A program made the position numbers and the translations under genes. Shown piece by piece: positions 1-36,218 of a DNA stretch of 36,218 bases. Below the pieces are notes generated by a model. That model saw only the letters and a list, made by a program, of their open reading frames with translations, had not been told where the DNA came from and did no database searches. The DNA is from Rhodospirillales bacterium (GTDB lineage: Bacteria; Pseudomonadota; Alphaproteobacteria; Rhodospirillales; UBA2165). Where the stretch lies: assembly GCA_012960465.1 (NCBI GenBank), contig DUBF01000041.1, positions 1 through 36,218 on the forward strand. Direction: 5' to 3'. Within the stretch, counting starts at the first letter, position 1, and every line of letters begins with the position of its first letter.

Positions 1-189
1 AATCTGACTTAAAGTTTCATAGTCTGGGTGACTGAGTTCCAGAATAAGACCTTGATCAATCTTGCGTTCTATTTCATTTGCCCATTGCTGAGCATCTTTT
101 TTATGAGTGAATGTCTTAGATATATTCGGGTGATTAGATTTTCGTATCTGCACACACCATTTGTAATTACGTTTGCTAAATGTAGCCAT
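1..189 (-). CDS. Site-specific integrase (tyrosine recombinase), N-terminal part only
   Basis: The reverse strand encodes 63 residues from an ATG at 187-189 and runs off the left edge. The start (MATFSKRNYKWCVQIRK) followed by a K-T-F-T-x-K-K-D-A-x-x-W-A-x-E-I-E-R-K-I-D-Q-G pattern is the typical N-terminal arm-binding region of phage- and island-type tyrosine recombinases. The catalytic R-H-R-Y domain lies outside the window. The gene begins about 110 bases from the 3' end of tRNA-Leu and points away from it, as expected for an integrase at the edge of an element inserted into a tRNA gene. Whether it is intact cannot be judged here. Confidence 0.8.
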   Translation of the reverse strand, partial: MATFSKRNYKWCVQIRKSNHPNISKTFTHKKDAQQWANEIERKIDQGLILELSHPDYETLSQI

Positions 190-301
190 TATTTATCCTA
201 ACTGTGACTAGAGTGTGATTTACAGTTGAATAATGAATGACCAACAAATCAGATAAGACAGTGACAAATAGGTTAAGTCACTGATTAAGCTATATAAAGA
301 G

Positions 302-388
<87 letters not shown>

Positions 389-425
389 ATATTTGAGTGG
401 TGTGAAGATAATTTTACTTTGTGTG

Positions 426-454
426 TTGGTAACCCCCCATGTTTTTAGTGTCAA
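426..454 (-). promoter_or_regulatory. Candidate sigma70-type promoter of tRNA-Leu
   Basis: On the reverse strand a perfect TTGACA (449-454) is followed after 17 bases by TACCAA (426-431), a weak -10. Initiation would fall about 30 bases before the mature tRNA 5' end. The -35 match and spacing are seen directly; the promoter assignment is inference. Confidence 0.4.
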
Positions 455-590
455 TATTTTAGGTGTTAAATTTTTCTGGCTCCTTGTTGTTCCTATTATT
501 TGATGCGGGTTTGGGTTGTTTTTAAAAATTTGGAATTGTATTAAATAGCCATAATTTTTTCTCATGAATTATCATTAATGGATTAAAAAA

Positions 591-1586
591 ATGAAAAATT
601 ATATTGTGACTGTTTTTGGTGGTTCTGGATTTATAGGCCGTCATTTGGTTCGAAGATTAACAGCAAAAGGAGCGATAGTAAGAGTAGCTGTTAGGGATCC
701 TGAGGATGCTAGGCACCTGATGACGATGGGCAACGTAGGTCAAGTTGTCCCATTTGCAGCAAATGTGCGAGAAGGGGCTACACTAGAAGCTGCGGTAAAT
801 GGCGCTCATGCCGTTGTTAATTTGGTTGGTGTATTGTCGGAATGGGGGCAACAGGATTTTCAGAATATACACATTCAGGGAGCAGTTAATGTTGCCAAGG
901 CGGCAGCAGCTGCGGGGGTTCAGAATTTGGTACATATATCTGCGGTTGGTGCCAATACCGGGTCAGCATCTCGTTATGCCCAAACTAAGATTGCTGGTGA
1001 GATGGCGGTGAAATCTGAATTTCAAAATGCAATTATTATAAGACCCAGCGTAGTTTTTGGTCCAGAGGATGGTTTTTTCAATTTATTTGCAGGGTTAGCC
1101 CGTTTTACATATTTTTTACCGGTATTTGGTTGCCCAGCACTGCCAAGGTTTAATTTCTGTCGAGATGGGAGAGCGTTTAGAATCGATTTCTATGGCGATG
1201 GTGGCACTAAGTTCCAACCTGTTTATGTTGGAGATGTCGCAGAATCTATCTGTGCCGCGATAGATAGTGAAAGCTCAAAAGGCCAAGTTTATGAACTCGG
1301 TGGTCCGGTGGTCTATAGTAGTGTTGATATTATGGAATTAATTCTAAAACATATCGGGCGTAAACGTATATTATTACCAATACCATTTTGGTATCTTAAG
1401 ATTGTTGGCTGGCTATTGCAGAAATTTCCGGGTCCATTATTGACCTATGATCAGGTGATGCAGTTGAAAGTTGATAATGTTGTTTCTAGTAAAGTAAAAA
1501 CGCTAGCCGATTTGGGGGTAAACGCGACACCAGTTGAAGTTATATTACCCAAATATTTGGTGCGGTTTAAGAAAGCTGGACATTAA
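591..1586 (+). CDS. Complex I NDUFA9-subunit-family NAD(P)-binding protein
   Basis: This 331-residue extended/atypical SDR has an N-terminal Rossmann fold with GGSGFIG at residues 10-16, a V-N-L-V-G-V-L segment near residue 77, and the sequence RFQPVYVGDVA-like K-F-Q-P-V-Y-V-G-D-V-A, which is characteristic of bacterial homologues of the NDUFA9 accessory subunit of NADH:ubiquinone oxidoreductase. The family is common in alphaproteobacteria. It binds NAD(P)H and is thought to act in structure or assembly rather than catalysis. About 20 extra residues (around C-P-A-L-P-R-F-N-F) lie between the L-P-V-F-G and G-G-T-K-F-Q segments compared with the form I know. No clear ribosome binding site precedes the ATG. 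It is monocistronic, and the tRNA upstream is divergent. Confidence 0.82.
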   Translation: MKNYIVTVFGGSGFIGRHLVRRLTAKGAIVRVAVRDPEDARHLMTMGNVGQVVPFAANVREGATLEAAVNGAHAVVNLVGVLSEWGQQDFQNIHIQGAVNVAKAAAAAGVQNLVHISAVGANTGSASRYAQTKIAGEMAVKSEFQNAIIIRPSVVFGPEDGFFNLFAGLARFTYFLPVFGCPALPRFNFCRDGRAFRIDFYGDGGTKFQPVYVGDVAESICAAIDSESSKGQVYELGGPVVYSSVDIMELILKHIGRKRILLPIPFWYLKIVGWLLQKFPGPLLTYDQVMQLKVDNVVSSKVKTLADLGVNATPVEVILPKYLVRFKKAGH

Positions 1587-1630
1587 TTTTAATCATAGAA
1601 ATGTTTTGAAGCCCAGGAATTAAGGCCAGA

Positions 1631-3004
1631 TTAAAAAATACTATTATCTCTGAGGGCAGTAAATATAGATCTTATCGCCATTGCCTCCCCTCCGCTGGGG
1701 CGCCCCGGCTCTGAAGTCAAATTCCAAGCCATTAAATCAATATGAGCCCATTTTGTTTTAGGTTTAACAAATTCTTGGAGAAACAAAGCAGCTGTAATTG
1801 CGCCTCCGTAGCCACCTTCTGGTGCATTAGTTAAATCGGCAGCTGCCCCTCGGATCATTCTCTGATAGCCATCCCATAAAGGCAACCGCCAGAGCGGATC
1901 TTGTTCTATCATACCAACCTTAGTTATTGTTTCAGCAAATTGATCATCGTTGGTAAATAATGCTGGTAATTCAGTACCAAGCGCGATGCGGGCTGCGCCG
2001 GTTAAAGTAGCAAAATCTATAATAAGATCTGGTGAATCGGAGCAAGCTTCTGTCAAAGCATCTGCTAGAATTACCCGGCCTTCTGCATCGGTGTTGCCAA
2101 TCTCAATCGTTTTACCACTGCGGCTAGATATTATGTCTAAAGGACGCAGTGCGTTGCCAGAAATATTATTTTCGACGGCTGGAATAAGAACTCGCAACCG
2201 GATTGGCAATTTGGCAGACATTATCATATGAGCGAGACCTAATACGTTGGCTGCACCACCCATATCTTTCTTCATTAATTTCATGCCGCCAGTTGATTTA
2301 ATATCTAGGCCGCCAGTGTCAAAACAAACTCCTTTGCCAATAAGTGTCAATTTTGGATTATTTATTTTACCCCACTTAAAATCAATAAGACGCGGAGTTT
2401 GATTTAGTGTCTCAACGGCTCGGCCTACGGCATGAATTGCGGGATAGTTTTTTTTACGCAAATTCTCGCCAAGAATAATATTAATTCTAGCCTTATGCTG
2501 TTTGGCCAGCATGCGGGCCGCATTTGCCAAATGAGCCGGACCCATATCCTCAGCTGGCATATTAATGAGGTCTCGGGTCAGAAAGACAGCTTCAACAGTA
2601 CGTTCGAAAGTGGAGCTGTTGGTTAAAAAAACTTTCGCCTTTTTTGTAGTTTTAGTTTTTTGATATTGACCAAAGTGGTATGAGCCTAACACCCATCCGA
2701 GTGCCCATTTTTCGATATCCTTTGATCGTGGGTGTTGGAATTTATATGTACCTTTAGGTAGTTCCTCAGATAAATTACCACAATCCCACATATTGGTACT
2801 ATTAGAAACGCCAACTAAAACTTTTTCTAATTTACCATCTAAGCTTGAAATTAGACAGGTTTTACCGGGCAATGCCTCAAAGCCAGTACTCAAAACCCAA
2901 TTTTGAATTTCTTTTCTTTGTTTCTTACACCAGCTGGACAATTTATCTTTGGTAAGTGGAATTATTGGAAGAGCTTTTGTTGATGACTTTGCAAAATGGG
3001 ACAT
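1631..3004 (-). CDS. Leucyl aminopeptidase family protein (M17)
   Basis: A cytosolic metallo-aminopeptidase of 457 residues, somewhat shorter than PepA (about 500). The divergent N-terminal macro-like domain is followed by the M17 catalytic domain, with the signature NTDAEGR at residues 304-310, the metal/catalytic lysine in I-G-K-G-V-C-F-D-T-G-G (K224, D229), and K-K-D-M-G-G-A (D247). These cover the two-metal site and the catalytic Lys/Arg, so activity on N-terminal residues of peptides is expected. It starts 8 bases after the stop of the MDR oxidoreductase (3013-4002), so the two probably share a transcript. A leucine preference is only a family-level inference. Confidence 0.88.
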   Translation of the reverse strand: MSHFAKSSTKALPIIPLTKDKLSSWCKKQRKEIQNWVLSTGFEALPGKTCLISSLDGKLEKVLVGVSNSTNMWDCGNLSEELPKGTYKFQHPRSKDIEKWALGWVLGSYHFGQYQKTKTTKKAKVFLTNSSTFERTVEAVFLTRDLINMPAEDMGPAHLANAARMLAKQHKARINIILGENLRKKNYPAIHAVGRAVETLNQTPRLIDFKWGKINNPKLTLIGKGVCFDTGGLDIKSTGGMKLMKKDMGGAANVLGLAHMIMSAKLPIRLRVLIPAVENNISGNALRPLDIISSRSGKTIEIGNTDAEGRVILADALTEACSDSPDLIIDFATLTGAARIALGTELPALFTNDDQFAETITKVGMIEQDPLWRLPLWDGYQRMIRGAAADLTNAPEGGYGGAITAALFLQEFVKPKTKWAHIDLMAWNLTSEPGRPSGGEAMAIRSIFTALRDNSIF

Positions 3005-3012
3005 ATTAAAGC

Positions 3013-4002
3013 CTAATTAATTGGATCAATGACGATACGGTCGCGGGATAGCCCGTTTAAAACAATCTTGTACGCCTCATCGGCATCTTCTAATCCGTAG
3101 ATATTTTTATTATCAATTGGATACGGTTTATACACACCAGCTTCAAAGCCAGATTTCATATCTTCCAGTAGTTTTCCTGAGACGACATTATTGTGGTCCA
3201 TATTGCTGATGCCGATCATTTGATAATTCCCACGATAGAATGTACGTAAATTAATTAAATTTTCTTCGATGATAGTAGCAATGATTATTTGCCGACCTTG
3301 TTTAGCCATTGAATTACACGCGGCATCAAAATAAGGACTTCCGACAGTATTCATTATAATGTCTGCACCCTTGCCATCGGTACGATCCATAATAGCTTTG
3401 TGGATGTCGGGTTCTTTTTCAAGATTAACGATATCTAGGGGTCCATTTGTGTGACCATGATAATCATCACGACTTCTTTCAAAACCTATGACCGACGCAC
3501 CCTGTGCCGTCGCAATCTGGATTGCGGCTTCGCCCACTTTGCCGTTGGCACCAAACACAACAACAGTTTCACCATCGGTAACATTCGCTCCTGAAACCAT
3601 GCCCAACCAAGCGCACGTCCAAGATACTCCAATAGAACCCGCTTCCAACATAGAGAGGTTTTTTGGCTTTTCACGGATACCGTTAGTATCGATAACGTTA
3701 AATTCTGCGTGTGCACCGTTTCGGCTCATGCCAAGGTCACCACCTGTACCCCAAACTTCTTTGCCAATTTGATTGCTTGGCCCCTCAATAACGACACCCG
3801 CATAATCGCGGCCCGGTATGCGGGGCCAGGTTAAATTTGGCATTTTTCCTAAGAGCGCTTTTACATCACTAGGATTGATGCCACTTGCGAAAATTTTTAC
3901 TAAACATTCACCATCTCTTATTTTTGGCATTTCAATGTTTGTCAGTTCAATTCTGAGATTATCTGCATCTGGTGACTTTTCCAACACGGTGATTGCTTTC
4001 AT
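3013..4002 (-). CDS. Zinc-independent MDR oxidoreductase (quinone oxidoreductase-like)
   Basis: This 329-residue protein belongs to the medium-chain dehydrogenase/reductase superfamily. The N-terminal GroES-like half has V-K-I-x-A-S-G-I-N-P-S-D-V-K and P-x-x-P-G-R-D-Y-A-G-V-V. The nucleotide-binding half has V-V-V-F-G-A-N-G-K-V-G, a variant of the AxGGVG loop. The zinc-ligand cysteines of alcohol dehydrogenases are absent from the usual places, and S-G-I-N-P-S-D matches quinone oxidoreductase/enoyl reductase types. It probably uses NADPH to reduce an activated double bond or quinone; the substrate is unknown. It is the first gene of a two-gene minus-strand unit with the M17 peptidase and is divergent from the RidA gene. 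Confidence 0.82.
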   Translation of the reverse strand: MKAITVLEKSPDADNLRIELTNIEMPKIRDGECLVKIFASGINPSDVKALLGKMPNLTWPRIPGRDYAGVVIEGPSNQIGKEVWGTGGDLGMSRNGAHAEFNVIDTNGIREKPKNLSMLEAGSIGVSWTCAWLGMVSGANVTDGETVVVFGANGKVGEAAIQIATAQGASVIGFERSRDDYHGHTNGPLDIVNLEKEPDIHKAIMDRTDGKGADIIMNTVGSPYFDAACNSMAKQGRQIIIATIIEENLINLRTFYRGNYQMIGISNMDHNNVVSGKLLEDMKSGFEAGVYKPYPIDNKNIYGLEDADEAYKIVLNGLSRDRIVIDPIN

Positions 4003-4056
4003 TAAAATAAGTCCCTCTGCTGCAATTATTTTTCTTATAAAACATCTAGCAGTTTG

Positions 4057-4084
4057 TTGATTGGTTTAAAAGGTTCTAGATAAT
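4057..4084 (+). promoter_or_regulatory. Candidate promoter for the RidA gene
   Basis: TTGATT (4057-4062) and GATAAT (4079-4084) are separated by 16 bases in the divergent gap between the MDR and RidA genes. The RidA gene has a good AAGGAG ribosome site some 35 bases further on. The match is decent but not tested. Confidence 0.35.
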
Positions 4085-4130
4085 AATCAAAGTCTACCTG
4101 AATTAGGACAAAATTTTAAGGAGAATATTA

Positions 4131-4601
4131 ATGGGAATAATAGATGACCGTCTTGTTGAACTGGGTATTGAAATACCAGTTGCCGCAATCCCTAAAACTG
4201 CAAAAATTGAAACTTATCTTATCTATAATAAGACCCTACGCGTTTCTGGTCAGCTACCGGCTATTGATGGTGATGTAAAATATATTGGCCATGTCGGTCG
4301 TGAGCAGAGCTTGGCGAATGGACAGGCAGCAGCCCGTCTTTCTGCCCTTAATGTTGTAGCACAAGCTAAACACGCACTTAACGGTGACCTCGATAGAATT
4401 GAGCGCGTATTAAATTTACGGGGATACGTTGCAACAATCGAAGGTTTTGACCAGGTTGCTCAAGTTGTTAATGGCGCCTCTGAATTGTTACATGATATTT
4501 TTGGAGATATGGGTAAGCACACGCGGACAGCTGTCGGTGTCGCATCGATGCCGTATAATGTTACTGTAGAAATAGAAGGTCTTTTTGCTTTAAAGGATTA
4601 A
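4131..4601 (+). CDS. RidA family protein (YjgF/UK114-like)
   Basis: A single-domain protein of 156 residues. It has the L-R-V-S-G-Q-L-P strand, a long central helix region (N-G-Q-A-A-A-R-L), and the C-terminal R-T-A-V-G-V-A-S-M-P segment with the conserved arginine that holds the substrate carboxylate in RidA enzymes. RidA proteins deaminate reactive enamine/imine intermediates. This version resembles the longer YjgF-like subgroup (about 150 residues) rather than canonical 128-residue RidA, so true imine deaminase activity is likely but not certain. The start is fixed by AAGGAG eight bases before the ATG. It lies just upstream of Uup, and a second RidA-type gene follows Uup. Confidence 0.88.
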   Translation: MGIIDDRLVELGIEIPVAAIPKTAKIETYLIYNKTLRVSGQLPAIDGDVKYIGHVGREQSLANGQAAARLSALNVVAQAKHALNGDLDRIERVLNLRGYVATIEGFDQVAQVVNGASELLHDIFGDMGKHTRTAVGVASMPYNVTVEIEGLFALKD

Positions 4602-4688
4602 CCATTCCGCTTTACATTACATTTAAGAAATCTGAGAAAAAATATGAACTCTTGCACATAAGCTCCAGCCGCATTAAAGACCAATTCC

Positions 4689-6491
4689 ATGGTGCCACCT
4701 TTACTCACTCTTCGCGATATAAACCTCACTTTTGGCAGTACGCCACTTCTTGACGGGGCAGAATTATCTGTCTCTGAGCGTGATCGAATTTGTTTGGTTG
4801 GCCGAAATGGTTCTGGAAAATCAACTTTGCTAAAGATAGCGGCTGGTTTGGTTGAATTTGATAGCGGAGAAATATTTGTGCAACCCGGCACAACCGTCCG
4901 TTACTTACCTCAGGAGCCAGATTTTTCTGGTTTTAAAACAACATTTGACTACGTCCAAGCGGGATGTGAGGCGGGTGACGATCCTTACCGGGTTGTTTAT
5001 CTGCTTGAGCAATTGGGCCTGACGGGTGAAGAAGATCCTAATAAACTGTCGGGTGGAGAAGGACGCCGCGCGGCTCTTATTCGGGTATTGGCGCCCGAGC
5101 CCGATATTTTATTATTGGATGAGCCAACAAACCACTTGGATATTACAGTGGTTGAATGGCTTGAGAGTTATTTGAAGAACAGTACGTCAGCCCTCGTATT
5201 GATTAGTCACGACCGCCGGTTCTTGGAGAACCTCTCCCAAATAACAATCTGGTTAAGTCTGGGGCAGACACGCCGGTTAAATCAAAGTTATAAAGAATTT
5301 GAAATTTGGCGTGATGAAATATTAGAGCTAGAGGAAAACGATCGTCACAAACTAGATCGGAAGATAGTTAGAGAAGAGCATTGGTTACGCTATGGGGTAA
5401 CAGCTCGCCGTAAACGAAATGTACGTCGGCTTAATGATTTGCAAAATTTACGTCAGCAGCGCCGTGATCGACGTACTGACACAGGTTCAGTGAAAATGGT
5501 AGTAAATGAGGCCAGAAGTTCAGGTAAATTAGTCTTTGAAGCGGAAAATATCTCTAAAATTTTTGATGGCAGAGATATTGTAAGAAATTTCTCAATTCGA
5601 ATATTACGAGGAGATCGAATTGGTTTCGTAGGCCCAAATGGTGTTGGCAAAACTACTTTGTTAAAAATGCTAATAAGTGAGCTTGAGCCTGATGAGGGAA
5701 CAATCCGTTCAGGCGCTAAGGTGGAAATGGTCAGCTTAGATCAACGGCGGGAAAGTCTCGACGCTAATGCGAGTTTGAGCGATGCCTTGACCGGTGGCGG
5801 CAGTGATATGGTTTTTGTCGGTAGCCAGCAACGCCACGTTGTAAGCTATATGAAAGACTTTTTGTTTCAGCCTGAACAGGCCCGAACTGTTGTCAGCACT
5901 TTGTCTGGAGGCGAGAGGGGTCGCCTGATGCTGGCGCGTGCATTCGCAAAGCCGTCGAACATATTAGTATTGGATGAGCCAACCAATGATCTCGATCATG
6001 ATACATTAGACTTGTTACAGGAATTAATTTTTGACTATGAGGGTACAATTCTGTTGGTAAGCCATGATAGGGATTTTCTTGACCGTGTTGTTACTGCGAC
6101 TATAGCTCCTAATGATGATATATCCGGTATTTGGGTTGAATACGCGGGGGGCTATTCAGATATGTTATTGCAAAAGAAAAGTGTAAATAAACCAAAACAG
6201 AGTGGGAAAAGACAGAAAGATATCAAACATAATAAATTGAGAAATAAGTTGCAACGAATGTCGTTTAAAGACAAACATGCTCTAGAAATACTACCCGAAA
6301 AGATTGAGAATCTACGATTACAGATTGTTGATATCCAGCACAAAATGTCAGAACCAGATTTTTATAATAATAAAACTGAAGATTTTGAGAAGGCTACTAT
6401 TGCTTTGTCTAACAAAGAAATGGAATTGGGTAGTTTGGAAGAGCAGTGGTTAGAACTTGAGTTAAAACGTGAGGAAATAGAGAAAAGTTAA
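4689..6491 (+). CDS. uup: ABC-F family ATPase, Uup type
   Basis: A soluble 600-residue ABC-F protein with two ATPase domains and no membrane segments. Domain 1 has Walker A GRNGSGKS (38-45), signature LSGGE (120-124) and Walker B/D-loop LLLDEPTNHLD (141-151). Domain 2 has Walker A GPNGVGKT (315-322), LSGGERGR near 405, then LVLDEPTNDLDHDTLDLL and LLVSHDRDFLDRVV, which is the wording typical of Uup. The charged C-terminal 100 residues (K-Q-S-G-K-R-Q-K, then an E/K/L-rich stretch) fit the Uup DNA-binding coiled coil. Family members act on ribosomes or DNA and affect transposon excision and growth. The stop is one base before the GTG of the tandem RidA gene, so the two are cotranscribed. Confidence 0.92.
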   Translation: MVPPLLTLRDINLTFGSTPLLDGAELSVSERDRICLVGRNGSGKSTLLKIAAGLVEFDSGEIFVQPGTTVRYLPQEPDFSGFKTTFDYVQAGCEAGDDPYRVVYLLEQLGLTGEEDPNKLSGGEGRRAALIRVLAPEPDILLLDEPTNHLDITVVEWLESYLKNSTSALVLISHDRRFLENLSQITIWLSLGQTRRLNQSYKEFEIWRDEILELEENDRHKLDRKIVREEHWLRYGVTARRKRNVRRLNDLQNLRQQRRDRRTDTGSVKMVVNEARSSGKLVFEAENISKIFDGRDIVRNFSIRILRGDRIGFVGPNGVGKTTLLKMLISELEPDEGTIRSGAKVEMVSLDQRRESLDANASLSDALTGGGSDMVFVGSQQRHVVSYMKDFLFQPEQARTVVSTLSGGERGRLMLARAFAKPSNILVLDEPTNDLDHDTLDLLQELIFDYEGTILLVSHDRDFLDRVVTATIAPNDDISGIWVEYAGGYSDMLLQKKSVNKPKQSGKRQKDIKHNKLRNKLQRMSFKDKHALEILPEKIENLRLQIVDIQHKMSEPDFYNNKTEDFEKATIALSNKEMELGSLEEQWLELELKREEIEKS

Positions 6492-6492
6492 C

Positions 6493-7203
6493 GTGGAAGA
6501 ATTTCTGACATTAAATAACCAGCGTGGGATTAATCCTAATACTGATCTGTTGGTAGAAGACCGACTGGAACGTGTACGCCAGATTTTTAAGAATATGGAG
6601 GAGTTTGTCCAAAAAAGTGGATCTAATTTAAGTGAGACGCTCCGCCTGGTTGTCATGGTCGCTGATATGGACCGTGATCGCCCTCTTATAAATGAGGTTC
6701 AAAAAGAGATATGGGGGCAAGTTGGCCCTTATCCTTGTAGGACCATTATTCAGGTCGACTATCTTGGAGATGATTTTGTTGAAATAGATAGCGTTTTTCG
6801 TGTAGTGGCTGAGAATAGTGACCCTATCGAGTTTATTGTCCCTGAACGGAGCTTTACTCCTACAGGAACTTGGAGCCTTGGCATTAAGACAGATTCTCAT
6901 ATTTTTGTGTCTGGTATGCGGGGTATTAATCCAGAAAATGAGAAATTGGTGATTGGGGAAGTACCGCGGGTACGTCAAGCATTTCGGAATATGCAGATAG
7001 TCACTGAAGCTGGCGCTGGTAAAATTACAGATGCGATTGCCCTAGTAGTATATGTGACGGATGAAAAATACCTGGAGGTTGTTGAAATGCTACAGAAACG
7101 TTTCTGGGCTGAAAAATCCCTGCCACCTATAACAATTAATATTGTAACCGCTTTGAATGACAATGATATCGTTGAGATAGAGGGAACTTTCACGCGTGTC
7201 TGA
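6493..7203 (+). CDS. Tandem RidA-domain protein with shortened first domain
   Basis: These 236 residues contain two RidA-like repeats. The first (about 1-105) begins at N-Q-R-G-I-N-P-N and runs through R-V-R-Q-I-F-K-N-M-E; the second (about 120-236) repeats V-S-G-M-R-G-I-N-P-E and R-V-R-Q-A-F-R-N-M. The first copy lacks the N-terminal strand that normally precedes the G-x-R/Q-G-x-x-P motif. The frame is closed by a TAG five codons before the GTG, so no longer start is hidden. Neither copy shows a clear R-x-A-V-x-V-x-x-L-P arginine motif (copy 1 has C-R-T-I-I-Q-V), so enamine deaminase activity is doubtful. It follows uup by one base and is translationally coupled. The GTG start is the only plausible one. 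Confidence 0.8.
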   Translation: MEEFLTLNNQRGINPNTDLLVEDRLERVRQIFKNMEEFVQKSGSNLSETLRLVVMVADMDRDRPLINEVQKEIWGQVGPYPCRTIIQVDYLGDDFVEIDSVFRVVAENSDPIEFIVPERSFTPTGTWSLGIKTDSHIFVSGMRGINPENEKLVIGEVPRVRQAFRNMQIVTEAGAGKITDAIALVVYVTDEKYLEVVEMLQKRFWAEKSLPPITINIVTALNDNDIVEIEGTFTRV

Positions 7204-7215
7204 TTTATTCTTGCG

Positions 7216-7995
7216 TTAAATGTGCATACCGCCGTCAGCCATGAAGACGCTACCGGTGGAGAAACTGCTGTTATTTGAGGCCAGGAAGTAAGCTGTGTTG
7301 GCAATTTCCTGAGGGGTTGCATGACGCCCGAGTGATATCCAATTATTGAGCATTTCTGTAACATTTATACCCGAAGCCTTAGAGGCACGCTCTTCAATCT
7401 CTAGTTGGAAAGCATTATCGACGGGTCCAGGTGCCAGGACGTTTACACGAATGTTACGGGGGGCAGCTTCCTTGGCTACGCCTCGCATTAAACCAATTAC
7501 GGCGTGTTTTGAAGTAATATAGGCTATACTTCCGGGACGTGCTGTTACACCCATAATACTGGATGTAATTATTATACTCCCGTTGTCGTTCATTTCGGGT
7601 AGAGCATATTTGCAAGCAAGGAAAGGACCGCGGACATTAACAGCCATCACTTTATCAAAAATATCGTCGGGGTAACTGGTGATTGGTGCAGAGGTTCCAC
7701 TAAATCCTGCATTAGCAAATAATATATCAATTTTACCCCATTTAGAGATAGTTTTAGAAATATAGTTTTGTGTTTCAGTGCTCTTGGAAACGTCCGCTTC
7801 ACATATTGTTATACGATCATGATCTTTGAAGTTAGAATGTGCTATTTCTAAATTATCACTATTCTGGTCAACTAACATAATGTGTGCACCAGCTTCATAC
7901 ATTAATTTAGCGCTTTCCAGGCCGATACTCCCAGCGCCGCCAGTTATAACACAAACCTTATTTTGGAATTCTTTATTTTGCGTTTGGCCCAACAA
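7216..7995 (-). CDS. Classical SDR family oxidoreductase
   Basis: A 259-residue NAD(P)-dependent short-chain dehydrogenase. It has the nucleotide loop TGGAGSIG near residues 18-25, L-V-D-Q (acidic residue at the end of beta 2, suggesting NAD rather than NADP), F-A-N-A-G-F, the catalytic serine in I-I-T-S-S-I-M-G and the Y-I-T-S-K catalytic pair, plus a G-S-V-F-M-A-D-G-G-M C-terminus typical of FabG-like enzymes. The substrate is not deducible. It is convergent with the tandem RidA gene (12 bases apart) and divergent from the DUF938 gene across only 39 bases. Confidence 0.88.
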   Translation of the reverse strand: MLGQTQNKEFQNKVCVITGGAGSIGLESAKLMYEAGAHIMLVDQNSDNLEIAHSNFKDHDRITICEADVSKSTETQNYISKTISKWGKIDILFANAGFSGTSAPITSYPDDIFDKVMAVNVRGPFLACKYALPEMNDNGSIIITSSIMGVTARPGSIAYITSKHAVIGLMRGVAKEAAPRNIRVNVLAPGPVDNAFQLEIEERASKASGINVTEMLNNWISLGRHATPQEIANTAYFLASNNSSFSTGSVFMADGGMHI

Positions 7996-8034
7996 GTTTC
8001 TCCTTATACTCTGTAAAATATTGATTAGAGAATA

Positions 8035-8712
8035 ATGCTATTTAATGAGTTTGTCATGGTTCACGCGAAAAAAGAGACGCAGTTTATTATTGAACGTATT
8101 GACACCCCCGCGTTCCATAGAAATTCCTCCCATATTGTTGAAGTTTTAAAATCCGAATTTGGGGCTGATAGTGGAAATATTTTAGAAATAGCCAGTGGAT
8201 CAGGTCAGCACGTCGTAGTTTTTGCAAATACTTTCCCAGAATATATATTCTGGCCAAGTGACCTTAATCCGGACCATATTAGAAGTATTGAGGCGTGGAG
8301 ACGGGATGCAGCTGTAGGTAATTTAAGATTTCCCTTTAAGCTTGATGTCTTAGAAAAAAACTGGGGTATTGGAGAAGTTGATCGACCGCCTGATGGACTT
8401 GATGCGATAATCAATATTAATATGGTCCATATATCTCCAATAGAAACTGCAGAAAACTTATTTAAGAGATCGAGTGTACACCTAAGAATAAATGGTAAGT
8501 TAATTCTCTATGGTCCATTTAAGAAAAATGGTAAACATACTGCACCTAGTAATGCAGAATTTGATAATCGTTTGCGCTCTAGTAATCCTTCATGGGGTGT
8601 GAGGGATATAGAAGAAGTGTCTGCTTTCGCGAATTCCAACCAATTAGTTCTAGATCGTTTAGTTCCGATGCCTTCGAATAATTTGATGCTTGTTTTTGGG
8701 CGGAGTGAATAA
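8035..8712 (+). CDS. DUF938 domain protein (SAM-methyltransferase-like)
   Basis: A 225-residue protein with the motif I-L-E-I-A-S-G-S-G-Q-H (about residues 51-61), F-W-P-S-D-L-N-P-D, and a Y-G-P-F-K-K-N-G-K-H-T-A-P-S-N-A-x-F-D segment diagnostic of the DUF938 family. The first motif is the SAM-binding loop of class I methyltransferases; the substrate is unknown. The start may be the ATG at 8035 or the second ATG at 8056 (MVHAKK); neither has a strong ribosome site. The next gene, a transporter, starts 7 bases after the stop, suggesting an operon. Confidence 0.83.
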   Translation: MLFNEFVMVHAKKETQFIIERIDTPAFHRNSSHIVEVLKSEFGADSGNILEIASGSGQHVVVFANTFPEYIFWPSDLNPDHIRSIEAWRRDAAVGNLRFPFKLDVLEKNWGIGEVDRPPDGLDAIININMVHISPIETAENLFKRSSVHLRINGKLILYGPFKKNGKHTAPSNAEFDNRLRSSNPSWGVRDIEEVSAFANSNQLVLDRLVPMPSNNLMLVFGRSE

Positions 8713-8719
8713 CTAAAGA

Positions 8720-9613
8720 ATGAGATATATCTGGAACCATGCCTATTTGTTAATGGTGTTGACTGCGTTGGCTTGGTCTGGAAATGGGATCACGGGACGG
8801 GGCCTGAATGATATTATTCCTCCCATTGGATTAGCCTTTTGGCGGTGGGTTGTCGCTTTTCCAATTGTAATGATAATTGCCTGGCCTCACTTACAAAAAG
8901 ATCTGCCAAAAGTACGGGAAAATTGGCCTATATTGCTTGTTTTATCTGTGTTGAGTATTACCGCGTATAACACGTTTCTTTATTATGGATTGCTCACAAC
9001 TACGGCCATTAATGCGTTACTGATTAATACATCACGCCCAGTTGTAATTGTTTTGCTGTCTATATTATTTTTTCGCCAAGGAATTACACTTAAACAAAGC
9101 TTCGGTTTTTTATTGGCTTTCATTGGAACAGTGGCGATTATCATTAAGGCTGAAATATCGCGATTTATCTCTCTTGAGTTTAATGACGGCGATCTTTGGG
9201 TTTTGGCAGCTATGGTTTGTTGGGCACTTTTTACTGTTTTATTAAGGAAGCGGCCTAACATGCACCCAACGAGTTTTGTTGCGGTCACCATCTTTTTTGG
9301 CGCTTTAATTTTATTCCCATTTTATATTTGGGAAACATTGTTCATAAAACCAACCCCTTTTGTAATAGAAACGATTGGAGGCGTTCTCTATTTGGCAATT
9401 TTTGCTACGATCGTGGCGTATCTTTTTTATAATCGTGCGGTCGAGATTGCTGGTGCAAATAAAGCTGGGCAGGTCTCTTATATACTGCCTATTATAGGCT
9501 CTGTTCTAGCTATAATTATTCTTGATGAAAGGTTTGAGTTTTACCACGCAATTGGTTTTTCACTTATCTTATTTGGTGTTTATTTTGGTTCTAAAGGAGA
9601 AAAAATTAACTGA
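8720..9613 (+). CDS. EamA/DMT family transporter
   Basis: An integral inner-membrane protein of 297 residues with about ten hydrophobic helices in two EamA repeats, the usual size for drug/metabolite exporters. W-S-G-N-G-I near residue 20 and the C-terminal helix pair A-N-K-A-G-Q-V-S-Y-I-L-P-I-I-G-S-V-L match the family pattern. It probably exports amino acids or small metabolites; no substrate can be assigned. It is cotranscribed with the DUF938 gene and convergent with the secreted protein gene that follows. Confidence 0.88.
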   Translation: MRYIWNHAYLLMVLTALAWSGNGITGRGLNDIIPPIGLAFWRWVVAFPIVMIIAWPHLQKDLPKVRENWPILLVLSVLSITAYNTFLYYGLLTTTAINALLINTSRPVVIVLLSILFFRQGITLKQSFGFLLAFIGTVAIIIKAEISRFISLEFNDGDLWVLAAMVCWALFTVLLRKRPNMHPTSFVAVTIFFGALILFPFYIWETLFIKPTPFVIETIGGVLYLAIFATIVAYLFYNRAVEIAGANKAGQVSYILPIIGSVLAIIILDERFEFYHAIGFSLILFGVYFGSKGEKIN

Positions 9614-9698
9614 TTTGTTTTAGTTGGTATATTACTATTTTGTTCTTCTGAATCTTAAGTTGTTTAATTTTACAGTCCGGATTTATTAAATACGATTA

Positions 9699-10154
9699 TT
9701 AAAGGGTCGTAACTTGAATTGGTATGACGGTGTCAATCATCCAACTACCTTCATATTTATTCTTATTTTGTTGGAATAATCCAAAACGATATCCATAAGT
9801 TTTTCCGCTAGAAGATACTAATATCACATCGACACTCGCTCTATTACTCATCACATTATATTTTTCATATGTTGCGCTGCTATGATTGACCATCGGGCTA
9901 TAAGTTTGGCCTCTAATCATAGAATTGAAGCGCCTTAATGGTCCGGTGTTCCGTTTATTAGTTGGTGATGCAAAATTAAACGTTATTGCTATACCACTAT
10001 TTTTATTTGGTTGGTCATTATTTTTAAGAGCATTCATAACAATCTGAACAACATCCTTCTGCGATAGTGTTGGATGGGGTCTTGTTCGATGGTGATCCCC
10101 CGCCATCAGTTGTCCGCTGTATAGAAATGCTAAAGCTAGAAAAATGATCTTCAT
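9699..10154 (-). CDS. Secreted DUF4864-like protein
   Basis: A 151-residue protein with a signal peptide (MKIIFLALAFLYSGQLMAG, probable cleavage after about residue 18). The mature part has F-N-F-A-S-P-T-N-K-R-N-T-G-P-L-R-R-F-N-S-M-I-R and a later G-S-W-M-I-D-T-V; both agree with the DUF4864 pattern as I recall it. Function is unknown and the location is probably periplasmic. A GAGG ribosome site lies about 8 bases before the ATG. Upstream on the same strand are a possible 52-codon ORF (10178-10336), a terminator and a small peptide ORF, so expression may be controlled by attenuation. Confidence 0.65.
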   Translation of the reverse strand: MKIIFLALAFLYSGQLMAGDHHRTRPHPTLSQKDVVQIVMNALKNNDQPNKNSGIAITFNFASPTNKRNTGPLRRFNSMIRGQTYSPMVNHSSATYEKYNVMSNRASVDVILVSSSGKTYGYRFGLFQQNKNKYEGSWMIDTVIPIQVTTL

Positions 10155-10177
10155 AATTAAAACCTCAAAGTTAGTTA

Positions 10178-10336
10178 TTATCCAATAGCATTTTCTTCCT
10201 TCATTAATATTGGTCGCATATCTGGGGTGTTTAAAGGTATAATTTTACGTTCATACCGAACGCATAGAGTGGGTGCATTTTGTTTGATTTTACCAAGATT
10301 AACTTCAATATCTGCATTCTCAAGAACATTTTCAAT
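10178..10336 (-). CDS. Possible 52-residue ORF with non-AUG (ATT) start
   Basis: On the minus strand a frame open immediately after an in-frame TAA encodes about 52 residues of protein-like composition (E-N-V-L-E-N-A-D-I-E-V-N near the start, ending M-K-E-E-N-A-I-G). AGGAG sits 6-7 bases before an ATT codon; an alternative TTG one base later opens a different, shorter hydrophobic frame. ATT starts are rare but known (infC). The stop lies 23 bases before the DUF4864-like gene. It may equally be a decayed remnant. I recognise no family. Confidence 0.25.
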   Translation of the reverse strand: MENVLENADIEVNLGKIKQNAPTLCVRYERKIIPLNTPDMRPILMKEENAIG

Positions 10337-10363
10337 TTATCTCTCCTGATGCTTTCTTTATTG

Positions 10364-10392
10364 AAAAGGGGAGCACCGTAATGGTGCCCCCC
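10364..10392 (-). terminator. Strong intrinsic terminator (minus strand)
   Basis: On the reverse strand GGGGGGCACC, loop ATTAC, GGTGCTCCCC forms ten continuous pairs (one G-T wobble), followed by TTTTC. On the plus strand the stem has an A-C mismatch and a poor T run, so it works best for minus-strand transcription, ending the small transcript that begins near 10546. Confidence 0.75.
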
Positions 10393-10437
10393 TCTTACTG
10401 ATTGGGCTATCGATTGCCCTGGCCTTTAGACCACATA

Positions 10438-10518
10438 CTAATTGTGACAGAAAAGGTTGCTCCTTTGCCTCATATTAGTAATACGGCTAATCAAAATAGC
10501 TTCCAAATCGAATGACAT
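10438..10518 (-). CDS. Putative 26-residue peptide or leader ORF
   Basis: The minus-strand ATG at 10516-10518 is preceded 7 bases away by GGAGG inside a 15-base exact Shine-Dalgarno (10520-10534). The peptide starts MSFDLEAILI and ends N-L-F-C-H-N before TAG. One base after the stop a second ATG opens a 9-residue frame (M-W-S-K-G-Q-G-N-R). A strong terminator follows at 10392-10364, and a perfect TATAAT lies upstream at 10553-10558. I do not recognise the peptide. It could be an independent small protein, or a leader peptide attenuating the genes downstream at 10336-9699. Confidence 0.45.
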   Translation of the reverse strand: MSFDLEAILISRITNMRQRSNLFCHN

Positions 10519-10519
10519 C

Positions 10520-10534
10520 GGATCACCTCCTTTC
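10520..10534 (-). promoter_or_regulatory. Exceptionally long Shine-Dalgarno for the small peptide ORF
   Basis: Reverse strand GAAAGGAGGTGATCC is the exact complement of the last 15 bases usual at bacterial 16S rRNA 3' ends. It sits directly before the ATG at 10518, giving near-maximal ribosome pairing. A -10-like TATAAT at 10553-10558 (minus) would start a transcript about 10 bases before it. Confidence 0.55.
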
Positions 10535-10694
10535 GTTGATACGTTCACGAATATTATATTTTCAAATTAGTAAAAATGGAAGTAGCTTTAATTATAAATC
10601 TAACTTAATTATGATAATCAAGTATTTTCTTTTGCTACCACACTTGAAAGAAAACTTATTAGAATTATACAAAGAAGAATTCTTGGAGGATGAT

Positions 10695-11666
10695 ATGAGT
10701 AAGACAAAGGCAGCTGAGGCCCTTCTAGTTGCGAGTGATGATGAGCGAGATAAAAAAATTTATCAAGCCGGCTTTATTCCAGGTTGGATTGGTGAGGGTG
10801 GATTAAAGCCAGAGCCAATACATGAGTTTAACGCCTGTAGTTGGAATTGGGATAAAGGCAAAGAGCTACTGGAAGCCGCTGCAAGAAGTATTGATCCGCG
10901 TGTGGCTGAACGGCGTAATATTCGCATGGCAAATACTGCTAATGAAAAACGTACTAGCCTGAATACAATTCATACGTCGTACCAAATGGTTGCACCGGGT
11001 GAATTTGCGCGAGCTCACCGACATACCATTAATGCGGGCAGACTTATCCTAGAAAGTAGTGGAGCGTTTACGACACTAGACGGTGAAAAAGTATATATGG
11101 AGCCTAATGATATTATACTTACGCCTAATTGGGTGTGGCATGGACTGGGTAATGATAATGAAGTATCAGGAGCTTTTTGGATAGATTTCTTGGATGATCC
11201 ATTAGTTTCTAGCTTGAAAACAATTTTTTTTGAAGTTCGAGATGAAGATTATGAGACTATGGAAACAAATCATAATTCTCCTTACCATATTAAATGGCGC
11301 GATTTGGATAAAAAGCTAGGGACTTTAGCTCCCGGTGTTGATGAAAGTTATGGTTGCCGCATAAAATTGGACACACCTTCTATCCCATCAATGGATCTAT
11401 TTATGGAGCGACTTGATAATAAGATGAAGACAAGGGCAATTAAGTCAACGGCAAATCATATATTTGTCTGCGTTGAAGGTTCGGGTAGTACACAAGTTGA
11501 AGATGTTTCTTTTTCATGGGAGAGAGGCGACGTTGTAGCAGTCCCGTCATGGAAATCATTTTTTCATCATGCCTCTTCGAAGTCTTCATTGCTTGAGATT
11601 ACAGACCAACCTTTGATGGAAATGTTAGGATGGTACCGGAGTTCTAAAATCATTTCTGAAGGTTAA
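10695..11666 (+). CDS. Gentisate 1,2-dioxygenase-like bicupin protein
   Basis: A cytosolic bicupin of 323 residues. The first cupin carries the iron ligands H108-x-H110 (F-A-R-A-H-R-H-T) and H149 (W-V-W-H-G-L-G-N), as in gentisate and salicylate 1,2-dioxygenases, which open the ring of hydroxylated benzoates with Fe(II). The second cupin (residues 220-320) has F-F-H-H-A-S but is incomplete as a metal site, as usual for this family. The ATG at 10695 is chosen because GGAGG precedes it; an open frame extends back to 10512 but covers the antisense peptide locus and looks non-coding. A single-cupin protein and an SDR follow within about 100 bases each. The substrate is unknown. Confidence 0.8.
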   Translation: MSKTKAAEALLVASDDERDKKIYQAGFIPGWIGEGGLKPEPIHEFNACSWNWDKGKELLEAAARSIDPRVAERRNIRMANTANEKRTSLNTIHTSYQMVAPGEFARAHRHTINAGRLILESSGAFTTLDGEKVYMEPNDIILTPNWVWHGLGNDNEVSGAFWIDFLDDPLVSSLKTIFFEVRDEDYETMETNHNSPYHIKWRDLDKKLGTLAPGVDESYGCRIKLDTPSIPSMDLFMERLDNKMKTRAIKSTANHIFVCVEGSGSTQVEDVSFSWERGDVVAVPSWKSFFHHASSKSSLLEITDQPLMEMLGWYRSSKIISEG

Positions 11667-11756
11667 AAAAATTCTGGGATTACAAGTGATATTTTATACT
11701 TTATGTACAAGTATTTTTAAGGTTATGATAAATAAAACTATGGGGAGGTAAATATT

Positions 11757-12341
11757 ATGGCAGCTGAAATTTATACACCGACAAAGGAGGAAATTGAGGC
11801 AAGAGTAAGCCGTTTTTCCGAATTACAACCAATGTCTACAGCTAATGACTTGGCTTGGGTAGGCCAAGAAGCTATGGATGTATTCTATGCCAGAAAATTG
11901 ATGCCGGTTATTTTGGATGACACAAAAAATCCGTTTGGAAATCAAGCCCCGATTATAGGTGCCGCCGGTTCAACCATGTTTGTTTCTATCATGCCGCCTG
12001 GTCAAGGTCCCTGCCTTCATTCCCATAATGGTACTTTTGAAACCTTTATGGTTCTTGATGGGACGATTGAATATCACATTGGAGAGCCTGTTGCCCATGT
12101 TGTAACCCTTAATAAGTGGGATGTTTTGTCTTGCCCCCCTAATGTATATCGAGGATTTCACAATGTGGGTAAAACGGATGCAGTCCAACTTACAGTAATT
12201 ACTGGTGCGGGCGAGGGTCGCGACGACGTCTCAATGCCCGATTCGATTGCAAAGAAAGTAGAAAAAGATTTTGGCAAGAAAGTTGTTGATGCATTTCGCT
12301 CCGTTTTTAGTTTTGATCCGCCAAGATCAGATTTAAGCTAA
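11757..12341 (+). CDS. Single-domain cupin protein
   Basis: A 194-residue protein with one conserved beta-barrel cupin. Motif 1 is C-L-H88-S-H90-N-G-T-F-E95-T-F-M-V-L-D-G; motif 2 contains P-P-N-V-Y-R-G-F-H135-N-V-G. The four metal ligands (His, His, Glu, His) are all present, so a metal-dependent dioxygenase, isomerase or binding role is plausible. A strong GGGGAGG site precedes the ATG. A weak AT-rich hairpin (11696-11714, then TTTT) lies between it and the bicupin gene and may attenuate read-through. The small-cupin, bicupin and SDR order suggests a shared pathway. Confidence 0.8.
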   Translation: MAAEIYTPTKEEIEARVSRFSELQPMSTANDLAWVGQEAMDVFYARKLMPVILDDTKNPFGNQAPIIGAAGSTMFVSIMPPGQGPCLHSHNGTFETFMVLDGTIEYHIGEPVAHVVTLNKWDVLSCPPNVYRGFHNVGKTDAVQLTVITGAGEGRDDVSMPDSIAKKVEKDFGKKVVDAFRSVFSFDPPRSDLS

Positions 12342-12450
12342 AATCCTAACTAAATCTTTTCTGTCTTATCTTGGGTTTGGTAGAAAAATTTATAGTCAAA
12401 ACTAGCCTTTGGTTTATTTGAAAAAGTAAAATTCATGATGGAGGTTTAAT

Positions 12451-13560
12451 TTGCGCACCCTGTTAATTGGAGGGACGGGTCCAACAGGTCCTTTTATTGT
12501 CAAAGGTCTTAAGGCCAGGGGCCATGAAGTTACAATTCTTAATCGTGGGTCTCACCATACCGACGAAATACCAGATACCGTTGAACAAATAATTGGTGAT
12601 CCCCACTTTGAAGAGACATTAAGGGAGGCTTTGGCTGGCAGAAACTTTGATCTAATAATTGCGAGTTATGGACGACTTCGAATGATCGCGGAGATAGCGG
12701 GTGATTACACAGATCGCCTGATAAGTATTGGTGGGGCGCCCGGTTATAGAGGTATGCGATATCCTGATGCGTTATTTCCAACGGGGTTGCGGGTGTCAAT
12801 TCCAGAGGATTCACCCCAGGTCGTTTCAGAAGATGAGTTTCGATTTGGATATTTAATAAAGGTTAGTGAAGATGCCGTTATGGAAGGCCATAAAACTGGT
12901 CGTTATCAGGCAACCCATTTAAGATATCCGCTTATTTATGGACCTCGCCAGCCCATACCTTGTGAATGGTGGGTTGTTAGAAGACTATTGGATAAGCGAA
13001 GCTCAATAATTCTACCTGACTCTGGACTTACCATCCTCACACGTGGTTATGCTGAAAATATGGCAGAAGCGATTTTACTTACAGTGGATCAGAGTGAACT
13101 GGCAACGGGAAAAATATATAATTGCGGTGACGATCATCAATTAACAATGGCACAATGGGTGCAGGTGATAGCTAAGGCAATGAACTCTGAGATAGAGGTA
13201 ATTTCTATACCTGTTGAATATGCAACACCTTCCAGGGATATGATGATAGGTAGCACTCATTCAAATCATTTGCAGTACGACACTTATGCAATACGTAATG
13301 ATCTTGGATATGTGGATAAAATACCGGTATTAGAGGCGTTCGACCGCACAGTTGAATGGTACTTGGCTAACCCGCCGGCGCTTAATAAAGCGACTGAAAG
13401 CGATTTGACCCAGCATTACAAGGTCGAAGACAAGTTGATTAAAATTAATGCGGAAATCATCCAGAAATATGAGAGCCTCTCTTTAACAGATGTGGAATTT
13501 AAACATCCTTATGCTCACCCTAAAAAACCTGGGGAAACAAAGGACCATTTAGGGCGTTAA
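12451..13560 (+). CDS. NAD-dependent epimerase/dehydratase family protein
   Basis: A 369-residue extended SDR starting at TTG with a GGAGG site 7 bases upstream. The N-terminal L-L-I-G-G-T-G-P-T-G-P-F is the nucleotide-binding loop, and the beta 2 end (T-I-L-N-R-G) indicates NADP. G-Y-L-I-K-V-S-E-D carries the YxxxK pair, and L-R-Y-P-L-I-Y-G-P-R-Q-P is the conserved substrate-domain entry. It resembles the isoflavone-reductase/CSP41-like nucleotide-sugar epimerase group, but the context (cupin dioxygenases, GMC oxidase) points to reduction or isomerisation of a small organic acid. It converges with the GMC gene, whose stop is 18 bases away. Confidence 0.83.
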   Translation: MRTLLIGGTGPTGPFIVKGLKARGHEVTILNRGSHHTDEIPDTVEQIIGDPHFEETLREALAGRNFDLIIASYGRLRMIAEIAGDYTDRLISIGGAPGYRGMRYPDALFPTGLRVSIPEDSPQVVSEDEFRFGYLIKVSEDAVMEGHKTGRYQATHLRYPLIYGPRQPIPCEWWVVRRLLDKRSSIILPDSGLTILTRGYAENMAEAILLTVDQSELATGKIYNCGDDHQLTMAQWVQVIAKAMNSEIEVISIPVEYATPSRDMMIGSTHSNHLQYDTYAIRNDLGYVDKIPVLEAFDRTVEWYLANPPALNKATESDLTQHYKVEDKLIKINAEIIQKYESLSLTDVEFKHPYAHPKKPGETKDHLGR

Positions 13561-13578
13561 AATAACAAATTAGTGCTA

Positions 13579-15165
13579 TTAGGCGTAATCTTGTTTAATC
13601 ATATCGGCCGCTTTTTCGCCAATCATAATTGCTGGAGCATTTGTATTTCCACCTATTATTCTCGGTGCAATTGAGAGGTCGACTATTCTTAAGCCCTTTA
13701 GACCGTGAACCCTCAATCGATTATTTACGACGGCATGATTGCCATTACCCATCTTGCAGGTACCAACTGGGTGAAAGATAGTACCGGCAGAATTAAGAAT
13801 GTATTCTTTCAGTTCTTTATCGGTCTGGACAGCTTGGCCAGGATTGGTTTCAGTGGGATGATATTGGTTAAAGACATCACCGTGAATGATGCGGCGGCAT
13901 TCTTTCAAGCCCCAAAGCAATTTGTCCAAATCTGGTTCCTGTGAATAAAATTGCGGATCTATGGATGGTGGATCTTCCGGATCTGCTGATTTTAGTGTAA
14001 CGGTGCCGCGACTTTTAGGTCGCAAAAGCACTGCTACAGCCGAGTATCCATGACCATAGTCAATTATTTTTGGCGGTGGCACCCTTTGCCCAGGCATAAA
14101 CACAAACTGGATATCCGGTCGGTCTAGCGCAGGATCACTTTTTACAAAACCGCCAGATTCTATGAGTTGTGCGGAAAACCATCCTTTCTGGGTAAAAATA
14201 TATTTGATCGCTTCCATAGCAAAATAAGGTAATTTAGGCCATGAAAATCCCCAGGGGGTTCGTGATACAGTTTTCATCGTAGCCCAAACCGCCGCGTGGT
14301 CTTGGAGGTTTTTGCCAACTCCCAGTAACGTGTGCGTCATTTTAATATCATGCGGCGTTATTTCGGCGGGGTCACCAATGCCAGATAGCATTAATATTTT
14401 TGGTGACACAAGTGCTCCGGCTGAGAGGATAACCTCGCAATTGGCCGTTAATTTTCTGCCGTCGATGAGTTCGACGCCTGTTGCACGGTCATTCTCTAAC
14501 AGAACTCGTTTTACCGCAGCATCGGTGAATATTTTAAGATTTGATCGTTTCATGGCTGGATGTAGGTAGGCTTTTGACGCTGACCAACGTCTACCATTCT
14601 TTTGTGTTGCCTGGTGGAGGCCTACACCTTCTTGGATATCTCCATTAAAATCGGGGTTATGTTTGTATTGCAATGCCTCAGCGGCAGTAACAAAGTCTTG
14701 TTCTAATGGACTTACAATATTGGGGAAAGTTACATTCAAAGGTCCACCTTGAGCGTGGTGTTCATCAACAAACTGTTCGTTATTTTCAGCCTTTAGGAAA
14801 TATGGTTTGACGTCGCTCCAAGACCAACCGTCATTTCCAAGTTCCGCCCACTCATCATAGTCAAGGCGGTTACCCCTAATATATACCATTCCATTAATGG
14901 AACTTGAACCACCGAGAGTTCTGCCACGCGGGGTAAAAAGTTCTCGGTCATTCATCTGTTTCTGCGGTGCTGTAGCAAATCGCCAATTTAATTTCTCGTG
15001 TGAGGCCAGCCGCATGACACCTGTAGGTATGTGAATAAATGGACTTTTGTCAGGGGGACCTGCCTCAAGTAAACATACTGAAATATCTGGATTTTCGCTT
15101 AACCGAGAGGCGACAACAGATCCCGAGGACCCTGCTCCAATAACAATGAAATCATAGCTTTCCAT
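13579..15165 (-). CDS. GMC family oxidoreductase (choline dehydrogenase-like)
   Basis: An FAD-dependent glucose-methanol-choline oxidoreductase of 528 residues, full length. It has the FAD loop GAGSSG (residues 10-15) and V-C-L-L-E-A-G for the ribose. The two GMC signatures are G-R-T-L-G-G-S-S-S-I-N-G-M-V-Y-I-R-G-N and S-A-G-A-L-V-S-P-K-I-L-M-L-S-G-I-G. The C-terminal active-site pair is H465 in F-H-P-V-G-T-C-K-M-G and N509 in G-G-N-T-N-A-P, as in choline oxidase. It oxidises an alcohol to an aldehyde or acid; the substrate is not determined. It is monocistronic on the minus strand and divergent from the VOC dioxygenase across about 170 bases. Confidence 0.92.
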   Translation of the reverse strand: MESYDFIVIGAGSSGSVVASRLSENPDISVCLLEAGPPDKSPFIHIPTGVMRLASHEKLNWRFATAPQKQMNDRELFTPRGRTLGGSSSINGMVYIRGNRLDYDEWAELGNDGWSWSDVKPYFLKAENNEQFVDEHHAQGGPLNVTFPNIVSPLEQDFVTAAEALQYKHNPDFNGDIQEGVGLHQATQKNGRRWSASKAYLHPAMKRSNLKIFTDAAVKRVLLENDRATGVELIDGRKLTANCEVILSAGALVSPKILMLSGIGDPAEITPHDIKMTHTLLGVGKNLQDHAAVWATMKTVSRTPWGFSWPKLPYFAMEAIKYIFTQKGWFSAQLIESGGFVKSDPALDRPDIQFVFMPGQRVPPPKIIDYGHGYSAVAVLLRPKSRGTVTLKSADPEDPPSIDPQFYSQEPDLDKLLWGLKECRRIIHGDVFNQYHPTETNPGQAVQTDKELKEYILNSAGTIFHPVGTCKMGNGNHAVVNNRLRVHGLKGLRIVDLSIAPRIIGGNTNAPAIMIGEKAADMIKQDYA

Positions 15166-15337
15166 TATAAAGTCTTTCTAATTTATCACCTTGAGTTAAT
15201 TCTAATTTTTCGGGAAATTAACCCACAGCTAGTTTAATAATCTTTCTAACCGCGTTTTTAAATGTTATTTAATTATACTATCAGGGTATTTTAGGACAGG
15301 CAAAAATACATAGAAAGTATTATGTTGGAGGAAGCAA

Positions 15338-16297
15338 ATGATTAAAGTTACAGATATAGCTTACGGGCGAATAGGGGCACCTGATCTCGATAGAATGGAA
15401 GCATTTCTGCTAGATTTTGGCATGGTTCGAGCCGATCGTACCAAAAATGCACTTTATATGCGTGGCACTGATGGCGACCACCATCATTTACATGTCACAG
15501 AGCTCGGTGATCCTGTGCATATTGGAATGGCTTGGTGGGCTAAGACTGAAGAAGATTTAGAAAAAATCTCTAAGGCGCCTGGCGCCAGTGATGTTCATGA
15601 AATGGATGAGCCAGGAGGAGGCAAGAGGGTGACACTTCCGGATCCAGATGGACGTATCATTGAAGTTATTCACGGTATGGAAGTTGTAGAGGACCTGAAG
15701 GTTCGTGACGTCATCATTAATACAGGAAAAAATAGATTAGCTCGTACCGAACTTCAGCGAGTTTCTGCAAATCCAGGACAACCTTCACATGTAAAGAGAA
15801 GTGCGCACGTTGTTGTAAAAACAAAAGATCTAAAAAAGTTCAATGAATGGTACCAATCGACACTTGGATTGGCTTGTTCGGATCATATCAAAGCTCCTGA
15901 TGATCCAAGTAAAAATATGATGACCTTCAATCATATTGATGCTGGCGCTGAATATGTTGATCACCATGTGCTGTTGGGGATTCAGTCGGAAAACGCAGAA
16001 TTTAATCATTTGTCATTTGAGGTTGCCGATTTTGATGACGTTAACATTGGGCATAACTATATGCAGTCAAAAGGATATAAACTTGCCTGGGGTGTCGGAA
16101 GGCATGTGCTTGGCAGTCAAATATTTGATTATTGGCGCGATCCATGGGGTCGAATCCACGAGCATTGGACCGATGGTGACGTTGTCAATAACAGTCATGA
16201 TGGGGGGAGATGGGATGCTCACGTAGGTTTAAATAACCAGTGGGGCCCCGAATTTCCTGAGGACTTTGTCGACGATCCACATATTCACGTCCTCTAA
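15338..16297 (+). CDS. Extradiol-dioxygenase-type VOC protein
   Basis: A 319-residue type I extradiol dioxygenase fold of two paired beta-alpha-beta-beta-beta modules. The C-terminal module has the 2-His-1-Glu iron facial triad in expected order: H157 (S-A-H-V-V-V), H224 (F-N-H-L-S-F-E-V) and E275 (I-H-E-H-W-T-D-G). Length and layout match 2,3-dihydroxybiphenyl 1,2-dioxygenases (BphC) and catechol 2,3-dioxygenases, so ring cleavage of a catechol-type substrate is expected. A strong TTGGAGGA site precedes the ATG. The carbonic anhydrase gene starts 16 bases after the stop; an operon is likely. Confidence 0.87.
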   Translation: MIKVTDIAYGRIGAPDLDRMEAFLLDFGMVRADRTKNALYMRGTDGDHHHLHVTELGDPVHIGMAWWAKTEEDLEKISKAPGASDVHEMDEPGGGKRVTLPDPDGRIIEVIHGMEVVEDLKVRDVIINTGKNRLARTELQRVSANPGQPSHVKRSAHVVVKTKDLKKFNEWYQSTLGLACSDHIKAPDDPSKNMMTFNHIDAGAEYVDHHVLLGIQSENAEFNHLSFEVADFDDVNIGHNYMQSKGYKLAWGVGRHVLGSQIFDYWRDPWGRIHEHWTDGDVVNNSHDGGRWDAHVGLNNQWGPEFPEDFVDDPHIHVL

Positions 16298-16313
16298 TTT
16301 ATTATGATTTTTT

Positions 16314-16859
16314 ATGGCAATTGAAAGACTAATAGCCGGTTTTAGGAACTTTCGTGAAGTATATTATGATGGGCAACCCGAGTTCTATCGTTCGTTAGTT
16401 GAAAAGGGTCAAAGCCCCGATGTTATGGTTATCGCTTGTTCCGATAGTCGCGTTAATCCCTCTATTATAGCTAAAGCTGAGCCGGGTGAACTTTTTATAG
16501 TACGCAATGTAGCCAATTTGGTTCCGCCCTATAAACCCGATAGTAGTTACCACGGAACTAGTGCCGCGATTGAATTTGCCGTTCGTGATCTTGGTGTAGG
16601 TCATATTATCGTATTAGGGCATTCTCACTGTGGTGGCATTCGTTGCCTCTGCGAAGGTAACGAAAGATCCAATCGTCGAGAATTTATTGATGGCTGGATG
16701 TCTATTGTAGATCACGCAATTAACCTTGAGTTGAAAGGTGAAAAACTACATAGGCATGTTGAGAAAGAGGCGGTAAAGATTTCTACGAATAATTTATTGT
16801 CTTTTCCTTGGATTAAGGATCGCGTTGTTTCAGGAGGTCTTAAGATACATGGGTGGTGA
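16314..16859 (+). CDS. Beta-carbonic anhydrase, interrupted by in-frame UGA
   Basis: The zinc site of a beta-class carbonic anhydrase is complete: C42-S-D44-S-R46, H103-S-H-C106-G-G, and the E-P-G-E-L-F-I-V-R-N-V-A-N segment. The enzyme interconverts CO2 and bicarbonate in the cytosol. The frame stops at TGA 16857-16859 after K-I-H-G-W, but the next 22 in-frame codons read F-D-L-E-A-G-D-L-L-S-Y and continue to TAA at 16926-16928. This is the normal family ending (H-G-W-Y/W-F-D-L-x-x-G-x-L). So the gene is either a fresh nonsense mutant (TGG to TGA), read through, or mis-sequenced. A truncated protein would lack the last beta strand. Confidence 0.85.
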   Translation: MAIERLIAGFRNFREVYYDGQPEFYRSLVEKGQSPDVMVIACSDSRVNPSIIAKAEPGELFIVRNVANLVPPYKPDSSYHGTSAAIEFAVRDLGVGHIIVLGHSHCGGIRCLCEGNERSNRREFIDGWMSIVDHAINLELKGEKLHRHVEKEAVKISTNNLLSFPWIKDRVVSGGLKIHGW

Positions 16860-16928
16860 TTTGATCTAGAGGCTGGAGATCTGTTGTCCTATTCAGAAAA
16901 AACCGAATGGGGTTCACTTCTAAAATAA
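16860..16928 (+). other. In-frame continuation of the carbonic anhydrase after UGA
   Basis: Codons 184-204 of the carbonic anhydrase frame plus the TAA stop. The encoded F-D-L-E-A-G-D-L-L-S-Y is typical beta-carbonic anhydrase C-terminal sequence, so this stretch was under selection as coding sequence until recently or is still translated. Confidence 0.7.
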
Positions 16929-17142
16929 TTGACTAATGGGAAAGTTTCGCCAACCGATTTTAATAAAGTCTATACATTAATATCTATTAGTCTTTTAGAA
17001 CCACCGCACGGCCTGTTACCTTACCCTGTTCAACCAATGGTAGCCGAAGTGAAATTGGACATTATAGTTCTGCTAAGTTTTGATCAATTTCTTTTTAATC
17101 TTTAATCTTCGGTTTAAGCTTTTATCTATGTTTACCCCCCCG

Positions 17143-17195
17143 ATCGTCTTTAGATCCTGTTTATCTTAATCCGAGAAAATAAAAAGACGATTTTT
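17143..17195 (+). terminator. Weak terminator-like inverted repeat
   Basis: ATCGTCTTT (17143-17151) and AAAGACGAT (17183-17191) are perfect complements, followed by TTTT, but the loop is about 31 bases. It may end the VOC/carbonic anhydrase transcript. The rest of the 277-base gap 16929-17205 shows no ORF or RNA gene I can support. Confidence 0.35.
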
Positions 17196-17205
17196 ATACA
17201 TATTA

Positions 17206-17997
17206 TCAGCCTATATATTTTCCCCAGCCTCCACAGACCTCGACAACGGTTCCGGTCATATAAGAATTTTTTTCCGATACTAAGAAAGCTGCTACATCAC
17301 CAATTTCTTCAGGCTCGGCGAGACGATCTAGCATAGCGTTGGCAGCCATAATTGCTCGCACTTCGTCTGACGTTATACCTCTCGCTTTTGCCATTGCGTC
17401 GGCCCTTGGCCCCATCCAGGCTTCAGTCTTTACAGTTCCGGGGGCTATAGCATTTACGGTAATATTGTCAGTGGCAAGTTCGTTGGCGAGCAGCTTGGTC
17501 ATCCCATGTATACCAGCATTTGTAATAGTTGTAGACCATGAACCGGGTAACAATTGAGTACCTGATAGGCCCGACACACTTAATACTCGGCCAGCATTTG
17601 ATTTTCGTAAATGAGGCGCCGCAGCTCTCGATGTCCAAATGTACGACATCAGGTTTCGGTCAATTGTCTCTTGCCAGTCTTTATCGGTAATTGACTCTAT
17701 ATTTCCGGGAACCATTCCTCCTACATTGTTAATTACGATATCAATACCACCCAGAGTATTTGCTGCTTCCTGTACAAAGTTATCACATCCCTCTGAAGTG
17801 CTAAAATCTGAGATAATCGAGAGAGCTTTAACACTTAAAGTTTTCAGCTCTTTAGTGGCCTCTTCAAGTTTATCTTTACCGCGTGCGCCTAAAGCAACAT
17901 TACAACCTTCACGGGCAAGCCCTTGCGCTATAGCAAAACCAACACCCTGGCTACCGCCTGTTACAATGGCATTTTTACCCTTTAATCCAAGATCCAT
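17206..17997 (-). CDS. SDR family protein lacking the YxxxK catalytic pair
   Basis: A 263-residue SDR with an intact NAD(P) loop T-G-G-S-Q-G-V-G (13-20), N-N-V-G-G at 90-94 and serine at S-V-S-G (140-142). Aligning the conserved K-A-G-I-H-G-M-T-K region gives N160-A-G-I-H-G-M-T-K, so the catalytic lysine is Asn and the tyrosine four residues before is Thr156. The protein should bind cofactor but may be inactive or use a different mechanism. A good AAGGAG site precedes the ATG. It is the third gene of a minus-strand operon behind another SDR and an alpha/beta hydrolase (gaps of about 40 bases). Confidence 0.82.
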   Translation of the reverse strand: MDLGLKGKNAIVTGGSQGVGFAIAQGLAREGCNVALGARGKDKLEEATKELKTLSVKALSIISDFSTSEGCDNFVQEAANTLGGIDIVINNVGGMVPGNIESITDKDWQETIDRNLMSYIWTSRAAAPHLRKSNAGRVLSVSGLSGTQLLPGSWSTTITNAGIHGMTKLLANELATDNITVNAIAPGTVKTEAWMGPRADAMAKARGITSDEVRAIMAANAMLDRLAEPEEIGDVAAFLVSEKNSYMTGTVVEVCGGWGKYIG

Positions 17998-18038
17998 TTG
18001 ATTTCTCCTTATCTTCTTTGGTTATGCCTAAGCTATCA

Positions 18039-18947
18039 CTAGAGGTACTTTTTTGCGAAGTCGGCGCAGGCTTGACCTACTATGTTTACATGATCGGGGT
18101 TGTCGTAGAGTGACATGTGCGATGCATCTCCCCCAACTTGAACCAGTTCTTTCTTAGGACTTGGAATCGTATTAAACGCGGGTACCTCATGTTCTGTCAT
18201 CGTAATATCATCATACCACGAAGTCACCATTAGAACAGGTTGATGGATGATCCGTTGCATGAAGGGTCTTACATCGTACATCATGGCAAGTTCTGCGCTC
18301 CGGACAGTGGTCCAATGTTCGTGATTTGGGGCTACAGTATCCTTAAATTTTTTGAATACTGGCCAGGTTTCAGGTGCGGGCCATGTTGAAGGTTCATCAT
18401 GGGGATGTGCTGAATGTGCAATGCGACCATCTTTTCCAGACTCAAATCGTTCTTGTCTATCTTTCTCGATGTGAGCCCAATGAGCACGCAGACTTACATT
18501 CGAATTAGCGCGAAGCATATTGTACCAGCCATCTATCATTGGAACGACAGATATCAGTAGTTTATGGCGGTTGTCCATACAACCCACCGGAAACACATGG
18601 CCGCCGGCATAGGATATTCCCCACACCCCAATTCTATCGTTATCAACGTCGTCACGCGTCGTCACGTAAGTGGTTGCGTTGATAATATCAAAAATTTGAT
18701 CCCAGGGGCTTATATGTTGACGAGGTTCACCCTCGCTCTCTCCTAGATTACGGTAATCGAAAGATAACGCAGCAATCCCTTGTTTTACGAAATGTTCTGC
18801 ATATTCTGGCTGGATTAATTCCTTCACGTAGCACCAGCCGCCACCCATTACGACAGTGGGATAAGGTGGATCAACATTTTCAGGTTTATAAAAATGACCA
18901 ACTAGTTTTAATCCGTCACTTTGGAACGTAATATCTTCCCGCGACAT
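18039..18947 (-). CDS. Alpha/beta hydrolase
   Basis: A 302-residue alpha/beta hydrolase. The nucleophile elbow is G-I-S-Y-A-G-G (near residue 115), with probable acid D in S-W-Y-D-D-I-T and histidine in D-A-S-H-M-S-L-Y near the C-terminus. V-V-M-G-G-G-W-C-Y near residue 35 forms the oxyanion region. Members of this group act as esterases, C-C bond hydrolases or dienelactone-type hydrolases. Lying between two SDR genes in an accessory catabolic region, it may cleave a ring-fission product or ester, but the substrate cannot be read from the sequence. It has a GGAGA ribosome site and is the middle gene of the operon. Confidence 0.85.
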   Translation of the reverse strand: MSREDITFQSDGLKLVGHFYKPENVDPPYPTVVMGGGWCYVKELIQPEYAEHFVKQGIAALSFDYRNLGESEGEPRQHISPWDQIFDIINATTYVTTRDDVDNDRIGVWGISYAGGHVFPVGCMDNRHKLLISVVPMIDGWYNMLRANSNVSLRAHWAHIEKDRQERFESGKDGRIAHSAHPHDEPSTWPAPETWPVFKKFKDTVAPNHEHWTTVRSAELAMMYDVRPFMQRIIHQPVLMVTSWYDDITMTEHEVPAFNTIPSPKKELVQVGGDASHMSLYDNPDHVNIVGQACADFAKKYL

Positions 18948-18992
18948 ATTTGATGTCTCCTTTTTAGATTTTAGAAAATAAAGTTAGATGCG

Positions 18993-19736
18993 TCACCATG
19001 GAAGCGTTGTGCCATCGAAGTTAAGAAATTTCCCTGCGTCCTTAGGTGAAATTTCAGTGATCACTTGATAGACACCAACGGTTGCTTGCTCAATGGAGTT
19101 TGAAGCATTTGGTCCGCCCATATCGGTACGCGTCCAGCCGGGCGAAATAGCAACAGCTGTAATGCCAAAACTTTCGAGCCACTCTCCTGCGCTACGCATA
19201 AGCATATTTAGGGCAGCTTTGCTCGTGCGATAAGCATATCGACCAGCCTGCCACGTATTAGAAACTGACGCTAATCCCGATGTCATCATCACAACAATAC
19301 CATGATCTGATTTTTTGAGGTTCTCGACGAATGAGCCTGTTACTCGGGCTGGCCCTAGAACATTTGTTCGTAATACATGTTCCCATTCCTGGTAGTCGTA
19401 TTTTCGCAAATCAGGGTCGTCGATTGGTACCCCATTTATTTTTTCATATGCACCGCTGCCATATTTAGCCATTTCAACCGCACCAGCGTTGTTAATCAAT
19501 AAGTCAATCGGAGTGCCGTCTAGAGATGTTACGGTTGCATCAATTTGTTTCTGATTATTAACGTCCATTCCAAAAATAGAGAGGCTGTTGCCGTATTGTT
19601 TTTTGAGAGCGGTCAGGTCTGAGGCTGTTTCTGGATCACGGCAGGTTGCGAGCACGTTCCATCCGTTTTCTAGATAGACTTTAACGAGCCCAAGCCCAAT
19701 ACCGCGATTGCCACCAGTTATTAAGAGGGTTGCCAT
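18993..19736 (-). CDS. SDR family oxidoreductase (CsgA/C-factor-like)
   Basis: A 247-residue short-chain dehydrogenase with T-G-G-N-R-G-I-G (7-14), L-A-T-C-R-D at the beta 2 end (Arg suggests NADP), L-L-I-N-N-A-G-A, the catalytic serine in M-M-T-S-G-L, and Y-A-Y-R-T-S-K as the YxxxK pair. The pattern N-V-L-G-P-A-R-V-T plus P-G-W-T-R-T-D-M-G-G is typical of the C-factor/CsgA-like SDR group. It is the first gene of a minus-strand operon with the hydrolase and the atypical SDR, and is divergent from the YciI gene across a 288-base gap that shows no other feature I can support. Confidence 0.87.
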   Translation of the reverse strand: MATLLITGGNRGIGLGLVKVYLENGWNVLATCRDPETASDLTALKKQYGNSLSIFGMDVNNQKQIDATVTSLDGTPIDLLINNAGAVEMAKYGSGAYEKINGVPIDDPDLRKYDYQEWEHVLRTNVLGPARVTGSFVENLKKSDHGIVVMMTSGLASVSNTWQAGRYAYRTSKAALNMLMRSAGEWLESFGITAVAISPGWTRTDMGGPNASNSIEQATVGVYQVITEISPKDAGKFLNFDGTTLPW

Positions 19737-20024
19737 TATTCTCTCCCATTTTTATATCAAAACATACACACGGCAGTTAAAATCGATGTCACATATCTTA
19801 AATTATAAAGACATAAGGGTTCTACAGGCAACCTGCCTTCATCAAATGTAAATTTACGTTTTTACTAAATGGACATCGGTGGGTACATTAGAAATTTCAT
19901 ACAAATAACGCAATCGGAATATTGTTACCTAAATAGTGGGGAGAAGTGATTGATTATTGTCTTTTTAGAATCCAACATAAAGCCCAAGATATTCTAATAT
20001 TATTAGAGAAAAGGATTATAAACG

Positions 20025-20327
20025 TTGCAGTATATTATACGATCATTTGACAAGCCGGACAGTCTAAATATTCGTTTGGTAAATCGAGATGATCATGTTG
20101 AATATGTGAAGAGCCAATCTGTTAAGCTTTTATTGGCAGGGCCTCTAATGAATGATGAAACAGTCGACCCTATGGGAACATTGTTAATTGTTGAAGCGGA
20201 CAAACGAAGTGCGGACAAACGAAGTGATGTTGAGAGTTATGCGCAAAATAATCCATATAATAAGGCCGGTCTATTTGCCGAGTCTCAAATTACAGTAATT
20301 AATATTACCGTCAATAACCTGGATTAA
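20025..20327 (+). CDS. YciI family protein
   Basis: A 100-residue ferredoxin-like alpha/beta protein of the YciI family. It has R-x-x-x-x-x-V-N-R-D-D-H-V-E-Y (the family His-Asp region), L-L-L-A-G-P-L, and the ending N-N-P-Y-N-K-A-G-L-F. Translation begins at TTG with AAGGA about 10 bases upstream. A perfect 15-base tandem duplication (20196-20225) adds five residues (A-D-K-R-S twice) in the loop before the last helix. Function in the family is poorly known, and dehalogenase- or muconolactone-isomerase-like roles have been proposed. It heads a plus-strand group with a PcaC-like protein and a beta-hydroxyacid dehydrogenase. Confidence 0.83.
   Translation: MQYIIRSFDKPDSLNIRLVNRDDHVEYVKSQSVKLLLAGPLMNDETVDPMGTLLIVEADKRSADKRSDVESYAQNNPYNKAGLFAESQITVINITVNNLD
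20196..20225 (+). repeat. 15-bp perfect tandem duplication in the YciI gene
   Basis: GCGGACAAACGAAGT occurs twice without any gap (20196-20210, 20211-20225). The unit is a multiple of three and keeps the frame, repeating A-D-K-R-S. Exact identity suggests a recent slippage event or an assembly artefact. Confidence 0.95.
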
Positions 20328-20395
20328 GGAACGTCATGAATGTTGATGGTTGACCTTCACAAATGGCCATTAAATAATTCTAAAAGGAGATTCAG

Positions 20396-20776
20396 ATGAG
20401 CGATAAAATGATGGAAACTGGCTTACATATGCGTGGAGAAGTTTTAGGTCATGAGCATGTCAAAAAATCACTTGCTGCGGCAAGCGATTATTCTCGACCA
20501 ATGCAAGAATTGGTTACTAAATATTGTTGGGGTGAAGCCTGGGGAGACAATACTCTTGATAAAAAGACTCGCTCTATCATCAATTTGGCAATGTTATCCG
20601 CGCTTGGCCGTTCGCACGAGATCAAGCTGCATACGAAAGGCGCGATCAACAATGGGGTTTCGGTTTCGGAAATTCAAGCGACTTTGATGCAGGTTATGAT
20701 TTATTGCGGCGTGCCTTCTGGTATGGAAGCATTTCGCGCTACCGAGGAAACACTCAAAGAACTTGGTGAGATTTGA
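20396..20776 (+). CDS. Carboxymuconolactone decarboxylase family protein (PcaC-like)
   Basis: A 126-residue AhpD/CMD-fold protein. G-L-x-x-R-G-E-V-L-G-H-E-H-V-x-K-S-L, Y-C-W-G-E-A-W and I-K-L-H79-T-K-G-A-I-N-N-G-V agree closely with 4-carboxymuconolactone decarboxylase (PcaC), which converts 4-carboxymuconolactone to the enol-lactone in the protocatechuate branch of beta-ketoadipate. There is no CxxC motif, unlike the redox AhpD group. Similarity supports a decarboxylase role, but no other pca genes are visible here, so the substrate could be a related lactone. A clear AAAAGGAG site precedes the ATG, and the dehydrogenase follows 3 bases after the stop. Confidence 0.85.
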   Translation: MSDKMMETGLHMRGEVLGHEHVKKSLAAASDYSRPMQELVTKYCWGEAWGDNTLDKKTRSIINLAMLSALGRSHEIKLHTKGAINNGVSVSEIQATLMQVMIYCGVPSGMEAFRATEETLKELGEI

Positions 20777-20779
20777 AAC

Positions 20780-21673
20780 ATGCCTGACAAGAACGAAAAA
20801 ATTGGATTTATTGGCCTCGGTAATATGGGTAATCCGATGGCTCGGCATCTCTCCAGCGCCGGTTATGAGCTAATGATTTTTGATATTTCTTCTGAATTAT
20901 CGTCTCAAGTTGCAAAAGATATAGGTTCTACTGCGGCAAAAAATCTCAAAGAAATTGGCAAATTTGCCGATATTATTGTGACTTGTCTCCCCAATGGTAA
21001 AATTGTTCAAGATGTCATGGCTGGCACTGGTAAACTTGCGAATGTGATGAATGACGGAAGTCTTCTGATCGACATGTCATCGTCCGACCCAATTGAAACA
21101 GGTCAACTTGGTGGCAGTCTTAGAGAGCTTGGTATTAGCATGATTGATGCTCCTGTTTCGGGTGGTGTGAAAGGTGCTCATGCTGGTACATTGACGATAA
21201 TTGTTGGAGGGGATGCGCAGGATGTTGAACGTGCAAATTCTCTATTAAATGTTCTCGGTGGAAAAGTATTCCATGTAGGCCGTCTCGGTTGTGGTCAGGC
21301 GATGAAGGCGCTTAATAATTTGTGTTCAGCTACAGGCCTGCTAATTGTGGCTGAGGCTCTCAAAGCCGGCGAAACATTTGGCTTAAACCCCGAAATGATG
21401 ATTAATGTCCTTAATGTCTCAACCGGACGGAACAATTCCACGGAAAATAAAGTCAAACAATTCATTCTTTCAGGACAATATGAAAAAGCCGGTTTTGCTA
21501 TGGATCTTATGGTCAAAGATATCTCGACTGCTGTGTCGTTCGCGCAAGAGCTCAAAGTTTCGATGCCCTTAGGCTCAAAAGCAGTTGACGTCTGGTCGAA
21601 TGCATTGGCGTCCCTCGGTGGTAAGCCAGACCATACTGAAATTGCTCGCTGGGTAAGCGATGGAAAGTCATAG
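20780..21673 (+). CDS. 3-hydroxyisobutyrate dehydrogenase-family oxidoreductase
   Basis: A 297-residue beta-hydroxyacid dehydrogenase. N-terminal G-F-I-G-L-G-N-M-G (9-17) binds NAD(P); D-A-P-V-S-G-G-V-K-G-A-H-A-G-T-L (123-138) is the substrate-binding signature; K176 in Q-A-M-K-A-L-N-N is the catalytic lysine. This group includes 3-hydroxyisobutyrate dehydrogenase and tartronate semialdehyde reductase, oxidising small beta-hydroxyacids to semialdehydes. It starts 3 bases after the PcaC-like gene and is clearly in the same transcript. Exact substrate unknown. Confidence 0.89.
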   Translation: MPDKNEKIGFIGLGNMGNPMARHLSSAGYELMIFDISSELSSQVAKDIGSTAAKNLKEIGKFADIIVTCLPNGKIVQDVMAGTGKLANVMNDGSLLIDMSSSDPIETGQLGGSLRELGISMIDAPVSGGVKGAHAGTLTIIVGGDAQDVERANSLLNVLGGKVFHVGRLGCGQAMKALNNLCSATGLLIVAEALKAGETFGLNPEMMINVLNVSTGRNNSTENKVKQFILSGQYEKAGFAMDLMVKDISTAVSFAQELKVSMPLGSKAVDVWSNALASLGGKPDHTEIARWVSDGKS

Positions 21674-21888
21674 TGATAACGTAGTAACGTGTGTGGCAGA
21701 TATTTAGGATGTCTCTAAATTTATAGTTAAACTCATAGAAGAATTTTTTATTATTTAAGATCCAGATAATACAAGGTATTTGGATATTCAAAATTTTACA
21801 CAGTGAAAACCAACTTCAATCTCTCTGGCTAATTATATCCATTCATGAAAATACATGAAAATAAACTTTTGATTAAGGATAATTTTAA

Positions 21889-22377
21889 ATGTCAATAACG
21901 TTTAATGTGACTTATGAACTTCACGGCCGATCTGTCGGTAAGATGAGAAATGAAGTTACAGGAAGACAGGTGGAGCCAAGCATAGAACCAGAATTTAATA
22001 TGGCATCAGATGAAGCGGGGTTTCATGGCGGTGATGGATCCGCTCCTCTACCTCTAGCTTATTTTTGCACAGGTTTGATTACCTGTCTAATGACTCAAAT
22101 TAGGGCTTTTTCTAAACGCCTTGGGATTAAGCTTGAAGGTGTGGATGTCCAGGCGACGATAAAATGGAAAGCAACCAGCGAGGGACGCAATCCTTATGAA
22201 GCATCTCCGGTTAATTTTTTGTTAGATGTAGATATGGATTCTGATGCTTCTTTAGAAGATCAAACACGTCTACTTGAGGCGGCAAAGAAAGGTTGCTTCA
22301 TAGAAGCTACACTAGCAAACCCCATTCCTGTCAATCATCGAATTAAGCAGGGGGAGGATTTTGTCGAAGTAGATTAA
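21889..22377 (+). CDS. OsmC family protein
   Basis: A 162-residue OsmC/Ohr-fold protein. The first conserved cysteine region is F-C-T-G-L-I-T-C-L-M (about 63-72), the second K-K-G-C-F-I-E-A-T-L (about 137-146), so the two redox positions are both Cys. OsmC/Ohr proteins are thiol peroxidases acting on organic hydroperoxides, though this sequence lies far from Ohr and may have another role. The gene stands 215 bases after the dehydrogenase with AAGGA before the ATG. A short direct repeat (ATGAAAATA twice) lies at about 21845-21863. It converges with the carbamate kinase gene across a terminator. Confidence 0.8.
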   Translation: MSITFNVTYELHGRSVGKMRNEVTGRQVEPSIEPEFNMASDEAGFHGGDGSAPLPLAYFCTGLITCLMTQIRAFSKRLGIKLEGVDVQATIKWKATSEGRNPYEASPVNFLLDVDMDSDASLEDQTRLLEAAKKGCFIEATLANPIPVNHRIKQGEDFVEVD

Positions 22378-22409
22378 AAGGCGATGGAAATTTCCCCGGG
22401 CGCTTTTTT
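22376..22409. terminator. Bidirectional intrinsic terminator
   Basis: AAAAGGCG (22376-22383) pairs with CGCTTTTT (22401-22408), eight pairs with one G-T wobble, and an inner GGA/TCC element strengthens the hairpin. T6 follows on the plus strand and CCTTTT on the other. It separates the convergent OsmC and carbamate kinase genes. Confidence 0.6.
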
Positions 22410-22454
22410 GGAGTTATTTTCCATACCTTCGTTTACATTAGGTATCTTTTGTGT

Positions 22455-23414
22455 TCAATGGTTTGCGATAAACTGGGTCCCTGCCACCCCCGCTAGCCCA
22501 GCAGCTATGTTCTCCGGATTTGTAATTACACCTCTCTTTCCACCATTTTTAAGGAACTGCATAATTGCTTCAACTTTGGGGCCCATACTACCAGCATTAA
22601 GCTGATTAGCGTCTAACAATGATTGAGCTTTCTCAATGGACAGTTGTTCTAACCAAACCTGGTTGGGTTTACCAAAATTAATTGCAACGTTCGGTACGTC
22701 TGTGGAGAGCAACAAGACATCTGCATCCAATTCAGAGGCCAATAAACTTGAAGAAAAATCCTTATCTATGACAACTTCAACACCTTCGAGTTGGTCATTT
22801 GTCCCCGAGCTGACTGGAATTCCGCCGCCACCGCACGCGATGACGGTATGATTTTTTTTGATTAAATTTGATATTTGGGCCAATTCAACTATTTTCAATG
22901 GTTTGGGAGACGCAACAACACGCCGCCAGCCATGGTCGGGGTCTTTTTTTATTGACCAGCCAAATTTCTTAGCACGCTTTTTTGCTTTAGCTTCATCATA
23001 AAAAGGACCGATTGGTTTGGAGGGATTGTCAAAAGCCGTGTCAGTAGTATCAACTATTACCCTTGTAATTACCGCTACCGCACTTTTGTCCATGCCCCTG
23101 GCGCAATATTCGTTATCAAAAGCACGGCTAAACATATAGCCAACCGCGCCCTGAATATCAGCGACAGCATAATCGATCGGAATTGTGATAACTTCAGGAG
23201 CCGCTATTTCGGATCGTTCAAGCACAAAACCCACCTGAGGCCCATTGCCATGGGTAAGAACCACATTCCAACCTTGTTGATCTGCATCAACAATATTGCT
23301 GACAGTATTTTCAACAGCTTCATATTGATGAGCAATACTTTGTCTATCCTCGGCAATAATTAGAGAATTTCCGCCAACTCCGATAACAACGCTTCCCTGA
23401 CTGTCATAATTCAT
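22455..23414 (-). CDS. arcC: Carbamate kinase
   Basis: A 319-residue amino-acid-kinase-fold enzyme with full family motifs: V-I-G-V-G-G-N-S-L near residue 11, T-H-G-N-G-P-Q-V-G near 54, A-C-G-G-G-G-I-P-V near 192, D-K-D-F-S-S-S-L-L-A and L-S-T-D-V-P-N. It makes ATP from carbamoyl phosphate and ADP, releasing ammonia and CO2. Its place as third gene behind FdrA and DUF1116 proteins (10 bases after the DUF1116 stop) matches AllK-type carbamate kinases of the anaerobic allantoin pathway rather than arginine deiminase operons. It probably harvests carbamoyl phosphate made by that transferase. Confidence 0.92.
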   Translation of the reverse strand: MNYDSQGSVVIGVGGNSLIIAEDRQSIAHQYEAVENTVSNIVDADQQGWNVVLTHGNGPQVGFVLERSEIAAPEVITIPIDYAVADIQGAVGYMFSRAFDNEYCARGMDKSAVAVITRVIVDTTDTAFDNPSKPIGPFYDEAKAKKRAKKFGWSIKKDPDHGWRRVVASPKPLKIVELAQISNLIKKNHTVIACGGGGIPVSSGTNDQLEGVEVVIDKDFSSSLLASELDADVLLLSTDVPNVAINFGKPNQVWLEQLSIEKAQSLLDANQLNAGSMGPKVEAIMQFLKNGGKRGVITNPENIAAGLAGVAGTQFIANH

Positions 23415-23424
23415 GATTTCAGAC

Positions 23425-24837
23425 CTAAGATGATGCCATTACAGATTTGTGCAATGGACTAATAGTTTGGATAAATACATCAAGCGGAGCTGAGGTAATG
23501 CCAGCGCCGATCTGGCCTACACCTGCTTTTTTATGGGCAATACCCGTATTGACGATTGGTAAGATGCCGGTATCAATGACTTTTCGGATATCAATACCCG
23601 CTGCTGTTGGTGCAAAATCTAAGGCTGGCAGGGTGAATTGGCTATTCGCTCCAATTGATATATTGCGCATATTACGGCTTTGAACCAAAGCATCCATAGG
23701 CGAGCCCCCGACAAATTGTGTTATTGCAGGAGATGCCGCCATAGCAAATCCACCGAGACCAGCAGTCTCCGTAATAGCACTATCGCCGAGATCTGCAGCG
23801 GCATCTTCTATACTATAGCCAGGAAAATAAAGTCCATCGACAACTGGAGCTGGCGTCGTGAACCACTGATTTGGTAACCCACTGATGCGTATTCCAAATT
23901 CAATACCGTTCCGGGCCATAGCGGTAACCATCGAACTGTTTGCTATGCCATGCGCAGCATCTAGCATTGCTTTACAGCTAGGCATAGAGATGTTGAGGAA
24001 AAAGTGGTCATTGCCAGCGATAAAGGAAATCATTTCCCTGATATCGTCTTGTGTAGCGTCAGAATCTAATGCCCCGACGACTAATTTCTTGATTAAAAGA
24101 GAAGAGCCAGCAGCATTGCGATTGTGTGCCTCATCGCCCATATGTAGGGCTTGACCAATAAGTGGCTTTAGTTCAATTGGACCGGTTTTCTGAATTGTAG
24201 CTTGCAACGTAGGTGCTAGGTTCTTTTCCATCCACTTGAGTCGTTTAATAACATCTGGGCTATTGGCACCAAAACGGAGCACTTTGCCCAAGCCCTCGTT
24301 CAGTGTAGTGAAAGCTTGATTACCATGCGTCGTATTGTTGATGATCCAGACAGGCATGGACGGGCTGATAATTCCAGCCATTGGGCCAACCGAATTATGA
24401 TGGTGGCAGGAATCAAATCGAATTTCTCCACTAGAGGCTAATTTTTCTGCTTCATTAAGGTCGCCAGCCCATCCTTCATAAATTGTAGCACCTAAGATTG
24501 CCCCTTTCATTGGACCACACATATCTTTCCAGTTAACTGGAACACCAGCATGTAAAATTATTTTGCCGGACATATCTGGAAGTTCATCTCGCGCAATACC
24601 AATACCCTCCAATACAGGATTCGCAGCAAGATATCTGCCAAAGGCCTGATGATTGGCGGTTTCAATTTTTTCATTTAATACAAGATCGGCAAGTTTAGAT
24701 CCAATATCCTTATTGCCACCTGCGGGTGGTTGCCAGTCAACATGAATAACAGAGCCCCCAGCAGTTTGAATATTATCAGCGAATGAGCGAAGCCCAACAT
24801 TGGTTATGTTAAGATTTTCATTTTGCAATTTAGGCAT
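23425..24837 (-). CDS. DUF1116 protein (YlbE/AllG-like carbamoyltransferase subunit)
   Basis: A 470-residue DUF1116-family protein, the normal length. Characteristic segments are W-Q-P-P-A-G-G near residue 36, H-A-G-V-P-V-N-W near 97, C-H-H-H-N-S-V-G-P-M-A-G-I near 145, and G-E/D-E-A-H-N-R-N-A-A near 235. E. coli YlbE belongs to this family and, with FdrA and YlbF, makes up oxamate carbamoyltransferase, which phosphorolyses oxalurate to oxamate and carbamoyl phosphate. Its ATG overlaps the FdrA stop by 8 bases, so it is translationally coupled. The substrate here may not be oxalurate; no allantoin genes are in view. Confidence 0.87.
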   Translation of the reverse strand: MPKLQNENLNITNVGLRSFADNIQTAGGSVIHVDWQPPAGGNKDIGSKLADLVLNEKIETANHQAFGRYLAANPVLEGIGIARDELPDMSGKIILHAGVPVNWKDMCGPMKGAILGATIYEGWAGDLNEAEKLASSGEIRFDSCHHHNSVGPMAGIISPSMPVWIINNTTHGNQAFTTLNEGLGKVLRFGANSPDVIKRLKWMEKNLAPTLQATIQKTGPIELKPLIGQALHMGDEAHNRNAAGSSLLIKKLVVGALDSDATQDDIREMISFIAGNDHFFLNISMPSCKAMLDAAHGIANSSMVTAMARNGIEFGIRISGLPNQWFTTPAPVVDGLYFPGYSIEDAAADLGDSAITETAGLGGFAMAASPAITQFVGGSPMDALVQSRNMRNISIGANSQFTLPALDFAPTAAGIDIRKVIDTGILPIVNTGIAHKKAGVGQIGAGITSAPLDVFIQTISPLHKSVMASS

Positions 24838-26416
24838 TATTTGAACTTCCCGCGATTGACTTTTTGCCGGTGGAATTTGTTAAAATTACTGATGTTGCCC
24901 TACGAGTAGCCTCAGCATTGCTCTCGGCTACAATAACACTTGCAGATTTGAGAATTTTGATCTGCGTGGTCAAGTTTTGTGGATCCATATCTGTGCCACA
25001 CACAAATCCTATAAAATAGATCTGCCGCTGCTCTTTCGTGGATATTTTCCGGGCCTCTTTAATAGTATTTACCATCTCTGCTGCAGGGTTTGCGTGTGAG
25101 CCACAACCAATAACTACATCAAATAAGATTACAGCGGTTTCCGGGTCAGATGCTTCCTGTAGGATACGTTCATGGCGTGTTCGATGATCAATCATGGGAT
25201 GGGCGCGGCCTTGGGTAAATTCATCATCACCTAGATCAATGATAGTATGCTCCTGGCTCGACCAAGAATCTTTTAGGTGATAGGCCTTATCTATTGGCGT
25301 ACTAGACCAAACAGGACCAAGCAAATCTCTTAAAATTGATTGGGTCTCATAACAAAATGTTCCACCACTATAAATACCACGAATATATTTTTGGCTCTCC
25401 TTTTGATCAAATAACTGGGTTGTTATATCATCCCCAAACACCATTCTATTTGGAAGATTGCCACCATTTAATTTTGAATATGTAAACTCCGCAGCTGCAT
25501 CCAAGGTAGTGGCAAATTGAATTATGTTATCATTATCGTTATTCTCGCTACCCAGGAAACAAACAATCACAGGTTTGCCGCCCGCCCGTGCCGATGTTAT
25601 TATTTTTTCAGCAACTTTTTTGCTCGGCGGTTTGGATATAAGTACGATTACTTCAGTTTGTTCATCCTCAATCAGAATTTCAACGCCCTGAGCCATAGAA
25701 ATACCACCTATTTCATCGCTTAAATCACGGCCGCCTGTACCAATCGCCTGAGAAATGCCAACACCCCATTGCGTCAATAATGATGAAATTTGTTGTAGTC
25801 CAGTTCCAGAGGCAGAAACTATCCCAACTGATCCTCTGGCAACAATATTGGCAAAGCCCAATGGTAAGCCATTAATGATTGCTGTGCCGCAGTCCGGCCC
25901 CATCATCAACAAATTTTTAGCCGAACTAATTTTTTTTAATTCGAGTTCTGCCTGTATAGATACATTGTCACTGAAAAGCATGACATGAAGGCCTAAATTA
26001 AGGGCCTTTTTTGCTTCGGCAGCGGCATATTCACCCGGGCATGATATCAATGCTAAGTTTAAACCAGGGTCCCGAGAAACTGCCATTTCAATACTTTTTA
26101 CTTCAGGTTCACAATTCTCCGATCTATCTGCAATAGAACCTAAATTGTCCATTTGAGCTTCTGCTTGAGAGAATGCCGCGTCCGCGGCCTTTTCATTTTC
26201 TGCAGAAACCGCAATCAATAAATTGTTTGGCTGCGGTTCTATTGTGTCGTCGATTAAACCAACAGTTCGAGCGAGATTTAAATTAGCCGCTGTTGCCATG
26301 ACTGCGGTCGCTTGGAAAATTCCTGGCAATGCTTCTAAATCGGCAGCAACTCTCATGAGTGCGATAGAATCACTGTAGTGATTCTTGCGGATTAAATATT
26401 TCTCTAGCATTGGCAC
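24830..26416 (-). CDS. fdrA: FdrA-like acyl-CoA-synthetase-fold carbamoyltransferase subunit
   Basis: A 528-residue FdrA-family protein related to succinyl-CoA synthetase alpha subunits. M-G-P-D-C-G-T-A-I-I-N-G and G-I-V-S-A-S-G-T-G-L-Q-Q are the conserved nucleotide/acyl-phosphate loops, followed by I-G-T-G-G-R-D-L-S-D-E-I-G-G. The C-terminal half has G-C-G-S-H-A-N-P-A. In E. coli FdrA (AllF) acts with YlbE and YlbF in the oxamate carbamoyltransferase system. Start is GTG 26416 or the ATG two codons on (26410); neither has a clear Shine-Dalgarno. It is the first gene of the unit FdrA, DUF1116, carbamate kinase. A 35-bp palindrome lies about 70-105 bases upstream. Confidence 0.88.
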   Translation of the reverse strand: MPMLEKYLIRKNHYSDSIALMRVAADLEALPGIFQATAVMATAANLNLARTVGLIDDTIEPQPNNLLIAVSAENEKAADAAFSQAEAQMDNLGSIADRSENCEPEVKSIEMAVSRDPGLNLALISCPGEYAAAEAKKALNLGLHVMLFSDNVSIQAELELKKISSAKNLLMMGPDCGTAIINGLPLGFANIVARGSVGIVSASGTGLQQISSLLTQWGVGISQAIGTGGRDLSDEIGGISMAQGVEILIEDEQTEVIVLISKPPSKKVAEKIITSARAGGKPVIVCFLGSENNDNDNIIQFATTLDAAAEFTYSKLNGGNLPNRMVFGDDITTQLFDQKESQKYIRGIYSGGTFCYETQSILRDLLGPVWSSTPIDKAYHLKDSWSSQEHTIIDLGDDEFTQGRAHPMIDHRTRHERILQEASDPETAVILFDVVIGCGSHANPAAEMVNTIKEARKISTKEQRQIYFIGFVCGTDMDPQNLTTQIKILKSASVIVAESNAEATRRATSVILTNSTGKKSIAGSSNNA

Positions 26417-26488
26417 AATTTTTCCAAAATAAATAAGTTTCTTTCATGTATGAGGTTCTAATATAGATAGCAAGATTGAAGTATCTAA

Positions 26489-26523
26489 CAGTGACTTATA
26501 ATTATTTAAATAACAAGTTACTG
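26489..26523. promoter_or_regulatory. 35-bp imperfect palindrome, candidate operator
   Basis: CAGTGACTT at the left and AAGTTACTG at the right are near-perfect inverted arms around an AT-rich centre (ATTTAAAT-like); only a few positions fail to pair. It sits in the 338-base gap between the divergent FdrA operon and the DUF2877 gene, an ideal place for a shared regulator site. No regulator gene is in the window. No other feature is seen in the gap. Confidence 0.45.
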
Positions 26524-26754
26524 CACTTTTGCATAAAAATTTGAATATCATATTGATATAATTTTGTATTTAGTTTTACGAAAGGAAAATATCAAAATTA
26601 TAATAGTTCAGTATAGGGTTAAAGCTTGGTGTTTGAGTGTATGAAACAGTTACAATTATCGTTAAGAGAGCTATACAAACCTGTTTAAAACCTTAATTTT
26701 CTATGCGATGTTTGAATAGCAGGAAATCAAAACTTTTAGGTGTGGTGACGACCA

Positions 26755-27726
26755 GTGAAAATTTTTAATGCAGAGACATTTGATATTCGGATAAAGAATA
26801 AGGCGTTTAAGGGGAAAGTCCATAGTGTCTTTGCGAGTGCGTGTAATATCAAAACAAGAGAAGATAAAATTATTACGTTACTTGTAAATTCTAAACCCGA
26901 TCAACCTAACGGTATTAGAATTTTAACTCCAAAAGAGTTTGTTTTTTCAGATTGGATTAAGCCCGGTGATAGTGTTTCCTGCCAACAAGAATGTCTTCAA
27001 ATTGAAGAGCCAAATATTCTTGTCGATATGCGACTGGCACATGTATGGCAGAATAGCTTGCCCCGCTATTTAGATGACGTCGATCATGCCCACATCTTAG
27101 GCCAATATAAGGCCGCAACAAAATTATTTTTAATGTTAACAAAACAAAATATAGATAGTTTAAAAAAAAGTAATTCAAAAATAAAGCGTATGGATTTTTT
27201 ACTAATTTTATACTCCAAAGTAGAAAATTTAACCCAATCGGTAAGGATCGATGACAAGTCAAAAATACTTTCAGAGATTTCATCATTCATTGGATTTGGC
27301 CCTGGATTAACACCCTGGGGAGATGATTTTCTGTGTGGTTTTATGGCAGGATTTGATTGTTTATCAAAAGATCTGGATCAAAAAATAAAGCTTCACAAGT
27401 TACGCGATATTTTAATTAGGAATTTTGATGCTACCGGTGATATTAGTAAATCGATGCTAAGTGATGCCGTGTTAGGGCAACATGGTGAATTAATAGTCGA
27501 TACATGCCAGGCCCTATTCGATCCAAAATTTTCACCTAAGCTCACCTCTAGGGTTTGTAAACTAATTGAGGTTGGGGAGACTTCGGGTTCGGCCAGTTGT
27601 CTCGGCATTCTATCCGGTATTGCAGCAGTGACCAAATGTAATGAGCTGTATAAAGTTAATTTTCTACGGATGATGTTGCGTCTTAAAGATAAAGTTTATG
27701 TCCCACACCTAGAAACAGTCCCGTAA
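26755..27726 (+). CDS. DUF2877 protein (YlbF/AllH-like)
   Basis: A 323-residue DUF2877-family protein with the signature F-G-P-G-L-T-P-W-G-D-D-F-L-C-G-F near residue 180. E. coli YlbF (AllH) is the third component of oxamate carbamoyltransferase. GTG start; the upstream GGTGTGG is a poor ribosome site. In E. coli this gene lies in the same operon as FdrA/YlbE; here it is divergent and leads a plus-strand group with an isochorismatase-family enzyme and a class III aminotransferase, so its expression is linked through the shared intergenic region. Confidence 0.83.
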   Translation: MKIFNAETFDIRIKNKAFKGKVHSVFASACNIKTREDKIITLLVNSKPDQPNGIRILTPKEFVFSDWIKPGDSVSCQQECLQIEEPNILVDMRLAHVWQNSLPRYLDDVDHAHILGQYKAATKLFLMLTKQNIDSLKKSNSKIKRMDFLLILYSKVENLTQSVRIDDKSKILSEISSFIGFGPGLTPWGDDFLCGFMAGFDCLSKDLDQKIKLHKLRDILIRNFDATGDISKSMLSDAVLGQHGELIVDTCQALFDPKFSPKLTSRVCKLIEVGETSGSASCLGILSGIAAVTKCNELYKVNFLRMMLRLKDKVYVPHLETVP

Positions 27727-27827
27727 ATACAAGAAGAAGGTCGGTTAGTTCCATGTTTTTGTTTGTGCTTAATTTCTAGTACCATTTTTATTAATGTTGA
27801 TATAAAAATCCATAAGGGTTCGTTGTT

Positions 27828-28514
27828 GTGCATAAGATTGAAATTCGTGAGGAAATAGTCGAACGAGTAATAAAGCGACGGGCACGTTATCATATTTTTG
27901 ATAATTTTATACCTCACGAAACAGCTTTGCTCATTATTGACATGCAGCCAACTTTTGTTGCCCCCAATAGTCCCGCTGAAGTGCCAGTTTCACGAGGAAT
28001 TATTAAAAATATTAATAAACTCTCAAAAGAATTACGGAAAAAAGGAACGGCTATTTTCTGGATAACCCACGCTAATACCACAGTGAATAATGTAAGCGAT
28101 TGGGGCCTATTCTTTGAGAAATTTGTAGCAGAAGACGTCCGTGCAAGAACAATGAAGAGTTTAACACCGGGCGGGTCCGATACTCTATTATGGCATGAAC
28201 TTGAGTCAGAATCTGGAGATATTCATATTTTTAAAAATCGTTATAGTGCATTAATTCCTGGTTCATCCTCGCTAGAGCGGATTTTAAGGAGCCTTGGAAT
28301 TAAAAATATTATAATTGGTGGAACAAAAACAAATGTTTGTTGCGAAGCGACTGGTCGTGACGCAATGATGATGGATTTCAATACGGTAATGGTTTCAGAT
28401 TGCTTAGCAGCTTTATCAGATGAGGAACACCGCGCCTCCCTAGAGACCTTTATTCAGCAATTTGGTGATGTATATAACCATAAAGAAATTATTGATATAG
28501 TTAGAGAAATTTAA
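27828..28514 (+). CDS. Isochorismatase-family cysteine hydrolase
   Basis: A 228-residue cysteine hydrolase with the complete triad D38 (L-L-I-I-D-M-Q), K136 (F-K-N-R-Y-S-A-L) and C171 (T-N-V-C-C-E-A-T-G-R-D-A). The order and spacing fit amidases such as N-carbamoylsarcosine amidase, ureidoacrylate amidohydrolase (RutB) and biuret hydrolase rather than true isochorismatase. Position between the DUF2877 gene and an aminotransferase, beside a carbamoyltransferase, suggests hydrolysis of an amide or ureido compound. It starts at GTG with AAGGG about 10 bases before. The exact substrate is unknown. Confidence 0.87.
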   Translation: MHKIEIREEIVERVIKRRARYHIFDNFIPHETALLIIDMQPTFVAPNSPAEVPVSRGIIKNINKLSKELRKKGTAIFWITHANTTVNNVSDWGLFFEKFVAEDVRARTMKSLTPGGSDTLLWHELESESGDIHIFKNRYSALIPGSSSLERILRSLGIKNIIIGGTKTNVCCEATGRDAMMMDFNTVMVSDCLAALSDEEHRASLETFIQQFGDVYNHKEIIDIVREI

Positions 28515-28593
28515 TGACCCAGATAGTTAAAGGCATTAGTCTAGATACTTAAACAAGAATTCCGATAAGCTTTTTTGAAAAAGGAGCCGCATT

Positions 28594-29955
28594 ATGAACC
28601 ATGAATTCTCAACAAACTACCTTAAAGAAAATAATGCCAAGCATTATTGGCATCCGATGGTGGATCCAAAACTTTCAGAAAAGGATTTGCCGCTGATCAT
28701 CGTCAAAGGTCAGGACCGACATGTTTGGGATATTGATGATAACAAATATTTGGATCTCATGGGAGGATTGTGGTGCGTTAATGTAGGTCATAATCGTCCA
28801 GAAGTTAATAAGGCTATCGCTGACCAACTTGGCAGGATCGCTTATTATAATACGTTTAATGGATTTTCGAATCCTTCTTCAATTGAACTCTCAACCAAGC
28901 TTATTGAGATGCTGGCTCCGGAGGAAATGGTAAAAATTATGTTTGGGTCTGGTGGTTCAGATGCTAACGAAACGGCGCTTAAACTTGCCCGTCAGTATTG
29001 GAAAGTGATGGGTCAGCCAGAAAAGGTCAAAATTTTTTCATTAAAAAATGGATATCACGGTGTGCAGTTTGGCGCCGTCTCCGCGAGTGGTGGCATTGTT
29101 TGGCGCCGAGCGTATGAGCCATTGATGCCTGGGTTCTACCAAGTGGATACGCCTGATCGGTATCGAAATCCTTGGTCTGATGACCCCTATGAACTTTCCG
29201 AAATATGTGCGGGGATTCTCGACCGTGAGATTCAACATCAAGGTCCGGATACCGTGGCAGCATTCATAGCCGAGCCAATTCAAGGTGCAGGCGGGCTAAT
29301 AATTCCCCCGGATGATTATTGGTCCCGCATTCGGAAGGTTTGTGATAAGCATGATGTGCTTCTGATTGCTGATGAAGTAGTGACGGGATTTGGCCGAACC
29401 GGTGAAATGTTCGGTGTGAGGTGTTGGGGAGTCAAACCTGATATTATGAATTTTGCAAAGGGAATAAATTCCGGCTATATACCGTTGGGGGCAACTGCGG
29501 TGAATAATCGGGTGGCCGAAGCGTGGGAAAAAGATCATCCCCTGGCGCCCATTATGCACGGTTATACATATTCCGGTCATCCGGTAGCATGCGCCGCGGC
29601 AATTGCAAATTTACAAATCGTTGAGAACGAGAATTTACCGGCTAACGCCGCAACAGTCGGGATTTATTTCCTTGAAAAATTGATGGAATTGAAGAAGCGT
29701 CATAAATCAATTGGCGATGTTCGCGGCCGCGGTCTTATGCTGGGTATCGAGCTTGTTAAAGATCGTAAAACTAAGGAGCCATTTACACCTATGGATCCAT
29801 ATCTCCAAAGTATCGGACCTCATTGTCGAGAGAAGGGGGTGTTGGTTCGAAACCAAGGGCACCGTATTATAATTTCGCCAGCATTGACGTTCACCAAACA
29901 AGACGTGGATGAGGCGATCGACGCCTTGGACTCTGCGATTGCCGTCGATAAATGA
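28594..29955 (+). CDS. Class III PLP-dependent aminotransferase
   Basis: A 453-residue omega-aminotransferase, full length. PLP-lysine is K289 in M-N-F-A-K-G-I-N-S-G-Y; D260 in I-A-D-E-V-V-T-G-F-G-R-T-G holds the pyridine nitrogen; G-S-G-G-S-D-A-N-E-T near 118-127 binds the phosphate. H-Y-W-H-P-M near the N-terminus and the overall pattern resemble beta-alanine:pyruvate and taurine:pyruvate aminotransferases. It likely moves an amino group from a terminal amine to pyruvate. AAGGAG lies 8 bases before the ATG. The gene follows the amidase by 79 bases and precedes a sulfatase, probably in one operon. Confidence 0.9.
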   Translation: MNHEFSTNYLKENNAKHYWHPMVDPKLSEKDLPLIIVKGQDRHVWDIDDNKYLDLMGGLWCVNVGHNRPEVNKAIADQLGRIAYYNTFNGFSNPSSIELSTKLIEMLAPEEMVKIMFGSGGSDANETALKLARQYWKVMGQPEKVKIFSLKNGYHGVQFGAVSASGGIVWRRAYEPLMPGFYQVDTPDRYRNPWSDDPYELSEICAGILDREIQHQGPDTVAAFIAEPIQGAGGLIIPPDDYWSRIRKVCDKHDVLLIADEVVTGFGRTGEMFGVRCWGVKPDIMNFAKGINSGYIPLGATAVNNRVAEAWEKDHPLAPIMHGYTYSGHPVACAAAIANLQIVENENLPANAATVGIYFLEKLMELKKRHKSIGDVRGRGLMLGIELVKDRKTKEPFTPMDPYLQSIGPHCREKGVLVRNQGHRIIISPALTFTKQDVDEAIDALDSAIAVDK

Positions 29956-29983
29956 TTTAACCGTACTAGGGAGAGATTTAGGT

Positions 29984-31471
29984 ATGTCACGATCACAGCG
30001 TCCCAACGTAATCCTCATTATGACCGATAATCAGCCAAATGATTTGCTTGGTTGTTACGGAAATACGGAAATCCACACACCTCGCTTAGATCGGATGGCT
30101 CGTGAAGGGATTAGGTTTGATAATGCCTATTGTCCTAATTCCATGTGTTCGCCGTGCCGTGCCTCGGTGTGGACCGGCAGAATGCCGTGCCAACATGGTG
30201 TGCATACCTGGATAGATGATAGGCAGCGACCAAATTGGCCAGATAATTGGAACGCCGTTGCAGAGTTCGAAACGCTACCGGAAATACTAAAAAAAAACGG
30301 CTACGCGACAGCTATAATTGGAAAGTATCATTTAGGGGTCCCCACGCCAGGTCATAACGGGATTGATCATTGGGTGACGATGGAGCGGGGGCATACACTC
30401 GATTTCCACGGAAATACCATGAACGTCAACGGAGAGATTTTTAACCATGAGGGACACTCTGTCGATTTTTTTACAGAGAAAGCCGTCGAGTATATCGAAG
30501 GGAGGCACGATCAACCGGATGATCCTTTTCTTCTTTTACTGCCCTATAATGGCCCTTATGGTCACTGGCCATCTATAAAAGGTCCCGCAGGTAATCGGTT
30601 TGCGCATCTCTACGAAGATACCCCTATGAATTTAGTGCCACGGGAAGGGCTTAGTAGAGAGGCAATTGATTGTTACGAGCTTAACAAGAATTATCATCCG
30701 CGGGAGAAGGGGGGACCCGATTTCAGTGCTCTTTTGCAAATCCCTAACGACCTAGCTTCCCTTAGAAATTATTATTCCCAGATGACCCTGATTGATGATG
30801 GTGTTGGTAAAGTTTTAGATACATTGACAAAAAATAATCTTGATGAAGATACTATTGTTATTTTTACCGCCGATCATGGGTTCTCTCTTGGCCACCATGG
30901 TTTCTGGGGGCATGCTCAAGCGACATGGCCTTCAAATATGTTTCGTGTCGCCTACAACATTCCTCTGATTGTCCGGGCCCCTGGCTCAGTTGCCGGTGGT
31001 CTAATAAGCGCTCGGTATGTCAGTAGCATGGATTTGTACGCAACAATTATTGATAGTGTCGGTTTGATGCAAGCTGTTGTTGCGGAAGATATTCCAGCGC
31101 GGAGCTTCGCCAAGCTGTTTGACAATCCCGATAGTAACTGGGACGACGTTGTTTTCTTCGAACAAGAAGAGACCCGGGCCATTCGTACTCCTGACTGGCT
31201 TTATGCGAAACGCTTTGATCAAAGTGAGGAATACCCGTTGGAGAATGAGCTCTACGATTTGTCTAATGATCCTGATGAGCGGACAAATCTCGCTGGAAAT
31301 TCGAAATTTTATGAAATTGAAAATGAGCTAAGTACAAAAATTGACACTTATTTTCAGACCTATGCATCTCCCCAATTCGACCTGTGGCATGGCGGAACTG
31401 TTAAGTCTAATAGTTCCCGACCCTGGTTATGGGAAAATGCCTGGGGAGATACCTGGCATCCAATCGCTTGA
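29984..31471 (+). CDS. Sulfatase (formylglycine-dependent)
   Basis: A 495-residue alkaline-phosphatase-superfamily sulfatase. The formylglycine motif is C55-S-P-C58-R59-A-S (C-x-P-x-R); usually Ser is at the fourth position. Metal/catalytic residues are T-D-N-Q near 14-17, G-K-Y-H-L-G, and T-A-D-H-G-F-S-L-G-H-H. It cleaves a sulfate ester, or possibly a phosphonate or choline-sulfate type ester, after activation by a formylglycine-generating enzyme that is not in view. The ATG at 29984 is preferred: GGGAGAG precedes it, and an earlier frame start (29909) would overlap the aminotransferase. No signal peptide is seen, so a cytosolic location is likely. Confidence 0.88.
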   Translation: MSRSQRPNVILIMTDNQPNDLLGCYGNTEIHTPRLDRMAREGIRFDNAYCPNSMCSPCRASVWTGRMPCQHGVHTWIDDRQRPNWPDNWNAVAEFETLPEILKKNGYATAIIGKYHLGVPTPGHNGIDHWVTMERGHTLDFHGNTMNVNGEIFNHEGHSVDFFTEKAVEYIEGRHDQPDDPFLLLLPYNGPYGHWPSIKGPAGNRFAHLYEDTPMNLVPREGLSREAIDCYELNKNYHPREKGGPDFSALLQIPNDLASLRNYYSQMTLIDDGVGKVLDTLTKNNLDEDTIVIFTADHGFSLGHHGFWGHAQATWPSNMFRVAYNIPLIVRAPGSVAGGLISARYVSSMDLYATIIDSVGLMQAVVAEDIPARSFAKLFDNPDSNWDDVVFFEQEETRAIRTPDWLYAKRFDQSEEYPLENELYDLSNDPDERTNLAGNSKFYEIENELSTKIDTYFQTYASPQFDLWHGGTVKSNSSRPWLWENAWGDTWHPIA

Positions 31472-31520
31472 TCCCTTAGATCAACATATAAAGCGATTAA
31501 TAGTCGGCAATCGTTCTAAG

Positions 31521-31540
31521 ACAACACTAGTACGTGTTGT
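31521..31540. other. Inverted repeat upstream of the selenoprotein gene
   Basis: ACAACAC, spacer TAGTAC, GTGTTGT: a perfect 7-bp inverted repeat with a 6-base centre, in the 260-base gap between the sulfatase and the AhpD-like gene. No T run follows, so an operator is as likely as a terminator. Nothing else is evident in the gap. Confidence 0.3.
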
Positions 31541-31731
31541 ATCTCTGCTTTGATCGTTATGATTCTATTTTTAGGTTTGGTGCTCATGGTCAATCCTTGA
31601 TTTTCTCGAGCGTGTAAATTTATTGTTTAATCTATAGGGTCAACGTAACTTTCTTATTTAGCATAAATGAACTTCACTTTTTCTGGTATTTCTGACAGAA
31701 TTATCAGTATCGGGAGATTAGCTGGGATTAT

Positions 31732-32847
31732 GTGATTATGGCATTGATTGAGTACGGCGGTTGCGACCTGCCGATAAGAGAGGATCTTTTACAGTCACAT
31801 GAACGTTGCTGGAATAGGCTATCTGAAACTGGTTCGTGGCTCGACGGTAGTCAAAGAATAGATGTTGCTGCAGAGGTTCGGAATGCTCGGACATGTTCGT
31901 TTTGTGTTGAGCAAAAAGAAGCAATTTCACCGAATGCTGTAACGGGTTCACATAATAGTCTTGGAAAACTTAAAGATGCTGAGGTTGAGATAATTCATCG
32001 AATTGTTTCAGATCCAGCACGACTGAGTAAAAATTGGTATAAAGACGTGATTTCGATGGGTTTAAAGGAAGAAGAGTATATAGAAATTATAGGGATTATA
32101 GCCATGGTCATGGTTATTGATACGTTTACTTTTGCTTTAGGTCTTACCAACCATAATCTTCCCAAGCCAAAATCGGGAAAACCCTTAAATTATCGATCTC
32201 CAGGTGCCAAAACGAAGGCCGCTTGGGTGCCCATTGTTGAGCCAGAAGATGCCACACCATCTGACGGCGAATTATATCCAAACCCCAAGGTAGGATATAT
32301 ACTCAGGGCGTTATCGGCCGTACCGACAACTAAATTCCATTTCTGGGATTTAATGCATGCTCATTATCTACCTGAGCCAATAATTTATCAATTCGATCGA
32401 GATTATCGAGCCATTTCTCGATCACAAATGGAGGTTGTCGCCAGTAGAGTTTCAGCATTACACCAATGCTTATACTGAACTACCACCCACGCCTATATGC
32501 TCCGTGAGAGCGTGCAATCAAATGATGGTAATTTTCAGTTAAATTCTATAACTGAGGGTGTGGTTGATGACCAGGATATTCCTTATGCTGGTTTACTAGC
32601 TGAATTTGCTGAGACCGTAGTTGCCCGAGACAAGTATAAAATCAAGAATCTCAGCGGGTCTATAATAGACCAAATGGGAGCAGGCGCATTTATTGATGTA
32701 GCCGCAACAGCAGCAGGATTCCACGGTGTTGTCCGTATAGCTGACGCGACTGGTATACCGGTTGTCAATGATATGAGTTTAGGTGTGAGTTCTGAGCTGA
32801 ATGTAGATCACTTTTATGCATCGGGATTAGGGGATCGCGGCACCTAA
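31732..32847 (+). CDS. AhpD-like two-domain selenoprotein (CxxC and CxxU)
   Basis: One frame of 371 codons contains two AhpD/CMD-like halves and a single in-frame UGA at 32476-32478 (codon 249). Half 1 (about 1-140) has the redox motif C55-S-F-C58. Half 2 (about 165-371) reads Q-C246-L-Y-U249-T-T-T-H253-A-Y, where AhpD proteins have C-x-x-C-x-x-x-H, so the UGA replaces the second Cys. A bSECIS-like hairpin follows (32496-32514). Selenocysteine-containing AhpD-like proteins are known from marine metagenomes. Expected role: thiol/selenol peroxidase or disulfide reductase. Start is GTG 31732 or ATG 31738. Gene callers would report 31732-32478 and 32497-32847 as separate genes. Sec insertion genes (selA/B/C/D) are not in the window. 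Confidence 0.85.
32496..32514 (+). promoter_or_regulatory. bSECIS-like hairpin for selenocysteine insertion
   Basis: TATGCTC (32496-32502), loop CGTGA, GAGCGTG (32508-32514) forms seven stacked pairs (two G-T), with an outer CAC/GTG alternative. The loop has G in its second position and begins 24 bases after the UGA, inside the 16-37 base spacing I recall for bacterial SECIS elements. It lies within the coding sequence. Confidence 0.6.
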
Positions 32848-32888
32848 TTAAATAATAGTGTAGAAGGTATTAATGCTTTTCAGCAGTC

Positions 32889-32928
32889 GAAACCCAATTG
32901 GATAAAATAATAATCCGTTTTGGGCTTC
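32889..32928. terminator. Possible hairpin between convergent genes
   Basis: GAAACCCAA-TT-GGAT and ATCC-GT-TTTGGGCTTC form an imperfect stem around an AT loop in the 170-base gap between the selenoprotein and BKACE genes. There is no good T run, so the terminator call is tentative. Confidence 0.3.
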
Positions 32929-33017
32929 AAGACTAAGTGCAGGCTGGAAAAAATTCGGGTAGCACTCTTTCATTCCTTAGCTAAATTGAATTTTATTTTA
33001 GTTCTACATAAATTTAT

Positions 33018-33947
33018 TTAGAAGGAGACTTGGTCGCCCCCTTTGAGGGCCAAGCGTTTGCGAGCTTCGGCTGGAGTTGCGACGTCCAAGGACAGGTTCT
33101 CGATAATACGGCGGATTTTGGTGACTTGCTCAGCATTTGATTTTGCCAGCTCACCTTTACCAATATAGAGCGAGTCTTCCAAGCCTACCCGGACATTGCC
33201 GCCAAGAATTGCACCTGTCGTCACGAAGTTCATCTGATGGCGGCCTGCTGCTAAAATTGACCACTCATAATTCTCCTCGCCAAAAAGTTTATTGGCAATC
33301 CGGCGCATATGCGTGAGGTTTTCAATATCCGCACCAATACCGCCTAAGATACCAAATATTGTTTGTACAAAGAACGGAGGCTTCACTAAACCGCGGTCAA
33401 CAAAATGAGCTAGATTGTATAAATGGCCCATGTCATAGCATTCGAATTCAAATCGTACTCCATGGTTTTCGCCAAGCTCTTTCAAGATCCATTCAATATC
33501 TTTAAAGGTGTTACGGAAAATAAAGTCGCGCGTCATCTCAATATATTCAGGCTCCCACTTGTGTTTCCAATTATAGGGTTTATCTAAAATTGGGAAGAGT
33601 CCAAAATTCATTGAGCCCATATTAAGCGATGTCATCTCCGGGTTAGCCCGAAGTGCCCCTTCGCAGCGCTCTTCCAATGTCATGCCAAGACCACCACCGG
33701 TGGTAATATTCACAACGGCATCGGTTGATTGTTTAATTCGCGGTAAAAATTCCATGAAAGCGTCCGCAGAAGGGGTTGGACTGCCGTCCCCATTACGAGC
33801 ATGGAGATGGAGGATCGAGGCGCCTGCTTCAGCCGCAGCAATTGCGCTTTCGGCAACCTCGTTTGGTGTAATCGGTAGATACTCTGACATTGTTGGTGTA
33901 TGGATAGCTCCAGTGACTGCGCAAGTTATGATGACACTTTTAGCCAT
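33018..33947 (-). CDS. Beta-keto acid cleavage enzyme (BKACE, DUF849)
   Basis: A 309-residue TIM-barrel BKACE. H47-L-H49-A-R51 gives two zinc ligands, G-V-R-F-E-F-E169-C-Y-D the conserved acid region, and A-A-G-R-H-Q the third His. These enzymes condense a beta-keto acid with acetyl-CoA to give acetoacetate and a new CoA ester; the founder Kce cleaves 3-keto-5-aminohexanoate in lysine fermentation, but the family acts on many beta-keto acids. GGAGA lies about 10 bases before the ATG. With the SMP-30-like lactonase and LLM monooxygenase on the same strand it likely belongs to a catabolic group; the substrate is open. Confidence 0.9.
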   Translation of the reverse strand: MAKSVIITCAVTGAIHTPTMSEYLPITPNEVAESAIAAAEAGASILHLHARNGDGSPTPSADAFMEFLPRIKQSTDAVVNITTGGGLGMTLEERCEGALRANPEMTSLNMGSMNFGLFPILDKPYNWKHKWEPEYIEMTRDFIFRNTFKDIEWILKELGENHGVRFEFECYDMGHLYNLAHFVDRGLVKPPFFVQTIFGILGGIGADIENLTHMRRIANKLFGEENYEWSILAAGRHQMNFVTTGAILGGNVRVGLEDSLYIGKGELAKSNAEQVTKIRRIIENLSLDVATPAEARKRLALKGGDQVSF

Positions 33948-34043
33948 GTTAAATTTCTCCGCTAGACATTGAATATGGCAACTGCCCCGGTCTAACCCAG
34001 AGAAGCGCCACTAATTTTACAGAAATCGTCCCAATACGCATTA

Positions 34044-35084
34044 TCAATCAAACCAATGGGTCATTGGCAATCCAGCCACAGGTGAGGTAAAATAAGGAAT
34101 TCGCGTGCCCCGAAGGCTGCCAATATAAGCCGTTTTTAGATCCTGCCCGCCAAAGGTAATACTGGCAAACCATGGCGCGATGGTGCCGCCAGCCGCAAGC
34201 ATTAGCTCCGGCGTTGCCTCATCTTTTTGAAACGCTTGCTCCAACGCTTCCGACGCGGCTTCATTGTCATCATCCAAGATAACCTGATAATCGCCTTCCG
34301 GGGTGATCGCATAAATCTGATCCGACATCACCAACGTCCCCCACAAATTACCGTAAGCGTCAAATGTAATACCATCTGGGAAACCGTTTTTGCCTGTCTT
34401 GCCGAGCTTTGTAGGTCCAAACACCTCGCGTCCTGAGAGTGATCCATTTTCGGCGACTTTCATGCGTGAAATACGCTGGCCGCAGGTTTCTACAATATAT
34501 ATGTAATTCTCCTTGGCATCGAGCCGAACTTCATTGGTAAAGGCAAAACCGTCAGCGACAATGTGAATACCACTTTCATCGGCAAGTGCGATATAGCCAT
34601 CGGCAACATTGGGGCTCATCGCCTCCATCCAATTTTTAGTTCGGGTAGATACAGTCAGCCATAACCGTTCCTTGGAATCACGTATTACAAAATTGACCTT
34701 ACCGATTGCCTGGCCATCAATGCTGTCATAAAGCGTCGTCGTCTCACCATCGGGGGCCATAACCTCCAACACATCGGTGCCGAAATTTGAGATATAGATC
34801 TCGCCTTTCTTACCAAAGGCCAATCCGTTCGGTAGTGTGCCCTCCGTAAAGCGAGCGGCCTCATCGTCGGCTTCTTCAAACCGGTCTTTGAGATTGCCAA
34901 AAGTCTGCGTGATAATTTCCTGCGTACCATCCGGCTTGATATGCACCACCCCACCCCGGGCATCTGCCGCCCAAAGTGAGCCATCCGGCTTGGCAAGTAT
35001 GCATTCTGGGCGTTGCAGGTCCTCACCAATAAAAGAAATGTCAGAAGCTTCAACGGTAAAACTCAGTATTGGATTATTAGTCAT
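34044..35084 (-). CDS. SMP-30/gluconolactonase-like protein
   Basis: A 346-residue six-bladed beta-propeller of the SMP-30/gluconolactonase/LRE family. It shows the metal-ligand pattern: E in R-P-E-C-I-L-A (near residue 26), N in F-T-N-E-V-R-L-D, and D in F-P-D-G-I-T-F-D-A-Y-G-N-L-W, matching the divalent-metal site of SMP-30 lactonases. Such enzymes open sugar or other lactones. The C-terminus continues past the usual blade with A-P-W-F-A-S-I-T-F-G-G-Q-D. The family also includes non-lactonases, so activity is inferred. It is flanked by the LLM and BKACE genes on the same strand, with gaps of about 70-100 bases. Confidence 0.83.
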   Translation of the reverse strand: MTNNPILSFTVEASDISFIGEDLQRPECILAKPDGSLWAADARGGVVHIKPDGTQEIITQTFGNLKDRFEEADDEAARFTEGTLPNGLAFGKKGEIYISNFGTDVLEVMAPDGETTTLYDSIDGQAIGKVNFVIRDSKERLWLTVSTRTKNWMEAMSPNVADGYIALADESGIHIVADGFAFTNEVRLDAKENYIYIVETCGQRISRMKVAENGSLSGREVFGPTKLGKTGKNGFPDGITFDAYGNLWGTLVMSDQIYAITPEGDYQVILDDDNEAASEALEQAFQKDEATPELMLAAGGTIAPWFASITFGGQDLKTAYIGSLRGTRIPYFTSPVAGLPMTHWFD

Positions 35085-35152
35085 ATGTTCCCTAGCTTTT
35101 TACTCATTAAGAATGATATTTTGATTTGGTATATCTATTGGAACTTAAAGTT

Positions 35153-36218
35153 CTACTCCGCGGCCATACTGTACTCAGGAGCTTCCAATTCTGGAACAAC
35201 CTTATTTACAAACATATCAAATTCTTCAAGCATATCGTCAGCTGGTTGCTGCGCCCAATGGTAGATAAGGGTAATAAATTCGCCGGGTGCCTTTGCATAG
35301 GTTTCTTGCCACTCTCTTATGCAATCATCAACCGAACCCCCAAGGAATATACCCGACGACTTAATGCTCTCAATTCTGGTAGCTTCATCACCTGTTGGTA
35401 ATTGGGGAAAAAATGGTCCATAAAAATTAGTATAAATATCCAGATCATAAGCCAATAACTTTCTCTCAAATTCAGCTTTATCTTTAGTAGTATGGCACCA
35501 GCGAACGATGTTTTGGTTCTGACCTAAAACATAGTGTTTCCCATGTTTTTGGGCTTCTTCGACATACATATTGAAGCATTTAGCCATATCCTCATCTTTC
35601 ATAAAATATGTAGGGATAAAACCGTGCTTAGCGCAAAAACTTATTGTCTCAAGGCTCTTCATCGCGGCAACAAAACAACGAGGATGAGGTTTTTGATAAG
35701 GCTTTGGCAAGACCGCAACCTTTTGGATAGAGCCATCCTCTCCAACCTCCCCTTCCACACCAGCGGCAGAAGCTGTCGGGGCTGCTGGATAGCCTTTGAC
35801 GCCATCTTTGAAAGGATATGGGACTTGGTAATAATCTCCTTTTACTCGTGATGCTTCTTCAGTCCAAAAATCAAGAACCATCTCAACAAGTTCTTCAAAT
35901 ATATCGCGATTTTTTTTATCGTTTTTACCTCCGTCTGATAATGTCGCAACACTATCGGAAAATTGTCCAAGGACGTTAGCCCAACGAGATTGATAACCTC
36001 TGGCAAAACCGACAAAATATTTACCCTTAGTCAAATGATCAAGTATTGCGGTTTCTTCCGCGACACGGATTGGGTCGTGTGTCGCCATGACATATCCCAA
36101 AGCACCTACATGACAATTAACCTGGCTCGCCCAGTAAGCATTTAAAATACCGGGGTTTGGGCCAACCTCGTAATCCTCCGAATGAAAGTGGTGTTCGATT
36201 GTTGATACACCCCAAGCT
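35153..36218 (-). CDS. LLM class flavin-dependent oxidoreductase, 5' end missing
   Basis: A luciferase-like (bacterial luciferase/alkanal monooxygenase family) TIM-barrel enzyme, 354 residues visible. The frame stays open to the right edge, where it reads A-W-G-V-S-T-I-E-H-H-F-H-S-E-D, a family motif normally near residue 40, so about 35-50 residues are missing. Other signatures: P-I-R-V-A-E-E, G-F-A-R-G-Y. It would use reduced flavin and O2 to oxidise an aldehyde, sulfonate or similar compound. A short internal start at 36100 (TTG) exists but the extended frame is homologous, so it is not the true start. Confidence 0.9.
   Translation of the reverse strand, partial: AWGVSTIEHHFHSEDYEVGPNPGILNAYWASQVNCHVGALGYVMATHDPIRVAEETAILDHLTKGKYFVGFARGYQSRWANVLGQFSDSVATLSDGGKNDKKNRDIFEELVEMVLDFWTEEASRVKGDYYQVPYPFKDGVKGYPAAPTASAAGVEGEVGEDGSIQKVAVLPKPYQKPHPRCFVAAMKSLETISFCAKHGFIPTYFMKDEDMAKCFNMYVEEAQKHGKHYVLGQNQNIVRWCHTTKDKAEFERKLLAYDLDIYTNFYGPFFPQLPTGDEATRIESIKSSGIFLGGSVDDCIREWQETYAKAPGEFITLIYHWAQQPADDMLEEFDMFVNKVVPELEAPEYSMAAE

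Follow-up and report, generated by a model that had tools for sequence, protein, structure and literature searches.

The selenoproteome of the Sargasso Sea, reported in 2005, includes a 'hypothetical protein 1', represented by four sequences which carry a CXXU motif together with a SECIS element (PMC1088965). The name reappears in the available table of a 2022 review (PMC9312934). In the portion accessible of a 2026 review it is listed as 'AhpD-related protein (hypothetical protein 1, Sargasso Sea metagenome)' and equated with the family NF041238, again with CxxU (PMC13188914); within the literature searched this is the only paper which names NF041238. Other AhpD-like CxxU selenoproteins were counted in the GOS data (PMC2398784, accessible part). 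A tested function of the NF041238 family was not found in the accessible portions of the literature searched.

The site of the AhpD-like protein YP_296737.1 consists of Glu74, Cys86, Tyr88, Cys89 and His93, and in human Sestrin2 the redox site resides in the N half, the helix-turn-helix being replaced in the C half (PMC4674687, sections available). Bacterial fused AhpD proteins resembling Sestrin are presented in the accessible part of a 2024 review, from Corynebacterium ureicelerivorans and Comamonas aquatica (PMC11429811). This review does not treat selenoproteins; in the text searched 'selen' occurs once, in selenomethionine. In a search that left most subscription journals outside, we have found no paper which describes the NF041238 selenoproteins as fused dimers of the Sestrin kind. 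What the present analysis adds is the reading as a Sestrin-like pseudo-dimer, a clade-specific CxxC in the N half and a SECIS signature at the DNA level.

The gene under study lies in a window of 36,218 nucleotides, i.e., the whole stretch of DNA which was analyzed. Its features are collected in Table 1.

Table 1. Positions of the candidate selenoprotein gene and its predicted features within the window.
Feature	Position	Strand	Remark
Predicted selenoprotein gene, 371 codons + TAA, NF041238 family	31732..32847	+	GTG start or ATG 31738
TGA, predicted selenocysteine 249, second position of C-x-x-U-x-x-x-H	32476..32478	+	in-frame
Predicted SECIS hairpin, 7-bp stem, loop CGUGA	32496..32514	+	G at nt 29 from U of UGA
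SECIS core codons CTC CGT GAG	32500..32508	+	near-invariant DNA in Sec members
N half, predicted AhpD fold without relay residues, invariant W36, R42, R50, E118	31780..32136	+	predicted helices 17-135
N-half C-S-F-C, residues 55-58, one clade only	31894..31905	+	
C half, predicted AhpD fold, relay E234, C246, Y248, U249, H253	32323..32751	+	predicted helices 198-340

The frame is open except for a single TGA at codon 249 and ends at a TAA; the true start may be the ATG two codons in. As the original prediction stated, translation with table 11 splits it into ORFs of 248 aa and 116 aa, and the residues claimed around the TGA (Q-C-L-Y-U-T-T-T-H-A-Y-M-L-R-E) as well as the N-terminal C-S-F-C are present in the sequence. 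Residues 246-250, C-L-Y-U-T, constitute a CxxU-T motif with the UGA in frame. One single protein model, NCBIfam NF041238.1 (AhpD_rel_CFYUT), covers residues 15-362 across the TGA with 436.2 bits (cut-off 175; model positions 1-356 of 357). The source genome possesses two further full-length copies, on contigs C92 and C197, each with one TGA and each aligning across it. Because one model spans the window TGA and the paralogues align across their own, as do all 38 above-cut-off copies described below, the interrupted frame is more than chance. Judged by such comparisons, the window gene almost certainly encodes a selenoprotein and is very likely functional. The core of the original prediction is borne out, namely that the selenoprotein has two AhpD-like halves and carries Sec where the AhpD motif has its second Cys.

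The gene belongs to a family already on record, and the layout of a Cys half and a Sec half is not new. The original prediction had considered the fusion of two types unusual and thought that automatic annotation would miss it. The two-half layout is the family's own; a novel fusion is rejected because the known NF041238 model covers both halves. The gene presumably need not be missed either, as the NCBI equivalog model carries the curated name 'alkylhydroperoxidase-related (seleno)protein'. Window protein and family have in common the CxxU followed by Thr and a SECIS behind the UGA, and they differ by ordinary divergence only. The highest identity to the window protein within the tree set is 54% (L057).

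Among 199 genomes, 20, the window's own included, have copies above cut-off, at most four per genome among the window's relatives, and all 38 copies have exactly one TGA. U is at the Sec site in 64 of 66 named loci; these loci partly overlap with those of the 199 genomes and the two counts are not to be summed. The other two are Cys forms, L092 (titled Henriciella) with CFYCTSGH and an intact frame, and L111 (titled Bermanella) with CFYCTTSH and a frame broken upstream. Both align with Cys at codon 249, where the original prediction had proposed to look for such homologues. The first pattern of the named-locus scan carried a Cys at this site and should favor Cys forms; few were found even so. 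A sample of 398 genomes across the phylum (E up to 1e-30) contained the family in the window's own genome only and, therefore, supplied no further Cys forms. That the family is nearly all-Sec and occurs in multiple copies is part of why it matters.

In the window gene the hairpin just behind the TGA, GCUC-CGUGA-GAGC, contains the constrained bases, nt 25-33 counted from the U of UGA. For codon counts 67 Sec members were merged to 61 distinct 54-mers, the two Cys members being left out. The Leu codon is CTC in 61/61 distinct members vs. 24.7% of 1969 other Leu codons, and the Arg codon is CGT in 60/61 vs. 9.2% of 1719 other Arg codons. The third codon specifies either Glu, then always GAG (52/52; 51% elsewhere), or Ala, then GCG (9/9). 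In L092 and L111 the SECIS codons and even the encoded residues are gone. With codons and residues alike gone from these Cys forms, the conservation of L-R-E/A in the Sec members looks like the reflection of an RNA constraint. By energy, the predicted stability of the hairpin is not unusual (z -0.75). When the whole source genome was scanned for the SECIS core at fixed spacing, three places emerged, exactly the three full copies; the control, a backwards search, gave one match. A DNA-level SECIS signature which is lost together with Sec in two Cys members separates real Sec members from look-alikes.

The Sec machinery which the original prediction wished to see in the same genome is present. 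In the source genome (98.8% complete) tRNA-Sec (selC) with 77.5 bits, selA with 610.5, selB with 452.2 and selD with 398.6 bits are all above cut-off. Further, selB is above cut-off in 13/20 carrier genomes vs. 15/179 others (Fisher p 2e-8, computed without regard to relatedness and with the window's own genome counted in). All eight carriers that are at least 90% complete have selB, and the seven carriers in which it is not above cut-off are each <90% complete. In four of these seven tRNA-Sec exceeds its cut-off, and one of them has selA as well; in the remaining three neither tRNA-Sec nor selA nor selB was found. At 12/66 named loci selA, selB or selD are located within the flanks (up to 10 kb).

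Some side observations concern these genes. The selD of the source genome (C109, L126) has an in-frame TGA in G-G-G-U-G-C; its SelD is probably itself a selenoprotein. In L082, L083, L085, L086, and L088 a SelD-matching ORF is positioned 0.2-1.4 kb behind the selenoprotein gene; at four of these loci selB and selA come next beyond this ORF. On the other side L083, L085, and L088, and also L080, display an ORF which, with a name inferred from family counts, is trimethylamine-methyltransferase-like.

The C half carries the AhpD-type relay of Glu, Cys, Cys or Sec, and His at fixed spacing, the same spacing as in YP_296737.1 (PMC4674687, accessible part). In an alignment of 22 members E234, C246, position 249 and H253 are invariant. 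In 78 aligned rows E234, C246 and H253 are invariant and 248 is Y or F; this alignment writes U as C, and column 249 (Sec, or Cys in L092) was counted for U separately. Identical rows are merged in this set of 78; five of its pairs still coincide over a 120-residue core, and since most of these represent one gene with different cuts or starts, distinct genes are slightly fewer. Residue counts and the tree exclude L111 on account of its broken frame; L092 sits on a long branch. Enzymes of the TIGR01926 type (PDB 2prr, 6k40, 2oyo) share with the C half the fold and the Glu/Cys/Tyr/Cys/His pattern. They are single-half Cys proteins, whereas the window protein is a fused pair with a Sec and one degenerate half, and the TIGR01926 model itself yields 35.4 of 81.8 bits with the window protein, below cut-off.

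For the N half the original prediction does not hold. It had been taken as a Cys-type AhpD segment; yet in the columns matching the relay Glu (-12) and His (+7) neither residue is found in any of the 78 rows, and such a segment is rejected. The tree splits the family in two with an SH-aLRT of 99, 55 rows with the window protein and C92 (clade A) vs. 32 rows with C197 (clade B); it was computed by a quick method from 87 rows, 77 of them different, with identical rows merged. Clade A has V, L or I in the Glu column and K, R or A in the His column. Both N-half cysteines are conserved in all rows of clade A but L039 (48/49), and the CxxC is absent from the sister clade (0/29). The helix after the CxxC in the window model (56-63) is missing from the clade B model. 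None of the 78 rows departs from W36, R42, R50, and E118, thus the N half is constrained for something besides its CxxC. With relay columns devoid of Glu and His and with invariant residues elsewhere, we read the N half as a probable partner half, not as a second AhpD site.

AlphaFold2 on the family alignment gave a pLDDT of 90.8 and a pTM of 0.92, with the same helix order occurring twice, at 17-135 and 198-340; the model of the clade B copy C197 reached a pLDDT of 94.3. The window chain is predicted with high confidence to be a fused AhpD pseudo-dimer of two helical halves. The relation of the halves to each other is faint in sequence. BLAST of the N vs. the C half finds no similarity; a profile comparison based on the 78 rows places C55 under C246 in register, weakly so (local probability 35%, E 4e-4; global 2-4%).

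With VIA-align, in which Z differences <1 count as ties, the best solved match of the window model is human Sestrin2 (Z 16.5, rmsd 3.9, 242 residues, both halves). Sestrin2 is again first with the C197 model (Z 17.9, rmsd 3.1, 245 residues). Next for the window model are the single-half AhpD-like structures 6k40, 2oyo, and 2prr (Z 13.7-13.9, residues 161-355); such single-half proteins attain Z 13-14 at best, most of them aligned from about residue 161. With plain Foldseek no PDB structure reached an E of 0.001 (6k40 came nearest with 1.2e-3; Sestrin2, 6.1e-3). Sestrin was absent from a Pfam scan of the window protein at E up to 1, in which CMD only was listed, and from the 17 sequences found by a PDB profile search at E up to 10. 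Sequence identity of the window and C197 proteins to Sestrin2 is 8-12%.

Like Sestrin2, the window protein, in its predicted models, would be a fused AhpD pseudo-dimer with one live and one modified half. The Sestrin arrangement, a catalytic Cys in the N-terminal half and a degenerate C half, is not the one encountered here; the relay is in the C half. In the Sestrin sections available the redox half is N-terminal and has a single Cys, in the window protein it is C-terminal and has Cys plus Sec, so that Sestrin2 appears as the mirror case (PMC4674687). The fused proteins of C. ureicelerivorans and Comamonas aquatica, in the accessible part of the review, have their Cys pair in the C half, which is also where the redox pair is located here, and they have Cys in that half only (PMC11429811). 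A Sestrin-like fused-dimer fold with one live half provides a tangible starting point for understanding the role of such fusions.

How might this protein operate? On comparative evidence, a ribosome with SelB and Sec-tRNA would read the TGA as Sec due to the hairpin just behind it. The chain would fold as two AhpD-like halves, the C half alone keeping the relay E234-C246-(Y248)-U249-H253. With activation by the H253/E234 relay, the selenolate of Sec249 would attack an organic hydroperoxide or a comparable oxidized substrate and turn into a selenenic acid, which Cys246 would resolve to a selenenylsulfide; an external thiol donor would then reduce the latter. The N half, its relay lost, would serve as a permanent dimer partner and perhaps contribute W36, R42, R50 and E118 to the substrate pocket. 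We consider it probable, with appreciable room for doubt, that the window protein functions as a Sec-dependent reductase of hydroperoxides with a single active site (E234, C246, U249, H253) and this division of labor. The peroxide as substrate we infer from AhpD and Sestrin2.

A related possibility is a thiol-disulfide oxidoreductase or adaptor, like AhpD for AhpC, in which the CxxU would shuttle electrons to another peroxidase. The CxxU motif and the AhpD fold suit both roles, and one AhpD-type site is kept, no more. However, the 25 commonest of the 112 Pfam families matched in 123 adjacent ORFs include no peroxiredoxin family, and a Sec residue is usually the one which attacks the substrate; we regard the adaptor as rather unlikely. 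Reductive removal of a halogen or another leaving group by a selenoenzyme, along the lines of the AhpD-fold debrominase Bmp8, must also be weighed. Bmp8 (6ohi/6ohj) is among the closest folds with a Z of 13.2, several carriers are marine bins by title, and deiodinases use selenium. Yet AhpD-like proteins from Deinococcus score equally (Z 13.8-13.9, a tie), and the families listed for 25 scanned window ORFs (of 43 ORFs of at least 100 aa) include no dehalogenation gene. We regard a dehalogenase as distinctly improbable. That the TGA is merely a nonsense change in a pseudogene, or a sequencing error, agrees with standard gene calling, which stops at codon 248. Against it stand the TGA at the same codon in every above-cut-off copy of the 199 genomes and in nearly all named loci, the frame kept after the TGA, the constrained SECIS codons and the presence of the Sec machinery. 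On these grounds a pseudogene is rejected; its probability is close to nil.

Returning to the hydroperoxide reductase, one may speculate about its reductant. The N-half CxxC of clade A could act as an internal dithiol and reduce the bond between Sec and Cys in the C half, making a self-recycling selenoperoxidase of one chain; clade B would have lost the CxxC, opened the N-half helix-turn-helix to a loop and come to depend on an outside reductant. We hold this for a long shot. If true, bacteria would possess an equivalent of the Sestrin layout which uses selenium and in which the two halves have exchanged their roles. The split into two clades in which the N-half CxxC was either kept or lost is a natural experiment.

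On the same strand, genes for a class-III aminotransferase (28594-29955) and for a sulfatase (29909-31471) lie upstream of the window gene; a beta-keto acid cleavage enzyme (33018-33947) is encoded downstream of it on the opposite strand. Neither these three genes nor the catabolic cluster which the original prediction had placed beside the gene emerged as constant neighbors of family loci. Around the 66 loci we found no constant partner, the top Pfam family (GST domain) being matched by 6/123 ORFs; no gene partner, therefore, points to a substrate. The scan used 123 of the 125 nearest ORFs of at least 150 aa on either side, two very long ones being left out. The ORFs were chosen by length, some in the wrong frame, and the scan yields family counts, not which ORF matched.

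A sulfatase is located directly upstream on the same strand both at the window gene and at the C197 copy (L124:3306-4940), and sulfatases are also near L099, L107, and L116. A conserved pair is not claimed because the sulfatases of window and C197 align over 114 residues only, with 42% identity. Elsewhere in the window, genes for carbamate kinase, AllG, FdrA and AllH at 22455-27726, split over two strands, form a cluster of the oxamate carbamoyltransferase type, which we take to be the type found in allantoin breakdown. The stretch 10512-16297 harbors gentisate-1,2-dioxygenase-like, extradiol-dioxygenase-like and choline-dehydrogenase-like genes; with the models listed, none of them reaches a curated cut-off.

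As to mobility, no match came up by tblastn among 72,556 plasmid records, and the clade B alignment, when viral contigs were scanned with it, produced 354 pattern stretches and no relative. As both searches were without relatives, a mobile origin of the window gene is rejected. In the protein tree the bins L070 (titled Klebsiella pneumoniae) and L073 (Bordetella parapertussis) fall among betaproteobacterial bins; the Klebsiella title of L070 looks like that of a mislabelled environmental bin. In the source genome a contig-edge fragment (C39:6171-6383) represents the C-terminal part of a probable fourth family copy. Finally, the same genome contains on C164 (L127:4183-4839) a single-half AhpD relative which scores below cut-off with TIGR01926 (70.5 of 81.8 bits) and with NF053654, 'YciW-related (seleno)protein' (67.1 of 310 bits). 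It has an in-frame TGA in C-N-Y-U-F-A-H and, judged by this motif, is possibly a further selenoprotein.
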